From Plantibacter flavus (lineage in GTDB: Bacteria > Actinomycetota > Actinomycetes > Actinomycetales > Microbacteriaceae): DNA of 64,000 bases. Below, in pieces: positions 1-64,000 of this stretch; position 1 is the first letter of the stretch; every line of letters begins with the position of its first letter. The translations under genes and the position numbers were made by a program. The notes under the pieces were generated by a model. That model saw nothing but the letters and a program-made list of their open reading frames with translations, searched no databases and was not told the DNA's origin. The stretch covers positions 248,001-312,000 of the forward strand of contig NZ_FXAP01000002.1 in assembly GCF_900177615.1 (NCBI RefSeq). The letters are read 5' to 3'.

Positions 1-2
1 AC

Positions 3-830
3 GCACCGTACCGCGCCGCTGCGGCATTTCCTGGATTCTCCGTGTTGCCGCTGGCAGCCGACGCGTCGAATGGGAATCTTCCCACTCCCGACATGCTGCC
101 TGTCGGGGTCGCCCAACGAGTCGCCCTCACATACCTGTGCTCGCCGAGCAACCCTGAGGGGGCGGTCGCTGACAAGCAGCGACTCGGCCGTGCAATCGAA
201 CACGCGAGGCGACACGGATATTTGCTTGTCGTCGACGAGTGCTACAGCGAAATCTACCGCAATGAGCCTCCGACAAGCGCCCTCGCTGTCGCTGCGGGTC
301 TCGCTGCGGCCCCGAGCGAGGATTTGTTCCGCAACGTGGTGGTCGTGAACTCGCTGTCTAAGCGGTCTAGTGCAGCCGGTCTGCGAGTCGGGTGGGTCGC
401 CGGCGACCGGCATATCGTTGACAGCCTCGTACGTGCGCGTTCGTACATCGGTGGCTCTACCCCATTGCCTAATCTGCGGGCCGCCGCGCGACTGTACACA
501 GACGAGGGGCACGTCGAACGGATTCGCCAGGGATATTGCGACGCGTTCGACGCTTCGGACTCCGTCCTTCAAGACGTCGAGGGCTACAGATCTCCGGCTG
601 CCGGAATGTTCCTCTGGCACCAAGTCGGGGACGGTGAGACGGTGGCACGACGTGCGTGGCGCGACGCCGGCGTGCGACTGGTACCCGGGGAGTATCTTGG
701 GCCGGCCGGGCATGACGGCCGCCACCCTGGGCGCTCGCACGTTCGTCTGGCGATGGCCTGTCCCCGCCCGCTCATCGAAGAAGCGCTTGATCGACTCCAT
801 CCGATTCTCCAGGATGAGGGAAGAGCGTGA
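3..830 (+). CDS. PLP-dependent aminotransferase class I/II (5' end cut by window edge)
   Basis: This is the C-terminal part of a fold-type I aminotransferase; the reading frame is open from base 3, so the true start lies outside the window. Family landmarks are visible: the CSPSNPEGAV turn, VVDECYSEIY carrying the Asp that contacts the PLP ring nitrogen, the Schiff-base lysine in NSLSKRSSAAGLRVGW, and a C-terminal substrate-carboxylate arginine in SHVRLAMA. The overall look is closest to DapC-like succinyldiaminopimelate or aromatic aminotransferases. Its stop overlaps the GTG of the monooxygenase gene (GTGA), so it belongs to the same operon. The substrate cannot be deduced. In this context it may supply or transform an amino acid building block for the ATP-grasp ligase. 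Confidence 0.9.
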   Translation, partial: APYRAAAAFPGFSVLPLAADASNGNLPTPDMLPVGVAQRVALTYLCSPSNPEGAVADKQRLGRAIEHARRHGYLLVVDECYSEIYRNEPPTSALAVAAGLAAAPSEDLFRNVVVVNSLSKRSSAAGLRVGWVAGDRHIVDSLVRARSYIGGSTPLPNLRAAARLYTDEGHVERIRQGYCDAFDASDSVLQDVEGYRSPAAGMFLWHQVGDGETVARRAWRDAGVRLVPGEYLGPAGHDGRHPGRSHVRLAMACPRPLIEEALDRLHPILQDEGRA

Positions 831-2068
831 GCTCCGCAGAACGTCAGGGGGCGTTCATCATCGTGGGCGGCGGCATCGCCGGGCTTGCTAGTGCTCTGGC
901 CCTCGCACCGCACGCCTCATCAGTGACTGTGCTCGAGCGCAACTCCCGCTTCCAAGAGGTCGGAGCGGGAATACAGTTGAGCCCGAACGCTTTCGCAGCA
1001 TTGGATGAGCTCGGCGTGAAAGAAGCTGTACTCACTCGCTCGATTCGTGTCCAGCGACTTACGGTGCTAGACGCTCAATCGGGCGGCACCCTCGTGGACT
1101 TTCCTCTGGACGATCGTTTCGAGGCCCAGTTCGGGCATCCGTACGCCGTCGTCCATCGAGGCGCATTGCACCGAACACTGCTCGATGCGTGCCGCCGATT
1201 AGCCACGATCCGGCTCATCACGAACGCCAACGTCAATGGCCTCACCGAGCACGACGACTCGATCACCGCCAACCTCGCCGACGGCCGTGTTTTCGTCGGT
1301 GACGTGCTAATCGGCGCTGACGGACTCAATTCTTCGGTACGGGCCCAGGTGGTCGGAGACGGAGCACCGGAACCTGCCGGCCATGTTGTGTATCGCGCGG
1401 TTATCTCGGCGGAGCAGTTCCCTGCAGATCTGCCAGCACGATCCTCGATCCTCTGGGCAGGCCCGGATATGCACGTCGTGCACTACCCGCTCGCTGACGG
1501 CAAGTCATTCAACCTCGTCGCGACTAGGGTCGAGCCGGTAAACGAGATGTTCGCCAACCGCGGGATCCAGGCTGCGTGGGTGAGGAGCGCATTCGCAAGC
1601 GTGGCGCCTCCGCTCCGGCGCCTGCTCGACGCGCCGGCCCATTGGCGAGCGTGGTCGATCGCGGACCGGGCGCCGGTGCACACTTGGCATCGCGGACGTG
1701 CCGTGCTCATGGGGGACGCCGCGCACCCAATGCTGCAATACGCCGCCCAGGGTGCGTGCCAGGCCATCGAGGATGCGGTGATTTTCGCTCGACTCGTGGG
1801 GGCCGTCGGCGCGAACGACGCAGTCGCGTCGCTAGGCCCTGCTCGAGCTGGCCGTACTGCGCGCGTGCAGCAGACCGCGCGCTGGCTGGGCGACGCGATC
1901 TACCACCCGGCCGGCGTACCGCGTCGCGCCCGGGACGTGATGCTCAAGAGCCTCGACCACGCGAAGCTCACAGCGTCCCTCCAGTGGCTGTACGCCTGGA
2001 CGCCGGACAACGGGCTCGCACTCGCGAACACACACGCCACTCACGATGGGGAGCTGATCAGGCCATGA
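827..2068 (+). CDS. FAD-dependent aromatic monooxygenase, 3-hydroxybenzoate 6-hydroxylase-like
   Basis: A 413-residue class A flavoprotein hydroxylase. Seen in the sequence: the FAD-binding GGGIAG at residues 14-19 with an acidic partner in VLER near 37, the GADG motif near 163-166, and GDAAHPMLQYAAQGACQAIEDA from about 296. That last stretch is typical of 3-hydroxybenzoate 6-hydroxylases and salicylate hydroxylases. Such enzymes use NAD(P)H and O2 to hydroxylate a phenolic ring; the 3-hydroxybenzoate type makes gentisate. The next gene encodes a gentisate dioxygenase-like protein, so the pair would hydroxylate and then open an aromatic ring. GTG start overlaps the upstream stop (GTGA). It contains a TTA leucine codon, rare elsewhere in the window. 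The true substrate may be a biosynthetic intermediate rather than 3-hydroxybenzoate. Confidence 0.88.
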   Translation: MSSAERQGAFIIVGGGIAGLASALALAPHASSVTVLERNSRFQEVGAGIQLSPNAFAALDELGVKEAVLTRSIRVQRLTVLDAQSGGTLVDFPLDDRFEAQFGHPYAVVHRGALHRTLLDACRRLATIRLITNANVNGLTEHDDSITANLADGRVFVGDVLIGADGLNSSVRAQVVGDGAPEPAGHVVYRAVISAEQFPADLPARSSILWAGPDMHVVHYPLADGKSFNLVATRVEPVNEMFANRGIQAAWVRSAFASVAPPLRRLLDAPAHWRAWSIADRAPVHTWHRGRAVLMGDAAHPMLQYAAQGACQAIEDAVIFARLVGAVGANDAVASLGPARAGRTARVQQTARWLGDAIYHPAGVPRRARDVMLKSLDHAKLTASLQWLYAWTPDNGLALANTHATHDGELIRP

Positions 2069-3114
2069 CCGATTTGAAGACAGACAACGACACGCTTGAA
2101 GCGTTCTACATGGACATCCGATCTCAGGGTCTCGCAGCCCTGTGGACGAGGTTCCGCGACCTCATCACGCCCGAACCGAGCAGCGGTTGCGTGGCCCACC
2201 ATTGGCGTTACGCGGACGCGCGTGAGGCGCTTCTCCGTGCGGGCGAGCTCATCAGCGCGGAGGATGCAGAACGACGCGTCCTCATCATGGAGAACCCCGG
2301 TCAGTCAGGCTCCTCTCAGATCACGAGCTCCCTCTACGCGGGTCTACAACTGGTGCTTCCAGGAGAGGTCGCTCCCGCGCACCGGCACAGTCAGTCAGCC
2401 CTTCGACTGATTCTCGAGGGTCCCGGTTCACTGAGCGTGGTGGAGGGGGAACCTGTCACGATGGCGGTCGGCGATCTCGTCGTCACGCCGCCTTGGGCAT
2501 GGCATGACCACAGGAACGATACAGATGCACCAACCATCTGGCTCGACCTCCTGGACATTCCGATCGTGAAGTTCTTCGACACGTCGTTCATCGAGCGCGG
2601 GTCGGCGGTCGAGCAACTAGTGACAAAGGAGCGCGGCCACTCCCGGGTTCAGTTCGGATCGGCGCTTCTTCCCGAGGGATACGTTGCGAACCGCAACTCC
2701 GCGACACCTCTCACCTCCTATTCCTTCACCACGGCGCTATCCGCGCTCCGGTCGAGCGAAAGCACGGTCGAAGCGGATCCGTGGCTCGGGCACCGCGTGC
2801 TCTATTCGGACCCCACCAGCGGTAGCGATGTACTCACCACAATCGCCGCCGGGATCCAGCTCCTCCCGGCCGGCTTCGCAGGAAGGGCGATTCGTTCGAC
2901 TGACGCGACCGTGTATGTCACCCTCCAAGGTCTCGCCACGTTTTTCGTCGAGGATGTGCGTTTCGATCTCAGGCCCGGGGACGTCCTGGTCGTGCCGAGC
3001 TGGAGCTGGGTACGACGCAGCGCGACGAACAGGGATGCCATCGTGTTCAGCGGATCGGATGCTGCAGTGCAGAAGCGGATCGGCGTATGGCGAGAAGAGC
3101 GCAGCGACGGATGA
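2065..3114 (+). CDS. Bicupin ring-cleaving dioxygenase, gentisate 1,2-dioxygenase-like
   Basis: A 349-residue bicupin, the usual size for gentisate 1,2-dioxygenase, which inserts both atoms of O2 into gentisate to give maleylpyruvate. The first cupin carries candidate Fe(II) ligands His106 and His108 (in PAHRHSQSALR) and His147 (in PPWAWHDHRND). The spacing of 2 and 39 residues equals that of the known gentisate dioxygenase triad. WLDLLDIPIV follows, as in the family, and a second cupin occupies the C-terminal third. The ATG overlaps the previous stop (ATGA). No maleylpyruvate isomerase or fumarylpyruvate hydrolase gene is visible here, so simple gentisate catabolism is not the obvious reading. 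It could act on an amino- or acyl-substituted dihydroxybenzoate in a biosynthetic route. Confidence 0.85.
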   Translation: MTDLKTDNDTLEAFYMDIRSQGLAALWTRFRDLITPEPSSGCVAHHWRYADAREALLRAGELISAEDAERRVLIMENPGQSGSSQITSSLYAGLQLVLPGEVAPAHRHSQSALRLILEGPGSLSVVEGEPVTMAVGDLVVTPPWAWHDHRNDTDAPTIWLDLLDIPIVKFFDTSFIERGSAVEQLVTKERGHSRVQFGSALLPEGYVANRNSATPLTSYSFTTALSALRSSESTVEADPWLGHRVLYSDPTSGSDVLTTIAAGIQLLPAGFAGRAIRSTDATVYVTLQGLATFFVEDVRFDLRPGDVLVVPSWSWVRRSATNRDAIVFSGSDAAVQKRIGVWREERSDG

Positions 3115-4226
3115 ATCATCTCTCCGTGCAACGCGCGGCCGATCCGACCAGTCTTCCTGGATGGGACCAGTTGGGGGCCAACGCCTCTTTCTACGCTTGT
3201 GCTCGCTGGCTCGCCTATGCCGACGTCGCCTCCGGGGCATCCAGCGAGTATCTCGTAACGCGCGCGAACGACCTCACGATTGCCGCACTTTCAATTCATC
3301 GACTCGATGGAGGCTTCGGCGCGGAATACAACCCAGCGATCGCCATTCCCGACGCCTGCCTCAGCTCAAACGCGGTCCTTATCGGCGGGTACCGTGGATA
3401 TCGGAGCAGCGTCCTCAAGGCATCACGAGCCGATGTCTCCGCAGCAGTGACCCGAACGATCGATGAGGGCGTGCGCGATGCCGAATGGTGGTGGCCGCAC
3501 CTCACCTTCCATGATGCGTCCTTCCTCCAGCGAGCCTTCGCCGCGGAGGGTCGCGACACATCCTTGAACTTCATCGGCGTCGACCACTCCGTGCGATCTC
3601 GCGCGTCATTCGAGTCGCATGTCACGCACCTCCCCTCGAAGCAGCGCAGGACGAACGCACGTCGGGAGCATTCGATAGCGCGGGAACTTGGAATACGCGT
3701 CAAGCGGCTTCGACTAGCGGAATGCTGGGACTCCCTCGTTCCTCTTCTCGCCGGGGTCGAAGCAAAGTACGGAAACAACCCGGAGCTAGCTCGCCTGCGG
3801 CGTCTGGTCCGTCTGCAGGCAGAGCATCTCGACGACATCGCAATGGTGTTCGGCTGCGAGGACACCGAAGGACGGCTTATCGGCTTCTCGCTCTGTTACC
3901 GCGGCGCTAACGAGCTCGCACTGCGCATCGTCGGCTTCGACTATGACCATCTCCGGGGCGGCGAGTACTCCCTCGTCGCTATCTACGAACCGCTTGTGTA
4001 TGCGGCTGAGCATGGAATCCGCAATGTTCACCTGGGCATCGATTCGGACGAGGCGAAAGTTAGACGAGGTTCAGTGTTGGAGCCCTTGTGGGCGGTCTCC
4101 TCACATGGGGAAAGCGCCCACGCAGCGTCCGTGGCCCGCGCACGCTCGATTGCGGCAGGGCTACCTGAGCGCGAAGCGGCCGCGCTCCTCGGCGCGGTCG
4201 AATCTGCGCTCGGCTACCGACAATAA
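3111..4226 (+). CDS. FemAB/GNAT-like acyltransferase (COG3146-like)
   Basis: A 371-residue protein resembling the 'peptidoglycan biosynthesis/recognition' FemAB-like acyltransferases with the double GNAT fold. Supporting stretches are LPSKQRRTNARREH in the middle, the following GNAT-like core (FSLCYRGANELALRIVGFDY) and the late HLGIDSDEAKVRRGS segment. FemABX relatives transfer an aminoacyl group from charged tRNA to an amine, and some natural-product pathways use them to make peptide bonds. The start is taken at 3111 because its ATG overlaps the dioxygenase stop (ATGA); an upstream in-frame ATG at 3087 would overlap more. There is no signal peptide. Beside an ATP-grasp ligase, the likeliest job is N-acylation or aminoacylation of a small molecule. 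That is inference; the donor is unknown. Confidence 0.7.
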   Translation: MNHLSVQRAADPTSLPGWDQLGANASFYACARWLAYADVASGASSEYLVTRANDLTIAALSIHRLDGGFGAEYNPAIAIPDACLSSNAVLIGGYRGYRSSVLKASRADVSAAVTRTIDEGVRDAEWWWPHLTFHDASFLQRAFAAEGRDTSLNFIGVDHSVRSRASFESHVTHLPSKQRRTNARREHSIARELGIRVKRLRLAECWDSLVPLLAGVEAKYGNNPELARLRRLVRLQAEHLDDIAMVFGCEDTEGRLIGFSLCYRGANELALRIVGFDYDHLRGGEYSLVAIYEPLVYAAEHGIRNVHLGIDSDEAKVRRGSVLEPLWAVSSHGESAHAASVARARSIAAGLPEREAAALLGAVESALGYRQ

Positions 4227-4271
4227 TTCGTCATCGCATCGCCAGCAATCACGAGCACGACCCAGAACTGA

Positions 4272-5510
4272 TTGGACCCACCCTTGAAACTCGTCTTGAT
4301 GCACGTGGCGAAGAACACCCTGCCGACGCCGGTTATCGCACACCTTGAACAGCACGATCTGACGGTGATCACCGAACCGGGGCACCTTCAGATGTACGCT
4401 GCAGGCACAAAGGTCATCGAGATCCCCAGTATTCGAGACGTGACCGCCGCCGCAGCCGCCCTCCGCACGGTTCTCTGCAAAGGCCCAGTGGATCGCCTGC
4501 TACACCCGTTCGAGCTCGGGCAGAGCGTGGCCGGCTATCTCCGCTCGCTGTACGGCATCCCCGGCATGGGGTTTCAGACAGCCAATGTGTTCACGAACAA
4601 ATTTGCTATGAAAGAGGCGTACAAGAAGGCTGGTCTCCCCAGTGCACCGGCGCACATCACCTACAGTCCGGAGGGAATCGGAGCTGCGGCGCAGACACTC
4701 GGCTGGCCTGTCATCGTCAAGCCAATGCTGGGCGGGGGTTCGATGGACGTACATCGACTCGATGGACCAGAATCTTTGAGAGAACTACTGACGGCGCCCG
4801 AGTACGAGAGCTTCCGGGCTCTGACCGTGCCCCTCGTCGTCGAGCCCTTCGTCGAGGTGCTGGCAGAGTTCCACTGTGACGGCATCGTGATCGACGGCGC
4901 GATCGTGTTCGCTGAAGCATCTGAATACTTGGCTCCCCTTCTCGATTGCCCCCCGGAGTTCAACGGCTCGTTCTTTCTCGCCGCTGGCGATCCTCTGCGC
5001 GCCAGCATCCTCACGCTTCACCGCGAAGCTGTCCGCGCGCTCGATCTTCGAGACGGCGTCACTCACATGGAGTTCTTCCGCACGCCCGGCGGGATCCTGG
5101 CCGGTGAAATCGCGTGTCGACCTGCTGGCGGGGCGATACCCGAGGCTATCGAGCACGCGTATGGCGTAGACATTTGGGACGCGCAGCTGCGGATCATGCT
5201 CGGGGAGGATCCTTCCGTCCACCCGATTCGTACAGAAGGGTGCCTCGTCAACTATCACCTTCCGGTGAGTCCGGGCCGCATCACCGGCTTGACCGCCGTC
5301 GAGGATCTGCAGTGTATCGACAACGTGGTCGCTGCTCGGATCACGAAGAAGGTCGGCGACGTCATTCCCCCGAACTACAACTCTTCCTACGCGTCCGGCG
5401 TTGTCTTCGTCCATGTTGACGACCGGTCAGGCGTCGACGATGCGGTGCGCCGCCTTGCCGACGCGTTCAGCATCGAGGTCGAGCCCTTGAGTTCAACTGC
5501 AAAACCGTGA
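4272..5510 (+). CDS. ATP-grasp carboxylate-amine ligase
   Basis: An ATP-grasp enzyme of about 410 residues. Visible: the central-domain lysine in WPVIVKPMLGGGSMDVH, a hinge stretch VVEPFVEVLAEFHCDG, and the metal/ATP-binding end HMEFF...GEIACRPAGGAIPEA, as in L-amino-acid ligases of the BacD type. These enzymes activate a carboxylate as acyl phosphate with ATP and join it to an amine. The start is uncertain: TTG at 4272, TTG at 4284 (giving MKLVLMHVAKN, which looks more natural) or ATG at 4299 are all possible, and no clear ribosome-binding site separates them. It is the only gene of the operon preceded by a gap (45 bases). In context it is the best candidate for forming the amide bond of the product that the next gene exports. 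Confidence 0.85.
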   Translation: MDPPLKLVLMHVAKNTLPTPVIAHLEQHDLTVITEPGHLQMYAAGTKVIEIPSIRDVTAAAAALRTVLCKGPVDRLLHPFELGQSVAGYLRSLYGIPGMGFQTANVFTNKFAMKEAYKKAGLPSAPAHITYSPEGIGAAAQTLGWPVIVKPMLGGGSMDVHRLDGPESLRELLTAPEYESFRALTVPLVVEPFVEVLAEFHCDGIVIDGAIVFAEASEYLAPLLDCPPEFNGSFFLAAGDPLRASILTLHREAVRALDLRDGVTHMEFFRTPGGILAGEIACRPAGGAIPEAIEHAYGVDIWDAQLRIMLGEDPSVHPIRTEGCLVNYHLPVSPGRITGLTAVEDLQCIDNVVAARITKKVGDVIPPNYNSSYASGVVFVHVDDRSGVDDAVRRLADAFSIEVEPLSSTAKP

Positions 5511-6724
5511 TCTCGAGAGCTGTGCGGGTGGCGCTCCGCCTCGCGCCCCCCGCGGGAGCAGCACGCCCGCTCACGGTGGCGGTCGTGGTGCAAACAGTAG
5601 GGTTCGGTCTGCTGACAACGCTCTGCACAATCTACTTCGTGCGGGTCGTCGGTCTCAATCTCGCCATCGTAGCGGTCGCGTTTTCGGTCGCAGCAGTGGG
5701 GGGGATCGTCGCAGGAGTCGCGGTGGGGCACCTCTCAGACAGCCTCGGGCCGCGAGGAATCACGGTAGCTCTTCTCGCCGCGACGAGTGTCACCGTGCTC
5801 GCCCACATACTTGTGACAGATACGACGACCCTGTTCTCAGTCCTGGTGCTCTACCAGTTCGCGGATCGGGGCGCGTCCGCCGCTCGAGGAACCCTCATAG
5901 CCCGCGCTGTCCCCGCGACTACTCAAGTGAAAACGAGGTCATACCTGCGGGCCGTATCCAACATCGGGTTCGCCGTTGGCGCGGGACTCGCGACATGGGC
6001 TCTCATCAGAGACAGTAGGTCAACGTTCGTGTGCCTCATCGTTGCCGCAGCGGCTTCGTATGCTCTGGCCGCGGTGATCCTCGCACTTCAGATCCGGAGT
6101 ATCCCTCCAGTTCCACGTGAGCATCGTGCCTCGGTCACTACCGCGCTCGGGGACCGCCGATTCATGTTCTTCACCGCCGCGAACGCCGTGCTCTCCCTAC
6201 AGTTCGCCGTGCTTGAGTTCGGCATGCCGATCTGGGTGACTCAACATTCGAAGGCTCCCGGGTGGATGGTAGCGGTCCTCTTCATGAGCAACACAGCACT
6301 CGTCACCGCTCTGCAGGTGCGCATGGGCCGCTCATCCGCGACCCTGTCAGGTGCTGTTCGCGCGCACGTTGTGGCAGGCATGCTCCTCGCATTCGCATGC
6401 GTGCTCTTCGGGCTCGCGGGCTACCTTCCGATGTGGCTCGCGGTTGTCGCGCTCGTAGGAGCGGGGATCAGCCACGCGTTTGGCGAAATGACACAAGGAG
6501 CATCATCATGGTCGATTGCTTTCGAACTGGCCCCTCCTAACGCTCATGGACAGTACCAGGGACTTTTCGCGACGAGCACGTCGATAGGTCTGGTCGCTGG
6601 CTCCAGCGTGGTGGCATTCGTGGCCGTCTCGTGGGGCCTGCCCGGCTGGCTGCTGTTGGGGGGCGCATTCATCCTTGCAGGAGTCTCGCTGCCATTCACT
6701 CTCCGCGCCGCCTCGTCGGCCTGA
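5507..6724 (+). CDS. MFS transporter, probable product exporter
   Basis: A 405-residue protein made almost entirely of hydrophobic helices, about 12, typical of the major facilitator superfamily. The loop between helices 2 and 3 reads GHLSDSLGPRG, the MFS signature-A position. The GTG start overlaps the ATP-grasp stop (GTGA), so it is translationally coupled to the ligase. Drug and dipeptide exporters commonly close biosynthetic operons like this one, giving efflux and self-resistance; the substrate is inferred, not shown. The gene ends only 4 bases before the 3' end of the convergent flavoprotein gene. That abrupt junction also marks the change from less to more G/C-rich codon use. Confidence 0.85.
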   Translation: MISRAVRVALRLAPPAGAARPLTVAVVVQTVGFGLLTTLCTIYFVRVVGLNLAIVAVAFSVAAVGGIVAGVAVGHLSDSLGPRGITVALLAATSVTVLAHILVTDTTTLFSVLVLYQFADRGASAARGTLIARAVPATTQVKTRSYLRAVSNIGFAVGAGLATWALIRDSRSTFVCLIVAAAASYALAAVILALQIRSIPPVPREHRASVTTALGDRRFMFFTAANAVLSLQFAVLEFGMPIWVTQHSKAPGWMVAVLFMSNTALVTALQVRMGRSSATLSGAVRAHVVAGMLLAFACVLFGLAGYLPMWLAVVALVGAGISHAFGEMTQGASSWSIAFELAPPNAHGQYQGLFATSTSIGLVAGSSVVAFVAVSWGLPGWLLLGGAFILAGVSLPFTLRAASSA

Positions 6725-6728
6725 GCTA

Positions 6729-7328
6729 TCAGGCGCGGATCGCTCCGATGACCGCGTCCACCGCGGCCTCCACCGCACGCGTCCGCGCATCGGCGTCCTC
6801 GCCCTCCGAGTCGTGGACGAAGGTCGTCACGCCACGGCGAGCGCCGCAGAAGTCGACGATGCCGTGCTCGAGCTGCGTCCGCATCGCCCGCTCGTAGCCG
6901 TGGCGGTCGTAGACCCCGGCGTCGTCACCAGCGATCGGTACGAGGTGCACGCGCAGGCGGTCGAGCTTCCGGACGATCCCGCCGTCCGCGTCGAGGCCAA
7001 ACGCCCAGCCGTTGACGAACACGCGGTCGAACCAGCCCTTGAGGAGCGCGGGCGCCGACCACCAGTACACCGGGAAGACGAGCACGAGGTCGGTGGCCCG
7101 GTCGAGCCGCTCCTGCTCGGCGGCCACATCCGGGGTGAAGTCGCCGCCGACGCGGTAGGTGTGGCGGTCGGAGAGCGTGTACCGCGGGTCGAAGCCCTCC
7201 GCAGCCAGGTCCGCGACCTCGACGCTGGTCGAGCCGGCGGTCGATCGCAGCTCCTGCGCGAGCCGCTGGGCGAGATGGTGGGTGAGGGAGTCGGAGTCGG
7301 GATGGGTGGTCACGATGAGCGTCGGCAC
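6729..7328 (-). CDS. NAD(P)H dehydrogenase (quinone)-like flavodoxin-fold protein
   Basis: A 199-residue flavodoxin-fold oxidoreductase of the NQO1/MdaB/KefF type. It starts TLIVTTHPDSDSLTHHLAQ, with the phosphate-binding loop that holds FMN or FAD, and continues with VFPVYWWSAPALLKGWFDRVF, the family signature around the flavin ring. Such cytosolic enzymes reduce quinones or other electrophiles by two electrons using NAD(P)H. It stands alone between a convergent MFS gene and the divergent VanZ-RDD gene. ATG start; no strong upstream site was seen. The physiological substrate cannot be told. Confidence 0.85.
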   Translation of the reverse strand: MPTLIVTTHPDSDSLTHHLAQRLAQELRSTAGSTSVEVADLAAEGFDPRYTLSDRHTYRVGGDFTPDVAAEQERLDRATDLVLVFPVYWWSAPALLKGWFDRVFVNGWAFGLDADGGIVRKLDRLRVHLVPIAGDDAGVYDRHGYERAMRTQLEHGIVDFCGARRGVTTFVHDSEGEDADARTRAVEAAVDAVIGAIRA

Positions 7329-7432
7329 GCTCCATCATCGCCTGCATCGGACGCGGGATCCGCCGTTCGGCACCCTCTGCAGGATGACCGGAGTCCGTCC
7401 GCCGACTGATGCCGATGGTGCCACGAGCGCCC

Positions 7433-7438
7433 TACAGT
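7433..7438 (+). promoter_or_regulatory. -10 element TACAGT for a leaderless VanZ-RDD transcript
   Basis: TACAGT lies 7 bases before the ATG of the VanZ-RDD gene, and no ribosome-binding site fits between them. This spacing puts the transcription start at or next to the start codon, as in leaderless actinobacterial mRNAs. No good -35 hexamer was found. Confidence 0.4.
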
Positions 7439-7445
7439 TGTCGGA

Positions 7446-8576
7446 ATGAGCGGATGGACATGGCAGGCGTGGGTCGGACTCGTCGGCGGCACGCTGATCT
7501 TCTTCGCCGTCCTCGGTCCGATCCTGCTCGTGCAGCTCCGTCGCTACGGCCAGATGTCGCTCCCCCGGGTGATCGGCGCTGCGGCGGTCAGTGTCTACGC
7601 GGTCGCCCTCGTGGCGTACACCCTGCTGCCGCTGCCGGACACGCGGGACAACTGCGTCGGATCCGGAGGCTCACTCGAACTCATCCCCGGACACTCGATC
7701 GGGGACATCGCGCGCGAGACCGCCGGGCAGTCGCTGCTCAGCACCTTGACCAGTCACGCCATGCTCCAGGTCGTCATGAACGTGATCCTCTTCATCCCGT
7801 TCGGGGCGATCGCCAGGCGCTATTGGAACCGCAGCCTCGGCGTCTCGATCCTGCTCGGCGCGCTGGTGTCCTTGCTCGTCGAGAGCACCCAGCTCACCGG
7901 CATCTGGGGGCTCTACGAGTGCTCCTACCGGGTGGCGGACGTCGACGACCTGATCGCGAACACGGCGGGCGCCGCGATCGGTGCCCTCATCGCGCCGATC
8001 GTCCTCGCCTGGATGCCGAGCTCGCACGCCCTGCGGGCCACCCGTGGCGCCGCCCGGCCGGTGACGGTCTGGCGCCGGTGGTTCGGGATGATCCTCGATG
8101 CGGTCGCCGTCCAGGTGTCGATCACCGTGCTCTCGCTCGTGTTCGTCGTGCCGCGGGTCCTCCTGACGGGTGCGACCGGCCCGGCCAACGATCCGACGCT
8201 GCCCGAGGTGCTGAGCATCGGTGCCGGTACCGTCATCGTCGTCATCGTCCTGCCCGCGCTCATCGGGAGCGGCGCGTCGCTCGGCCAACGCCTCGTCTGG
8301 CTCGCCCCGCAGTGGCGTGACGGCCGAGGCTCAGCCGTGCGCCGCCTGTACCGCGCCTCCGTCGTCGCGCTTCCGTACATCGCCGCCACGACCGCGGGCC
8401 AGCTCCCGGAGGCCACGCAGGGCCCGACCCAGACCATCGCCGGTTTCGTCGGCCTGCTGAGCGCGCTCGTGGTGACGATCGCCGTCGCCTCCGTACCCTT
8501 CACCCGGAACCGCCACGGGCTGTCGTTCACGTCGGTCGGCGCGGACCTGCGCGACGCCCGCACGACCACGCCGTAG
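7446..8576 (+). CDS. VanZ-like and RDD double-domain membrane protein
   Basis: A 376-residue membrane protein. The N-terminal half is VanZ-like: a helix followed by LLPLPDTRDNC, then NVILFIPFGAIARRYWNRS and the VESTQL...YRVADVDDLIANTAGAAIGA stretch, which is the VanZ signature. The second half, from about residue 200, is an RDD-family helical domain (RWFGMILDAVAVQ near its start, GASLGQRLVWLAP later). VanZ proteins are associated with low-level teicoplanin resistance and envelope functions; the RDD function is unknown. VanZ-RDD fusions are known in actinobacteria. It appears monocistronic and ends in a region with a long inverted repeat, convergent to the TetR gene. Confidence 0.85.
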   Translation: MSGWTWQAWVGLVGGTLIFFAVLGPILLVQLRRYGQMSLPRVIGAAAVSVYAVALVAYTLLPLPDTRDNCVGSGGSLELIPGHSIGDIARETAGQSLLSTLTSHAMLQVVMNVILFIPFGAIARRYWNRSLGVSILLGALVSLLVESTQLTGIWGLYECSYRVADVDDLIANTAGAAIGALIAPIVLAWMPSSHALRATRGAARPVTVWRRWFGMILDAVAVQVSITVLSLVFVVPRVLLTGATGPANDPTLPEVLSIGAGTVIVVIVLPALIGSGASLGQRLVWLAPQWRDGRGSAVRRLYRASVVALPYIAATTAGQLPEATQGPTQTIAGFVGLLSALVVTIAVASVPFTRNRHGLSFTSVGADLRDARTTTP

Positions 8577-8658
8577 CGCGACAGCAGGAGATCAGCGCCG
8601 GAGCAGGACGCACTCGCCCAGAGGCTCCTGCCGCCGGGCGGATCTCCTGCTGCCGCGC
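8576..8658. repeat. Long inverted repeat between convergent genes (candidate bidirectional terminator)
   Basis: Left arm 8576-8593 and right arm 8641-8658 are inverted copies, 17 of 18 bases matching, with the core CAGCAGGAGATC. The 47-base loop holds a smaller repeat (GGAGCAGG / GCTCCTGCC). It starts at the last base of the VanZ-RDD stop codon and ends 14 bases before the end of the TetR gene. It could stop transcription from both sides. There is no U-rich tail, so function is inferred. Confidence 0.5.
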
Positions 8659-8672
8659 CGACCGCTCGGCGC

Positions 8673-9299
8673 CTAGAGCTCGGTGCCGAGCAGCCCCGAC
8701 AGGAAGGCGTGGAGCTCGTCCGCCATGTCGACCGACTCCGGCGCCAGCAGCCACTGCACCTGCAGACCATCCATGAGCGCGATGGTCATGAACGCCGCAC
8801 TGGTGGTGGGGAAGTCCGCCCGCACCTGTCCCCCCGACACGAGCAGTCCGAAGGTGCGCTCGAGGCGCCCGCGCGTGCCCTCATACCGCTCGACGAAGTA
8901 GTCGTGCGCCGGGTGGTCGGGCGAGGTCGCCTCCGCCGAGAGCGTGCAGTAGAGCGCGACCACGCCGGGCACGGAAGCGTTGTACCGGGCGAGTGCGACC
9001 AGCCCCCGGAGCGTCTCGATCGGGTCGTCGCCGTCCATCGGCACGAGCGTCGCCGAGAGGTCGTCGCGGTGCGAGAGCACGGCGGCGAGCAACGCGCTCT
9101 TGTTCGGGAAGTGGTGCAGGAGACCGGCCTCGCTCATCCCCACCTGCGCGGCCACCTCCCGGAGCGAACCCGCGCGGTATCCCCCGTTGGCGAAGACGGC
9201 GAGCGCTGCGTCGAGGATCGCGACGCGCTTCATACCGGTTTTCGCATATGCACCGCGGGGCTTCCCCTGCGGCTTGTTCCCGGTCTTGACCGATGTCAT
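8673..9299 (-). CDS. TetR/AcrR family transcriptional regulator
   Basis: A 208-residue one-component regulator. An N-terminal helix-turn-helix is clear: ILDAALAVFANGGYRAGSL followed by REVAAQVGMSEAGLLHHFPNK, then an all-helical ligand domain. The start is set at 9299 because GGGGGAGG sits 8 bases upstream, while the longer in-frame starts at 9383 and 9410 have none. It is divergent from the binding-protein gene at 9481 and is the obvious local regulator of the glycan locus (9481-24921), most likely a repressor relieved by a sugar or glycoside. A 10-base palindrome AGTGACCACT at 9402-9411 is a candidate operator. Confidence 0.88.
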   Translation of the reverse strand: MTSVKTGNKPQGKPRGAYAKTGMKRVAILDAALAVFANGGYRAGSLREVAAQVGMSEAGLLHHFPNKSALLAAVLSHRDDLSATLVPMDGDDPIETLRGLVALARYNASVPGVVALYCTLSAEATSPDHPAHDYFVERYEGTRGRLERTFGLLVSGGQVRADFPTTSAAFMTIALMDGLQVQWLLAPESVDMADELHAFLSGLLGTEL

Positions 9300-9400
9300 C
9301 GGACGACCTCCCCCTTCGGACGGCTTCACGATAGCGCGTTCCCCGTCGAACGCCGCGGCCTGGTCGTGATCCAACTGTGACATGGTCGAAAACAAAAAGC

Positions 9401-9429
9401 TAGTGACCACTCGGGTTTCATGCTAGCGT
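9401..9429 (+). promoter_or_regulatory. Candidate promoter and TetR operator of the glycan locus
   Basis: TAGTGA (9401-9406) and TAGCGT (9424-9429) are 17 bases apart in the TetR/binding-protein intergenic region. A 10-base palindrome, AGTGACCACT (9402-9411), overlaps the -35. That is where a repressor would block RNA polymerase. Both hexamers are poor matches to consensus, so this is tentative. Confidence 0.3.
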
Positions 9430-9480
9430 CCTCAATCACCAGCGATCCGATGAGGGATTGCTCACAGCGAATGGACAAAG

Positions 9481-11001
9481 ATGTTCCGATGGAAGACGAC
9501 CGCAGCCGTCGCGGTCACCGCTGCTGCACTCGTGCTCACCGGATGCTCCGGTAGCACCTCCGGCTCTGACAGCGGCTCCGGTGGCACCCTGATCCTGGGT
9601 GCGATCACTCCCCCCACCACGTTCGACCCGGCCGGCTCCGAGTGGGGCAACCGCTCGCCCTTCTACCAGGCCGTCTTCGACACGCTGCTCGTCGCCACCG
9701 CCGACGGCGAGATCGTGCCGTCGCTCGCGACCTCCTACGAGTACAACGACGACAACACCGTCCTGACGCTCAAGATCCGCGACGACGTCACCTTCACCGA
9801 CAAGTCGAAGCTCACCGCCGACGTCGTCAAGCAGAACCTCGAACGCTTCAAGACCGGCACCTCCCCCGACGCCGGCTACTTCGCGGGTGTCGCCTCCGTC
9901 GAGGCACCCGACGACACCACCGTCGTCATCACCCTGAGTGCACCCGACCCGGCCATGCTCAACTACCTCACCCGCGACCCCGGCCTGATCGCCAGCGCCG
10001 AGTCGTTCGACAGCCCCGACCTCGCCACCAACCCGGTCGGCTCCGGACCCTACGTGCTCGACACGGCCGCGACCGTCACCGGCACGAGCTACAGCTACAC
10101 CGCGAACCCCGACTACTGGAACAAGGACTGGCAGCACTACGACAAGCTGACCATCAACGTCCTCCAGGACGCGACCGCCGGCCTCAACGCCGTCAAGTCG
10201 GGCGAGGTCAACGGCATCAAGCTCGCCAACAACGACAACCTCGCCGAGGTCGAGGGCGCCGGCTGGACCGTCAACGCCAACGAGCTCGACTTCCAGGGCA
10301 TGCTCCTCCTCGACCGCGCCGGCACGATGAACCCGGCGATCGCCGACGTCCGCGTCCGCCAGGCCATCAACTACGCGTTCGACCGCCCGGCTCTGCTCAA
10401 GGCACTGCAGAACGACAACGGCACGGTCACGGGTCAGGTCTTCCCGGAGAACTCCCCCGCCTATGACAAGTCGCTCGACGACCGCTACGGCTACGACCCA
10501 GAGAAGGCCAAGGAGCTGCTCGCCGAGGCGGGTTACGCCGACGGCCTGACGCTCTCGATGCCGTCCTCCACGGTGCTCGGCGCCACCACCTACACGCTGA
10601 TCTCGCAGCAGCTGGCCGACGTCGGGATCACCGCCGAGTACACGGACCCGGGCAACAACTTCATCGCCGACCTCCTGGCCCCGAAGTTCCCCGTCTCCTT
10701 CATGGCGCTGGAGCAGAACCCGGACTGGCAGCTCATCCAGTTCATGATCGCCCCGAACGCCGTCTTCAACCCCTTCAAGTACGACGACCCGAAGGTCGAC
10801 GAGTACATCAAGCAGATCCAGTACGGCGATGAGGCGACGCAGGGCAAGGTCGCCAAGGAACTGAACGCCTACATCGTCGAGCAGGCCTGGTTCGCGCCCT
10901 TCTACCGGGTGCAGGGCAGCTTCGCGACGGACGCGAACACGACCGTCAAGATGATCCCGACGAACGCGTACCCGTCCATCTACGACATCCAGCCGAAGTA
11001 G
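9481..11001 (+). CDS. ABC transporter substrate-binding lipoprotein, family 5
   Basis: A 506-residue extracytoplasmic binding protein. A signal peptide ends in the lipobox LTGC (Cys22), followed by a Ser/Gly linker. The mature protein has the family-5 (DppA/OppA) layout: TFDPAGSEWGNRSPFYQAVFDTL, the DDVTFTDKSKLTADVV stretch, VRQAINYAFDRPALLKAL, and a C-terminal IVEQAWFAPFY. Family 5 includes peptide, nickel and oligosaccharide binders; glycosidase genes follow directly, so an oligosaccharide or plant glycoside is the likely cargo. It is first in the importer operon. A hairpin repeat separates it from the permeases, consistent with extra mRNA for the binding protein. Confidence 0.9.
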   Translation: MFRWKTTAAVAVTAAALVLTGCSGSTSGSDSGSGGTLILGAITPPTTFDPAGSEWGNRSPFYQAVFDTLLVATADGEIVPSLATSYEYNDDNTVLTLKIRDDVTFTDKSKLTADVVKQNLERFKTGTSPDAGYFAGVASVEAPDDTTVVITLSAPDPAMLNYLTRDPGLIASAESFDSPDLATNPVGSGPYVLDTAATVTGTSYSYTANPDYWNKDWQHYDKLTINVLQDATAGLNAVKSGEVNGIKLANNDNLAEVEGAGWTVNANELDFQGMLLLDRAGTMNPAIADVRVRQAINYAFDRPALLKALQNDNGTVTGQVFPENSPAYDKSLDDRYGYDPEKAKELLAEAGYADGLTLSMPSSTVLGATTYTLISQQLADVGITAEYTDPGNNFIADLLAPKFPVSFMALEQNPDWQLIQFMIAPNAVFNPFKYDDPKVDEYIKQIQYGDEATQGKVAKELNAYIVEQAWFAPFYRVQGSFATDANTTVKMIPTNAYPSIYDIQPK

Positions 11002-11014
11002 TCCGCTGATCCCG

Positions 11015-11048
11015 GAGCCGGTCGAGGGTCACGCCCTTCGACCGGCTC
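11015..11048 (+). repeat. Hairpin repeat after the binding-protein gene (CTGAGCC-TGTCGAAG family variant)
   Basis: GAGCCGGTCGAGGG and CCCTTCGACCGGCTC form a 14-base-pair stem with one bulged base and a 5-base loop. A second, weaker copy (CGTCGACAGGCTCGGAGACCGG) follows near 11094-11115. The element sits 13 bases after the binding-protein stop. It could attenuate transcription into the permease genes or protect the upstream mRNA. The 218-base gap holds no gene. Confidence 0.55.
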
Positions 11049-11219
11049 AGGGACCGGGACCGACCGGTCGCCGATCAGGTCGATGGGTTCGCCCGTCGAC
11101 AGGCTCGGAGACCGGGAGCAACCGGTCGCACGTCGGTTCGACCCCGGCCCGCCCGAGTGCCCAGCGCTCGGGCGGGCCGGCCCCAACACCCCTCACTCAC
11201 CCACTTCCTGGAGTGACCC

Positions 11220-12161
11220 ATGCTCGGATTCATCCTCAGACGCCTGGTGTCCGGCGTCGTCCTCATCTTCGTGATCTCCGTGATCGCGTACTCCCTCCTC
11301 TACCTCGGCGGCGGCGACATCGCCCGCCGGATCCTCGGCCAGAGCGCCACCACCGAGACCGTCGCGAAGAAGGCCGCCGAACTCGGCCTCGACCGCCCAC
11401 TGCCGGTGCAGTACCTCGACTGGATCACCTCCGCCTTCCAGGGCGACCTCGGCCGCTCGTGGTTCACCGGCCAGCTCGTCTCCTCCGGCGTCACCGGCCG
11501 CCTCGCCGTCACCCTCTCGATCGTGCTCGGGGCGACCATCATCGCCGCGATCGTGTCCGTCATCCTCGGTGTCCTCGCCGCCCGTCGCGGTGGATGGATC
11601 GACAACGTCGTCCAGTTCATCTCCGTCATCGGCTTCGCGATCCCCAGCTTCCTCATCGCGCTCGTGCTCGTCATCACCTTCGCGATCAACCTGCGCCTGT
11701 TCAAAGCCACCGGGTACATCCCGATCACCACGTCCTTCTCCGGCTGGGTCGCCTCGGTGACATTGCCGATCATCGCCCTCGCGATCGGCGCCATCGCGAC
11801 GGTCTCGCAGCAGGTGCGCGGTTCCGTCGTCGACGCGATGTCGAAGGACTACGTCCGCACGCTCCGCAGTCGCGGGCTCGGCACGGGCCGCGTCATCTAC
11901 AAGCACGTGCTGCGGAACGCCGGCGGCCCGGCCCTCGCCGTCCTCGCCGTGCAGTTCATCGGCCTCCTCGGCGGCGCCGTCATCATCGAGCAGATCTTCG
12001 CCCTCCCGGGTATCGGTCAGCTCGCCGTGCAGGCCACGACCCAGGGCGACATCCCCATCGTCATGGGGGTCGTCATCGCGACGGCCATCATCGTCGTCGT
12101 CGTCAACCTGCTCATCGACCTCGCGCAGGCTGCGCTCAACCCGAAGGTGCGACTGTCATGA
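11220..12161 (+). CDS. ABC transporter permease, DppB/OppB type
   Basis: A 313-residue inner-membrane permease with six predicted helices. It begins MLGFILRRLVSGVVLIFVIS, the standard DppB opening, and carries the cytoplasmic EAA-like coupling loop in VVDAMSKDYVRTLRSRGLGT. The C-terminal segment IEQIFALPGIGQLAVQA is characteristic of the family. It would form one half of the transmembrane channel with the permease part of the next gene. Its stop overlaps the next ATG (ATGA). A Shine-Dalgarno-like TCCTGGAG precedes the ATG. Confidence 0.92.
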   Translation: MLGFILRRLVSGVVLIFVISVIAYSLLYLGGGDIARRILGQSATTETVAKKAAELGLDRPLPVQYLDWITSAFQGDLGRSWFTGQLVSSGVTGRLAVTLSIVLGATIIAAIVSVILGVLAARRGGWIDNVVQFISVIGFAIPSFLIALVLVITFAINLRLFKATGYIPITTSFSGWVASVTLPIIALAIGAIATVSQQVRGSVVDAMSKDYVRTLRSRGLGTGRVIYKHVLRNAGGPALAVLAVQFIGLLGGAVIIEQIFALPGIGQLAVQATTQGDIPIVMGVVIATAIIVVVVNLLIDLAQAALNPKVRLS

Positions 12162-14017
12162 CCGCCATCGAAACCCCGCTCACCGTCCCGACCCCGCAGG
12201 TCCGCGTCAACCTCCTGCGTCGGCTCCTCAAGCGCCCGATCGGCGCCGCGTCGCTCGTGTTCCTCGCGATCATCGGGGTCGTCGCGATCTTCGGACCGCT
12301 CATCGCCCCGCAGGACCCGAACCTCGCGTCCCTGCAGCAGGTCCTGGCGCCACCGAGCGCCGACCACCTCCTCGGAGCGGACAGCGCCGGGCGCGACGTG
12401 TTCTCCCGTCTGCTCGCCGCCACCCAGATCAGCGTCGCCGCAGCGCTCCTCGCCCTCGTCGTCGCGATCGTCATCGGGGTCCTCGCCGGACTGATCGCCG
12501 GGTACTACCAGGGCTGGTTCGACTCCGTGTCGTCCTGGTTCACGGGCCTCATCATGGCGCTGCCCGGCATCGTCGTCCTCCTCGCCGCCCGCGCCGTCCT
12601 CGGCCCGTCGGTCTGGATCTCGATGGCGATCTTCGGCATCCTGCTGTCGCCCTCCTACTTCCGCCTCGTCTATGCGGCGGTCACGGCCGTGCGCTCGGAG
12701 CTCTACGTGGACGCCGCCCGGGTCTCGGGCCTCAGCGACCCGCGCATCATCGGCAAGCACATCCTCTCCGTCGTCCGCGCGCCGATCATCATCCAGTCGG
12801 CGATCATCGCGGGCATCGCCATCGCGATCCAGTCCGGCCTCGAGTTCCTCGGTCTCGGCGACCTGTCGGTGCCGACCTGGGGGTCGATGCTCAACGACGG
12901 CTTCACGAACATCTACAAGGCACCGATCCTCATGGTCTGGCCGTCGCTCGCGATCGCGCTCACCTGCATCGCACTCACCCTGCTCGCCAACGCGATGCGC
13001 GACGAGCTCGAGCGCACCGTGTCCGTCCGTCGGCGCCGTCGCAAGATCGTGACCACGTCGAAGACGGGCTCGAACACGATCGTCACCCAGTCGATCAGCA
13101 CCTCCGGGATCAGCGAGGACGAGATCGTCGGTGTCCCACCCATCCGCCACGACGACGACGCCCGCGCCGCCGTCCGCGCCGAGGAGCTCGTCCTCAGCGT
13201 CCGCGACCTCCGCGTCGGCTACGACCAGGAGGGTGGCCGGGTCACCGAAGTCGTCCACGGCGTCGACCTCGACATCCGCAAGGGCGAGGTCCACGGCCTC
13301 ATCGGTGAGTCCGGCTCGGGCAAGACCCAGACCGCGTGGGGTGTCCTCGGTCTCCTGCCGCGCGGCGGGCGGGTCACCGACGGCACGATCCGCTACGAGG
13401 GCACCCGGCTCGACACCCTCGGGGAGCGCGAGTACACGGCCATCCGCGGCAAGCGCATCGGCTACATCCCGCAGGAGCCGATGTCGAACCTCGACCCGGC
13501 GTTCACGATCGGCAGCCAGCTCGTCGAACCCCTGCGCGTCACCCTCGGCCTCAGCAGGAAGGAGGCGACGGACAAGGCGCTCGCCCTGCTCGAGCGGGTC
13601 GGCATCCCGAACCCCAAGCGCACCTTCGCCGCATTCCCGCACGAGGTCTCGGGCGGTATGGCGCAGCGTGTGCTCATCGCCGGCGCCGTCTCCACGGACC
13701 CGGACATCATCATCGCCGACGAGCCCACCACCGCCCTCGACGTGACCGTGCAGGCGGAGGTCCTCGACCTGCTGCGCGACCTCCAGGCGGAGCGCCACAT
13801 GGCGATGCTCCTCGTGACGCACAACTTCGGTGTGGTCGCCGACCTCTGCGACCGCGTCTCGGTCATGCAGAACGGCCTCATCGTGGAGACCGGGCCGGTG
13901 CGCTCGATCTTCAACCACGCACAGCACCCGTACACGCAGTCGCTGCTCGGCGCGATCCTCGACGAGGGTCCCGCCCGACCGGCGCTCGCGACGAACCTGA
14001 CAGGAGAGACCCGATGA
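12158..14017 (+). CDS. ABC transporter permease-ATPase fusion (DppC-DppD type)
   Basis: A 619-residue fusion. Residues 1-290 are a DppC-like permease: HLLGADSAGRDVFSRLL, the EAA loop near ELYVDAARVSGLSDPRIIGK, and GLEFLGLGDLSVPTWGSML. A charged linker of roughly 55 residues follows. The rest is a nucleotide-binding domain with Walker A GESGSGKT, the ABC signature SGGMAQRV, Walker B IIIADEPTTALD and the H-loop VTHNFG. It ends in the family-typical HPYTQSLLGAI. Fusions of this kind are annotated in actinobacteria. It overlaps its neighbours by ATGA at both ends, so stoichiometry with DppB and the second ATPase is kept by coupled translation. Confidence 0.92.
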   Translation: MTAIETPLTVPTPQVRVNLLRRLLKRPIGAASLVFLAIIGVVAIFGPLIAPQDPNLASLQQVLAPPSADHLLGADSAGRDVFSRLLAATQISVAAALLALVVAIVIGVLAGLIAGYYQGWFDSVSSWFTGLIMALPGIVVLLAARAVLGPSVWISMAIFGILLSPSYFRLVYAAVTAVRSELYVDAARVSGLSDPRIIGKHILSVVRAPIIIQSAIIAGIAIAIQSGLEFLGLGDLSVPTWGSMLNDGFTNIYKAPILMVWPSLAIALTCIALTLLANAMRDELERTVSVRRRRRKIVTTSKTGSNTIVTQSISTSGISEDEIVGVPPIRHDDDARAAVRAEELVLSVRDLRVGYDQEGGRVTEVVHGVDLDIRKGEVHGLIGESGSGKTQTAWGVLGLLPRGGRVTDGTIRYEGTRLDTLGEREYTAIRGKRIGYIPQEPMSNLDPAFTIGSQLVEPLRVTLGLSRKEATDKALALLERVGIPNPKRTFAAFPHEVSGGMAQRVLIAGAVSTDPDIIIADEPTTALDVTVQAEVLDLLRDLQAERHMAMLLVTHNFGVVADLCDRVSVMQNGLIVETGPVRSIFNHAQHPYTQSLLGAILDEGPARPALATNLTGETR

Positions 14018-14865
14018 CGTCGTCACTGCTCGAGGTGAAGGACCTCGAAGTCGAGTACCCGGGCAAGGGGTTCCGTGCCCAGTCGTTCAAGGCGCTCAAG
14101 GGGGTGTCGATCGACATCAAGCCCGGTGAGACCGTCGGCCTCGTCGGCGAGTCCGGCTCCGGCAAGACCACGCTCGGTCGCGCCGTGCTGGGCCTCGCCC
14201 CGGTCACCGGCGGCAGCATCCGCTACCGCGACCAGGAGATCGGGCATCTGAAGCGCAAGGAGCGCCGGGCACTCAGCTCGGAGATCCAGGTCGTGTTCCA
14301 GGACCCGTACTCCTCACTCAACCCCTCGCTCACGATCGAGCAGATCCTCACCGAGCCGCTCACCGTCCGCGGTGTCTCCGGTGCCGACGCCCGCAAGCGC
14401 GTCGGATCCCTGCTCGACCAGGTGCAGCTGCCGACCGGCGCGGCCTCACGGCTCCCCCGGGAGTTCTCGGGCGGGCAGCGGCAGCGCATCGCGATCGCCC
14501 GGGCGCTCGCCCTCGATCCGAAGCTCATCGTGTGCGACGAGCCCGTGTCGGCCCTCGACCTGTCGACGCAGGCGCGGGTCCTCGACCTCTTCATCGACAT
14601 CCAGGAGCAGACGGGCGTCGCCTACCTGTTCATCTCGCACGACCTCGCGGTCGTCCGGCACATCAGCCATCGCGTGGCGGTCATGTACCACGGCGAGATC
14701 GTCGAGTCCGGCGACGGCGACCAGGTGACGGCGCACCCGGCCCACCCCTACACGCAGCGCCTGTTCATGGCGGCACCGATCCCCGACCCGGACCGCCAGG
14801 AGGACCGCCGCGTCGAGCGCCGCCGCCTCATCGACGAGCAGCGTGCGGCGGAGTCCGCCGCCTGA
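14014..14865 (+). CDS. ABC transporter ATP-binding protein, DppF/OppF type
   Basis: A 283-residue ATPase: Walker A GESGSGKT, Q-loop VFQDPYSSLNP, signature SGGQRQR, Walker B LIVCDEPVSALD and H-loop ISHDLA, then the OppF-type C-terminal HPAHPYTQRLFMAAP, which helps form the subunit interface. It is the second nucleotide-binding subunit of the importer and pairs with the ATPase half of the fused protein upstream. ATG overlaps the previous stop, and AGGAGA lies just upstream. Confidence 0.92.
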   Translation: MTSSLLEVKDLEVEYPGKGFRAQSFKALKGVSIDIKPGETVGLVGESGSGKTTLGRAVLGLAPVTGGSIRYRDQEIGHLKRKERRALSSEIQVVFQDPYSSLNPSLTIEQILTEPLTVRGVSGADARKRVGSLLDQVQLPTGAASRLPREFSGGQRQRIAIARALALDPKLIVCDEPVSALDLSTQARVLDLFIDIQEQTGVAYLFISHDLAVVRHISHRVAVMYHGEIVESGDGDQVTAHPAHPYTQRLFMAAPIPDPDRQEDRRVERRRLIDEQRAAESAA

Positions 14866-14930
14866 CCGTCGCTTCGACCGCCCGGTCGGCCGGGGCCAGG
14901 AACCTGGCCGGCCGGGCGCACCACGCACAC

Positions 14931-15062
14931 CATCCGGTCCCTGAGACCCGTCATCCGGTCCCTGAGACCCACCATCCGGTCCCTGAGACCCACCATCCGG
15001 TCCCTGAGACCCACAACCGGTCCCCGAGACCCACCAACCGGTCCCTGAGCTTGTCGAAGGGC
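14931..15062. repeat. Decaying tandem repeat, period about 21 bases, six units
   Basis: CATCCGGTCCCTGAGACCCAC repeats at 14931, 14952, 14973 and 14994. Two shorter, divergent units (CAACCGGTCC...) follow at 15014 and 15035. The last unit runs into GAGCTTGTCGAAGG, the core of the dispersed intergenic repeat family of this genome. It fills most of the 221-base gap between the importer operon and the GH3 gene. Confidence 0.75.
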
Positions 15063-15086
15063 CACCCCAGAACGGACCCACATCGC

Positions 15087-17564
15087 ATGACCATCACCAC
15101 TCCCCGGCACGCCGCCGCCACGAAGCCCGTCGACACCGCGGCGATCGACGCCCTCGTCGCCCGGCTCGAGCTCGAGGAGAAGGTCGCGCTCGTCTCCGGC
15201 GCCGACTTCTGGACCACGGTCCCGCTCGAGAAGATCGGCCTCCGCGCCATGGTACTGTCCGACGGCCCGGCCGGCGTCCGCGGTCCGCTGTGGGACGAGC
15301 GCTCGCCGTCGATCAACCTCCCGTCGGCGACCGCGCTGGCGTCCTCGTGGGATCCGTCGCTCGCCTACCGATACGGCGCCGTCGCCGCGGCCGAGGCCCG
15401 CCGCAAGGGCGTCGACGTCGTCCTCGGCCCGACCATCAACCTCCACCGTTCCCCGCTCGGCGGACGGCACTTCGAGGCGTTCAGCGAGGACCCGGAACTC
15501 ACCGGATCGCTCGCGGCCGCCTACGTCAGCGGCCTGCAGGACAACGGCGTCGCCGCGACCCCCAAGCACTACGTCGCCAACGACTCCGAGACCGACCGCT
15601 TCACGGTCGACGTGCACGCGAGCGAGCGTGCCCTCCGCGAGCTCTACCTCGCGCCGTTCGAGCGCACGGTGACCGAGGCCGGCACCTGGGCGATCATGAG
15701 CGCCTACAACTCCGTCGACGGCGTCACGATGAGTGAGAACGACCTCCTGGAGACGCCGCTCAACTCGGAGTGGGGCTTCGACGGCGTCGTGGTCAGCGAC
15801 TGGACCGGCGTCCGCAGCCTCGGCTCGGCACCGGCGTCGCAGGACCTCGCCATGCCCGGCCCCGCTCCCGCATGGAGCGCGGCCCTCCTCGAGGCCGTCC
15901 GCGACGGCCGCGTCGCCGAGGCCGACGTCGACCGCAAGGTCGCCCGGCTCCTCGCCCTCGCGGTCCGCGTCGGTGCCCTCGGCGAGGAAGCGCTGGCGCC
16001 GGCCCCGGTCGACGGGGTCGCCTTCTCCCGCGAGGCCGAGACCGAGGGCGTCGTGCTGCTCGACAACGACGGCACCCTGCCCCTCGACGCGGCCGCGCTC
16101 ACCCGCGTCGCCGTCATCGGGCACAACGCCCGCGACTCTCGCACCCAGGGCGGCGGCAGTGCGACGGTCCTCCCTGAGCACACCGTCAGCCCGCTGGAGG
16201 GACTCCGACTCGCGCTCCCCGAGGCGACGATCGACTACGCCGTCGGCACGATCGTGCAGGAGGGCGTCGCCGAACTCCCGCTCGAGCGCCTCACCAACCC
16301 GCGCACGGGTGACCCCGGCCTCGTCGCCACGTTCCTCGACGCCGACGGCGCGGAACTCTTCACCGAGGACCGCCGGTCCACCGCGCTCGTCTGGTTCGGC
16401 GGCGACGCCCCGGTCACCACGGCGTCGCAGCTCGTCCTCACCACCACGTATACGCCGGAGGCCACCGAGCAGCTGCGACTCGGCTTCGCCACGGGGCTCC
16501 ACGGCCGGCTCTTCGTCGACGGCGTCCTCCTCGTCGACGAGCAGCCCGTGGTCGTCGGGAACGACCTCGGCGCGGCGCTCCTCGCCCCGCCGTCGGCGAC
16601 GGGTGCGTTCGCCGCCCAGGCCGACGTCGCCGTCGAGCTCCGCGCGGAGTTCGACCTCTCCCCGAGCGAGAACGGTCTCGGCGCGATCAGCGTCACCGTC
16701 GGTCGCGCTCCCGACGACTCCGACCCCGACGCCCTCATCGCCCAGGCGGTCGAGGCGGCCCGCGCGGCCGATGTCGCCGTCGTGGTCGTCGGCACGAACT
16801 CGAAGGTCGAATCGGAGGGCTGGGACCGCAGCGACCTCACACTCCCAGGCCGTCAGGACGAGCTCGTCCGGGCCGTCGCCGCCGTGAACCCGCGCACCGT
16901 CGTGATCGTCAACTCCGGCGCCCCGGTCCTGCTCCCCTGGAGCGACGAGGTCGCCGCCGTGCTCCTCGGCTGGTTCGGCGGGCAGGAGATGGGCAACGCC
17001 CTGGCCGACGTGCTCCTCGGTGTCGCCGAACCCGGTGGTCGTCTCAGCACCACCTGGGCTGCAGCGCTCGACGACGTCCCGGTGCTCGACGTCACCCCGG
17101 TGGACGGCGTGCTCCGCTACGAGGAGGGCATCCACATCGGCTACCGCGCGTGGCTCCGATCGGGTGCCACGCCCGCCTACTGGTTCGGCCACGGGCTCGG
17201 GTACACGAGCTGGTCCATCGAGGGTGGCGAGGTCTCGGGTGACGTCGCCTCCGGTGACGCCCGGGTCTCCGGCACCGTGACGAACACCGGCGACCGCGCC
17301 GGCAAGCACGTCGTGCAGGTGTACGCGGAGCGACCGGACTCCTCGATCGACCGCCCCGTGCGCTGGCTCGTCGGATCGGCCGTCGTCCGCGCGGGTGCCG
17401 GCGAGTCGGTCGCCTGGGAGGTCGCGCTGCCGGCCCGGGTCTTCGCGCACTGGGCGGAGGGCTGGCAGGTCGAGCCAGGCGACGTCACCCTCCGGATCGG
17501 ATCGTCCGTCGTCGACCTCGTGCACGAGCACGTCGTCACCATCGCGGCAGGGACTTCCCGATGA
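15087..17564 (+). CDS. Glycoside hydrolase family 3 beta-glycosidase with PA14-like insert
   Basis: An 825-residue retaining beta-glycosidase, probably cytoplasmic as no signal peptide is present. Visible are the substrate-binding KHYVANDSET (Lys160, His161), the nucleophile Asp238 in GVVVSDWTG, and a probable acid/base glutamate in KVESEGWDRSDL. The second (alpha/beta) domain is interrupted at about 400-540 by a PA14-like insert (LVATFLDADGAELFTEDRR onwards). A C-terminal fibronectin-like domain contains GTVTNTGDRAGKHVVQVY. Substrates could be beta-glucosides, xylosides or similar, brought in by the upstream importer. Its stop overlaps the rhamnosidase ATG by 4 bases. Confidence 0.93.
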   Translation: MTITTPRHAAATKPVDTAAIDALVARLELEEKVALVSGADFWTTVPLEKIGLRAMVLSDGPAGVRGPLWDERSPSINLPSATALASSWDPSLAYRYGAVAAAEARRKGVDVVLGPTINLHRSPLGGRHFEAFSEDPELTGSLAAAYVSGLQDNGVAATPKHYVANDSETDRFTVDVHASERALRELYLAPFERTVTEAGTWAIMSAYNSVDGVTMSENDLLETPLNSEWGFDGVVVSDWTGVRSLGSAPASQDLAMPGPAPAWSAALLEAVRDGRVAEADVDRKVARLLALAVRVGALGEEALAPAPVDGVAFSREAETEGVVLLDNDGTLPLDAAALTRVAVIGHNARDSRTQGGGSATVLPEHTVSPLEGLRLALPEATIDYAVGTIVQEGVAELPLERLTNPRTGDPGLVATFLDADGAELFTEDRRSTALVWFGGDAPVTTASQLVLTTTYTPEATEQLRLGFATGLHGRLFVDGVLLVDEQPVVVGNDLGAALLAPPSATGAFAAQADVAVELRAEFDLSPSENGLGAISVTVGRAPDDSDPDALIAQAVEAARAADVAVVVVGTNSKVESEGWDRSDLTLPGRQDELVRAVAAVNPRTVVIVNSGAPVLLPWSDEVAAVLLGWFGGQEMGNALADVLLGVAEPGGRLSTTWAAALDDVPVLDVTPVDGVLRYEEGIHIGYRAWLRSGATPAYWFGHGLGYTSWSIEGGEVSGDVASGDARVSGTVTNTGDRAGKHVVQVYAERPDSSIDRPVRWLVGSAVVRAGAGESVAWEVALPARVFAHWAEGWQVEPGDVTLRIGSSVVDLVHEHVVTIAAGTSR

Positions 17565-20389
17565 CCGCGCACGTCGCGCGGATCGGCCGACTGCGGGCGG
17601 AGACCCGTGACGACAGCCCCGCGGTCGCGACGCCGACGCCTCGGTTGAGCTGGACCGTCGAGACCGCTGGCTCCGACTGGGTGCAGGCCTGGGCCGAGCT
17701 CCGGGACAGCAGTGGTGCCACGGCACGTGTCGAGGGCCGCGACTCCGTCCTCGTCTCCTGGCCGTTCTCACCACTCGGCCCAGACGAGGTGCGCACCGTC
17801 GAGGTCCGTGCCGCGTCGACCGCGGGTGAGGAGACGCCCTGGAGCGAGCCGATCGTCGTCGAGGCCGCGTTCCTCGCCGACGGAGCCTGGACCGCCCGCT
17901 TCATCGGTCTCGCGGCGCCCGAGCGTCCGGCGCAACCGATCCGGGTGCGCCGCACCTTCACCGTCGACCGGCCCGTCCGTCGCGCCCGGCTGTTCTGGAC
18001 CGCGCTCGGTGCCGCCGAACCGCAGCTCAACGGGGTTTCTGCCTCGGAGGACGTCCTCTCCCCCGGCTGGACCGCCTACGGCGACCGCCTCGTGCACGAG
18101 ACCGTCGACGTCACCGCGCTCGTCGAGCCGGGCGAGAACGTCCTCGCCGCGACCGTCGCCGGCGCCTGGCACACCGAGCGCTACGGGTTCTTCCAGTTCG
18201 CCGAGCGCATCTACGGCGACCAGCCACGCTTCGCCGCCCAGCTGCAGCTCGACCACCTCGACGGGACGACGGAGACGCTCGTCACCGATGCGAGCTGGTC
18301 GGCGGCCGACGGTGCCGAGCTCGTCGACAGCGGCATCTACGCCGGTGAGGCGATCGACACCACCCTGGCCGAACCCGGCTGGTCGACGACGGCGTACGAC
18401 GCGTCCGCCTGGGCCCCGGCCCTCGTCGACGACGCTGCGCACCCGGCGCCGGAGGCCCGCATCGCCGCGCCCGTCCGTCGCATCGAGGAGCGCGCGGTCG
18501 CGGAGGTGCTCACCTCGCCGTCCGGCGCGACCATCCTCGACTTCGGCCAGAACCTCGTCGGCCGCCTCCGGCTCACCGTCGCCGGCCCGCGGGGCACGAC
18601 GCTCACGCTCCGACACGCCGAGGTCCTCGACGAGGGCGAACTCGCCCTGCGTCCCCTCCGCAACGCCGCGGCCACCGACCACGTCACGCTCTCGGGCGAC
18701 GGCGAGCAGACGATCGAGCCCCGCTTCACCTTCCACGGCTTCCGCTACGCGCAGATCGACGGCTGGCCGGGCGCGTTCGACCCGGCGTCGGTCACCGCCG
18801 TCGTCCTCCACAGCGACCTCACGCGCACCGGTTGGTTCTCCTCCTCGCACGAGCTGCTCGACCGCCTCCACGAGAACGTCGTCTGGGGCATGCGCGGCAA
18901 CTTCCTGAGCATCCCGACCGACTGCCCGCAGCGCGACGAACGACTCGGCTGGACGGGTGACCTGCAGGTCTTCGCACCGACCGCGAGCTTCCTCTACGAC
19001 AGCTCCGCGTTCCTCGACTCCTGGCTGCGCGACCTCGCACTCGAGCAGGGACACCAGGACGGTGTCGTCCCCATGGTGGTCCCGGCCGCGCTGTCCGGAT
19101 TCGCCGGTGGCGGGCCGACCGCAGCCTGGGGCGACGCCGCGACCGTCGTGCCGTGGGTACTCCACGAGCGCTACGGCGACCTCGGGATCCTGCGCGAGCA
19201 GTACCCGTCGATGCGTTCCTGGGTGGAGGCCGTCCTCCGAGTGAGCACCGACGGTCTCTGGTCGAACACCTTCCAGCTCGGCGACTGGCTCGACCCGAGC
19301 GCGCCGCCGGACCAGCCGGCGAAGGCCAGGGTCGACTCGGACATCGTCGCGAGCGCCTATCACGCGCGATCCCTCCGGATCCTCGCCGACACCGCCGAGC
19401 TCCTCGGGGAGACGGCGGACGCCGAGCGGTACGGCGACCTGGCCGAGCGGAGTCGGGCGGCCTTCACCGCCGAGTACGTGACGCCCGCCGGCCGGATGAT
19501 GTCCGACGCGCCGACCGCCTACGCGCTCGCCCTGCGGTTCGACCTCGTCGTCGACCCCGCACTGCGACAGCGCCTCGCGGACCGCCTCGCCGACCTCGTC
19601 CGGGCCGACGGCTACCGCATCGGCACCGGTTTCGTGGGGACGCCGCTCATCACCGATGCGCTCGCCGACGGCGGGCACCTGCGCGCGGCCGGCCGCCTCA
19701 TGCTCCAGACCGAGAACCCCTCCTGGCTCTCGCCCGTCACCAAGGGCGCGACCACGATCTGGGAGCGCTGGGACAGCCTGCTCGAGGACGGCTCGGTCAA
19801 CCCGGGCGAGATGACCTCGTTCAACCACTACGCGCTCGGCGCCGTCGCCGACTGGCTGCACCGCACCGTGGCCGGCCTCGCTCCCGCGGCTCCCGGCTAC
19901 CGCGAGCTCCGGATCGCACCGCGGCCGATCGACGGGCTCGACCACGCCGAGGCCCGACACCTCACGCCCTACGGTGAAGCGTCGGTGGCGTGGCGGCGCG
20001 AAGGGTCGTCACTCCGGGTGTCGGCGGTCGTGCCGCCGAACACGACGGCGACGGTCGCGTTGCCGGGCGCCCCGGAGGAGACGGTCGGGTCCGGTCGCCA
20101 CGACTGGACGGTCGAGGTCTCCGATGCCGGCTCGAGTGCCGATGACGACATCACGCTCGGCCTCGACTCGCCGCTCTCCGAGATCATCGACCGACCGGCC
20201 GCGTACGACGCCCTCCTCAGCTCGGTGGGTGCCCACGATCAGGCCAAGGCCGACGACATCCGCCGCGGCACCCAGTGGAGTCGGGGTCGGACCGTCCGTC
20301 AGCTCCTCATGTTCACGCCGCCGTCGATGCTCGACGACGTGGACGCAGCGCTTGCTGCAGCCACTTCCGCATCAGGAGTTGCGCGATAA
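17561..20389 (+). CDS. Alpha-L-rhamnosidase, glycoside hydrolase family 78
   Basis: A 942-residue enzyme with the GH78 layout: N-terminal fibronectin-like and two beta domains (LFWTALGAAEPQLNGVSAS; ENVLAATVAGAWHTERYGFF), then the (alpha/alpha)6 catalytic barrel with the signature PTDCPQRDERLGWTGD at residues 452-467 holding catalytic acidic residues. NPGEMTSFNHYALGAVADWL carries another catalytic-site glutamate. It inverts anomeric configuration while removing terminal rhamnose. There is no signal peptide, so it would act inside the cell on imported rhamnosylated compounds. The last 80 or so residues (after WTVEVSDAG) go beyond the typical C-terminal domain and have no clear homologue by eye. 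ATG overlaps the GH3 stop. Confidence 0.93.
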   Translation: MTAHVARIGRLRAETRDDSPAVATPTPRLSWTVETAGSDWVQAWAELRDSSGATARVEGRDSVLVSWPFSPLGPDEVRTVEVRAASTAGEETPWSEPIVVEAAFLADGAWTARFIGLAAPERPAQPIRVRRTFTVDRPVRRARLFWTALGAAEPQLNGVSASEDVLSPGWTAYGDRLVHETVDVTALVEPGENVLAATVAGAWHTERYGFFQFAERIYGDQPRFAAQLQLDHLDGTTETLVTDASWSAADGAELVDSGIYAGEAIDTTLAEPGWSTTAYDASAWAPALVDDAAHPAPEARIAAPVRRIEERAVAEVLTSPSGATILDFGQNLVGRLRLTVAGPRGTTLTLRHAEVLDEGELALRPLRNAAATDHVTLSGDGEQTIEPRFTFHGFRYAQIDGWPGAFDPASVTAVVLHSDLTRTGWFSSSHELLDRLHENVVWGMRGNFLSIPTDCPQRDERLGWTGDLQVFAPTASFLYDSSAFLDSWLRDLALEQGHQDGVVPMVVPAALSGFAGGGPTAAWGDAATVVPWVLHERYGDLGILREQYPSMRSWVEAVLRVSTDGLWSNTFQLGDWLDPSAPPDQPAKARVDSDIVASAYHARSLRILADTAELLGETADAERYGDLAERSRAAFTAEYVTPAGRMMSDAPTAYALALRFDLVVDPALRQRLADRLADLVRADGYRIGTGFVGTPLITDALADGGHLRAAGRLMLQTENPSWLSPVTKGATTIWERWDSLLEDGSVNPGEMTSFNHYALGAVADWLHRTVAGLAPAAPGYRELRIAPRPIDGLDHAEARHLTPYGEASVAWRREGSSLRVSAVVPPNTTATVALPGAPEETVGSGRHDWTVEVSDAGSSADDDITLGLDSPLSEIIDRPAAYDALLSSVGAHDQAKADDIRRGTQWSRGRTVRQLLMFTPPSMLDDVDAALAAATSASGVAR

Positions 20390-20478
20390 CCCCCACCCGA
20401 CTGTTCCACGTGCAACACTCGCACCGCCCGCACCAGTAGCACCCGCCGCCGACCCGCTCGGCTGATCACAGGAGATCC

Positions 20479-22221
20479 ATGTTCGACCGCAGTTCCGCCT
20501 TCGGAGACGTCATCGAGAGTCCCGCGGGTCGCACCGTCCTCGAGCAGTTCCTGCCCGGCATCGCCGCATCGCCGATGGCCAAGCAGTTCCGCAGCATCCG
20601 TCTCGGGCAGCTGTCGGCGATCGTGCCGGAGCTGCAGGACGACGCGGCGAAGGATCGTCTCTGGGCGGCGCTCGCACAGGTCGACGACGGTCCCGACGCC
20701 CGCCCACCCTACGGCGCCGCGATCGAGCCCGCTCCCGACTACGAGGGAGAGGACGTCCCGCGCGGCTCGGCGCCCCTGACGGTCCCCGGCGACGTCCCGC
20801 AGTACGGCGTCGTGGAGATCCGGCTGGACGGCCCTTCGCACGGCAACCCGTTCGTCGATGTGGAACTCGGCGCGGCGTTCACGAACGGCGCGCGCGAGTT
20901 CACGGTCGGCGGGTTCTACGACGGCAACGGCCGGTACCTGGTGCGGCTGCTCGCCGAGGAGCAGGGCGAGTGGTCGTTCACCACGAGCTCGACCGCCCGC
21001 TCGCTCGACGGCGTCACCGGCATGTTCACCGTGTCGGCCGCGGCGACGGGCAGCCACGGACCGGTGCGCGTCGACGGCTTCCACTTCGCCCACGCGGACG
21101 GCACCCGTCATCGCCCGCTCGGCACGACCGCCTACGCCTGGACGCACCAGCCCGAGGATCTGCAGGAGGAGACCCTCCGTGCCCTCGAAGCCGCGCCGTT
21201 CACGAAGATCCGCATGTGCGTGTTCCCGAAGTCGTACCTCTACAACGCGAACGAGCCGGAGACGTTCCCCTTCGTCGGCTCGCTCGCCGACGGCTTCGAC
21301 CACGAGCGCTTCGACCCGAAGTACTGGGCGAACCTCGAGCGGCGCATCACCCAGCTCGGCGCGCTCGGCATCGAAGCGGACCTCATCCTCTTCCACGCCT
21401 ACGACCGCTGGGGCTTCGCTGACCTCGGTCCGGCCGTCGACGAACGGTACCTCCGCTACGCCGTCCGTCGGCTCGCCGCGTTCGCGAACGTGTGGTGGTC
21501 GATGGCGAACGAGTACGACCTGCTCTGGGCGAAGACGAACGACGACTGGGAGCGGCTCGCGGCGGTCGTCGGCGCGGAGGATCCGCACGGCCACCTCAAC
21601 TCCATCCACAACTGCCAGGGGTTCTACGATTACGCGAAGCCCTGGATCACGCACTGCAGCGTGCAGCGCGTCGACGTCTACCGGACCGCGGAGAACACCG
21701 ACGCGTGGCGCGAGCAGTGGGGCAAGCCGATCGTCATCGACGAGTGCGCCTACGAGGGCGACATCGACCAGGGCTGGGGCAACATCACCGGCGAGGAGAT
21801 GGTGCGACGGTTCTGGGAGGGGGCGATCCGCGGCGGCTACGTCGGCCACGGCGAGACCTACCTCAACGACCGGGAGGAGCTGTTCTGGTCGAAGGGCGGT
21901 CCGCTCATCGGTTCGAGTCCCGACCGCATCGCGTTCCTGGAGCGCATCTCGGCGGAGTCCCCGACGGGCGTCCTCGACCCGCTGCCCGGCGACTGGGACG
22001 TACCGTGGGGCGGGGTGGCCGGCCGCTACGTCATCGGCTACTTCGGCTTCAACCGGCCGCGGTTCCGCAACGTCTTCCTCCCTGAGGGCGAGTTCCACGT
22101 CGACGTGCTCGACACCTGGAACATGACGGTCGAGACCCTCCCCGGCACCCACACCGGCACGGTCCGGGTCGACCTGCCCGGTCGCCAGTTCATGGCGGTC
22201 CGCCTCCGCCTGGTGGAGTGA
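20479..22221 (+). CDS. Apiosidase-like glycoside hydrolase (DUF5060 / DUF4038 / DUF5605 layout)
   Basis: A 580-residue protein. An unusual leader of about 100 residues precedes an immunoglobulin-like DUF5060 domain (about 105-195, with VEIRLDGPSHGNPFVDVEL). Next comes a TIM-barrel of the apiosidase-like type (about 200-480) with candidate catalytic glutamates Glu345 in WWSMANEYDLLW and Glu422 in VIDECAYEGD. A C-terminal DUF5605-like beta domain ends the protein. Family relatives (GH140) release apiose from plant cell-wall rhamnogalacturonan II, and others remain uncharacterised. It follows the rhamnosidase gene, has a clear AGGAGA before the ATG, and fits a plant glycan locus. Substrate is inferred from family and context. 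Confidence 0.82.
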   Translation: MFDRSSAFGDVIESPAGRTVLEQFLPGIAASPMAKQFRSIRLGQLSAIVPELQDDAAKDRLWAALAQVDDGPDARPPYGAAIEPAPDYEGEDVPRGSAPLTVPGDVPQYGVVEIRLDGPSHGNPFVDVELGAAFTNGAREFTVGGFYDGNGRYLVRLLAEEQGEWSFTTSSTARSLDGVTGMFTVSAAATGSHGPVRVDGFHFAHADGTRHRPLGTTAYAWTHQPEDLQEETLRALEAAPFTKIRMCVFPKSYLYNANEPETFPFVGSLADGFDHERFDPKYWANLERRITQLGALGIEADLILFHAYDRWGFADLGPAVDERYLRYAVRRLAAFANVWWSMANEYDLLWAKTNDDWERLAAVVGAEDPHGHLNSIHNCQGFYDYAKPWITHCSVQRVDVYRTAENTDAWREQWGKPIVIDECAYEGDIDQGWGNITGEEMVRRFWEGAIRGGYVGHGETYLNDREELFWSKGGPLIGSSPDRIAFLERISAESPTGVLDPLPGDWDVPWGGVAGRYVIGYFGFNRPRFRNVFLPEGEFHVDVLDTWNMTVETLPGTHTGTVRVDLPGRQFMAVRLRLVE

Positions 22222-22720
22222 CCTCCACCGGTCACTGAGCCTGTCGAAGTGCCCCCGCTCGCTGGCCCTCCCGCACCGGTCACCGGGCCCACCCTTCCCC
22301 GGTCACTGGGCCCACCCTTCCCCGGCCACTGAGCCTGTCGAAGTGCCCCCGCTCGCCGGCCCACCCTCCCCGGTCACTGGGCCCACCCTCCCCCGGTCAC
22401 TGGGCTCACCCCTCCCCGGCCACTGAGCCTGTCGAAGTGCCCCCGCTCGCTGGCCCACCCTCCCCCGCTCGCCGGCCCGCCCTCCCCGGTCACTGGGCCC
22501 ACCCTCCCCCGGTCACTGGGCTCACCCCTCCCCGCCCACTGGGCTCACCCCTCCCCGGCCACCGAGCCTGTCGAAGTGCCCCCGCTCGTCGGCCCACCCT
22601 CCCCCGCTCGCCGGCCAACCCTTCCCCGGCCACTGGGCCCACCCTCCCCGGTCACTGGGCCCACCCTTCCCCGGTCACTGAGCCTGTCGAAGTGCCGAGC
22701 AACCCTCCCCGCCTCCCCGT
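22222..22720. repeat. Intergenic repeat block: many copies of CGGTCACTGGGC and CTGAGCCTGTCGAAGTG units
   Basis: About 500 bases without a gene. Units of roughly 20-23 bases such as CCGGTCACTGGGCCCACCC alternate with longer units holding CACTGAGCCTGTCGAAGTGC (first at about 22232, then near 22327, 22422, 22560 and 22676). The composition is strongly C-rich on this strand. All units are degenerate copies of the dispersed hairpin repeat seen elsewhere in the window. The array ends just before a good promoter. Confidence 0.7.
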
Positions 22721-22730
22721 CTCCACACCG

Positions 22731-22759
22731 TTGACACGTTTGTTCGGACCCTTTACAGT
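22731..22759 (+). promoter_or_regulatory. Sigma-70-like promoter TTGACA-17-TACAGT
   Basis: A perfect -35 TTGACA (22731-22736), a 17-base spacer and TACAGT (22754-22759). It is the best promoter match noticed in the window. Transcription would start near 22766, leaving a leader of about 58 bases before the ATG of the small protein at 22824, and would run on into the GH20 gene. Confidence 0.65.
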
Positions 22760-22823
22760 TATCGGGCATTGACGCAACCCCCGTTGCAATATGCGCAATC
22801 GCCCGACGACTGGAGAGCGGCCC

Positions 22824-23174
22824 ATGGATCACGGCACCGGCACCATCCTCCCGGGCGGCGTCCTCCGCGGCACCGCCCTCACCGCCCTGCTGCCCACCTG
22901 GGTGACCGGCGGTGGCGGCGACGCCGTCATCGATCGTCTCCGGGACGACGCCATCGTCGACGAACTCGAACGCGCCTTCGCCGAGCCGCCGGTCGACGAG
23001 CGGGTCGACTGGTCCGCCGTGCGCATCGCGCAGGTGTCGCACCCCGACCTCCGCGAGCTCGTCGGCCGCAGCATCGCCGAGCTCGCCGTCGAGGCCGGTC
23101 AGTCGCCGCTCACCGTCGTCTCGGATACGCTGATCGCCGACCGGCTCACCACCCTCGTCGACCGCCCGTCCTGA
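22824..23174 (+). CDS. Small acidic protein of unknown function
   Basis: A 116-residue protein, not recognised. It opens MDHGTGTILPGGVLRG and has a hydrophobic stretch TALTALLPTWVTGG, then an acidic, helix-rich body (VIDRLRDDAIVDELERAF, DLRELVGRSIAELAVEAG). There is no signal peptide and there are no cysteines. The ATG at 22824 has GGAGAG about 8 bases upstream; an in-frame ATG at 22791 is the alternative. It has its own strong promoter and lies upstream of the hexosaminidase gene, separated by an inverted repeat. Codon use fits a real gene. It could be a regulator or partner of the glycosidase, but nothing in the sequence shows that. Confidence 0.65.
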   Translation: MDHGTGTILPGGVLRGTALTALLPTWVTGGGGDAVIDRLRDDAIVDELERAFAEPPVDERVDWSAVRIAQVSHPDLRELVGRSIAELAVEAGQSPLTVVSDTLIADRLTTLVDRPS

Positions 23175-23190
23175 CCTCCACCATCCGGGA

Positions 23191-23260
23191 CCGTTCTCAG
23201 GAGTCCTCCGGCGTGTCACCGGGTTCCCGGCCAGCCGCACCGCAGATGTCATGAGAACGG
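23191..23260. repeat. Inverted repeat of the ACTCAGGAG/CGGCGTGTC family
   Basis: CCGTTCTCA (23191-23199) is inverted at 23252-23260. Inside lies TCAGGAGTCCTCCGGCGTGTCA, shared with the three copies at 49546-49863. It lies between the small protein and GH20 genes, where it may act as a partial terminator or mRNA hairpin. Confidence 0.5.
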
Positions 23261-23289
23261 CCCATCAGCACTCGAGGAGAGAACCACCG

Positions 23290-24921
23290 ATGCTTCCACT
23301 GCCCGTGTCCATCCAGCAGCACGACGGCGCCTTCACGCTGAGCGAGACGACCGGCCTCGGCGGTGACCGCCGCTTCACGGCCGCGACCCGCTGGTTGCGC
23401 GGGGTGCTGCAGACGTCGACCGGGTTCGACCTCGACGCACGGATCGACCTGCGGACCGACAGCATCGCGTTCATCCACGACGACACCGTCGCGGCCGGCG
23501 GCTACCGGCTCGTGGTCGACGCGGACGGCGCGCGCATCGTCGCCGCCGACGCCTCCGGCGCGTTCTCCGGCGCGGTGACCCTGACCCAGCTCCTCCCCCC
23601 GGCGGTCAACCGCCGTGCGCTCGTCCCCGGCGTCGACTGGGCCGTCCCGGCGACGACCATCGACGACGCCCCGCGCTTCGGCTGGCGAGGCGTCATGCTC
23701 GACGTGGCACGGCACTTCCTCCCCACGTCCGACGTGCTGCGGTTCATCGACCTCGCCGCGCGCCACAAGCTCAACGTCCTCCACTTCCACCTCACCGACG
23801 ACCAGGGCTGGCGCATCCAGATCGACGCGTTCCCGAAGCTGACCGAGGTCGGCGGGTGGCGGACCGAGAGCCAGCACGGCGCAGCGCGGCACGCTCCCGG
23901 CGACGGCCGCCCGCACGGCGGCTTCTACACGAAGGACGACCTGCGCGAGATCGTCGCCTACGCCGCTGAGCGGTCCATCACGGTCGTCCCCGAGATCGAC
24001 CTGCCCGGTCATGCGCGAGCGATCATCGCCGCGCACCCCGAGCTGGGCGTGCCGGATGTGGCGCAGGACGCGGACGAGCCGTCGGTGTGGACGCGGTGGG
24101 GCATCAATGAGGCGATCCTCGACATGGGCGAGGAGACGGTCGCGTTCTTCCGCACCGTGTTCGACGAGGTCATGGAGCTCTTCCCGTCGACCTTCATCGG
24201 CGTCGGTGGCGACGAGGCGAAGAAGACCCGCTGGGCGGCGAGCGCCCGAACGCAAGCCCTCATGGCCGAGCGCGGACTCGACACCGTCGAAGCGCTGCAG
24301 GCGTGGTTCATCCGCCAGCTCGAGGCGCACCTGTCCGCCGCCGGCCGACGCCTGTACGGCTGGGACGAGATCCTCGAGGGCGGCGGATTGCCGAAGGACG
24401 CGACCGTCGCCTCCTGGCGCGGCGAGTTCGGTGCGGTCGCCGCCGCACGCCAGGGGTACGACGTCATCGCCTGCCCGGACGACCGCGTCTACCTCGACTA
24501 CCGCGAGTCGGAGCTGCCGGGTGAGCCGATCCCGGTCGGGCCGCCGCTGACGGTCTCGGAGGTGTACACCTTCGAGCCGGTGCCGGCTGAGCTGACGGAG
24601 GCGCAGGCCGAGCACATCATCGGTGTGCAGGCGAACATCTGGACGGAGCACATGGACTCCGCCCGCGTCATCGACTACCAGGCGTACCCGCGACTGTGCG
24701 CCCTCGCCGAGGTCGCTTGGGTCGGCCGCGAGCGTGACCTCCCGGGCTTCGAGGCACGGCTGCAGCAGCACCTCGCCCGCCTCGACGCCCTCGGGGTCGA
24801 GTACCGCCGCGCTTCGGGACCGTTCCCGTGGCAGGAGCGTCCCGACGCTGAGGGTCGGCCGTCCACCCGCGAGCAGCGGGCCGCCCTCGTGGAGGAGCTC
24901 ACGAAGGACATCCGCGCCTGA
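23290..24921 (+). CDS. Beta-N-acetylhexosaminidase, glycoside hydrolase family 20
   Basis: A 543-residue enzyme with an N-terminal GH20b domain (about 1-125) and a catalytic barrel. The barrel shows RFGWRGVMLDVARHF, NVLHFHLTDDQGW and the catalytic pair Asp308-Glu309 in FIGVGGDEAKK; Glu309 is the acid and Asp308 orients the substrate acetamido group, as known for the family. WTEHMDSARVIDYQAYPRL closes the active site. It removes terminal GlcNAc or GalNAc from chitin fragments, N-glycans or peptidoglycan pieces. No signal peptide. The start is set at 23290 because GAGGAGAG lies just upstream; an in-frame ATG at 23251 sits inside a repeat arm. Confidence 0.93.
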   Translation: MLPLPVSIQQHDGAFTLSETTGLGGDRRFTAATRWLRGVLQTSTGFDLDARIDLRTDSIAFIHDDTVAAGGYRLVVDADGARIVAADASGAFSGAVTLTQLLPPAVNRRALVPGVDWAVPATTIDDAPRFGWRGVMLDVARHFLPTSDVLRFIDLAARHKLNVLHFHLTDDQGWRIQIDAFPKLTEVGGWRTESQHGAARHAPGDGRPHGGFYTKDDLREIVAYAAERSITVVPEIDLPGHARAIIAAHPELGVPDVAQDADEPSVWTRWGINEAILDMGEETVAFFRTVFDEVMELFPSTFIGVGGDEAKKTRWAASARTQALMAERGLDTVEALQAWFIRQLEAHLSAAGRRLYGWDEILEGGGLPKDATVASWRGEFGAVAAARQGYDVIACPDDRVYLDYRESELPGEPIPVGPPLTVSEVYTFEPVPAELTEAQAEHIIGVQANIWTEHMDSARVIDYQAYPRLCALAEVAWVGRERDLPGFEARLQQHLARLDALGVEYRRASGPFPWQERPDAEGRPSTREQRAALVEELTKDIRA

Positions 24922-25030
24922 CCCCGGCCGGCGGGCCAAGGGCTTGCCGCCGGTCACCGAGCCACACCCTGGCCCTGAGCCACCCACCGGGTCCCTGAGC
25001 CACCCACCGGTCCCTGAGCCACCCACCGGG

Positions 25031-25365
25031 TCCCTGAGCCTGTCGAAGGGCAGCCCCGCAAGCACCACACGCACTTCGACAAGCTCAGCGACCGAACGAG
25101 GCCCACGATCACGCGCACCGGTCCCTGAGCCTGTCGAAGGGCAGCCCCGCAAGCACCACACGCACTTCGACAAGCTCAGCGACCGAACGAGGCCCACGAT
25201 CACGCGCACCGGTCCCTGAGCCTGTCGAAGGGCAGCCCCGCAAGCACCACACGCACTTCGACAAGCTCAGCGACCGAACGAGGCCCACGATCACGCGCAC
25301 CGGTCCCTGAGCCTGTCGAAGGGCAGCCCGCAAGCACCACACGCACTTCGACAAGCTCAGCGACC
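25031..25365. repeat. Four tandem copies of a 91-base hairpin unit
   Basis: TCCCTGAGCCTGTCGAAGGG recurs at 25031, 25122, 25213 and 25304, exactly 91 bases apart. The first three units are nearly identical; the fourth has lost one C and diverges after GCTCAGCGACCG. Within each unit CTGAGCCTGTCGAAG and CTTCGACAAGCTCAG face each other, so each folds into a long imperfect hairpin. Shorter decayed units precede it at 24950-25030. It lies between the 3' ends of the GH20 gene and the convergent PPTase gene. Near-identity of units suggests recent duplication. Confidence 0.85.
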
Positions 25366-25379
25366 GGACCACGTCCGAC

Positions 25380-26054
25380 TCAGCCGACGCCCTCCCGGAC
25401 GGCCGGGACGATGACGACGCTGCAGAGGTGGGTGCCCACCACCGACCATCGTCCGGCGAAGGTGCGCGGCGCGGTCGGGCCGGCCGGCGCGACGACCCGC
25501 GCATCGAACGACCCACGATCCGGGTGGATCACCACCTCACACGCCGTGTAGTCGACCCATCGGCCGGTGTGCGGGTACCACGCCTTGAAGACGCTCTCCT
25601 TGACGCTCCACAACACGGCGCTCCACGCGACGGTCGGATGGCTCGCGGCGAGTCGCGCGAGCATGGACGCCTCACTCCCGCAGACGATCGTCGCCGCGAC
25701 GGCGGGACGGATGGGCCGGTGCACCTCGACGTCGATCCCGATGGCGCTCGCGACACCGACGTGACCGACGGCTGCGACCGTGAAACCGGTGCAGTGCGAG
25801 AGACTCCCGACGAAGCCGGTCGGCCAGACCGGTTGCCCGCCCTCCCCCGTCGGGATGTCCGCGGAGCGCTGGCCGAGCATCGCGAGCGCCGCCCTGGCAC
25901 AGTCGCGCGCCGAGCGGGATTCGGCGCTGCGACCAGCCGAGGTCGGACGGGCCCGGAACGGCCCGGGTGCGGTGCCGGCGGTTGCCGCGACGACGACACC
26001 CGGCGGCACCTGCATCCGGAGAGCGTCGACCACAGCGGCTGCGGATTCAGCCAC
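25380..26054 (-). CDS. 4'-phosphopantetheinyl transferase (EntD/Sfp superfamily)
   Basis: A 224-residue PPTase. It shows GSLSHCTGFTVAAVG, GIDVEVHRPI (Asp108 and Glu110, Mg2+ ligands) and WSVKESVFKAW (Lys152, Glu153), with the EntD-like subtype features. It transfers phosphopantetheine from coenzyme A to a serine of a carrier protein; the ACP of the PKS in the same operon (Ser1085) is the evident client. GTG at 26054 is chosen because it overlaps the nitroreductase stop by 8 bases; the first ATG, 13 codons later, is the alternative. It is last in the four-gene minus-strand operon. Confidence 0.9.
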   Translation of the reverse strand: MAESAAAVVDALRMQVPPGVVVAATAGTAPGPFRARPTSAGRSAESRSARDCARAALAMLGQRSADIPTGEGGQPVWPTGFVGSLSHCTGFTVAAVGHVGVASAIGIDVEVHRPIRPAVAATIVCGSEASMLARLAASHPTVAWSAVLWSVKESVFKAWYPHTGRWVDYTACEVVIHPDRGSFDARVVAPAGPTAPRTFAGRWSVVGTHLCSVVIVPAVREGVG

Positions 26055-27054
26055 CCGACCGACGCGGGGACGCCACGCGCGCCGTGGGGTCGGAGGCGGG
26101 TATGCCGACCCGGAACCAGGCGACGAGCTGCTCGTCCGGGGCGACCTGCCAGCGTTCGTCGAGCATGGCCCTGGTCTCCGGGCAGTCGAGCGGCGCGCTC
26201 TGGGGATGCACGTACAGGCCGTGACGCTGGAAGCCGAGCCAGAGCCGGGTGAGCAGTCGCCCCGCGGCGAGTTCCTGCTGTGCCCCGGCGGGTCCGACGA
26301 CACCGAGGACGGTGCCGGAGCCCTGGGTCGCGGAAGCCGACATCCGTGCCAACAGCCCCGGCAGCCCGAGCCCGCGAAGCGCACGGAACACCCGCGGGCC
26401 GATCAGCGTCCGCAGGCCGACTCGTTCGACCTTCGACAGCACGAGCATCGCGTCGTTGAGGCCGTCCTCGTCGTACCGCGGATGTCTTGGTGAGAGCCTG
26501 GTCCACTGATCGAGCTCGGCGACGGTCGCCTGCTCGCCGAAGAACCACCGGTTGGCTCGCACGAGGATCGGGCGCGCGTCCCGTGTCGGCATGGAGACGA
26601 GCCGGAAACCCATGCGCTCCGTCTCCACCGCGGCCTCCTGGAGGAGGTCGGGTCCGGGACCGCCGTCCCGCCATCGCCCGCGCCAGACACGTCGTCCACG
26701 GACGTCCGCCGAGGAGAACCTCGTCTGGTAGCCCTCCGGGTGGCGCGAGAACCGGCCGACCTCATCGGTCTCCGCGTCACCGCCGGTCGAGGCCTCGAAG
26801 CCCAGTCCGACACCGGCCGACGCCGCGCAGACGAGGAGCGACTCGACGAACGCCCCGAACGACAGCATCGTGTCGCGTCCTCGCGGATCGCTCGCGCCGA
26901 GGGTGCGAGCGCGATCCCGGCGGAGGACGAGTTCGTCGCCCTGACGGTCCACGCTCCACGGCTGCGTGTTGTGGGCGTTCGCCGCACGAGCCGCCTCGGA
27001 CACGAGCGCCGAGAGGTCGTCATCGCCCGACAGGCCGCTGAGCCGCGCGTCCAT
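26047..27054 (-). CDS. Acg-family nitroreductase-like FMN protein
   Basis: A 335-residue protein. HNTQPW at residues 28-33 is the hallmark FMN-site motif of the Acg/nitroreductase-like family, and RARTLGASDPRGRDTMLSFG follows as in relatives. Acg proteins of mycobacteria bind FMN but some lack normal nitroreductase activity, so a redox role is likely but unproven. Here it sits between the MmpL gene (abutting, no gap) and the PPTase gene, so a tailoring oxidation or reduction of the PKS product is the natural hypothesis. No signal peptide or membrane helix is seen. Confidence 0.8.
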   Translation of the reverse strand: MDARLSGLSGDDDLSALVSEAARAANAHNTQPWSVDRQGDELVLRRDRARTLGASDPRGRDTMLSFGAFVESLLVCAASAGVGLGFEASTGGDAETDEVGRFSRHPEGYQTRFSSADVRGRRVWRGRWRDGGPGPDLLQEAAVETERMGFRLVSMPTRDARPILVRANRWFFGEQATVAELDQWTRLSPRHPRYDEDGLNDAMLVLSKVERVGLRTLIGPRVFRALRGLGLPGLLARMSASATQGSGTVLGVVGPAGAQQELAAGRLLTRLWLGFQRHGLYVHPQSAPLDCPETRAMLDERWQVAPDEQLVAWFRVGIPASDPTARVASPRRSGG

Positions 27055-29211
27055 TCAGCCCTCCGTGATCCCGATGCGACGGTGGATCGCCGCGAGCCAC
27101 CGCGGCGCCCACCAGTTGTATCGTCCGGCGACGCGCATGAAGACCGGGACGAGCACGCCGCGGATCAGGATGGCGTCGATGAGGATCGCGATGCCGGTAC
27201 CGATGCCGAGCATCTTGATGATCGACACCCCGGAGGTCGCCATGGCGAAGAACGACACCGCGAGGATCGCCGCAGCGGCCGTGATGATCGGGCCGCTCGC
27301 GCCGAGCCCGCTGCGCACCGCCTCCGCGAGATCGCCCGTGGCACGGAACCGTTCCTGGATCCGAGCGAGGAGGAACACCTCGTAGTCCATCGAGAGCCCG
27401 AAGGCGATGCAGAACAGCAGGATCGGGATCGAGATGGCGATGGGCGACGGGGTGAAGCCGAGCACGTCCGACAGGTTGCCGTCCTGGAAGAGGAACACGA
27501 TGACGCCCAGGATGCCGACCAGCCCGACCACGTTCAGCACCAGCGCCTTGATCGGCAACAGCACGCTCCCGGTGAACAGGAAGAGGATGATCAGCGTCAT
27601 GAGCGCGATGGCCGCGGCGGCGAACGGCAGACGCGCCGAGATGGAGTCACCGATGTCGATCATCTGCGCCGCGAGGCCACCGACCAGGACGGTCGAGCCG
27701 GCTCCAGGGTCCACCGCGCGGACGTCGCGGACGAGCTCCGAGCCCTCGGGCGAGTACGGGACGACGTCGGTCGCGACCTGCAGCCAGAGCGCCGAACCGT
27801 CGCGGAAGTGCTGCTCCGTCCGCGCATCGGCCGGGACGACGAGGCGTCCGTCGACGAAGCTGCCGAGGGACGTCGTGACGGCCTCGACGCCCGCGATCGA
27901 GGAGAGTTCGGAGGCGTACTCGTCGAGCTCGCGGTCGGTCCCCGCCCAGTCGTCGGTGACGACGGAGACGGCGTCCGCGTCGGCGACGTCGAAGTCGGAC
28001 CGCATGATGTCCGCCACGACACGACTCTCTGCGTCGGCGGGGAGCACTCGTTCGTCGGGCACCCCGAACTCCGCGTGCACGAACGGCGCGGCCATGGCGA
28101 TGAGCAGCGCGATCACGGGCACCGCCAACCACGGACGGCGATACGCGTGGTCACCCACCCGGTACCAGAACCGGCCTTCGGCCCCGGCCGGGCGGCGGGA
28201 GCGCAGACGGCCCCAGTCGATCCGGCGACCCAGGAGGGTGAGGGCTGCGGGCAGCAGGACGACCGCGCCCACCACGGAGCAGGCCACGATGACGAGCCCC
28301 GCGATCGCGAACGAGCGCAGGAAGTACTGGTCGAACAGCATCAGGGTGGCGAGCGCCGCGGCGACGACGACGCCGCTGAACACGATGGTCCGGCCGGTCG
28401 TCCGCCGAGCGATCCGCAACGCCTCCTCGTCGGTGGCTCCGCCCGAGCGTTCGTCCCGATAGCGGGTGAGGAACAGCAGGCAGTAGTCGATGGCGAGTCC
28501 GAGGCCCAACGCGGTGACCAGGTTGACCGCGAACAGGGAGACCGAGGTGACCTGGGCGACCACGTTCAGCAGGCCGAGGGAACCGAGGATCGTGACGCCC
28601 GCCACACCGACGGGCAGCAGCGCGGCCACCACACCGCGGAACGCGAAGAACAGCAGGACGAGGGTGATCGGGATGGCGATCGTCTCCGCGACGACGATGT
28701 CCGTCTCGACCTGCGCGTTCAAGTCGTCGTTGATCCCCGCGATACCGCCGAACCGGACCGTGGCCGACGTGACCTCCTCGGCGATGGCGCCGCGGAGCGC
28801 GGTGGTCGCGCGTTGCACGGTGTCCTCGTCTCCGGCGAGCGCCACGAGCACGACGCCGCGGTCGGTGTCACTCCGCAGCTGCTCCGAGTCGGCGTAGGAG
28901 CCGGTGACGCTGGCGTCGTCCACAGCGTCCACAGCGCCGACGATGTCGTCGAGCGCCTCCCTGCCTGCGGCGCTGTCGAGTCCGTCGGAGACGTCCACGA
29001 CGAGGACGAGTTTCGGGTCGCTGCCGGGGAACCGGTCGACGAGCACCTCGGCCGCGGCCACGGAGTCGGACTGCGGGTCGTCGAACCCGCCCGTCTTGAG
29101 GTTGTCGAGGACGTCGGCCCCCGCGATGCCCGCCACGATCGTGAACACCAGGCCGATCAGGAGCGTGATCACCGCCCGTCGTCTGGGGGTCGTTCTGGAG
29201 TGGTTCGTCAT
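27055..29211 (-). CDS. MmpL/RND-family membrane exporter
   Basis: A 718-residue RND transporter of the MMPL type, with two repeats of one helix, one extracytoplasmic loop and a five-helix bundle. Each bundle carries the proton-relay Asp-Tyr pair: IDYCLLF (242-243) and MDYEVFLL (609-610), followed by LTRYRDE and ARIQERF. Such proteins export lipids, siderophores or polyketides in actinobacteria. The start at 29211 overlaps the PKS stop (ATGA), and the stop abuts the nitroreductase ATG. The tight coupling to the PKS makes the polyketide-derived product its likely cargo. Confidence 0.92.
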   Translation of the reverse strand: MTNHSRTTPRRRAVITLLIGLVFTIVAGIAGADVLDNLKTGGFDDPQSDSVAAAEVLVDRFPGSDPKLVLVVDVSDGLDSAAGREALDDIVGAVDAVDDASVTGSYADSEQLRSDTDRGVVLVALAGDEDTVQRATTALRGAIAEEVTSATVRFGGIAGINDDLNAQVETDIVVAETIAIPITLVLLFFAFRGVVAALLPVGVAGVTILGSLGLLNVVAQVTSVSLFAVNLVTALGLGLAIDYCLLFLTRYRDERSGGATDEEALRIARRTTGRTIVFSGVVVAAALATLMLFDQYFLRSFAIAGLVIVACSVVGAVVLLPAALTLLGRRIDWGRLRSRRPAGAEGRFWYRVGDHAYRRPWLAVPVIALLIAMAAPFVHAEFGVPDERVLPADAESRVVADIMRSDFDVADADAVSVVTDDWAGTDRELDEYASELSSIAGVEAVTTSLGSFVDGRLVVPADARTEQHFRDGSALWLQVATDVVPYSPEGSELVRDVRAVDPGAGSTVLVGGLAAQMIDIGDSISARLPFAAAAIALMTLIILFLFTGSVLLPIKALVLNVVGLVGILGVIVFLFQDGNLSDVLGFTPSPIAISIPILLFCIAFGLSMDYEVFLLARIQERFRATGDLAEAVRSGLGASGPIITAAAAILAVSFFAMATSGVSIIKMLGIGTGIAILIDAILIRGVLVPVFMRVAGRYNWWAPRWLAAIHRRIGITEG

Positions 29212-32200
29212 GCGGATACCTCGATGTCGTGGGTGATGCGGTTGAGTTCGGATGCTGTGATGTCCACGACCCGCTGGATCTGCTCGGCGGTGTGCTCCGC
29301 GGTGATGAAGAAGCGGAGCCGCGCCTGGTCGTCCGGCACGGCCGGGTACAGGATCGGGTTGACGCTGAAGCCGTGGTCGAAGAGCGCAGTCGCCAGGGCG
29401 AGTGCCCGTTCCGAGCCGCCGACGATGCACGGCACGACGGGCGAGTCGGCACTGTCGCCGATGTCGATGCCGGCGGCCCGGGCCGTCTCGCGGAAGCGGT
29501 CGGCGTTCTGCCGCAGGCGACTGAGGCGCTCGGGCTCGTCGCGCATGAGCCGGAGGGCGGCGAGCGACGCGGCCGCGTTCGCCGGGGTGATGCCGACGCT
29601 GTACACGAACCCGGGCACGGAGTACTTGAGGTAGTCGATCGCGGCGGCGGTGCCACCGACGTAGCCGCCGCACCCGGCGAGCGACTTCGACATCGTGCCG
29701 CACCAGAGGTCGATGTCCGAGCGGTCGACCCCGAAGTGTTCGCCGACCCCACCGCCGTTTGCGCCGACCGTCCCGATGCTGTGCGCTTCGTCGACGAGCA
29801 CCAGTGCACCGTGCCGCCGCTTCAGCTCGATGAGCTGCGGGAGCGGTACGAGGTCGCCGTCCATGCTGTAGACGCCCTCCACGACGATGAGGACTCGGCG
29901 GAACCCGCCGCGGATCGCGCCGAGGAGGTCGTCGAGCGCGCTCAGGTCGTTGTGGGGGAAGGACCGCCGGGTGGCTCCGGAGAGTTTCGCCCCCTGGATG
30001 ATGCTGTCGTGCGCGAGGCTGTCGTGGACGATGAGGTCGCCCGGTTCCACCAGGTGCCCGATGAGACTCACGTTCGTCGCGTGGCCGCTCACCAGGGTGA
30101 GCGCGGACTCCACCTGGAGGAGGTCGGCGAGCTCCTGCTCGAGCTCGGCGTGGATCGGTCGCTCACCGGACAGGAACCGACTGGCGGACACCGAGCTGCC
30201 GTATCGGGCGACGGCGTCGGCGATCGTCTCAGCGACCACGGGGTGGCCGGTGACACCGAGGTAGTTGTAGCTCGAGAAGCTCACGAGCTGGGCGTCGCCG
30301 ATCGTCGTCGTCGCGTCGATGATCCCCTCATGGAGCAGGAAGTAGGGGTTGCGGTCCGTCTGCTGCCGGCGTTCCCGCAGGGCGACCGCCTCCGGGAAGC
30401 ACTCGATGCGGGCGTCGGCGTCGGTCCATCGGGTCGGGCGGTCGACCGGCGCCGGGGAAGCGGCAGCCACCGGTTTCGTCTCGACCCGCGGGAGCCGGTG
30501 CTGCGGCTCCTCGGCGAACGGGTGCAGCAGGGAGCCGACGCCGTCGAGCACCTGCTCCACGGTGGGCCTTCCGGCAAAGCGCTCGCCGAGCTGGGCCGGG
30601 GTCGGCAGCGATGGCCACTCGGTGTGCAGCTGGGTGATCAGCTCACGCATCATCAGTGAATCGAATCCGAGCTGCTCGACGAGGTGCATGTCGGGCCGGA
30701 CCAGGTCCAGCGGGAACCCGCTGATGCGCGACACCATGCCGAGGATGACCGCGTCGGATTCCGCACGATGCGACCGGGAGGTTGCGAGGCCCATCCGCGT
30801 GACGACTTCCGCCTGCGGCGAGCCGGGTTCCGTGGACCAACGGAACGCATCGGTCGACGCGGGCGCGTGACCGGCCTGCCCGGAACCCTCGATCAGGCTC
30901 AGCTGGCGGTTCATGAGGGCGAGCAGTCCGGGCAGGTGGTCGACCTGGGCCTCGGCGGCTCGCAGCTGGATCGACGGCTCTGCCGAGGGTCGTCCGGCGA
31001 GCGGGGAGGACGTCAGAACGTTGGGGGCATGGTGCATGGAGTGGGGATCCTGTTCGAGGGGGGTGGGTGGTCGATGCGGCTCGGATGTGGGTACTCGGAG
31101 CGTGGGCGTCGGGTCGGAGGCGTCCGGTCGGACGACCCAGTACGGTTCGGTCGGCAGCGGCGCGATCGGCAGCGCCACACCCGCTGTGCCTGGCGGGAGG
31201 AGCGATGCCAGGTCGAGGTCGGCACCGAGCACCGTCAGCCGACCGACGAGTCGGAGGAAGGTCGCCGCGTCGTCCGGCGCCGACGCGCTGCTCGGGATGA
31301 CCTGCGCGTCGGGCGCGTCGCCCAGGGAGCGCCGGATGGACCCGAGCAGCGCCGAACCCCCACCGATCTGGACGTAGACACCGACGTCGGATACGGACGC
31401 CGACTCGATCGCCTCGCGGAACCGCACCGTGGAGAACACGTTCTCCTCGAGCTGACGACCGAGCTCCTCGCCCGACGCGACCGCGCGGCCCGTCACGGTG
31501 GAGACGAGCTGCACCTGCGGTGCACGAGGTCGGAACCGCGACAGGTCCGCGACGAGGGCCTGGCGGATCGGCTCGAGCAGGGGCGAGTGGAAGCCGGTGG
31601 CGACGCGCAGCGGTTGTGTCGACACCCCGTGCTCGACGCACCGTTGCGTGACGGCGCGCAGGGCCTCGCCCGTTCCACTCACCACCGTCTGCCGGGGATC
31701 GTTGGCGGCCGCGATCCACGCGTCGTCGATGCCGCTGAGGAGCGCTGCGGCATGCTCGGCGTCGCAGCCGAGGGCCGTCATGCCGTCGCCGGGGCGCGTC
31801 GCAGCCGACCGCATGTGGCGTCCGCGGACCGCGGCGAGCCGCACGGCGTCGAGCGCATCGAGCGCGCCCGCCGTCGCCATGGCGGGCAGCTCACCGACGC
31901 TGTGCCCGATGACGAGGTCGGGCTCCACGCCGATCTCGCGCAACAGCGCCACGGTGGCGAGCGCCGTCACCGCGAGCGCGGGTTGGCAGACCTCCGTGGA
32001 CGTGAGACGGTCGACCCCGGAGGGGGTGTCGGCGTCGGCGGCGACGAGCGCCGCGAGCACATCGACCCCGGTCTCGTCGAGCACCGGCTCGTTCAGGCTC
32101 TCGGCCGCTGCACGGAAGGCGGGGAACCGGTCGACGAGGTCCGACTGCATGCGCGGTGTCTGGCTCCCCTGCCCGGGGAAGACGAAGGCGATCCGCCGAG

Positions 32201-33911
32201 CGGCCTGATCGACACGGACACCGGTGCAGACGTCCGCGGAGATCACCCCGGTGGTTCCGTGGGCGAGCTGCTCCACGGCGGCCGACACGCCTGAGATCAG
32301 CTCGGCGGCGGTGCGGCACACGATCGCCAGACGGGTGTTCGCGAGCACCCGAGAGCTCAGGGTCCGTGCGAGGCCGGCGATGGACGGTGCGTCGGCGGCC
32401 TCGAGGACGGCGCGGACCGCACGGAGGTGCTCACCGAGCAGCGTGGGGTCGTCCGCCGAGAACACGAGCAGGTGCGGGGGCGTTCCGTCGGCCGGTCCCC
32501 CGGCTGCACGCCGACGGACTCGACCTGCTCGCGTCGGCGGTGACTCGAGCACCACGTGCGCGTTGGTGCCGCCGAACCCGAACGAGCTGACGCCGATGAG
32601 GCCCAGACCGTCGTCGCCCGGGTCGACGGTGCGGGAGGTGAGCGCCAGGCGGCCGTCGCGGAGGGCCCCGGTGTGCGCCGCGGAACGCAGGTGGGGTTGC
32701 CCGGGGACCACCCGATGCCTCGCCATGAGCGCCGCTTTGACGATGCTGGCGATCCCGGCCGCCGCCATCGTGTGCCCCACGAGCGCCTTCACCGCCGTGA
32801 CCGTGGCGGTCCGGTGCGGCGGTGCCCCGAGACGACGCAGCGCCGCCAGCGATTCCAGCTCGGTGCGGTCGCCCACCGGGGTGGCCGTGCCGTGCGCCTC
32901 GACGACGCCCAGGTCGGCCGGGTCGGCCGCGGCGTCCTCGTAGGCCCGGCGGAGCGCTGCCAGCTGTCCGTCCGTCGTCGGCGTCATCGGCCCTTCGGCC
33001 CGGCCGTCGTTGGACACCCCGGAGCCGCGGATGACCGCGTAGACGTCGTCGTGGTCGTCGATGGCGGCCTCGAGCGGTTTGACGACGATCATGCCGACGC
33101 CCTCTCCGAGGAGGAATCCGTCGGCATCGCCGTCGAACGGTCGGCACACCCCGCTCCGTGACAGCGCACCGATCCGGGAGAAGGCGACCATCGCATCCGG
33201 GACGAGGCTCAGGTTGACACCGCCGACGAGCGCCGCCGAGCACTGTCCGGACCGGATGGCGGCGACCGCCTGGTGGAGCGCGACGAGGCTGCTGGAGCAT
33301 GCGGCGTCGACCGCGAAGCTCGGGCCACCGAGGTCGAGCGTGCTGCTCACCAGCGCCGGCCCCATGTTCGGCAGGCATCCCGGCATCGAGAACGCGTGGA
33401 ACGGGCGCACACCGGCGACGCGCGCGCCCATCGCCGCCGTGAGGTCGGGACCGGCGTGTTCCGCGTGGACCGAGTCGTCGCCGAGGAGTTGCGCCCGGAT
33501 GCGGAGCGAGGTGAGTTCACGGTAGTCGTTCGCGGCCATCCCGACGAAGACGCCGATGGACGACCGGTCGATGCGACGACGTTCGAACCCGGCGTCGATC
33601 CAGGCGGCTCGCGCAGCCCCGAGGAGCAGGCGATGTTGCGGGTCCATCGCGTGCGCCCGACTGGGCGGGATGCGGAAGTGCCGCGCGGCGAACTGCTCGA
33701 CGTCGTCGATGAAGGAGCCCTGGTCGGAGTAGGCGTGGTGCACCGCTCGTGGGTCGTGGGGCGCGAAGAAGGTGGCGTGGTCCCATCTCGACCTGGGGAC
33801 GACGGAGCCGCTGCGCCGGGCTGTCAGGATGTTGCGCCAGTACTGGTGTGCGTCTGCCGCGCCACCGAAGCGGGCGGACAGGCCGACGATGGCGAGTGGT
33901 CGAACGGGCAC
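29208..33911 (-). CDS. Hybrid type I polyketide synthase: KS-AT-ACP-alpha-oxoamine synthase
   Basis: A 1567-residue single-module megasynthase. KS (1-455): Cys205 in VDAACSSSLV, His340 in EAHGTATPVGD, His380 in KALVGHTMAAAG. AT (about 572-880): FVFPGQGSQTPRM, Ser671 in GHSVGE, His775 in ATGFHSPLLEP. ACP (about 1055-1128): Ser1085 in LGFDSLMMREL. The C-terminal 400 residues are a PLP alpha-oxoamine synthase like 8-amino-7-oxononanoate synthase or serine palmitoyltransferase, with Asp1374 in VDEAHSIG and the Schiff-base Lys1409 in GTMSKSLAGCGGYVGG. No KR, DH, ER or TE is present. Expected chemistry: one malonyl-type extension, then decarboxylative condensation with an amino acid that releases an alpha-amino ketone. 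GTG 33911 has GGAGG 10 bases upstream; ATG 33968 is the alternative. It is first in the operon. Confidence 0.93.
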   Translation of the reverse strand: MPVRPLAIVGLSARFGGAADAHQYWRNILTARRSGSVVPRSRWDHATFFAPHDPRAVHHAYSDQGSFIDDVEQFAARHFRIPPSRAHAMDPQHRLLLGAARAAWIDAGFERRRIDRSSIGVFVGMAANDYRELTSLRIRAQLLGDDSVHAEHAGPDLTAAMGARVAGVRPFHAFSMPGCLPNMGPALVSSTLDLGGPSFAVDAACSSSLVALHQAVAAIRSGQCSAALVGGVNLSLVPDAMVAFSRIGALSRSGVCRPFDGDADGFLLGEGVGMIVVKPLEAAIDDHDDVYAVIRGSGVSNDGRAEGPMTPTTDGQLAALRRAYEDAAADPADLGVVEAHGTATPVGDRTELESLAALRRLGAPPHRTATVTAVKALVGHTMAAAGIASIVKAALMARHRVVPGQPHLRSAAHTGALRDGRLALTSRTVDPGDDGLGLIGVSSFGFGGTNAHVVLESPPTRAGRVRRRAAGGPADGTPPHLLVFSADDPTLLGEHLRAVRAVLEAADAPSIAGLARTLSSRVLANTRLAIVCRTAAELISGVSAAVEQLAHGTTGVISADVCTGVRVDQAARRIAFVFPGQGSQTPRMQSDLVDRFPAFRAAAESLNEPVLDETGVDVLAALVAADADTPSGVDRLTSTEVCQPALAVTALATVALLREIGVEPDLVIGHSVGELPAMATAGALDALDAVRLAAVRGRHMRSAATRPGDGMTALGCDAEHAAALLSGIDDAWIAAANDPRQTVVSGTGEALRAVTQRCVEHGVSTQPLRVATGFHSPLLEPIRQALVADLSRFRPRAPQVQLVSTVTGRAVASGEELGRQLEENVFSTVRFREAIESASVSDVGVYVQIGGGSALLGSIRRSLGDAPDAQVIPSSASAPDDAATFLRLVGRLTVLGADLDLASLLPPGTAGVALPIAPLPTEPYWVVRPDASDPTPTLRVPTSEPHRPPTPLEQDPHSMHHAPNVLTSSPLAGRPSAEPSIQLRAAEAQVDHLPGLLALMNRQLSLIEGSGQAGHAPASTDAFRWSTEPGSPQAEVVTRMGLATSRSHRAESDAVILGMVSRISGFPLDLVRPDMHLVEQLGFDSLMMRELITQLHTEWPSLPTPAQLGERFAGRPTVEQVLDGVGSLLHPFAEEPQHRLPRVETKPVAAASPAPVDRPTRWTDADARIECFPEAVALRERRQQTDRNPYFLLHEGIIDATTTIGDAQLVSFSSYNYLGVTGHPVVAETIADAVARYGSSVSASRFLSGERPIHAELEQELADLLQVESALTLVSGHATNVSLIGHLVEPGDLIVHDSLAHDSIIQGAKLSGATRRSFPHNDLSALDDLLGAIRGGFRRVLIVVEGVYSMDGDLVPLPQLIELKRRHGALVLVDEAHSIGTVGANGGGVGEHFGVDRSDIDLWCGTMSKSLAGCGGYVGGTAAAIDYLKYSVPGFVYSVGITPANAAASLAALRLMRDEPERLSRLRQNADRFRETARAAGIDIGDSADSPVVPCIVGGSERALALATALFDHGFSVNPILYPAVPDDQARLRFFITAEHTAEQIQRVVDITASELNRITHDIEVSA

Positions 33912-34052
33912 GACGAGAGAACCTCCGAGGGTGTTGATCGCGGATGGAACGAGGGGGCAGGTCGGCATGTCGACGACTCCGAGCGGAGTGTGTCGAGGTC
34001 CAGGGGCCGCCTCGCGGTGAGGAGAGCCGGCCCGTGGGCACGCCACAGCTCG

Positions 34053-34058
34053 ACTCTA
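34053..34058 (-). promoter_or_regulatory. Candidate -10 element for the PKS operon
   Basis: On the minus strand TAGAGT reads at 34058-34053, about 140 bases before the chosen PKS start. A short palindrome-like CTGAAACATCAG (34064-34075) lies in the expected -35 side and could be a regulator site. No convincing -35 was found. Confidence 0.25.
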
Positions 34059-34163
34059 GTCATCTGAAACATCAGTTTGGGTGGTCGTCCAGGATCTGTG
34101 GATAACTTCCGAGGGCAGCGCAACCCCCAGCCGGTGCGGAGGGTCGGCTGGAACACTGGCGAC

Positions 34164-34907
34164 ATGACGACCATCACGCTGACCAAGGGCCTCACCGCCT
34201 ACCGCGCCGACCCGCCGAAGGGCGTCGAACTCCGCGGCGGGCTCGTGCTCATCCACGAGATCTGGGGGCTCGTCCCGCACATCACCGACGTCGCCGATCG
34301 CTTCGCCGCGGAGGGGTACCTCGTCATCGCGCCCGACATCCTGAGTGGTGCCGGCGTCACGCCCGAGATCGGTGCGGAGCTGGAGAGCCTCGTCTTCAAC
34401 AGCGACGAGGCGACGAGGACCGCGGCACAGCCGAAGCTGCGCGAGAAGCTATCGGCCTCGAAGTCGCCCGAGTACGCCGAGGAGGCGCTCGGGTACCTGG
34501 GGAAGGCCGTCGACGCCCTGTTCGACGAGGAGGGGATCGACGGCCGCGTCGCCGTCGTCGGCTTCTGCTTCGGTGGTGGCTACAGCTTCGCGCTCGCCGC
34601 GGCCGACCGTCGCATCCGCGCCGCCGTCCCGTTCTACGGCTACCCGCCCGAGCCCGAGGCCGTGACGAGCATCGCCTGCCCCGTCCTCGCCTTCTACGGA
34701 GACCAGGACGAGGGCCTCATGCAGAGCCTGCCCGAGCTGACCACGACGATGGAGGACGCGCGGGTCGAGTTCACCGCGACCGTCTACCCCGACGCCGGTC
34801 ACGCCTTCTTCAACGACACCAACACGATCACCTACCGCGAGGACGCGGCCGCCGACGCCTGGGTGAAGACGCTCGCGTTCCTCGACACCTCACTCGGCAA
34901 CGCCTGA
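34164..34907 (+). CDS. Dienelactone hydrolase family protein
   Basis: A 247-residue alpha/beta hydrolase with the dienelactone hydrolase triad: Cys135 in VGFCFGGGYSF, Asp180 in FYGDQDEG and His213 in PDAGHAFFND, plus Glu32 in LIHEIWGL, which activates the cysteine in the family. Classical members open 4-carboxymethylene-butenolide in chloroaromatic breakdown; many relatives have other ester or lactone substrates. It is divergent from the PKS operon, with 252 bases between the starts. The ATG at 34164 lacks a good ribosome-binding site. It is monocistronic and ends in a strong hairpin. Confidence 0.88.
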   Translation: MTTITLTKGLTAYRADPPKGVELRGGLVLIHEIWGLVPHITDVADRFAAEGYLVIAPDILSGAGVTPEIGAELESLVFNSDEATRTAAQPKLREKLSASKSPEYAEEALGYLGKAVDALFDEEGIDGRVAVVGFCFGGGYSFALAAADRRIRAAVPFYGYPPEPEAVTSIACPVLAFYGDQDEGLMQSLPELTTTMEDARVEFTATVYPDAGHAFFNDTNTITYREDAAADAWVKTLAFLDTSLGNA

Positions 34908-34926
34908 CCCGAGCGACCCGCGTCCG

Positions 34927-34946
34927 TTCGCCCGTTTTTGGGCGAA
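34927..34946. terminator. Small hairpin after the dienelactone hydrolase gene
   Basis: TTCGCCC, loop GTTTTT, GGGCGAA: a perfect 7-base-pair stem lying 20 bases after the stop and directly before the larger terminator hairpin. Confidence 0.5.
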
Positions 34947-34948
34947 GA

Positions 34949-34984
34949 AACGCCCGCTCGCCCAAAAATGGGCGAGCGGGCGTT
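34949..34984. terminator. Bidirectional hairpin terminator
   Basis: A perfect 16-base-pair stem (AACGCCCGCTCGCCCA with its inverse) and an AAAA loop. It lies between the convergent dienelactone hydrolase and glycyl-tRNA synthetase genes and could serve both. There is no long U-tract, as is common in high-GC terminators. Confidence 0.8.
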
Positions 34985-35003
34985 CGTGTGAAACGGCGGA
35001 GGC

Positions 35004-36395
35004 CTACGCGCCCTTGAGGCGGGTGGCGAGGTACGCGTACAGCTCGTCGATGGCGACGCGCTCCTGCTGCATGCTGTCGCGGTCGCGGACCGTCACGGCG
35101 TTGTCCTCGAGCGAGTCGAAGTCGACGGTCACGCAGAACGGGGTACCGATCTCGTCCTGACGACGGTAGCGGCGGCCGATCGCGCCCGAGTCGTCGAAGT
35201 CGATGTTCCACGAGCCGCGCAGCTCGTCGCCGATCTGGCGGGCGAGCGGCGACAGCGCCTCGTTGCGCGACAGCGGCAGCACGGCGACCTTGACGGGCGC
35301 GAGACGCGGGTCGAGGTGCAGCACGGTGCGCTTCTCGATCTTGCCCTTGGCGTTCGGCGGCAGCTCCTGCTCCTCATACGCGTCGACGAGGAAGGCCATG
35401 AGCGCACGGGTCAAACCGAACGACGGCTCGATGACGAACGGCATGTACCGCTCGTTCTTGGCCTGGTCGAAGTAGCTGAGGTCCTTGCCGGACTGCTCGG
35501 CGTGCACCTTGAGGTCGTAGTCGGTGCGGTTCGCGACGCCCATGAGCTCGCCCCACTCGCTGCCGGCGAAGCCGAACTTGTACTCGATGTCGACGGTGCG
35601 CTTCGAGTAGTGCGCCAGCTTCTCCTGCGGGTGCTCGAACCAACGGATGTTGTCGGGCGTCATGCCGAGGTCGATGAACCAGGCCCAGCAGAGGTCCATC
35701 CAGGTCTGCTGCCACTCGTCGTCCGTGCCGGGCTCGACGAAGAACTCGATCTCCATCTGCTCGAACTCGCGGGTGCGGAAGATGAAGTTGCCGGGCGTGA
35801 TCTCGTTGCGGAACGCCTTACCGATCTGGCCGATGCCGAACGGCGGCTTCTTGCGGGCCGTCTGCAGCACGTTCGCGAAGTTCGTGAAGATGCCCTGCGC
35901 GGTCTCGGGACGCAGGTAGTGGAGACCGGACTCGTCGTCGACGACGCCGAGGAAGGTCTTCAGGAGGCCGGACATCTGACGGATCTCGGTCCACTGGCCG
36001 ATCTTCGAGGGGTGCTCGGGGTCGGGGATGTCGGCGAGGCCGTTCTCCGGCGGGTGGCCGTGCTCGGCCTCGTACGCCTCGAAGAGATGGTCGGCCCGGT
36101 ACCGCTTGTGGGTGATGAGCGATTCGGTCAGCGGGTCGCTGAAGACCTTGACGTGACCGGACGCCTCCCAGACCGGGGTGGGCAGGATGACGGCGGAGTC
36201 GAGACCGACCATGTCGCCGCGGCCACGCACGAACGCGTTCCACCACTGGCGCTTGATGTTCTCCTTGAGCTCGACACCCAGGGGCCCGTAATCCCACGCA
36301 GACCGCGTACCGCCGTAGATGTCTCCCGAGGGGAAGACGAAGCCGCGGTGCTGCGCCAGGGTGATGACGGACTCGAGATGGGACTGCTCTGCCAT
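35004..36395 (-). CDS. glyQS: Glycine--tRNA ligase, homodimeric type
   Basis: A 463-residue class II aminoacyl-tRNA synthetase of the single-chain alpha2 type used by actinobacteria. It starts [23 protein letters not shown] and has [10 protein letters not shown], motif 2 region [25 protein letters not shown], the GlyRS-specific [12 protein letters not shown] and motif 3 [14 protein letters not shown], then the C-terminal anticodon-binding domain. It charges tRNA-Gly with glycine in the cytosol and is essential. The leader before the ATG (36396-36579) is shared with the divergent esterase gene. No T-box-like structure was recognised. Confidence 0.97.
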
Positions 36396-36517
36396 GGGTG
36401 TGGATCCTCCGTGCCGCTTGCCACGCGGCGGTACCTTCCGGTGCTGACGCCTGGCTGGCGCCCGCTCCCGGAACCCCTCAATCCTATGGGCGAGCCCGTG
36501 AGGACGCCCAACGACCC

Positions 36518-36546
36518 TTGTCCAGCACCGGATGGCCGCTTAGCCT
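36518..36546 (+). promoter_or_regulatory. Candidate promoter of the esterase gene, TTGTCC-17-TAGCCT
   Basis: TTGTCC (36518-36523) and TAGCCT (36541-36546) are 17 bases apart, 33 bases before the esterase ATG. On the opposite strand TAGGAT (36486-36481) could serve glyQS. Both are moderate matches. Confidence 0.4.
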
Positions 36547-36579
36547 GACAACCATCGCGGTACGCAGGATGGAGCACCG

Positions 36580-37884
36580 ATGGACTGGCTGTGGAACCTC
36601 GACGTCATCGACGGTCCACTCGTCTGGGTGCTCGACGGGCTCAGCATCGCCGGCCTGCTCTACCTCGTCGTCCGTCGGTCCGGGCTGCTGTGGTACCTGA
36701 GCGCCGCCATCGCGCTCCTTGCGGGCGCGCTCCTCGCCCTGGGGACGGTCTGGCTGGTCTTCGACGTGCTCGACCTGTTCGGCGGGCCGTTGATCCGTTC
36801 CGGGGAGCCCTGGTTGATCGGCGTCTTCGCCGGCATCACGCTCGCCGTCCTCACGATCTGCTGGCGCGTCTCGTGGAAGCGGCGCGTCATCGCCGTCGCG
36901 TGCATCCTCGTCTTCGGCGCGACCGCGGCGCTGGGCGTCAACGGCGCGTACGGCGTCCAGACCACCCTCGGGTCGATGTTCCACGTCCAGAACCGCAAGC
37001 CGATCACCCTCGTGACGCCGACGAGCACGCCCACCGGCGATCCGGCCCGTCCGCTGTACGAGACGTGGAAGCCGCCGGCCGACCTGCCGAAGACGGGCAG
37101 GTTCGGCCCGCTCCCCACGGGCGACCGGATCCCGAACACGAACTCCGGGTTCGACGCACGCCCGGCGCAGATCTACTACCCACCCGCCGCGCTCGTGAAG
37201 GATCCCCCGGCGCTCCCGTTCGTCCTCATGATGATGGGACAACCGGGCGATCCCGACGCGAAGTGGATCGGCGAGGCGCTCGACGCGATCGCCGCCGACC
37301 ACCAGGGGCTCGCTCCCATCGCGCTCGTCGTGGATCAGCTCGGCGACCCTTCCGTGGATCCGCTGTGCATCGACGGGCGGTACGGGAAGGTGGAGACGTA
37401 CGTCACGCAGGACGTGCTCCCCTGGGCGAAGGCGAACCTGCACATCCTCCAATCGCCGAAGGATTGGACGGTCGCCGGGTATTCGGCCGGCGGTAGCTGT
37501 GCGATCTACTACGGAGCCAAGTACCCGCAGACCTTCGGCAACGTCGTCAGTGTCTCGGGTGAGGAGTATCCCGGAGCCGGGCTCCCGGCGGACAACCTGC
37601 GCGTGATGTTCAACGGCGACCAGAACGCGTACGACGCGATCAAACCGTCGACCATCATGGCGAAGACGAACTACGCCGACACGGAGGCGTTCTTCTCCGC
37701 TGGGACGGCGGACGCGGTCTACACCGACATGATGCGGCGCGCCGCAGCCACCGCGACGTCGGCCGGCTGGAAGGTCCAGACCTTCGCGATACCGGGCGGC
37801 GACCACGGCGCCAGCTCGCTCACGGGCGGGCTGGACCAGACGCTCCGTGCGCTCTACCCGCGGATCGGCCTCCAACGACCATGA
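36580..37884 (+). CDS. Membrane-anchored esterase D / antigen-85-like hydrolase
   Basis: A 434-residue protein. Four hydrophobic helices occupy roughly residues 1-130, then a secreted-side alpha/beta hydrolase of the esterase D (PF00756) type. The nucleophile is Ser302 in VAGYSAGGSCAIYYG, and the late GGDHGASSLTGG holds the catalytic histidine. Corynebacterial relatives include mycolyltransferases, but Microbacteriaceae do not make mycolates, so a general envelope esterase is likelier. It is monocistronic. Upstream in-frame alternatives are absent, and GGATGGAGCACCG precedes the ATG. Confidence 0.85.
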   Translation: MDWLWNLDVIDGPLVWVLDGLSIAGLLYLVVRRSGLLWYLSAAIALLAGALLALGTVWLVFDVLDLFGGPLIRSGEPWLIGVFAGITLAVLTICWRVSWKRRVIAVACILVFGATAALGVNGAYGVQTTLGSMFHVQNRKPITLVTPTSTPTGDPARPLYETWKPPADLPKTGRFGPLPTGDRIPNTNSGFDARPAQIYYPPAALVKDPPALPFVLMMMGQPGDPDAKWIGEALDAIAADHQGLAPIALVVDQLGDPSVDPLCIDGRYGKVETYVTQDVLPWAKANLHILQSPKDWTVAGYSAGGSCAIYYGAKYPQTFGNVVSVSGEEYPGAGLPADNLRVMFNGDQNAYDAIKPSTIMAKTNYADTEAFFSAGTADAVYTDMMRRAAATATSAGWKVQTFAIPGGDHGASSLTGGLDQTLRALYPRIGLQRP

Positions 37885-37963
37885 CGGCGGCGGGGCTCCA
37901 CGACCCGGCCTCCACTCCACCGTGGGCTGTGGAGAACTCCGGCGGCGATCTGAACCGATTGGT

Positions 37964-37969
37964 TATGGT
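37964..37969 (+). promoter_or_regulatory. -10 element TATGGT, leaderless candidate
   Basis: TATGGT ends 8 bases before the ATG at 37978 and only 2 before the ATG at 37972. That favours a leaderless transcript starting at the second ATG. Confidence 0.35.
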
Positions 37970-37977
37970 CGATGCCC

Positions 37978-38412
37978 ATGACCAGCCAGCTCCCGCCGAT
38001 GCCACAGCCCCTCCTCGTCCAGATCGGGAACATCAGGGTCACTGAGGACGTGATCATGACACCCGCAGGCACGTGGCCGCTCGCGGACGTCAACGTGACG
38101 TCGAGCGATCAGACCTCGACGACCACCCACACCCCGGCGTGGGCCATCGTGCTGGTCATCGTGTTGATCTGGTTCTTCTTCCTCAGCCTGCTGTTCCTCT
38201 TCGCGAAGGAGAGGCGTGTCTCGGGGTTCGTCTCCGTGAACGTCCAGGCCGGCCCGTACACCTACACCGAGCAGGTCCCGATCTCGACCGACTTCGCCCG
38301 ACACGACACCATGAACCGCGTCGGCTACACCCAATCACTGATCGGGCAGGCAAGGCACCGGGCGATCGCGAACCGAGCGGCGGAGTCCTCCCGGCACCCT
38401 GAGGTGCGGTGA
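37978..38412 (+). CDS. Small single-span membrane protein of unknown function
   Basis: A 144-residue protein. Residues 1-45 are a polar beta-rich part (LLVQIGNIRVTEDVIMTPAG), then one transmembrane helix (AIVLVIVLIWFFFLSLLFLF) and a cytosolic or external tail with basic residues (GQARHRAIANRAAE). The N-terminal stretch resembles small actinobacterial proteins annotated as DUF6232-like, but this is an impression, not a match. The start is ambiguous between 37972 and 37978 (ATGCCCATG); the second is preferred from the -10 spacing. It is alone between the esterase gene and the convergent LacI gene. Confidence 0.7.
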   Translation: MTSQLPPMPQPLLVQIGNIRVTEDVIMTPAGTWPLADVNVTSSDQTSTTTHTPAWAIVLVIVLIWFFFLSLLFLFAKERRVSGFVSVNVQAGPYTYTEQVPISTDFARHDTMNRVGYTQSLIGQARHRAIANRAAESSRHPEVR

Positions 38413-38448
38413 CCGGTCGGTCGAAGGCCACGCACGCGACGAGTTGGC

Positions 38449-39462
38449 TCAACCGGGCGGCGGTGCGAGAGACGCGCCCTCGAGGAAGGCACCCATGACG
38501 AGTTCCTGGCGCAACTCGCCGAGAGTGCCGTCGAGACGGCCGACGAGGGTCTCGACGCCCATCCGGCCGAGCTGGGCGGCGGGCGAGACCAGGACGGCGA
38601 GCTCCGGGTCCGCGGTCTCTGCCACCTCGATCGTCGAACCGATGAGGACGACCGAGAGATCCCTCGGCACCGAGATACCACGGTGCCCGAGCTCACTGAC
38701 GAGGCCGGTGGCCGCCCGGTCGTTCAGGACGAGCATCGCCGTGGCCTCGGGCATCTCCTCGAGCAGTGTCGAGGCGACCGCACGACCGCCGGCAGGGTTG
38801 GCATCGCACCGCAGCGTGCGTCCGGTGAGGCCCCGTTCGGCGCAGACCGCACGGAAGGTCTCCCCCACCCGGACCACCGGGCCATAGCCGTCGAGGTCCT
38901 CGCGCTCGAGCTCTTCGAGCAGCACGAGGTCGCGATGGCCGAGCCCGTGGAGGCGATCGATCGCCTGTTCGACCATCCCCTCGAAGTCGACGTCGACGTA
39001 GTCGAGCCCGGATGGATCGCGGGTGCGGCCGATGAGCGTCAACGGCGTGTGCGCCTCGAGGAGTTGGTCGACCCTGCGGTCGTCGAGTCGCACCTCCATC
39101 AGGATGACGCCATCCACGAGCCCGCCGGAGGTGAGCTCCCGCAACGCCCCCGGATCGCTCGGCTCGGGCCAGAGTACGACGGTGTACCCGAGTTCGGACG
39201 CTGCCTCCGCGGCTCCGGTGAAGAAGCGGGCGGCCGTGTCCGACAGCCGATGCTGCAACACCGGGAACAGCAGCGCGATGATGCGCGTCCGACGGCTCGC
39301 GAGCGCGCGGGCGACCGCGTTCCGGCGGAAGTCCAGTTCGACCATCGCCGACTCCACCCGCAGTCGGGTGGCCGGTGACACGGGCTTCGAATCGTTGACG
39401 ACGAACGACACCGTGGCGACCGAGACCCCTGCGAGTCGCGCGACGTCACGCATCGTTGCCAT
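38449..39462 (-). CDS. LacI family transcriptional regulator
   Basis: A 337-residue repressor. The N-terminal helix-turn-helix and hinge are canonical: MRDVARLAGVSVATVSFVVN with NAVARALASRRT as hinge, then a periplasmic-binding-protein-like effector domain (IIALLFPVLQHRLSDTAARF onward). It binds palindromic operators as a dimer or tetramer and releases on a sugar ligand. It is divergent from the sugar operon at 39646, and two near-identical TAAACCGGTTAA sites lie in the 183-base gap. ATG 39462 or 39453 could be the start. It is surely the regulator of that operon and probably of itself. Confidence 0.93.
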   Translation of the reverse strand: MATMRDVARLAGVSVATVSFVVNDSKPVSPATRLRVESAMVELDFRRNAVARALASRRTRIIALLFPVLQHRLSDTAARFFTGAAEAASELGYTVVLWPEPSDPGALRELTSGGLVDGVILMEVRLDDRRVDQLLEAHTPLTLIGRTRDPSGLDYVDVDFEGMVEQAIDRLHGLGHRDLVLLEELEREDLDGYGPVVRVGETFRAVCAERGLTGRTLRCDANPAGGRAVASTLLEEMPEATAMLVLNDRAATGLVSELGHRGISVPRDLSVVLIGSTIEVAETADPELAVLVSPAAQLGRMGVETLVGRLDGTLGELRQELVMGAFLEGASLAPPPG

Positions 39463-39518
39463 GGATCCCCGTTCAGGTGCGGTGCTGTCCGGTCAGTCTC
39501 TCACGGATCACGATTCGG

Positions 39519-39530
39519 TAAACCGGTTAA
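39519..39530. promoter_or_regulatory. LacI-type operator O1, TAAACCGGTTAA
   Basis: The core AAACCGGTT with the central CG is the classical LacI/GalR operator shape. An identical 12-mer lies at 39586-39597. O1 is just upstream of the candidate -35 of the sugar operon and 56 bases from the LacI start. Confidence 0.8.
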
Positions 39531-39538
39531 ATTGCTCC

Positions 39539-39567
39539 TTGACGGTTCAGACGACGCAGTGCATGCT
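39539..39567 (+). promoter_or_regulatory. Candidate promoter of the sugar operon, TTGACG-17-CATGCT
   Basis: TTGACG (39539-39544) is one base from the -35 consensus and is followed by CATGCT at 39562-39567 after 17 bases. The pair lies between the two operators, so bound repressor could cover both sides. The -10 match is weak. Confidence 0.45.
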
Positions 39568-39585
39568 GGTTCCCTAAGCGCGCAG

Positions 39586-39597
39586 TAAACCGGTTAA
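39586..39597. promoter_or_regulatory. LacI-type operator O2, TAAACCGGTTAA
   Basis: Identical to O1, with centres 67 bases apart, and located downstream of the predicted -10, 48 bases before the first gene of the operon. Two identical sites flanking a promoter suggest cooperative binding or a small loop. Confidence 0.8.
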
Positions 39598-39645
39598 CTT
39601 TCTGGTCTGCGCGATCCGACCTCGACCGGCGAAGGAGCCGTGCTG

Positions 39646-40875
39646 ATGCCTGTACCGACCACCGACGGCCACCGGTCCGAGCAGCCACTGCGCGTCGCGA
39701 TCGTCGGGTACAGCTTCATGGGCACTATCCACGCGCAGGCCTGGACCACCGCTCCCCGATTCTTCGACCTCGGCCGCGGGGTCGACCTCGTCGCCGTCAG
39801 CGGTCGCGATGCCGACGCCGCCCGCACATTCGCCGACCGGTTCGGGATCGCCGACGTCGAGGCCGACTGGCGAGCGCTCCTCACCCGCGGCGACATCGAC
39901 GTGATCGACATCTGCACCCCTGGCCACCTCCACGCCGAGATCGCGATCGCCGCACTCGACGCCGGTATCCACGTCCTGTGCGAGAAGCCGCTCGCGAACA
40001 CGCTCGAGGAGGCCGAGCGGATGGACGCCGCGTCCGAGCGAGCTGCGGCGCGCGGTGTGCACGCGATGGTCGGCTTCAGCTACCGACGCACCCCCGCGCT
40101 CGCCTTCGCACGACGGCTCGTCACCGACGGCCGTCTCGGGACGATCCGTCACATCCGGGCCCAGTACCTGCAGGACTGGATCGCGGATCCCACCTTCCCG
40201 CTCGTCTGGCGACTCGACGCCGACCAGGCCGGCTCCGGTGCGCTCGGTGACCTCGGCGCCCACATCATCGATCTCGCACGGTTCGTCACCGGGCAGGAGC
40301 TGACCGGCGTGAGTGCCCTGACCTCGACCTTCGTCACCGAGCGGCCGCTCCCCACCTCGTCGAGCGGCCTCAGCGCCACCGCGGGCGACGATCCTGAGGA
40401 TCGCGAGGCGGCGGAACCCCTCACCGGCCGGGTGACCGTCGACGACGCGGTCGTGTTCATCGCCCGTACCGACGGCGGCGCCCTGGCGACGTTCGAGGCC
40501 ACCCGCTTCGCCACCGGTCGCAAGAACGCGATGCGGCTCGAGGTCGACGGCTCCGACGGATCGCTCGTCTTCGACTTCGAGCGCATGAACGAGCTGCAGT
40601 TCCACGACCACACCCTCCCGGCCGAGGAGGCGGGCTTCCGGCGCATCCTCGTCACCGAACCCGGCCACCCGTATGCGGACGCCTGGTGGCCGGCCGGACA
40701 CGGCCTCGGCTACGAGCACACCTTCGTCCACGAGGTCGCCGACCTCGCCCGTGACCTCGCCGCCGGCCGGGCGCCCGAACCGGGCTTCGCCGACGGCCTC
40801 CGGGTACAACGCGTGCTCACCGCAGTCTCGGCGAGCGCCGACGCAGGCGCCGCCTGGATCCCACTCGACCACTGA
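39646..40875 (+). CDS. Gfo/Idh/MocA family oxidoreductase
   Basis: A 409-residue NAD(P)-dependent sugar oxidoreductase. The Rossmann start RVAIVGYSFMGTIHAQAW gives the dinucleotide loop, and CEKPLANTLEEAERM holds the conserved EKP lysine. GALGDLGAHIIDLARFVTG carries the GxxxDxxxH-type catalytic residues. Such enzymes oxidise or reduce sugar hydroxyls (inositol, glucose derivatives, 3-keto-sugars). ATG 39646 is chosen because AAGGAG lies 8 bases upstream; the in-frame GTG at 39640 would be too close to it. It is the first gene of the LacI-controlled operon, with a second family member at its end. Confidence 0.92.
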   Translation: MPVPTTDGHRSEQPLRVAIVGYSFMGTIHAQAWTTAPRFFDLGRGVDLVAVSGRDADAARTFADRFGIADVEADWRALLTRGDIDVIDICTPGHLHAEIAIAALDAGIHVLCEKPLANTLEEAERMDAASERAAARGVHAMVGFSYRRTPALAFARRLVTDGRLGTIRHIRAQYLQDWIADPTFPLVWRLDADQAGSGALGDLGAHIIDLARFVTGQELTGVSALTSTFVTERPLPTSSSGLSATAGDDPEDREAAEPLTGRVTVDDAVVFIARTDGGALATFEATRFATGRKNAMRLEVDGSDGSLVFDFERMNELQFHDHTLPAEEAGFRRILVTEPGHPYADAWWPAGHGLGYEHTFVHEVADLARDLAAGRAPEPGFADGLRVQRVLTAVSASADAGAAWIPLDH

Positions 40876-40945
40876 CCGAACCACCCACCGCACCACGATC
40901 ACCACCGCATCACGAACACCACTCACCAGGCAAAGGAGCCATGAC

Positions 40946-42205
40946 ATGAGATCCACGACCACCCGCGACACCCGGCCACGCATCATCCGTCGGCCGCACG
41001 TGCTCGGATCGCTCGCGATCCTCGCGATCACCCCGTTCGCCCTCACCGCGTGCAGCGGTGGCGGTGGCGCGGCGGCCGGAGGCGACGCCGGCACCCTCAC
41101 GATCCTCGACTACTACAACAACGAACCCGACAAGACCCTCGTGGGCGACGCCCTCGACCGGTGCGCGGACGACGTCGGCGTGAAGATCAAGCGCGAGACC
41201 GTCCCCGGTAAGGACCTCATCCAGAAGGTGCTCCAGCAGTCGTCGTCCAAGACGCTGCCCGACGTCCTCATGCTCGACAACCCGGACGTCCAGGAGATCG
41301 CCGCGACGGGTGGCCTCTCGCCGCTCAGCGACTACGGCGTCGACACCTCGGGCTTCGCGAAGGGCATCCTCGACGCGGCGAGCTACGAGGGGGAGGTCTA
41401 CGGCCTGGCGCCGACGGTCAACACCCTCGGCCTCTTCTACAACGAAGACCTCCTGGCCGCGAAGGGCATCACGCCGCCGACCACGTGGGACGAGCTCAAG
41501 ACGGCGGCCGCCGCACTGACCGAGGGCGACACCTACGGGCTCGCCTTCAGCTCCATCGCCACCTACGAGGGCAGCTGGCAGTTCCTGCCGTTCATGTGGA
41601 CCAACGGCGGCGACGAGGCCGACCTCACGACGCCCGCCGTCGCCGAGGCCCTCCAGCTGCAGGTCGACCTCGTGAACTCGGGTTCGGCGTCGAAGAGCGT
41701 CATCAACTGGTCGCAGGCCGACGTGAACGACCAGTTCATGGCCGGCAAGGCCGCGATGATGATCAACGGCCCGTGGCAGATCCCGGCCCTCAGCGCCGAC
41801 ACGAACCTCAAATACGGCAGCGTGCAGGTTCCGGTCAACAAGGCCGGCCAGACGCCCGTCGCCCCGCTCGGTGGCGAGGTCTGGACCGTCCCCGTGACCG
41901 GCGACAAGGACAAGCAGGCGAAGGCGGCGAAGTTCGTCGAGTGCATCTCGAGTGACGAGAACCAGCTCGCCCTCGCGGAGGCCCGCTTCACCGTCCCGAC
42001 GAAGACGGCCCTGGCCGAGCAGTACGTCGCGAAGGTCCCTGAGATGGCCGCGTTCACGGAGCAGGTCGCCAACGCCCGCTCGCGCACCGGTGAGCTCGGC
42101 GAGGAGTGGCCCGAGGCCGCGACCGAGATCTACACCGCCATCCAGCTCGCCCTGACCGGGCAGGCGACGCCTGAAGAGGCGTTCAAGCAGGCGGCCGCGG
42201 GCTGA
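40946..42205 (+). CDS. ABC sugar transporter substrate-binding lipoprotein, family 1
   Basis: A 419-residue lipoprotein. The signal peptide has twin basic residues and ends in the lipobox LTAC, followed by a Gly/Ala linker. The mature part has the MalE/UgpB-like fold: TILDYYNNEPDKTLVGD at the start, KTLPDVLMLDNPDVQEIA, FYNEDLLAAKGITPPTTWDEL and AAMMINGPWQIP, the signature of carbohydrate-binding family 1. It captures a mono- or oligosaccharide outside the cell for the two permeases that follow. AAGGAG lies 7 bases before the ATG at 40946. Confidence 0.94.
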   Translation: MRSTTTRDTRPRIIRRPHVLGSLAILAITPFALTACSGGGGAAAGGDAGTLTILDYYNNEPDKTLVGDALDRCADDVGVKIKRETVPGKDLIQKVLQQSSSKTLPDVLMLDNPDVQEIAATGGLSPLSDYGVDTSGFAKGILDAASYEGEVYGLAPTVNTLGLFYNEDLLAAKGITPPTTWDELKTAAAALTEGDTYGLAFSSIATYEGSWQFLPFMWTNGGDEADLTTPAVAEALQLQVDLVNSGSASKSVINWSQADVNDQFMAGKAAMMINGPWQIPALSADTNLKYGSVQVPVNKAGQTPVAPLGGEVWTVPVTGDKDKQAKAAKFVECISSDENQLALAEARFTVPTKTALAEQYVAKVPEMAAFTEQVANARSRTGELGEEWPEAATEIYTAIQLALTGQATPEEAFKQAAAG

Positions 42206-42210
42206 TCCCG

Positions 42211-43209
42211 ATGAGCAGCGGTATCGCCGGAGCATCGCTCCAGGACCGGAAGACCGACCAGCGGTCCAGCGGCACCGACGGAGGTGCGCCGACCAAGCGC
42301 ACCCCCGCGGGGGCCGGCCGCCGGTCCCGACGCTTCCGCCGGGAAGACCTGATCAAGCTCGGATTCGTGGCCCCCGCAGCGCTCTACATCGTGCTGTTCT
42401 TCGGCTATCCGGTCGTCAAGAACGTCACGATGAGCTTCCAGGAGTACACGACGAAGACGTTCTTCACGGGCGAGGCTCCGTGGGTCGGATTTGCGAACTA
42501 CGTGACCGTGTTCAGTTCCCAGCTGTTCACCCCGGCACTGCTCAACACGGCGCTGTTCACGATCGGGTCGATCGCCGGGCAGTTCGTGATCGGGCTCGCG
42601 CTCGCCGTCTTCTTCAAGCGACGCTTCCCCCTGAGCTCGTTCCTCCGCGCGATGCTGCTGCTCCCCTGGCTCCTCCCCCTGATCGTGTCGAGTGCCACCT
42701 GGCGGTCGATCCTCGACCAGGACAGCGGCGTCCTGAACGCCGCCCTCGGATCCATCGGCCTGTCGGGCGTGCCCTGGCTGACGAGCCCGTCGGTGGCCCT
42801 GTTCGCGGTCGTCCTCGTCAACATCTGGATCGGCATCCCGTTCAACGTCACGATCCTCTACGGCGGCCTCCAGGACATCCCCGACGAGCTCTACGAGGCG
42901 GGAGCGCTCGACGGCGCGACCGGCTGGAAGGCGTTCCGCCACATCACCTGGCCGAACCTCCGCCCCGTGGTCAGCGTCGTGCTCGTGCTCGGCGTCGTCT
43001 ACACGATCAAGGTGCTCGACATCATCCTCGGCCTCACGAACGGCGGGCCGGCGAACGCCACCCAGACCCTCGCGGTGCGGTCGTATCAGGAGTCGTTCGT
43101 GGGCTTCGAGTTCGGTGTCGGTGCGGCCTTCAGCAACATCCTCATCGTCATCTCGCTCCTCTTCGCCATCGTCTACCTGCGCGTGAACCGACGCGCGGTC
43201 GACGAGTAA
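42211..43209 (+). CDS. ABC sugar transporter permease, MalF/UgpA type
   Basis: A 332-residue permease with six helices after a polar N-terminal tail of about 50 residues. [20 protein letters not shown] opens the membrane part, and the EAA loop is [23 protein letters not shown], which docks with the ATPase. It pairs with the MalG-like permease downstream. It begins 5 bases after the binding-protein stop. No ATPase gene is in the operon; a shared MsiK-like ATPase elsewhere is the usual solution in actinobacteria. Confidence 0.94.
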
Positions 43210-43223
43210 GGACACGGACCCTC

Positions 43224-44105
43224 ATGACCACGACCAGCATCGTGACCGGCGGCCGGCAGACGCGCCGCTTCGCCCCGGTCGGCCCGCGTCGACACCGCGG
43301 CGACCGACGCCACCTCGGCTACACCGTCGTCGGCATCCTCATCCTCGCGATCATGCTCTTCCCCGTCTACTGGATGGTGAACGCGTCCCTGCAGCCCTCC
43401 GGAAACACGCTCACGGGGGACTTCTTCCCGGTGAACCCGAGCTTCGCCGGGTACGAGAAGGCGATCGCCGACCAGGGCGGGCACCTCGTCACGAGCCTCG
43501 TCATCTCGCTCGGCACCGTCGTCCTGTCGCTCGCGATCGCGGCCCCAGCGGCCTACGCCCTCGCGCAGTTCAGGTTCCGCTGGATCAGCATCGCGCTCCT
43601 CGTGATCCTGATCGCCCAGATGATCCCGGGCATCGTGATCGCGAACGCCCTCTACTCGGCGTACAACGACCTCGGCCTGCTCAACTCGATCCCCGGGCTG
43701 ATCCTCGCCGACGCCTCGCACGCCATCCCGTTCGCGATCCTCATCCTGCGGGCGTCGATGCAGACCATCCCGCCGTCGATCGTGGAGGCGGCACGGGTCG
43801 ACGGCGCGGGGCATGTGCGGGCCTTCGTCTCGATCGTCCTCCCGGTGAGCCGCAACGTGCTCATCACCGCCGGTCTCTTCGCCTTCCTCTTCTCCTGGAG
43901 CGACTTCCTGTTCGCTCTGACGCTGACGACGACGGAGGACGTCCGGCCCGTGACGCTCGGCATCTACCAGTACCTCGGCTCGCAGGTCTCGAACTGGAGC
44001 GCGGTGATGGCGACCGCCGTCCTCTCGTCCCTGCCCGCGATCCTGCTGCTCGTCATCGCCCAGCGGTTCATCGCCGCGGGTGCCACGGGCGGTGCCGTGA
44101 AATGA
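43224..44105 (+). CDS. ABC sugar transporter permease, MalG/UgpE type
   Basis: A 293-residue permease with six predicted helices: [22 protein letters not shown] at the N-terminus, the family stretch [14 protein letters not shown], and the EAA loop [23 protein letters not shown]. It forms the channel with the MalF-type subunit. ATG at 43224 is preceded by AAGGAC about 10 bases upstream. Its stop overlaps an upstream in-frame ATG of the ThuA gene (44102), but a better-placed start for that gene lies at 44165. Confidence 0.93.
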
Positions 44106-44164
44106 CCGACGACCACTCCGACACCCTCTCCGACCACGCAACGCATCCTCGAAGGAGCACCACC

Positions 44165-44944
44165 ATGTCCGACAGCAGCACCCCCATCCGCGTCCTCGTC
44201 TGGGGCGAGAACCGCCACGAGCAGATCGAGGAGAAGGTCCGCGCCATCTACCCGGACGGCATGCACACGACCATCAAGGAGGGCATCGAGGAGCACCTCG
44301 GCGCCGACGCCGTGGTGACCACGACCACGCTCGACGAACCGGAGCACGGGCTCACCGAGGAGGTGCTCGCCGCGACCGACGTGCTCGTCTGGTGGGGCCA
44401 CGCGGCTCACGGCGAGGTCGCCAACGAGGTCGTCGAGCGCGTGCACCAGCATGTGCTCGCCGGTATGGGCCTGCTCGTGCTGCACTCCGGCCACTGGTCG
44501 AAGATCTTCGGCAAGCTCATGGGCACCTCGTGCACGCTCCGGTGGCGGTCGGAGGAGGACCGCGAGATCGTCTGGACCGTCGACCCCACCCACCCGATCG
44601 CCCAGGGGATCCCCCACCCGTTCATCATCCCGGCGCAGGAGATGTACGGCGAGTTCTTCGACGTCCCAGCGCCCGACGAGCTCGTCTTCCTCTCGACCTT
44701 CACCGGTGGCGAGGTCTTCCGTTCCGGCATGACCTACAAGCGCGGCTTCGGCAAGATCTTCTTCTTCTCCCCCGGCGACCAGGACTACCCGGTCTACCAC
44801 CACGAGCACGTCCGTCGCGTCCTCGCGAACGGCGTCCGGTGGGCGCAGACGCTGCGTCCGGAACGCGCGGTGCCGGTCCTGCTGCGGTACGAGACCGAGG
44901 ACTTCTACAACGGCCGCGGGTACGAAGGGGCGCTCGCGCGATGA
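44165..44944 (+). CDS. ThuA-like protein (trehalose utilisation family)
   Basis: A 259-residue protein of the ThuA family, which has a class I glutamine-amidotransferase-like fold. Visible: [43 protein letters not shown] and a C-terminal [18 protein letters not shown], the family signature. ThuA acts with the Gfo/Idh/MocA protein ThuB in rhizobial trehalose and disaccharide use through 3-keto-sugar intermediates. The same pairing occurs here, with the oxidoreductase gene directly overlapping downstream. ATG 44165 has GAAGGAG 7 bases upstream; the longer ATG 44102 gives a low-complexity leader. Confidence 0.9.
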
Positions 44945-46080
44945 GTGCTCCTGTCGACGGTGGCTTCGCGACGCTCGCGGACGCCACCAGGCCGGTCCGG
45001 CTCGTGCTCGTCGGTGCTGGCGGGATGGGACGGGCATGGTTGCGGACGATCCTCGCGAACCCGGACACGGAACTCGTCGGCGTCGTCGACCTCGACACGG
45101 CCCTCGCCGAGTCGGCGGTGGACGAGGCCGGGCTGCGGGTGGGCCCCGAGGGTGTCGTCGTCGGCACCAGCGTGTCGGTCGTCGCCGAGGCGACGGGGGC
45201 GGACGCGGTCGTCAACGTCACCGTGCCCGCCGCGCACCACCCCGTCAACACCGAGGCGCTCTTCGCCGGGTTGCCGGTGCTCTGCGAGAAGCCGATCGCA
45301 CCGACGGTGGCGCAGGCCCTCTCGTTGGCGGCGACGGCCGAGGCCAGCGGGCGATTGCTCATGACGAGCCAGTCGCGTCGCTACTACGCGTCGATCGCCG
45401 CCTTCCGGGAGCAGGTCGCGACGCTCGGTCGGCTCGGGACCGCGACCACGGAGTTCTTCAAGGCACCGCACTTCGGTGGATTCCGCGAGGAGATGCCGCA
45501 CGTGCTGCTCGTCGACATGGCGATCCACGCCTTCGACGCCGCCCGATACGTCCTCGGCAGCGACCCGATCGCCGTGTACTGCGAGGAGTACAACCCGGGG
45601 TGGAGCTGGTTCTCCGCCGACGCCGCCGCGACCGCGGTCTTCGAGTTCGCAGGCGGCGTCCGGTACACCTACAGCGGCAGCTGGTGTGCGGACGGCGTGG
45701 AGACCTCGTGGAACGGCAGTTGGCGAGTGAACGGTGAGCACGGCACGGCCGTCTGGGACGGCGACTCCGCTCCGCAGCGGCAGCTCGCGCCGCAGGACGG
45801 ATCACCATCGGTGGTCGAGACCGCTGAGCTCGAGCCGGACGTGCCGGAGGAGATCGCGGGCTCGCTCGTCGAGTTCGTCGACGCCCTGCGCACGGGGCGT
45901 GTCCCGTCGGGCGAGGTGCACGCCAACGTGTTGAGCCTCGCGATGGTGGAGGCCGCCGTGCGGTCCGCCGAGTCCGGCGAGCGCGTGGTCATCGCGGATG
46001 TGCTCGCCCAGGCGCACGCGCAGGCGATCGAGGCCGAGCCCCGCGACGACGTCCGGGCCGCCCTCGTCGCCTCCCGCTGA
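44941..46080 (+). CDS. Gfo/Idh/MocA family oxidoreductase (ThuB-like position)
   Basis: A 379-residue dehydrogenase of the same superfamily as the first gene of the operon but not a close copy. Its Rossmann loop is [31 protein letters not shown] carries the conserved lysine, and [20 protein letters not shown] holds the catalytic Asp and His. It overlaps the ThuA stop (ATGA). With ThuA and the other oxidoreductase it probably makes a route in which a sugar is oxidised (likely at C3), processed and reduced again. The exact sugar is unknown. Confidence 0.92.
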
Positions 46081-46081
46081 G

Positions 46082-46130
46082 GTGAGGCGGATCGTCGCCC
46101 GCGCACCCCGCGAGCGACGATCCGCCTCAC
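46082..46130. terminator. Bidirectional hairpin terminator
   Basis: GTGAGGCGGATCGTCGC (46082-46098) is perfectly inverted at 46114-46130, a 17-base-pair stem with a 15-base loop. It starts 2 bases after the operon stop and lies 7 bases from the end of the convergent gene. Confidence 0.75.
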
Positions 46131-46136
46131 CTCACC

Positions 46137-46913
46137 TCACCAGGTGCCATCGAGGAGGTCGCGGGTCGCGACCAGGTTGAGCACCCGCCAGAGGCCGGAG
46201 TGGCCCGGCGTCTGGCCCGGCCGGTTCGGCCACCCCTCGAGGCGTGCGACACGGACGAAGCCGACCTCGTGCCACACCGGGTCCGTCTTGCGGAAGCAGT
46301 GCGGCTGCCAGACCACCGGACGCTCCGGCAGATTGCCCGAGGCCGGCTCGCGCTTCGCTCGCAGCGTCGCCAGGGACTCAGGCCCGGGGACCTGCTCGCC
46401 CACCCAGTCGAGCACGTCGAGCTCGGGTGAGTCACCGTATCGGGACCGATGGATGCCGGCGACCCGGAACAGGGCGGTCCGTCCGTTCGGCGCCGTGAAC
46501 GCGAGGACGTCGCCCGGTGTCAGGTCGTCCTCCACGTGGCGCCACGATCGACGGAGGCGCTTCGGTGCGGGCTGCGGTCCGAGGAGCTTCTCGCGGAGGC
46601 GATCGAGGGCCGCGGTCCGCCTGATGACCTCCCCCGGGCCGGCTTCGGCCCACAGCTCGAGGTCGGCACCGCGATCGATCGCCGCGAGCGCCCGCGTCTG
46701 CACGTCGGGATCGAGCCGGCCGACCTCGCTCTGCGCGGCCGCGAGCGGGATCCACAGCTCGCCGTCCTCGCGCTCCACGAGGTGGGTGAAGGACTCGATG
46801 GTCCGTCGCGTCGCCTCGTCGTCCGGCACCCGGTCCTGCACGTACTCGCGGTACTCGGTGCGGATGTCCGACGCCGCGTCGTTCGAGAAGATCGCCGTTC
46901 CCCATGCACCCAT
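46137..46913 (-). CDS. DUF4259-like N-terminus protein of unknown function
   Basis: A 258-residue cytosolic protein. It begins MGAWGTAIFSNDAASDIRTE, the hallmark opening of a family of short actinobacterial and proteobacterial proteins annotated as DUF4259 or similar. The middle is helical and acidic, and the C-terminal half is beta-rich with GDVLAFTAPNGRTALFRVAG, which resembles a small barrel that could bind nucleic acid or ligand. The start at 46913 is preferred to an in-frame ATG at 46961 because relatives start with MGAWG. It is monocistronic and divergent from pepA. Function unknown. Confidence 0.75.
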   Translation of the reverse strand: MGAWGTAIFSNDAASDIRTEYREYVQDRVPDDEATRRTIESFTHLVEREDGELWIPLAAAQSEVGRLDPDVQTRALAAIDRGADLELWAEAGPGEVIRRTAALDRLREKLLGPQPAPKRLRRSWRHVEDDLTPGDVLAFTAPNGRTALFRVAGIHRSRYGDSPELDVLDWVGEQVPGPESLATLRAKREPASGNLPERPVVWQPHCFRKTDPVWHEVGFVRVARLEGWPNRPGQTPGHSGLWRVLNLVATRDLLDGTW

Positions 46914-46960
46914 CCCGGCATCCTGCCAGACCCCTCGCGTCAGCGGCCAGGTGAGGCCCA

Positions 46961-46966
46961 TACGAT
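46961..46966 (+). promoter_or_regulatory. Candidate -10 TACGAT of pepA
   Basis: TACGAT lies 34 bases before the pepA ATG, leaving room for a leader with GAAGGA. No clear -35 was found. Confidence 0.3.
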
Positions 46967-47000
46967 GGATCCAGCCCGACTCCGAGACGAAGGACGCTGC

Positions 47001-48545
47001 ATGCCATCCCGCCCCACCAAGCTGATCCCGCCGACCTTCTCCCGCACCCCCTCACTCGACGCCGAGGCGGTCGAGCTGAGCGTCGCGATCGAACTCCCCG
47101 AGGGCGTCGAGGCGATCGGCCTGGCCGTCGCCCCCGCAGCCGACGGCGCCGGCGACGACATCCCCGCCGCGCTCGGACTCGACCGCGCGGCCCTGACCCG
47201 CGCCGGGTTCACCGGCGAGATCGGCCAGACGCTCGTCATCCCCAGCCAGGACGCCCCGACGTACATCGCGGTCGGCGTCGGTGACCCCGAGAAGCGCACC
47301 CCGGCAGCCCTCCGCGATATCGCTGCGGCCTTCGCCCGTGCGGCATCCTCGTTCGCGAGCATCGGCCTCGACGTGGCGCGCTCGTTCGACCTCGACCCGG
47401 CCTCCGCCGGCCAGCTCGTCGTCGAGGGCGCGCTCCTCGCCCGGTACCGCTACACCGAGCTGAAGCGGGAAACCAAGCGCACCCCGCTCGTCGCGCTCCA
47501 CCTCGTCGCCGGCGCCGAAGACCTGCCGGAGACCGCGACCGGCGCACACCGTGGCGAGGTCCTCGCCCGTTCGGCGAACCTCGCGCGCGACCTCGCGAAC
47601 ACGCCTCCCGGACACCTCACGGCGACCGACCTCGCCGACGTGGCCGAGACGCTCGGTGCCGCCAACGGGCTCGACGTCGAGGTCTTCGACAAGGACGCGC
47701 TCATCGAGCTCGGTCTCGGCGGCCTGCTCGGGGTCAACGCCGGCAGCGTCGAGGAACCGCGCCTGATCAAGCTCCGGTACACGCCGAAGGACGACGACGG
47801 CTCGCCGATCGAGGCCGCAGGGCACCTCGCGCTCGTCGGCAAGGGCATCATGTACGACTCGGGCGGCATCTCGCTCAAGCCGTCCGACCCGTCCCACGCG
47901 GCGATGAAGATGGACATGGCGGGCGCCGGAGCGATCCTGTCCGCCATGACGGCGCTGGAGGAGTTGCACTGCACGAGCAGCGTCACGGCGTTCCTCATGT
48001 GCACGGACAACATGCCCTCGGGCTCGGCCACGATGCTCGGCGACGTGCTGACGTTCCGCAACGGCACCACCGTCGAGATCAAGAACACCGACGCCGAGGG
48101 TCGTCTCGTCCTCGCCGACGGCCTGAGCCTCGCCGTCGAGGAGGAGCCCGACGCGATCGTCGACATCGCGACGCTGACCGGTGCCGCGATCATGGCGCTC
48201 GGCACGAAGACGGCGGCCGTGCACGGCACCGACCAGGGCATCGTCGACCAGACGCTCGCGTCGTCGAAGGCCACCGACGAGCAGCTGTGGCAGTTGCCGC
48301 TCGAACGCAGCTACCGGAAGCAGCTCGACTCGGACGTCGCGGACCTCGCCAACATCGGCGGCCGGTTCGCCGGTTCGACGCTCGCCGCGCTGTTCCTCGC
48401 GGAGTTCGTCGGCGACATCCCGTGGGCGCACCTCGACATCGCGGGCACCATGCTCGTGGAGTCGGACGAGTCGTGGCGGTCGAAGGGCGCGACCGGGTAC
48501 GGCACGCGCCTCCTCGTCGACCTGGCGCTCAACTTCCGCGCCTGA
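47001..48545 (+). CDS. pepA: Leucyl aminopeptidase (M17)
   Basis: A 514-residue M17 metallopeptidase that removes N-terminal residues from peptides in the cytosol. The C-terminal catalytic domain is canonical: GKGIMYDSGGISLKPS with the metal-binding Lys and Asp, KMDMAGAGAIL, DNMPSGSA, and the family signature NTDAEGRLVLADGL with further Mn/Zn ligands and the catalytic arginine. The N-terminal third is the variable macro-like domain. GAAGGA lies 8 bases before the ATG at 47001. It is followed by a 350-base repeat region. Confidence 0.96.
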   Translation: MPSRPTKLIPPTFSRTPSLDAEAVELSVAIELPEGVEAIGLAVAPAADGAGDDIPAALGLDRAALTRAGFTGEIGQTLVIPSQDAPTYIAVGVGDPEKRTPAALRDIAAAFARAASSFASIGLDVARSFDLDPASAGQLVVEGALLARYRYTELKRETKRTPLVALHLVAGAEDLPETATGAHRGEVLARSANLARDLANTPPGHLTATDLADVAETLGAANGLDVEVFDKDALIELGLGGLLGVNAGSVEEPRLIKLRYTPKDDDGSPIEAAGHLALVGKGIMYDSGGISLKPSDPSHAAMKMDMAGAGAILSAMTALEELHCTSSVTAFLMCTDNMPSGSATMLGDVLTFRNGTTVEIKNTDAEGRLVLADGLSLAVEEEPDAIVDIATLTGAAIMALGTKTAAVHGTDQGIVDQTLASSKATDEQLWQLPLERSYRKQLDSDVADLANIGGRFAGSTLAALFLAEFVGDIPWAHLDIAGTMLVESDESWRSKGATGYGTRLLVDLALNFRA

Positions 48546-48565
48546 CGCAAGACGCGGCGTCGGTG

Positions 48566-48820
48566 CCCGGTCCCCTGAGCCTGTCGAAGGGCGGCGACCG
48601 GACCGTCTTTCCCCGCGAGCACTTCGACAGGCTCAGTGACCGGATCAGCCCAGCCGCGACCCGGTCGCTGAGCCGCGTCCCGGACCCTGAGCCGCGTCCC
48701 GGCCCCTGAGCCTGTCGAAGGGCGGCGAGCGGACCACCTTCCCCGGCGAGCACTTCGACAGGCTCAGTGACCGGATCGGCCCACCTGCAACCCGGTCTCT
48801 GAGCCTGTCGAAGTGTCGAA
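48566..48820. repeat. Cluster of inverted dispersed repeats (CTGAGCCTGTCGAAG)
   Basis: Forward copies CCTGAGCCTGTCGAAGGGCGGCGA occur near 48573 and 48704. Inverted copies CACTTCGACAGGCTCAGTGACCGGATC occur near 48620 and 48750, and a fifth forward copy near 48797. Forward and inverted copies pair to form two long hairpins after pepA. The 363-base gap between pepA and the methyltransferase holds no gene. Confidence 0.8.
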
Positions 48821-48821
48821 G

Positions 48822-48838
48822 CCCCCCCCCCCCCCCCC
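48822..48838. repeat. Poly-C tract of 17 bases
   Basis: An uninterrupted run of 17 C, directly after the last dispersed repeat and about 70 bases before the methyltransferase start. Such tracts are prone to slippage and to sequencing error. Confidence 0.8.
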
Positions 48839-48908
48839 GGCGACACTCGCTATTGCCGTTCCGGCAAGAAACGGCTGTTCGCAGCCGGTGTCACGGCAGG
48901 CTGATGCC

Positions 48909-49553
48909 ATGACCTCCGAGCACGAGCCCGCCATCACCGATCCCGCCGCCTTCTGGGAGCACCGTTACAGCAGCCGCGGCCAGGTGTGGAGCGGCAGGCC
49001 GAACGCCGCCCTCGAGCGCGAGGTGGGCGAGTTGGCGCCCGGCACCGCACTCGAACTCGGCAGCGGAGAGGGCGCCGACGCCGTGTGGCTCGCCCGGCAG
49101 GGCTGGTCCGTGACCGCCGTCGACATCTCCCCGAGCGCGCTCGCCCTCGGAGCGTCGACCGCGAGCGAGGCGGGGGTCGCCGATCGCATCACCTGGGTGC
49201 AGGCCGACCTCGTCGAGTGGGAACCGTCGGCGTCGTTCGACCTCGTCACAGCGACCTTCCTGCACTCCCCCGTCGAGTTCCCGCGCGAGGCGGTCCTGCG
49301 CCGCGCGGCGTCGGCGGTCGCTCCCGGTGGCACGCTCCTCGTCGTCGGCCACGCCGGTCCGCCGCCCTGGGCGACCGAGCACATCGCGCACGCCCACTTC
49401 CCGACGCCCGACGAGGTCCACGTCTCCCTGGAGCTGGAGTCGACCGAGTGGGAGGTCATCACCGCAGGCCTCGTCGCGCGCGCGGCGATCGGGCCCGACG
49501 GCGAGCCCGCCGCGCTCGACGACAGCGTCCTTGTCCTCCGCCGCCGTCCCTAA
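48909..49553 (+). CDS. SAM-dependent methyltransferase (class I)
   Basis: A 214-residue methyltransferase of the type found near thiopurine- and tellurite-resistance families. It reads FWEHRYSSRGQVWSGRPNAAL, then the SAM-binding motif I ALELGSGEGADAVWLARQGW with the acidic loop SVTAVDISPSAL, motif II-like WVQADLVEWEP, and GGTLLVVGHAGPPPWA. The substrate is unknown. ATG 48909 is chosen; longer in-frame starts run into the poly-C tract and repeats. No good ribosome-binding site is visible. The stop codon lies inside the left arm of an inverted repeat. Confidence 0.87.
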   Translation: MTSEHEPAITDPAAFWEHRYSSRGQVWSGRPNAALEREVGELAPGTALELGSGEGADAVWLARQGWSVTAVDISPSALALGASTASEAGVADRITWVQADLVEWEPSASFDLVTATFLHSPVEFPREAVLRRAASAVAPGGTLLVVGHAGPPPWATEHIAHAHFPTPDEVHVSLELESTEWEVITAGLVARAAIGPDGEPAALDDSVLVLRRRP

Positions 49554-49632
49554 CTCAGGAGCGACTCGGCGCGTCGCGGCGCCCGGCCGGCGTGTCTCAC
49601 CCGACACGCCGCAGCGATCCTGAGTTAGGGAC
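49546..49632. repeat. Inverted repeat, 15-base perfect arms (ACTCAGGA family), copy 1
   Basis: GTCCCTAACTCAGGA at 49546-49560 is perfectly inverted at 49618-49632. The inside includes GGCGTGTC and GACACGCC, a nested inverted pair. The left arm contains the methyltransferase stop codon, so the element doubles as its 3' end. Confidence 0.75.
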
Positions 49633-49694
49633 AACGCAGCACCCGAGCGGTCTGCGGAGTCACCCGTCCCCGCGTAGGTCCGGTCGGTTCACGA

Positions 49695-49765
49695 CTCAGG
49701 ACGGCCCCGGCGGGTCACATCGGCCACCCGGCGGGTCCGACGGGACGCCCCGCACCGGTCCTGAG
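49695..49765. repeat. Inverted repeat of the ACTCAGGA family, copy 2
   Basis: CTCAGGAC at 49695-49702 is inverted at 49758-49765. The inside is more diverged (CGGCGGGTC) than in the other copies. Confidence 0.55.
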
Positions 49766-49782
49766 AGGTGAACCCCTGCCGT

Positions 49783-49863
49783 CCCAACTCAGGAGTCGTC
49801 CGGCGTGTCGGCGGCGTGTCGGCGGGGGTGCAGCTCGACACGCCGCATCTGTCCTGAGTTGGG
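49783..49863. repeat. Inverted repeat of the ACTCAGGA family, copy 3
   Basis: CCCAACTCAGGA at 49783-49794 is perfectly inverted at 49852-49863, with CGGCGTGTCGGCGGCGTGTC and CGACACGCCGC inside. Three copies of the same element lie between the methyltransferase and argG genes. Confidence 0.7.
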
Positions 49864-49882
49864 GCAGGCATCGCCGACGCGA

Positions 49883-49917
49883 AACGCCCGCCGCACTCGT
49901 GGAGTGCGGCGGGCGTT
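49883..49917. terminator. Hairpin terminator of argG
   Basis: AACGCCCGCCGCACTC and its perfect inverse form a 16-base-pair stem with a GTG loop, 18 bases beyond the argG stop (minus strand). It has the same AACGCCCG start as the terminator at 34949. Confidence 0.8.
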
Positions 49918-49935
49918 CGGCGTTACGTGGTGCGA

Positions 49936-51621
<1,686 letters not shown>

Positions 51622-51659
51622 CTACTGGGGTCATCGGCAGGGGGCGACAGGCGGAGCCG

Positions 51660-51804
51660 ACCCTTCGACAATCGGTTCCTGCCCTTCGACAAGCCCTGCC
51701 CTTCGACAAGCTCAGGGACCGGGTGGTGAAGGGCAGGGACCGGGTGGTGAAGGGCAGGGACCGGCAGGTGAAGGGCAGGGACCGGCAGGTGAAGGGCATG
51801 GACC
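51660..51804. repeat. Dispersed repeat plus 21-base tandem array
   Basis: CCCTTCGACAA occurs three times (near 51660, 51682 and 51699), the last leading into the CTTCGACAAGCTCAGGGACCGG hairpin core. From 51721 to 51804 a 21-base unit, GGGTGGTGAAGGGCAGGGACC, repeats four times with G/C changes. It ends 10 bases before the end of the M13 peptidase gene. The remainder of the 439-base gap (51376-51659) holds no recognisable gene. Confidence 0.75.
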
Positions 51805-51814
51805 AGCAGGTCGG

Positions 51815-53794
51815 CTACCAGATGGTGACGCGCTCCTCGGGGGCGAGCCATGCTGCGTCGGACTCGGTGACGCCGAACGCCTCGTAGAAGGCGTCGATGT
51901 TCCGGACGATCTGGTTGCATCGGAACTCGTTCGGCGAGTGCGGGTCGATCGACAGCAGTCGGATGACCTCTGCGTCGCGTCCCTTCTGCTGCCAGGCCTG
52001 CGCCCAGGAGAGGAAGAACCGCTCCGCGCCGGTGAGGCCGTCGATGACCGGCGGCTCCGCACCCTCGAGCGACAGCAGGTACGCCTTCCAGGCGATGCCG
52101 AGCCCGCCGAGGTCGCCGATGTTCTCGCCGATCGTCAGGGCGCCGTTCACGTGGTGGTCGGGCACCTGGGCGGGAGCCAGCGCGTTGTACTGCTCGATGA
52201 GCGACGCGGTGCGCTCCTCGAACGCCGCGCGGTCGGCCTCGGTCCACCAGTCGGTGAGTCGGCCGTCGCCGTCGAACTTCGATCCCTGGTCGTCGAAGCC
52301 GTGCCCGATCTCGTGACCGATGACCGCGCCGATCGCCCCGTAGTTCGCGGCGGCGTCGCGGCCGGCGTCGAAGAACGGGTACTGGAGGATGGCGGCCGGG
52401 AACACGATCTCGTTGAAACCGGGGTTGTAGTAGGCGTTGATCGTCTGCGGCGTCATGAACCATTCGTCGCGGTCGAGCGGCTTGCCGATCTTGCCCAGTT
52501 CGCGGTCCATCTCGAACCGGCTGGCACGACGGACGTTGCCGAGCAGGTCGTCGGCGTCGAGCTCCAGCGCCGAGTAGTCGCGCCACTTGACGGGGAATCC
52601 GATCTTGGGCGTGAACTTGTCGAGCTTCTCCAACGCCCGCGTGCGGGTCTCGGGGCTCATCCACTCGAGGTTCTCGATGCTGTCGCGGTACGCCTCGACG
52701 AGGAAGCCGACGAGGACGTCCATCTCGTCCTTCGACGTGGCGCCGAAGTGCCGGTCGACGTAGATGCGGCCGACGGCCTCGCCGAGCATGCCCTCGACGA
52801 GCGAGACGCCGCGCTTCCAGCGCTCACGCTGCTGCGGCGTGCCGGTGAGGGTCTTGCCGTAGAAGTCGAAGTTGGCGCGACCGAACTCCTCGGAGAGGTA
52901 CGGAGCAGCACCGTGGACGACCTTCCAGGCCAGCCAGTCCTTCCAGGACTCGAGCTGCTCGGCGACGAGGAGCTCCCCGAGGCCCTCGAGGAAGCTCGGC
53001 TCGCGCACGACGATCTCGGCGAACACCGCGTCGGCGGCACCGATCGCATCGCGCCAGACGGCGAGGTTCGGGCCGTCGAGGTCGGCACCTGCGGCGAGCG
53101 CCGCCGCTTCGTCCCACGAGTACAGGTTGTACGTCTTCTCGCTGTCGCGGGTGGCGACGTTGTCCCAGTGCTTGGACGCGATCGCCGTCTCGAGGGCGAA
53201 CACGCGGTCGGCGCGTGCGGCAGCGTCGTCGATGCCGGCGAGCTCGAACATCGTCTGGAGGTGTGCGCGGTAGGCGTCGCGGATCTCGGCGAAGGTGTCT
53301 TCACGGAAATAGGACTCGTCGGGCAGCGTGATGCCGCCCTGTTCGGCGAAGACGAGGTAACGCTCGGGGTTGCCCGGGTCGTTGTCGACGAAGAGCTGCA
53401 GGAAGCCGCCGACGCCCTCCGCCTCGAACTCGCCGGAAAGGCGGAGGAAGGACTCGATGGAGTCGACCGCTGCGACACGGGCGAGCTGGTCGGCGAGCGG
53501 GGTCGCTCCGAGGGCGTTGGCCCGGTCGACGTCCATGAAGCTCGCGTACAGGGCGCCGATCTTCACGCCCTCCTCGCCGTCGGGGTTCGTCTGCGACTCC
53601 TCGATGATGTCGCGGACGGCGTTCTCGGCGTCTTCCGCCAGCTGGTGGAACGATCCCCAGCGGGCCTTGTCGTCGGGGATCTCGGTGCGGTCCATCCACT
53701 TGCCGTTCACGTGGCGGAAGAGGTCGTCCTGCGGCCGCACGGCCGGGTCGAGTTCGGAGCGGTCGATGCCGGAGGCGAGCTGCGCGTCAGTCAT
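51815..53794 (-). CDS. M13 family metalloendopeptidase (PepO/neprilysin-like)
   Basis: A 659-residue zinc endopeptidase. The zinc site is VIGHEIGHGFDDQG (His494, Glu495, His498), with the downstream ligand in ENIGDLGGLGIAW and the substrate-binding NAYYNPGFNEIVFPAAIL. The N-terminal half, RPQDDLFRHVNGKWMDRTEI, is the M13 N-domain. There is no signal peptide or membrane anchor, unlike mammalian neprilysin, so it is probably cytosolic like bacterial PepO. It cleaves peptides, mostly under 40 residues, before hydrophobic residues. ATG 53794; monocistronic. Confidence 0.95.
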   Translation of the reverse strand: MTDAQLASGIDRSELDPAVRPQDDLFRHVNGKWMDRTEIPDDKARWGSFHQLAEDAENAVRDIIEESQTNPDGEEGVKIGALYASFMDVDRANALGATPLADQLARVAAVDSIESFLRLSGEFEAEGVGGFLQLFVDNDPGNPERYLVFAEQGGITLPDESYFREDTFAEIRDAYRAHLQTMFELAGIDDAAARADRVFALETAIASKHWDNVATRDSEKTYNLYSWDEAAALAAGADLDGPNLAVWRDAIGAADAVFAEIVVREPSFLEGLGELLVAEQLESWKDWLAWKVVHGAAPYLSEEFGRANFDFYGKTLTGTPQQRERWKRGVSLVEGMLGEAVGRIYVDRHFGATSKDEMDVLVGFLVEAYRDSIENLEWMSPETRTRALEKLDKFTPKIGFPVKWRDYSALELDADDLLGNVRRASRFEMDRELGKIGKPLDRDEWFMTPQTINAYYNPGFNEIVFPAAILQYPFFDAGRDAAANYGAIGAVIGHEIGHGFDDQGSKFDGDGRLTDWWTEADRAAFEERTASLIEQYNALAPAQVPDHHVNGALTIGENIGDLGGLGIAWKAYLLSLEGAEPPVIDGLTGAERFFLSWAQAWQQKGRDAEVIRLLSIDPHSPNEFRCNQIVRNIDAFYEAFGVTESDAAWLAPEERVTIW

Positions 53795-53944
53795 GCGGAT
53801 CAGCCTAGCGACGGCACCTGACCACGGCTCGGGTGTTCTCTCAGAGCGGGCGTGCACCTCTGGACCGAGTCCTGTGGAGGAGCGTCGCGAGCGCTTCGGG
53901 GAACGAGGGACTACCGTTGACCCACCCGGCCGGAAGGAGCCCGC

Positions 53945-56869
53945 GTGGACTGGTTGGCCGACTTCCCGCCCGGCGTCCTGCTCCTCGTCGTCTTCCTGGT
54001 CGTCGCGGTCGAAAGCCTCGGCGTGCCGTTGCCGGGAGAGACCGTGCTCATCGGGGCGACCCTCCTCGCCGCGTCGAGCGGCCTGAACCCGGTGTTCGTC
54101 GCCGCCGCGGCCGCCGGTGGTGCGATCCTCGGCGACTCGATCGGGTACTGGATCGGCAAGCGGTACGGCCGGCGGCTCCTGTCGGTGCTGAACCGCAGGT
54201 TCCCGAAGCACGTGGGGCCGAAGCGGCTGGGCGCCGCGGTCCACCTCATGCGGCGGTGGGGGCCGTGGGCGGTGTTCGTCGGTCGGTTCATCGCCGTGCT
54301 CCGCATCTTCTCCGGACCACTCGCTGGCATGTTCCGCATGACGTACCCGCACTTCCTCGTCGCCAACGCGGCGGGTGGCATCGCCTGGGCCTCGCTCGTG
54401 GTGACGGTCGTCACCGTGCTGGGGAGTGCCGCGACCGAGTTCCTGCACCGCTTCTCCTGGGCGGCGCTCGCGTTGGCCGGTGCCGCGGCCGTCGTGATCG
54501 CGGTGGTCGTCGTGTTCCGGATCCGTCGTCGGGCTGCCCAGCCAGCCGCCGACCGCGCGCCCGTGTCGATGACCGAGGCGGAGCTCGACGAACTGCTGTC
54601 GCCATCCGGGTCGGTCCCGACCGCGGCCAGGGCCGACGCCCGCATGGAAGTGCCGACCATCCGGGCGGCCAGCTCGGCCCCCGTCCGCACCGACTTGCGC
54701 GCCGCGATCGCCGATGTCCTGACGCCACTGCGCTGGGCCCTGCGGACGACCCCCGCGACCACCGCCTTCGTCACCGTCTTCGTCGCCCTCGGCGTCGTGA
54801 CCGGCGGCCTGTGGCGCCCGATCGACCAGGCCGCCTGGTACCCGGCGTTCGCGTACGGGGTGCCGAGCCTCGAAGCCGGGCGCTGGTGGACGGTCCTGAC
54901 GGGCATGTTCATCACCGCCGACCCGCTCGCCTACCTCATCGCGATCGTCGGCGCGGCCGTGTTCGGCGGGTGGGTCGAGGTCCGATTCGGCACACTGCGG
55001 GCGTCGGCGATCTTCGTGACCGGCCACCTCGTCGGTATCCTCGGCGCGCTCGGCGCGGCTCTGGCGCTGGCTCGGCTCGACTGGCCGTGGGCGCAGTCTC
55101 TCGTGACGACGCTCGACGTCGGTCCGAGCTGCGGCATCCTCGCCTGCGTCGCGACCGCGACCGCGTTCATGCGTTCCCCCTACCGGCTGCGCTGGCGACT
55201 GCTGCTCCTGTCGTGGGTGTCGATCGCGCTCCTCTACGTCGGGAAGATCGACGACCTCGAGCACTTCATCGCGACCGTCGTCTTCGTGATCGTGGCCCGC
55301 CTCCTCCTCGGTGAGCACCGGTCGACCCCACGACCGACCATGCGCGACTGGCGACTGTTCGCCGTCGCCGGGCTACTCGTGATCGGTGCGGTGCAGCTGC
55401 TCGTCACCCTCGTGCCGCTCGACGGGCCGCTCGGTTCGACCACCCTGACGCAGGGCTCCATCCTCGACGTCGGGGTCGACACCGTCGCGATCCTGGTGAT
55501 CGCGAACTGGCTCCGCCGTGGTCATCGGTGGGCCTGGTGGGCGGCGATGGTGCTCACCGTCGGCAACCTGCTGGTCACGCTCGCCCTCATCGCCCTCGCT
55601 TGGCTGGCCCAGGTGCCGCTCGTGGCGTCGACCATCTGGATCTCCGCGAGCGTCCTGTGGGTGGGACAGGCGGTGGTCCTCGTGCTGTCGCGCCACGCGT
55701 TCCGGGTCGCGGCGAACCAGACCAGGCGACGCCTGCCCGGGGCGATCGGTCCGGGTGCGCGGCGAGCGCGCGCCAGGGCGGCGCAACTGCTGCGCGAACA
55801 CGGCGGCGGACCGCTGGCGGCCTCGGCGCTCCGACCCGAGAACCGGGTGTTCATCACGGCCGACGGCGCGCACGCGGTCGCCTACCAGCAGCACGCCGGC
55901 GTCGCGCTGGCACTCGGCGAGCCGATCGGCGACCCCGGCGGTGCAGCCGCAGCGGTGTCGGCGTTCGCGACGGCGGCCGAGCAGGAGGGGCTCACACCGG
56001 CGGTCTTCGCCACTCGCGACGCGCGCATCGTGCCCGAGGGGTGGCGGGTGTCGCCGCTCGGTCGAGACCTCGTGCTCGACCTCGGCAGGGCGGGTGCATC
56101 AGAACCCGCTGATCCGGACGATGCGGCGGGAGCCACCGGCGCGGATTCGACGACCTCGATCCTGCTGCCCGCTCATGAACTGCGGTGGGAGCTCCGCAGC
56201 CAGATCCGCGCGCTGTCGTCGGTGTGGGTGTCCGACCGGCACGTGCCCGAGCTCGGTCTCACCGTTGGTTCGAGCGACGACGCCCCCGATGGCGACGACC
56301 AGGAGCCGAGTGCCGCGGTCCGGGTCTCCGTCGTGACGGATGCCGCAGGCGCCGTGCTCGCGGCGGTGTCCTGGGTACCGATCCCCGGGGTCGGCGGCAC
56401 CCTGCACGGGTGGGCGCTCGATGCGGTCCGGCGCGCACTGCCGAAGGACGACGCCGGGACGACGACGGGTGCGGATGCGGGCGCAGCGTCGGAGGACCGC
56501 ACCGGCCGAGCCGTCGAGCGGGCCCTGACCGACGCCTGCCGACGATTCGCGTCCGAAGGCGCGGCCGTGGTCTCGTTCGCGGCGTCGGGTCTGGCACAGG
56601 ACGGCACCGAGCCCGACGGTGTCGCCGTGCGGACGATGGCCGGTATCGCCCACCGGGTCGACCCGCTCGTCGGCTTCACGGAGATCACCGACGTCGCCGA
56701 GCGCCTGGGCGCCACCGCCGTGTCGCTGTTCCTGGCCTGCCGTGAGGACGCCGACCAACCGCGGGTCGCCTATGCCGCTGCGGCCGGCTTCCTCACCGGT
56801 ATCCGCCTCCGTGACCTCCCTGGCCTGAGCGGGTCACTGCTCGGCTACGAGAGCTCGCGTCCCGGGTGA
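53945..56869 (+). CDS. DedA - rhomboid-like - DUF2156 fusion protein (MprF-like)
   Basis: A 974-residue three-part membrane protein. Residues 1-200 are a DedA (VTT) domain with PLPGETVLIGA and GRFIAVLRIFSGPLAGMFRM. After a linker, residues 260-460 form a rhomboid-like bundle whose DVGPSCG (Ser395) and LEHF (His440) sit where the rhomboid Ser-His dyad would be. Two or more extra helices follow, and residues from about 545 make a DUF2156 (MprF C-terminal, GNAT-type) domain with RPENRVFITADGAHAVAYQQ and AGFLTGIRL. DUF2156 enzymes transfer aminoacyl groups to phosphatidylglycerol, and DedA proteins flip lipids, so synthesis plus flipping of a modified lipid is inferred. The GTG has AAGGAG upstream. 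Confidence 0.85.
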   Translation: MDWLADFPPGVLLLVVFLVVAVESLGVPLPGETVLIGATLLAASSGLNPVFVAAAAAGGAILGDSIGYWIGKRYGRRLLSVLNRRFPKHVGPKRLGAAVHLMRRWGPWAVFVGRFIAVLRIFSGPLAGMFRMTYPHFLVANAAGGIAWASLVVTVVTVLGSAATEFLHRFSWAALALAGAAAVVIAVVVVFRIRRRAAQPAADRAPVSMTEAELDELLSPSGSVPTAARADARMEVPTIRAASSAPVRTDLRAAIADVLTPLRWALRTTPATTAFVTVFVALGVVTGGLWRPIDQAAWYPAFAYGVPSLEAGRWWTVLTGMFITADPLAYLIAIVGAAVFGGWVEVRFGTLRASAIFVTGHLVGILGALGAALALARLDWPWAQSLVTTLDVGPSCGILACVATATAFMRSPYRLRWRLLLLSWVSIALLYVGKIDDLEHFIATVVFVIVARLLLGEHRSTPRPTMRDWRLFAVAGLLVIGAVQLLVTLVPLDGPLGSTTLTQGSILDVGVDTVAILVIANWLRRGHRWAWWAAMVLTVGNLLVTLALIALAWLAQVPLVASTIWISASVLWVGQAVVLVLSRHAFRVAANQTRRRLPGAIGPGARRARARAAQLLREHGGGPLAASALRPENRVFITADGAHAVAYQQHAGVALALGEPIGDPGGAAAAVSAFATAAEQEGLTPAVFATRDARIVPEGWRVSPLGRDLVLDLGRAGASEPADPDDAAGATGADSTTSILLPAHELRWELRSQIRALSSVWVSDRHVPELGLTVGSSDDAPDGDDQEPSAAVRVSVVTDAAGAVLAAVSWVPIPGVGGTLHGWALDAVRRALPKDDAGTTTGADAGAASEDRTGRAVERALTDACRRFASEGAAVVSFAASGLAQDGTEPDGVAVRTMAGIAHRVDPLVGFTEITDVAERLGATAVSLFLACREDADQPRVAYAAAAGFLTGIRLRDLPGLSGSLLGYESSRPG

Positions 56870-56936
56870 TCACGAACATCGTCGACCGACGGTTCTGCCG
56901 TCGCTCGGCGACCGCTGAGCCCGGCGGCATCGGGGC

Positions 56937-57614
56937 TCACCGCCTGCCCTCCTCGTACTCGTCACTCTCCGGAGCAAGCGGCAACGGCTCCCGCACCGGC
57001 GCCCGCTCCGAAGGCTTCGAGAGCTTCGGGCGGGGGTTGAAGTACCCGATCGGGATGTCCTCATACGGACACGACCCGAACTGCCCATAGCCGTACGAAT
57101 GACGAGTGACGCGCTTCCACCGTCCATCGAGCTTCTCGAAGTCGTACCGCCACAACACGCCCCGGTCGGGAATGAACGGCTTGCCATACGAGTCCTCGCC
57201 CCACAACCATCCGTCGCTCTCCGAGTCCGCCTCACAGACCTCGAGCACGGCGAAGTGGTCGTCTCGTTCAAGAAATCTCACAGGCTCCCAGGGGTAAGGG
57301 CCTGGATTGACGTAGAAAGTGGTCTCGGCGGAGTATGACTTGGCGAGATCAACGATGTGACGGTGATTCCAATGATCATTCAGCTGACGAATCGTGAAGT
57401 CACCGGAATTCCTGGCCATCGCCAGCCCGATGTCGGATTCTCGCGCGGCCTGCACGATCGGGTCGTCCTCCAACGGCGAGGACGGCGCCAACCCACGGTC
57501 CCAGACGATCTCCGGAGTCGGCATCTCCGTCGGACCAGCAACACACCCACTCAGACCGAGCGGCACCATCAAGCCGAGTAGCGCCAGACCGCTACGGCGC
57601 ACGCCCTTCCTCAC
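56937..57614 (-). CDS. Tandem lipoprotein paralogue 1
   Basis: A 225-residue lipoprotein with lipobox LSGC near residue 23, then PTEMPTPEIVWDRG. The mature part is rich in aromatic residues and has FTIRQLNDHWNHRHIVDLAK, a beta-rich core, and DSYGKPFIPDRGVLWRYDFE. It ends PLPLAPESDEYEEGRR. Not recognised beyond being a secreted, membrane-anchored protein. It is the last of four adjacent paralogues; its ATG overlaps the stop of copy 2 (ATGA). C-terminally it matches copy 3 most closely (PKLSKPSERAPVREP). Possible role: immunity or sequestration protein for the upstream WXG100-like gene, by analogy with type VII systems. Confidence 0.82.
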   Translation of the reverse strand: MRKGVRRSGLALLGLMVPLGLSGCVAGPTEMPTPEIVWDRGLAPSSPLEDDPIVQAARESDIGLAMARNSGDFTIRQLNDHWNHRHIVDLAKSYSAETTFYVNPGPYPWEPVRFLERDDHFAVLEVCEADSESDGWLWGEDSYGKPFIPDRGVLWRYDFEKLDGRWKRVTRHSYGYGQFGSCPYEDIPIGYFNPRPKLSKPSERAPVREPLPLAPESDEYEEGRR

Positions 57615-58288
57615 CGCCTGCCCTCCTCGTACTCGTCACTCTCCGGAGCAAGCGGCAACGGCTCACGAACGGGCGGCATCTCCGACAGCTTCGGCACTCT
57701 CGGGCGCGGGTTGAAGTACCCGATCGGTATGTCCTCGAACGGACACGAATCCCGTGGCTCGACGGCGCCGATGCCGCGACTGACACGTTTCCAATGTCCG
57801 TCGAGCTTCGCGAGTCCATACCACCGCAGAACGCCCTGGTCCGGGATGAACGGCTTACCGTACGTGTCCTCGTCCCAAAGCCAACCGTCTGATGTCTGCC
57901 ACGCCTCACACACCTCGAGCACAGCGAAGTCGTCCTCTCGCTCAAGTATTCGCAGTGGTTGCCACGGATACGGACCGGGGTAGACATACGGCATGGTCTC
58001 CGTCGCATACCCCCGAGCGAGATCCACGAAGTGACGATGATTCCAACGATCATTCAGCTGACGAATGGTGAAATCACCCGAGTTCTTCGCCATCGCCAGC
58101 CCGATCGCCGCCTCACGCGCGGCCTGCACGATCGGGTCATCCTCCAACGGCGAAGATGGCGCCACCCCACGGTCCCAGACGATCTCCGGCGTCGGCATCT
58201 CCGTCGAGGCAGGAACACACCCACTCAGACCGAGGACCAGCACCGGGCCGACCAGCGCCAAACCGCGACGGCGCACGCCCTTCCTCAC
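57611..58288 (-). CDS. Tandem lipoprotein paralogue 2 (most divergent)
   Basis: 225 residues with lipobox LSGC and the same N-terminal PTEMPTPEIVWDRGVAPSSPLEDDP. The central segment differs from the other three: WDEDTYGKPFIPDQGVLRWYGLAKLDG and SRGIGAVEPRDSCPFED instead of TRHSYGYGQFGSCPYED. The tail PRPRVPKLSEMPPVREP is shared with copy 4. The mixture points to recombination among copies. ATGA overlap on both sides. Function unknown. Confidence 0.82.
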   Translation of the reverse strand: MRKGVRRRGLALVGPVLVLGLSGCVPASTEMPTPEIVWDRGVAPSSPLEDDPIVQAAREAAIGLAMAKNSGDFTIRQLNDRWNHRHFVDLARGYATETMPYVYPGPYPWQPLRILEREDDFAVLEVCEAWQTSDGWLWDEDTYGKPFIPDQGVLRWYGLAKLDGHWKRVSRGIGAVEPRDSCPFEDIPIGYFNPRPRVPKLSEMPPVREPLPLAPESDEYEEGRR

Positions 58289-58962
58289 CGCCTGCCCTCC
58301 TCGTACTCGTCACTCTCCGGAGCAAGCGGCAACGGCTCCCGAACCGGCGCCCGCTCCGAAGGCTTCGAGAGCTTCGGGCGGGGGTTGAAGTACCCGATCG
58401 GGATGTCCTCAAACGGACACGACCCGAACTGCCCATAGCCGTACGAATGACGAGTGACGCGCTTCCAATACCCATCGAGCAGTTCGAAGTCGTACCGCCA
58501 CAACACACCCCGGTCGGGAATGAACGGCTTGCCATATGAATCCTCACCCCAGAGCCACCCCTCGGTCTCCGCGTCCGCCATGCAGACCTCGAGAACGGCA
58601 ATGTGGTCGTCTCGCTCAACGATCCGAACCGGCTCCCACGGGTCGGGGCCGGGATACACGTACGAAGTGGTCTCCGTTGCATACGACCGCGCGAGATCCA
58701 CGATGTGACGATGATTCCAACGATCATTCAGCTGACGGATGGTGAAATCACCCGAGTTCTCGGCCAGCACCAGCCCGATGTCGGATTCTCGCGCGGCCTG
58801 CACGATCGGGTCGTCCTCCAACGGCGAAGATGGCGCCACCCCACGGTCCCAGACGATCTCCGGAGTCGGCATCTCCGTCGGACCAGCGACACACCCAGCC
58901 AGACCCAGCACGACCACGACACCGAGCGGAGCAATACCGCGACGCGCGCCGCTCCTCACCAC
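58285..58962 (-). CDS. Tandem lipoprotein paralogue 3
   Basis: 225 residues with lipobox LAGC. The signal peptide GVVVVLGLAGCVAGPTEMP is nearly that of copy 4, while the tail PKLSKPSERAPVREP is that of copy 1. The middle shows FELLDGYWKRVTRHSYGYGQFGSC. One conserved cysteine in EVCMAD and one in GSCPFED could form a disulfide outside the cell. Overlaps copy 2 by 4 bases and copy 4 by 7. Confidence 0.82.
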   Translation of the reverse strand: MVRSGARRGIAPLGVVVVLGLAGCVAGPTEMPTPEIVWDRGVAPSSPLEDDPIVQAARESDIGLVLAENSGDFTIRQLNDRWNHRHIVDLARSYATETTSYVYPGPDPWEPVRIVERDDHIAVLEVCMADAETEGWLWGEDSYGKPFIPDRGVLWRYDFELLDGYWKRVTRHSYGYGQFGSCPFEDIPIGYFNPRPKLSKPSERAPVREPLPLAPESDEYEEGRR

Positions 58963-59681
58963 CTCCCCTCCTCGTACTCGTCGCTCTCCGGAGCAAGCGG
59001 CAACGGCTCCCGAACGGGCGGCATCTCCGACAGCTTCGGCACTCTCGGGCGCGGGTTGAAGTACCCGATCGGAATGTCCTCATACGGACACGACCCGAAC
59101 TGCCCATAGCTGTATGAATGACGAGTGACGCGCTTCCATTGGCCATCGAGCTTCTCGAAGTCGTACCGCCACAACACGCCCCGGTCGGGAATGAACGGCT
59201 TGCCATACGAGTCCTCACCCCAGAGCCACCCATCCGACGCCGCGTCCGCCATGCAGACTTCGAGAACAGCGAAGCGGTCGTCCTGTTCAGCGATCCGAAT
59301 CGGCTCCCACGGATGGGGACCTGGATAGACGTAGGAAGTGGTCTCGGCTGCATACGACCTGGCGAGATCCACGATGTGACGATGATTCCAATGATCATTC
59401 AGCTGACGAATCGTGAAGTCACCCGAATTCTCCGACATCGCCAACCCGATCGCGGCCTCTCGCGCGGCCTGCACGATCGGGTCATCCTCCAACCGCGAGG
59501 ACGGCGCCACCCCACGGTCCCAGACGATCTCCGGAGTCGGCATCTCCGTCGGACCATCGACACACCCAGCCAGACCCAGCACGACCACGACACCAAGCAG
59601 CGCCAGACCGCGGCGGTGGCCGTTCCGCTTCGGGGTCGAATCCGCAGACTCGCGTGCACCGATCACGAGCCGGCTCCCCAT
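58956..59681 (-). CDS. Tandem lipoprotein paralogue 4 (first after the WXG100-like gene)
   Basis: 241 residues: a longer N-terminus (MGSRLVIGARESADSTPKR) before the signal helix and lipobox LAGC. The body is the closest to copies 1 and 3 (SYGKPFIPDRGVLWRYDFEKLDGQWKR), and the tail PRVPKLSEMPPVREP is that of copy 2. It overlaps the end of the upstream gene by 19 bases, so the two are co-translated. The extra N-terminal residues may be an artefact of start choice; no clear internal start with a ribosome-binding site was found. Confidence 0.8.
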   Translation of the reverse strand: MGSRLVIGARESADSTPKRNGHRRGLALLGVVVVLGLAGCVDGPTEMPTPEIVWDRGVAPSSRLEDDPIVQAAREAAIGLAMSENSGDFTIRQLNDHWNHRHIVDLARSYAAETTSYVYPGPHPWEPIRIAEQDDRFAVLEVCMADAASDGWLWGEDSYGKPFIPDRGVLWRYDFEKLDGQWKRVTRHSYSYGQFGSCPYEDIPIGYFNPRPRVPKLSEMPPVREPLPLAPESDEYEEGRW

Positions 59682-60238
59682 CGCCGGGTGACGTAGTCCT
59701 CGAGGACGTCCTCCAGGTCGGAGTCGGGCGACATCCGCTGGGCCGGGTCCGGGTGCTCGACGGCCGCTTCATTGATGTGCGCGTACCAGTCGGTGACCGC
59801 CGCACGGTGCTGTGCGAGAGTCAGCTTCCCGGTGTCGGGGAAGGGGAGGTCGACGCCGAGGAGTGTTGCTGCACTGCAACCGAGCACGCGCATGGCCTCG
59901 ATGTACTGGGCGTCCCCATTGCGCCGCACGATCTCGCTGGCCTTGGCGTACTCGGTCGCCCACAGTGCTTCGCCTCCGGCCTGCGCCGCGAGGGAGAGCG
60001 CTTCGATGAGCGCGACGGTGGCGATGGAGCCGGTGCCGGACGCGCCGAGGGTCACCGGTGCCAGCGCGATCCCCACCCCGGTCAACACGGAGCTGACGGC
60101 GTCACGGGTCGCCGCGTCCGCCCTGGCGGCTTGTGCAAGCGCACCAGCGCTGATGCTCCCATCGACCATCGCGTGCGCATCGGCGAGGCGCTTCGTGACC
60201 GCGCGGATCTGATCGTCGAGGGGGCCGCGGTGAACCAT
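59663..60238 (-). CDS. WXG100/T7SS-like protein, C-terminal part after a probable -1 frameshift
   Basis: A 191-codon frame starting at an internal ATG. PLDDQIRAVTKRLADAHAMVDG continues the helical hairpin begun in the frame at 60387-60220. It is followed by a Gly/Ala-rich hydrophobic stretch (VLTGVGIALAPVTLGASGTG and IATVALIEALSLAAQAGG) that could enter membranes, and a polar end (YAHINEAAVEHPDPAQRM...DVLEDYVTRRW). Adding one C to the CCCCC run at 60224-60220 joins both frames into one 241-residue protein. Its stop overlaps the first lipoprotein gene. It could be a secreted effector of a type VII-like system or an orphan; no T7SS core gene is in the window. Confidence 0.65.
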   Translation of the reverse strand: MVHRGPLDDQIRAVTKRLADAHAMVDGSISAGALAQAARADAATRDAVSSVLTGVGIALAPVTLGASGTGSIATVALIEALSLAAQAGGEALWATEYAKASEIVRRNGDAQYIEAMRVLGCSAATLLGVDLPFPDTGKLTLAQHRAAVTDWYAHINEAAVEHPDPAQRMSPDSDLEDVLEDYVTRRWGAGS

Positions 60239-60387
60239 CCACAGAACTCATCGATCTTGTTCGTGACCGACGCCGAGCCGCAATCGCTCACATCGGCGAT
60301 CCGAGGTGGGTCGAAGCTCGCGGCAAACCTCGCCAGAGTTCCGGCGACGGCCTCGACGGCGTCGCAGTCGATGGAGAAGTCAGTCAT
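60082..60387 (-). CDS. WXG100-like N-terminal part (frame diverges after residue 56)
   Basis: The first 56 codons read as an actinobacterial WXG100-like helix: DCDAVEAVAGTLARFAASFD, then SACG-like DVSDCGSASVTNKIDEFCGWF. After that the frame runs on for 45 Arg/Ser/Pro-rich codons that look like out-of-frame reading of the next frame. So the true protein most likely continues in the frame that ends at 59663. The ATG at 60387 has no strong ribosome-binding site; the minus-strand upstream sequence has an AT-rich TACTGATATT stretch suitable for a promoter. Confidence 0.6.
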   Translation of the reverse strand: MTDFSIDCDAVEAVAGTLARFAASFDPPRIADVSDCGSASVTNKIDEFCGWFTAAPSTIRSARSRSASPMRTRWSMGASALVRLHKPPGRTRRPVTPSAPC

Positions 60388-60497
60388 GGTCTACAGGAAT
60401 ATCAGTAAGCCAGACGGCGTGCAAGGGAATCTCAGGCGGTCGCCCACACGGACGCCTGTGGAGCGGGCTCAGCCGGTCCGGGCATCCCGCCCGCGGC

Positions 60498-60503
60498 TAG
60501 GCT
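60498..60503 (+). promoter_or_regulatory. -10 element TAGGCT, leaderless candidate for the MATE gene
   Basis: TAGGCT ends 6 bases before the GTG of the MATE gene, and no ribosome-binding site fits. This matches the leaderless spacing at 7433 and 37964. Confidence 0.35.
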
Positions 60504-60509
60504 CGACGG

Positions 60510-61850
60510 GTGACCACGGGACAGGACAGGCGACGGCTGCGACCCGTCGACCGCGACATCCTCCGGCTCGCGGTCCCGGCACTCGGGGCGCTGATGGCGG
60601 AGCCGCTGTTCCTGCTCGCCGACTCCGCGATGATCGGTCACCTCGGCGTCGTGCCGCTCGCCGGCCTCGGGGTCGCGAGCGCGGTCCTGCAGACGGTCAT
60701 CGGGCTCATGGTGTTCCTCGCCTACGCGACGACGCCCGCGGTCGCGCGACGTCTCGGACACGGCGACGAGCGCGGCGCGGTGTCGCTCGGGGTGGACGGT
60801 CTCTGGTTGTCGCTCGGGCTCGGCGTCGTGATCGGTGCGGCCGGATGGTTCCTCTCCCCCACGCTCGTCGGACTGTTCGGTGCGACGGACGCCGTCGCCC
60901 AGCAGGCCGACACCTACCTCGGCATCTCGATGCTCGGCATCCCCGCCATGCTGCTCGTCTTCGGTGCGACCGGGCTCCTCCGCGGCCTGCAGGACACCAC
61001 CACGCCCCTCGTGGTCGCCGGCGCCGGGTTCGCCGCGAACATCGGCCTCAACTTCCTCTTCATCTACGGCCTCGGACTCGGCATCGCGGGATCCGCCATC
61101 GGCACCGTCATCGCGCAGTGGGGCATGGTCGTCGCCTACCTCTTCGTCGTCCTGCGCCACGTGCGGCGGACGGGAGCGAGTCTCCGCCCGCACCGCGCCG
61201 GCCTCGGTGGCGCGGCGCGTTCCGGCGGATGGTTGTTCCTCCGTACGGTCAGCCTCCGTGCCGCGATGCTCATCGCCGTGTTCGTCGCGACCGACCTCGG
61301 CACCGACGAACTCGCCGGGTTCCAGCTCGTCATGACCCTCTTCGCCACCCTCGCCTTCGCGCTCGACGCCCTCGCGATCGCCGCGCAGGCGCTCGTCGGC
61401 AAGGGGCTCGGGGCCGGCGACGTGGCCGGTGTGCGTGCCGTCCTCGTCCGCTGTCTGCAGTGGGGTGTCGGCTCGGGGATCGTGCTCGGCCTGGTCATCG
61501 CCCTCGCGAGCCCGGTCATCGGCCTGCTCTTCACGAGCGACCCCGACCTCGCGGCGCTCATCGTGCCCGCGATCATCGTGCTCGCCGTCACCACCCCGCT
61601 CGGTGGTGTCGTCTTCGTCCTCGACGGCGTCCTCATCGGCGCCGGCGACGCGAAGTACCTCGCGATCACCGGGCTGCTCAACACGGTCGTCTTCCTGCCG
61701 TTCGCGCTCGCGGTCCTCGCCTGGGCACCCGGCGGGCAGACCGGGCTCACCTGGTTGGCGCTCACCTTCTTCGTCGGCTACCTCGGTGCGCGCGCGACCA
61801 CTCTCGGGCTCCGCGCCCGCACGACGGCGTGGATGCGCACCGGGGCCTGA
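60510..61850 (+). CDS. MATE family efflux transporter (DinF subfamily)
   Basis: A 446-residue, 12-helix exporter. It begins RPVDRDILRLAVPALGALMAEPLFLLADSAMIGHLG, the standard DinF/MATE start with the conserved proline and aspartate of helix 1. The symmetrical second half begins around RSGGWLFLRTVSLRAAML. GLQDTTTPL and GAGDAKYL are repeated inter-domain loops typical of the family. Such proteins expel cationic drugs or metabolites using H+ or Na+. GTG start at 60510. It is divergent from the WXG100-like gene. Confidence 0.93.
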   Translation: MTTGQDRRRLRPVDRDILRLAVPALGALMAEPLFLLADSAMIGHLGVVPLAGLGVASAVLQTVIGLMVFLAYATTPAVARRLGHGDERGAVSLGVDGLWLSLGLGVVIGAAGWFLSPTLVGLFGATDAVAQQADTYLGISMLGIPAMLLVFGATGLLRGLQDTTTPLVVAGAGFAANIGLNFLFIYGLGLGIAGSAIGTVIAQWGMVVAYLFVVLRHVRRTGASLRPHRAGLGGAARSGGWLFLRTVSLRAAMLIAVFVATDLGTDELAGFQLVMTLFATLAFALDALAIAAQALVGKGLGAGDVAGVRAVLVRCLQWGVGSGIVLGLVIALASPVIGLLFTSDPDLAALIVPAIIVLAVTTPLGGVVFVLDGVLIGAGDAKYLAITGLLNTVVFLPFALAVLAWAPGGQTGLTWLALTFFVGYLGARATTLGLRARTTAWMRTGA

Positions 61851-61852
61851 CC

Positions 61853-61870
61853 GACAACTGGGGAGTTGTC
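61853..61870. other. Small hairpin after the MATE gene
   Basis: GACAACT, loop GGGG, AGTTGTC, starting 2 bases after the stop. A second hairpin, GAGGC-TGCC-GCCTC, lies at 61877-61890. They may form a weak terminator or an operator for the next gene. Confidence 0.4.
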
Positions 61871-61948
61871 CCCATTGAGGCTGCCGCCTCGGTCCACCAT
61901 CCTGGACCTGAGCATCCGTCAACGCTCACGATTCCAGGGGGAACCACC

Positions 61949-62524
61949 ATGTCACTACGCTCCGCTCACCACCGTCTCCGCGTCTCCGCGGTGGCCGCCG
62001 TCGCCGTCATCGGGCTCTTCGGGCTCGCCGCCTGCAGCAGCGGCGACGCACCGGCCGACTCCGAACCCTCGACGAGCGCCACGACCGCGCCCGAGGCCAC
62101 GGAGGACGCTGCCCAGGAAGAGCCGGCATCGGGCGCGACGAAGTGCACCGAAGAGCAGGTCAACACGCTCAGCGCAGCCAGCGGCGTCGCAGTCCCAGCG
62201 GCCGCTGTCGCCGCTGCGAAGGCCACCTTCGCTCCGGCCGCGGTCCTCGGCGACCTGCCGACGGTGTGCATCCTCAGCTATGAAGCGGGTGCCGCATCGG
62301 GCAGCTACGCCGTCCTCTCCGGCGGCGCCGCCTCCCTCACCGCAGCGGCCGCGAACGCGACGGCCGGTGGCGCGAGCGTGACCGAAGCCGCCGGCACGTT
62401 CACCGGATCGCTCGACGGTCTGACGATCATCGGCATCCCGTTCACCCAGCTCACCCAGGAGACCGCCGGGTTCGAGAACGTCGAGGACCTCGTCGTCGTC
62501 GTCTCCACCGCGGCACTCGGCTAG
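61949..62524 (+). CDS. Secreted lipoprotein of unknown function
   Basis: A 191-residue lipoprotein. A basic N-terminus, hydrophobic helix and lipobox LAAC lead to a Ser/Thr/Glu linker of about 40 residues. A compact domain follows with two cysteines (GATKCTEEQV and LPTVCILSYEAG) that may pair. It also shows QVNTLSAASGVAVP and a C-terminal GFENVEDLVVVVSTAA. It resembles small actinobacterial lipoproteins without assigned role. AGGGGGAA lies 6 bases before the ATG. It probably forms its own unit, ended by the hairpin at 62546. Confidence 0.8.
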   Translation: MSLRSAHHRLRVSAVAAVAVIGLFGLAACSSGDAPADSEPSTSATTAPEATEDAAQEEPASGATKCTEEQVNTLSAASGVAVPAAAVAAAKATFAPAAVLGDLPTVCILSYEAGAASGSYAVLSGGAASLTAAAANATAGGASVTEAAGTFTGSLDGLTIIGIPFTQLTQETAGFENVEDLVVVVSTAALG

Positions 62525-62545
62525 ACCGCCGCAGCGTCACGCCAG

Positions 62546-62576
62546 CGCCCATCCGCCCTCGTCGGGCGGGTGGGCG
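62546..62576 (+). terminator. Hairpin terminator of the lipoprotein gene
   Basis: CGCCCATCCGCCC and GGGCGGGTGGGCG form a 13-base-pair stem with one G-T pair and a TCGTC loop, followed by TTCG. It lies 21 bases after the stop. Confidence 0.7.
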
Positions 62577-62699
62577 TTCGTGCGCGTCGGGTCGGCTGCG
62601 CTGGCACGATGAGACCTCCGGCGCCCCGCGCATCAACCGATCGGTGGATACGAGGATCAGCCCCTCCACCGCTACCGGTGCGGGCCGCAGCGGACGAGC

Positions 62700-63632
62700 A
62701 TGGACACCATGAGCACACGACCGATCATCGAGGTCCGCGGACTGCGCAAGCAGTACGGCGATTTCACCGCCGTCGACGGGGTCTCCTTCGAGATCCACCC
62801 GGGCGAGACCTTCGCCCTCCTCGGCCCGAACGGTGCCGGGAAGAGCACCACGATCGAGATCCTCGAGGGCTACCGGCACCGGACGGGCGGCGAGGCGAGC
62901 GTCCTCGGGGTCGACCCGGCGAAGGGCGGTCTCGACTGGAAGGCCCGCCTCGGCATCGTCCTCCAGTCGAGCGCCGAGGCCGCCAACGTCACGGTCCGGG
63001 AGCAGCTCGCGCAGTTCGCCCGGTACTACGCGGACCCGCGGGACGTGGACGAGGTCATCGAGGCGGTCGGGCTCACGAGCAAGGCGGGCACGCGCATCGG
63101 CAAGCTCTCGGGTGGCCAGCGTCGTCGGGTGGACGTCGCCCTCGGGGTGGTCGGCCGCCCAGCCCTCCTCTTCCTCGACGAGCCGACGACCGGGTTCGAC
63201 CCCGAGGCGCGTCGACAGTTCTGGGAGCTCATCCGCTCGCTCAAACGCGACGGCACGACCATCCTCCTCACCACCCACTACCTCGACGAAGCCGCCCAGC
63301 TCGCCGACCGCGTCGCCGTCATCGCGGCGGGTCGGCTCGTGGAGATCGGCGCGGTCGACGAGATCGGCGGTGGCGATGCCCGGATCCCCGTGGTGCGCTG
63401 GCGCGACGAGCACGGCCTCCACGAGGAACGGACCGAGGCACCCGCCGCACGGGTCGCCGAGCTCACGGCGACCCTGGGCGGAGAACCGCGCGACCTGGAG
63501 GTCATCCGTCCGAGCCTCGAGGACATCTACCTCGGACTCGTCCACGCGGCCGACTCCGCTGCGACGTCAGTCACCCCATCCGAAGCACCGTCACCGACCA
63601 CACAGGTCACCACGACAGGAGTCGGCGCATGA
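62700..63632 (+). CDS. ABC exporter ATP-binding protein (DrrA/CcmA type)
   Basis: A 310-residue ATPase with Walker A LGPNGAGKSTT, signature SGGQRRRVDVAL, Walker B LLFLDEPTTGFD and H-loop TTHYLDEAAQLADR, followed by a C-terminal extension of about 90 residues as in DrrA-like exporters. It powers the membrane subunit encoded next. The ATG at 62700 or 62709 could start the protein; GGACGAG precedes the first. Its stop overlaps the permease ATG (ATGA). Confidence 0.93.
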   Translation: MDTMSTRPIIEVRGLRKQYGDFTAVDGVSFEIHPGETFALLGPNGAGKSTTIEILEGYRHRTGGEASVLGVDPAKGGLDWKARLGIVLQSSAEAANVTVREQLAQFARYYADPRDVDEVIEAVGLTSKAGTRIGKLSGGQRRRVDVALGVVGRPALLFLDEPTTGFDPEARRQFWELIRSLKRDGTTILLTTHYLDEAAQLADRVAVIAAGRLVEIGAVDEIGGGDARIPVVRWRDEHGLHEERTEAPAARVAELTATLGGEPRDLEVIRPSLEDIYLGLVHAADSAATSVTPSEAPSPTTQVTTTGVGA

Positions 63633-64000
63633 TCTCCATCGACCGCACCACGAAACCGCTCGTCCCGGCACTCCCCCGCGGACGCACCCTCCGGCTCGGA
63701 GCCAGCCGGATCGGCTACGAGACCCGCATCTACTTCCGGTCCGGCGACCAGGTGTTCTTCACCTTCCTCTTCCCCGTCGTGATGCTCGCGATCTTCTCGA
63801 CCGCGTTCAGCGCGATGGGGAACGTGGGCGAGGCACCCGACGGTACCGGCGGGGTCAGTCAGGCCGCCTTCTACCTGCCCGGCATGATCGCCGCGGGCAT
63901 CCTCCTCTCGGGCGTTCAGAACCTCGCGACCGACATCGCGACGGAGAAGAGCGATGGCACGCTCAAGCGCCTCGGCGGCAGCCCGCTCCCGGTGATCTCC
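63629..64000 (+). CDS. ABC-2 type transporter permease (3' end cut by window edge)
   Basis: The first 124 codons of a membrane subunit of the DrrB/ABC-2 family. The frame is open to the last base. A polar N-terminus is followed by YETRIYFRSGDQVFFTFLFP and a first helix, then FYLPGMIAAGILLSGVQNLATDIATEKSDGTLKRL, which is the typical ABC-2 stretch before the second helix. The ATG overlaps the ATPase stop, so both subunits are co-translated. The substrate is unknown. Confidence 0.88.
   Translation, partial: MISIDRTTKPLVPALPRGRTLRLGASRIGYETRIYFRSGDQVFFTFLFPVVMLAIFSTAFSAMGNVGEAPDGTGGVSQAAFYLPGMIAAGILLSGVQNLATDIATEKSDGTLKRLGGSPLPVIS

Follow-up and report, generated by a model that had tools for sequence, protein, structure and literature searches.

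Within the window, a stretch of 64,000 nucleotides from Plantibacter flavus, four genes on the minus strand (25380-33911) encode a KS-AT-ACP-AOS megasynthase (PKS-AOS), an MmpL exporter, a flavoprotein of the Acg family and a phosphopantetheinyl transferase (PPTase). Gene calls and Pfam bear out the original prediction of a four-gene operon with this domain order and with exporter and PPTase inside the unit:

29208..33911, minus strand: KS-AT-ACP-AOS megasynthase, 1567 aa (Pfam; residues read directly)
32394..33902, minus strand: KS with C-terminal extension, residues 4-506 (Pfam KS 4-408, KS extension 416-506)
31221..32186, minus strand: AT, residues 576-897 (Pfam; motifs GHSVGE and TGFHS)
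30492..30794, minus strand: ACP segment with LGFDSL and Ser1085 (PP-binding match as isolated segment)
29211..30386, minus strand: alpha-oxoamine synthase (AOS) domain with PLP Lys1409 (Pfam 1209-1550; tree; residues)
27055..29211, minus strand: MmpL/RND-type exporter, 718 aa, overlapping the PKS stop (Pfam)
26047..27054, minus strand: Acg-like FMN protein, nitroreductase superfamily, 335 aa (Pfam, NCBIfam, profile comparisons)
25380..26054, minus strand: Sfp/PptT-type phosphopantetheinyl transferase, 224 aa (Pfam)

All four overlap or abut. PKS-AOS starts at a GTG preceded by GGAGG (an ATG in frame at 33968 is another candidate start) and is joined to MmpL by an ATGA overlap; the Acg-like/MmpL junction reads TGAATG and the GTG of the PPTase overlaps the Acg stop.

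Direct reading of the megasynthase found C205, H340, K375 and H380 in the KS, S671, R696 and H775 in the AT, S1085 in the ACP and H1277, D1374, H1377 and K1409 in the AOS, whose catalytic roles we take from their families, so that the claim of intact catalytic residues holds. The AT motifs are presumably of malonyl type. With its PLP Lys, Asp, His and AONS/SPT-like sequence the AOS belongs to the alpha-oxoamine synthase superfamily, and KS, AT, ACP and AOS share one chain in the manner of RedL. The Pfam scan listed neither KR, DH or ER nor TE, in line with the predicted lack of reductive and thioesterase domains, and release by AOS off-loading is upheld as likely. Nor did Pfam detect an N-terminal AMP-ligase plus ACP, a RedL-type trait: PKS-AOS opens with its KS. 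In the whole protein the ACP misses the Pfam cut-off (19.8 vs 20.8 bits), whereas the isolated segment passes (24.7 bits) and PP-binding is matched by 14 of 19 family ACP segments. A profile of these 19 rows has PigH, the HBM synthase, as the best of its 57 PDB matches (5y08, E 7.2e-10), a result that depends on the profile, since a search with only the window ACP gives no PDB match at E <0.1 and ranks PigH 11th of 15.

For the partner proteins, Pfam places the MMPL domain twice in the exporter, typical of MMPL exporters, and 4PPT_N plus ACPS above cut-off in the PPTase, making it Sfp-type. The flavoprotein scores 28.5 against PF00881 (Nitroreductase), above its 23.5, and 129.9 bits against NF047509, under the curated cut-off of 199 bits; its sole PDB profile match at E 0.01 is Acg (2ymv).

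Five of seven Plantibacter genomes carry the operon as an island; in the other two, its flanking genes adjoin each other. The family, which we take to be Microbacteriaceae, was surveyed with two queries, the PPTase (120 genomes) and an AOS alignment (299 genomes). The operon PPTase occurs in exactly the five Plantibacter genomes with the operon, and among the 299 sampled genomes the AOS search confined the operon AOS to Plantibacter. The operon was probably acquired laterally. PKS and PPTase frames are open in all five carriers; MmpL and Acg have near end-to-end matches in the other four. Comparing the window with three other Plantibacter genomes (G001, G003 and G006; G002 left out), we obtained dN/dS values of 0.055-0.11 for the AOS, 0.15-0.19 for MmpL and KS, 0.24-0.41 for the AT, 0.32-0.39 for Acg, 0.38-0.63 for the PPTase and 1.0-1.8 for the stretch of linker plus ACP, next to 0.03-0.11 for three flanking genes. 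By this measure the operon genes are real.

Outside Plantibacter, we defined class A by the joint presence of PKS-AOS, MmpL and Acg, and found it on Streptomyces anthocyanicus plasmids and in two presumed Streptomyces genomes; over 99% of its length, the window PKS-AOS is 42% identical to the OG208_RS01555 product of such a plasmid. The Plantibacter operon belongs here, with the same three genes together and its MmpL in one clade with those of Streptomyces class A (100/100). Two further classes, B and C, occur by score in 12 and 16 of 199 presumed Streptomyces genomes; MmpL, KS-AT-ACP-AOS and PPTase are paired in most of the eight class B loci examined, and no Acg gene was found in these eight. 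By sequence comparison the operon belongs to a family, several classes of which occur in Streptomyces or presumed Streptomyces, and in this respect the original interpretation is incomplete. Searches of the open-licence PMC literature yielded no report of the operon or of its product; for one Plantibacter isolate the cited text mentions a PKS-I PCR product only (PMC9319460).

In the AOS tree, classes A, B and C together with a locus of genome G358 (33 rows) are sister to a SgaB-like/Planktothrix clade (97/90), RedL lies outside that grouping (99/96) and the RedN AOS is far off. Plantibacter joins G358 (84/79), not Streptomyces class A, and although the operon KS falls into a clade common to classes A, B and C, the KS tree puts Plantibacter outside those of Streptomyces (87/94). 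A single class A clade of PKSs gained no support from either tree, so that what defines class A is its gene content together with the MmpL tree. One MmpL lineage for classes A and B was rejected: the two form separate clades, generic MMPLs lying nearer class B, with moderate support (86/84). The G358 locus carries an acyl-AMP ligase and an ACP; its KS falls outside the operon's KS clade, so it is informative for the AOS only. AOS residues 1244-1245, the first of which we assume to be the ALAS Thr83-like site, read 'SR', as in all five SgaB-like rows, SPT 3A2B and the one RedN row shown; the equivalent is 'TP' in three of three RedL rows and 'VR' in the genome's own paralogue, which we named KBL-like. 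Streptomyces class A has Ala at 1244 (L023, L039, L040).

A close match in architecture is RedL of undecylprodiginine biosynthesis, described as taking a fatty chain, adding one malonyl and releasing it by its AOS (PMC11188435, PMC12654105). According to the cited texts, AOS chemistry on beta-ketothioesters leads to pyrrolinones or hydroxypyrroles: RedL uses glycine and gives a cyclised product (PMC11188435), and PigH/RedN uses serine to give a hydroxypyrrole-methanol that is oxidised later (PMC6667630, PMC11188435). Our RedL, RedN, RedU and RedV labels come from architecture and neighbourhood rather than annotation (seven RedL-like hits, six RedL rows in the tree). PKS-AOS corresponds to the C-terminal part of presumed RedL, with the same domain order and no reductive domain, and the three prodiginine-like clusters examined among the seven hits all have presumed RedV, which is Acg-like, beside a PPTase-like gene, the latter called from weak tblastn matches and open frames rather than a family scan. 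RedL differs, however, by its N-terminal AMP-ligase and extra ACP (seen in L109), by an AOS of another clade that uses glycine - the operon AOS lacks the glycine-type residues - and by a KS outside the operon's KS clade, and L109-L111 gave no MmpL match. PigH/RedN, to which the ACP profile points, has its KS on a separate protein (PigJ/RedX), a pyrrolyl starter and, in RedN, an AOS far away in the tree. In profile comparison presumed RedV aligns with the Acg family of the operon (hhalign 97.7%, E 2.4e-12), and it also matches NF047509 (E 2.5e-28 to 3.8e-33, all under cut-off like the operon's Acg). Orthology was rejected: the homology is distant, as the operon Acg-family profile finds the Acg of G328 and G323 far better (E 4e-74 and 7e-30) than presumed RedV (6e-11 and 1e-10) and does not reach the L140 copy. 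Acg as a marker of PKS-AOS was also rejected, given that the G328 and G323 genes have no PKS match in the ~19 kb read around each.

Lacking a reductive domain, the megasynthase would be left with a beta-ketoacyl thioester after one malonyl extension, and as the known AOS products from such thioesters are cyclised, neither a simple sphingoid base nor an open-chain amino ketone is what one would chiefly expect. With a confidence that falls a little short of even, we propose that the operon may be a self-contained unit for an exported N-heterocyclic, alkyl-hydroxypyrrole lipid, all of this chemistry being read from sequence. The PPTase would arm the ACP, the AT, judged by its motifs, would load malonyl, and the KS would accept an acyl chain for which the likeliest donor is fatty acyl-ACP made by the type II fatty acid synthase of the cell. 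A single decarboxylative condensation would yield beta-ketoacyl-ACP, with no reducing enzyme in the operon to act on it. The AOS would then condense this chain with an amino acid, perhaps serine, and release an alpha-amino 1,3-diketone equivalent, and ring closure would give a 4-keto-pyrroline or 3-hydroxypyrrole with an alkyl chain and, if serine is used, a hydroxymethyl group. The Acg-type flavoprotein may oxidise the ring or carbinol, as RedV/PigM does on HBM, and MmpL would export the lipid. Architecture and residues, the AOS position by the SgaB-like clade, 'SR', the ACP-PigH match and the RedV-Acg link together suggest a hydroxypyrrole. Fatty priming is suggested by analogy with two class A clusters that carry a discrete ACP and a FabF-like KS; Plantibacter has neither next to its operon, nor a loading domain, which counts against the proposal. 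Serine is a weak suggestion carried over from homologues, with Ala at 1244 in Streptomyces class A, and an HBM-oxidase role for Acg is similarly weak, RedV being distant. A cyclisation step and a role for the Acg-like protein had no place in the original prediction. A flavin-dependent oxidase of the nitroreductase superfamily, TyzC, is described as tailoring an amino-acid lipid, though its substrate is an N-acyl tyrosine and it is set beside the operon's Acg by description only (PMC10404671).

A sphingoid route is the first of the alternatives. In Pseudomonas fluorescens MYb115, PfSgaAB is reported to make sphinganines, and PfSgaB, whose partner is a PKS, has been established as a serine palmitoyltransferase (PMC12134224). 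By this analogy of PKS plus AOS and amino lipids, a saturated long acyl chain on the ACP would be joined to serine by the AOS, giving a 3-ketosphinganine-like lipid that is reduced elsewhere later. The AOS proteins of five SgaAB-like loci are 49-54% identical to the operon AOS and form its nearest clade outside the family, PfSgaB itself not being in the comparison, and MmpL would suit a lipid. The operon AOS is, however, sister to that clade rather than inside it (in a tree without PfSgaB), and instead of a long iterative PKS with an SDR partner the operon has a PKS without reductive domain and no SDR gene. The SgaAB-like loci have a separate AOS gene and, in the four annotated ones, PKS genes of ~2,500 codons, an SDR gene in every case and no MMPL or Acg-like gene named. 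Since the operon KS is intact and conserved, it is probably used, and to our minds the sphingoid route is unlikely. The predicted amino ketone or sphingoid-base-like lipid thus gains from the AOS position and loses to the cyclised product expected from a beta-ketoacyl thioester, and the original interpretation as a whole is partly supported.

We also consider it unlikely that the KS takes acetyl-, propionyl- or aromatic acyl-CoA as its starter and that the product is a small signal molecule of hydroxypyrrole or amino diketone type. The operon has no dedicated loading domain, acyl-AMP ligase or adjoining ACP/KS, and PigH/RedN is described as following the same AOS logic with a non-fatty pyrrolyl starter (PMC6667630), yet the two class A relatives have their own ACP and FabF-like KS, and an MmpL-PKS pairing is known for a lipid, MmpL7-PpsE of Mycobacterium tuberculosis, another PKS system for which the cited text names no AOS and which is set beside the operon by description only (PMC1238737). 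Nothing in the sequence fixes the number of rounds, so the KS-AT might work iteratively towards a polyketone off-loaded by the AOS, or the KS might merely transacylate; both seem quite improbable, as the intact Cys-His-His argues against pure transacylation and RedL, of the same domain order, is reported to extend once (PMC11188435). A silent or decaying acquisition without product would fit the high PPTase and linker plus ACP ratios and the absence from two of seven Plantibacter but is very improbable given the low AOS ratio and the open or near end-to-end frames.

For the exported alkyl-hydroxypyrrole lipid, a more far-reaching and rather doubtful extension would be that stand-alone KS-AT-ACP-AOS proteins, recurrently found with MmpLs of two separate lineages, form a family that is widespread among actinobacteria and uncharacterised, and that they produce for export alkyl-3-hydroxypyrrole-2-methanol or -carbaldehyde lipids ('half-prodiginines'), with Plantibacter having the most portable version, including PPTase and RedV-like oxidase. 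From this four-gene unit of 8.5 kb, small enough to be expressed whole, the proposal leads one to expect a class of exported lipids derived from amino acids, and it would assign a specific chemistry to the orphan Acg flavoproteins and to MmpL exporters. As the two further presumed-Streptomyces classes share its logic, one assay would help to annotate many clusters.

The original prediction of four minus-strand genes (window 25380-33911), coding for a KS-AT-ACP-AOS protein (PKS-AOS; AOS, alpha-oxoamine synthase domain), an MmpL, an Acg-like flavoprotein and a PPTase, was borne out by reading the frames and by Pfam, which found KS, AT and AOS domains plus a weak ACP and did not list KR, DH, ER or TE. 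The C-terminal AOS matches aminotransferase class I/II, and the ACP segment, weak in the whole protein, passes the Pfam cut-off when scanned by itself; PP-binding is matched by the ACP of 14 of 19 family members. Comparison of the window with three other Plantibacter indicates purifying selection on the operon genes, strongest in the AOS, with the linker and ACP stretch as the exception. Across Plantibacter species this stretch (window 30387-31090) evolves very fast (dN/dS 1.0-1.8) beside a nearly frozen AOS. A plus-strand open frame of 964 codons (window 26740-29634), runs opposite the MmpL and Acg genes and resembles a shadow frame of high-GC DNA rather than a gene. Just 3' of the PPTase and before a hexosaminidase gene, a 90-91 base unit is repeated four times in tandem (window 25060-25375), with TTCGACAAGCTCAG at 25075, 25166, 25257 and 25347; its 14-base core also occurs at 51702, with an inverted copy at 15045.

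Full-length PKS-AOS is present in five of seven Plantibacter genomes, exactly those that carry the PPTase, and orthologous loci are found in Plantibacter sp. ME-Dv--P-122b (89% identity) and Plantibacter sp. VKM Ac-1784 (94% identity). In the two operon-free genomes (G004, G005) the flanking hexosaminidase and dienelactone hydrolase genes are adjacent, their aligned ends ~190 and ~150 bases apart, respectively, and this locus is an empty site. Family-wide, an AOS match at E 1e-105 was obtained in 5/299 genomes, all Plantibacter (1 of 85 genera), and a PPTase match at E 1e-3 in 6/120 members; three of these six matches are weak, with E values of roughly 3e-4 to 6e-4. We infer that the operon was gained laterally, not repeatedly lost, and that the PPTase gene was carried along with it, since the majority of family members seem to have none.

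A PKS match at E 1e-40 was seen in 660 of 72,556 plasmid records, only two of which cover 80% of the PKS length. These are S. anthocyanicus linear plasmids with PKS-AOS (42%), a divergent MMPL gene (54%) and an Acg homologue (45%; 336 aa, annotated 'hypothetical') side by side; the annotation around this locus lists no PPTase. The Acg profile at E 1e-30 matched 2/295 presumed Streptomyces genomes (genus g91), and at both loci PKS-AOS and MmpL adjoin, after which come an IclR regulator, a free-standing ACP and a FabF-like KS. The Plantibacter operon and these Streptomyces or presumed-Streptomyces loci with PKS-AOS, MmpL and Acg make up our class A. At E 1e-25 the Acg profile matched three of 346 genomes in a phylum sample (the window's own, G328 and G323), and no PKS match was found in the stretches read near the Acg genes of the latter two. 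An AOS profile at E 1e-80 matched 44 of 199 g91 genomes, which were assigned to classes by score.

AOS classes among the 44 matching g91 genomes
Class A: 1 of 44; assigned by AOS profile score
Class B: 12 of 44; 621-648 bits
Class C: 16 of 44; 547-580 bits
RedL-like: 7 of 44; 473-491 bits, each with a second, RedN-like match

The remaining matches score weaker. Class B loci have KS-AT-ACP-AOS with an upstream MmpL in seven of the eight read and a downstream PPTase in seven of eight; at L100 no PPTase was found among two neighbours tested. The one of the eight that departs from the KS-AT-ACP-AOS and MmpL pattern (L097, genome G479) shows ACP-AOS and PPTase only, with no KS, AT or MmpL match. 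All six class C loci read (L103-L108; Pfam run on one) have KS, ACP and AOS and give no AT match; the proteins span ~1,120-1,180 aa, and at L108 a nitroreductase-family gene lies ~5.7 kb off. In the phylum the AOS profile at E 1e-90 matched 23/346 genomes, exceeding 600 bits in the window's genome and G358 alone; in the latter, KS-AT-ACP-AOS is immediately preceded by genes for an ACP and an acyl-AMP ligase (locus L112). These L112 genes are embedded in a histidine and tryptophan gene run, flanked on one side by two His_biosynth genes and opposite by genes of the PRA-CH, chorismate-binding, IGPS and PALP families. Planktothrix agardhii plasmid p3 (L030) carries a long PKS fused to AOS, surrounded by genes for an acyl-AMP ligase and glycosyltransferase-39.

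In the AOS tree (71 rows) classes A, B and C and G358 form a single clade (100/95), sister to SgaB-like and Planktothrix AOS (97/90) with RedL outside (99/96); Plantibacter falls beside G358 with weak support (84/79) and not with Streptomyces class A. The KS tree (29 rows) unites A, B and C (100/100) and keeps them separate from the KSs of RedL, SgaA-like proteins, Planktothrix and G358; within the group, all Streptomyces rows of A, B and C exclude Plantibacter (87/94). In the MmpL tree (20 rows) the Plantibacter proteins group with those of Streptomyces class A (100/100); class B is also a 100/100 group, yet closer to generic MMPLs (86/84). Therefore, only MmpL firmly links Plantibacter to class A of Streptomyces. 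Lineages of the PKS are older or have been reshuffled, and the pairing of PKS-AOS with MmpL may have arisen twice. A claim of joint travel of PKS and MmpL was dropped on checking; since it has no bearing on the chemistry, the odds of the product proposed below are unchanged.

As for that chemistry - a proposal drawn from sequence - the operon PKS has the domain order of RedL, its AOS is closer to SgaB-like enzymes, and the best PDB match of the family ACP profile is PigH, a match that the operon's ACP sequence by itself does not reproduce. In three of three prodiginine-like clusters examined an Acg-like protein adjoins a PPTase-like gene, an arrangement that would fit RedV beside RedU. This protein matches the operon's Acg family in profile comparison and its NCBIfam model below that model's cut-off; the relation is a distant one. 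Known AOS chemistry on an unreduced beta-ketothioester has RedL join it with glycine to give 4-keto-2-undecylpyrroline, and PigH/RedN join it with serine to give 4-hydroxy-2,2'-bipyrrole-5-methanol, which PigM/RedV oxidises to the aldehyde (PMC11188435, PMC12654105, PMC6667630); PfSgaB of P. fluorescens has a strong preference for serine rather than alanine or glycine (PMC12134224). Because of the RedL order, the SgaB-nearer AOS, the PigH-like ACP profile and the Acg-like flavoprotein, we propose that the operon would make an alkyl hydroxypyrrole bearing a hydroxymethyl or formyl group. Position 1244 of the PKS-AOS, Ser in Plantibacter, in the class B, class C and G358 rows shown, in SgaB-like enzymes, SPT and RedN, is Thr in RedL, Val in a KBL-like paralogue and Ala in Streptomyces class A, an argument about amino acid choice that is suggestive only. 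Two class A clusters carry an additional ACP and a FabF-like KS, which favours a fatty-chain primer, though sequence leaves the primer unfixed; Plantibacter would draw it from its own type II synthase, and FabF-like and FabD-like frames are seen, at match and motif level, in its 4.3 Mb genome.

KS-AT-ACP-AOS is already known in RedL, as are PKS and AOS lipids from SgaAB. What is new, as far as our searches reach, is a stand-alone KS-AT-ACP-AOS class with a KS clade of its own, together with its repeated pairing with MmpL, Acg as a partner and the island in Plantibacter.
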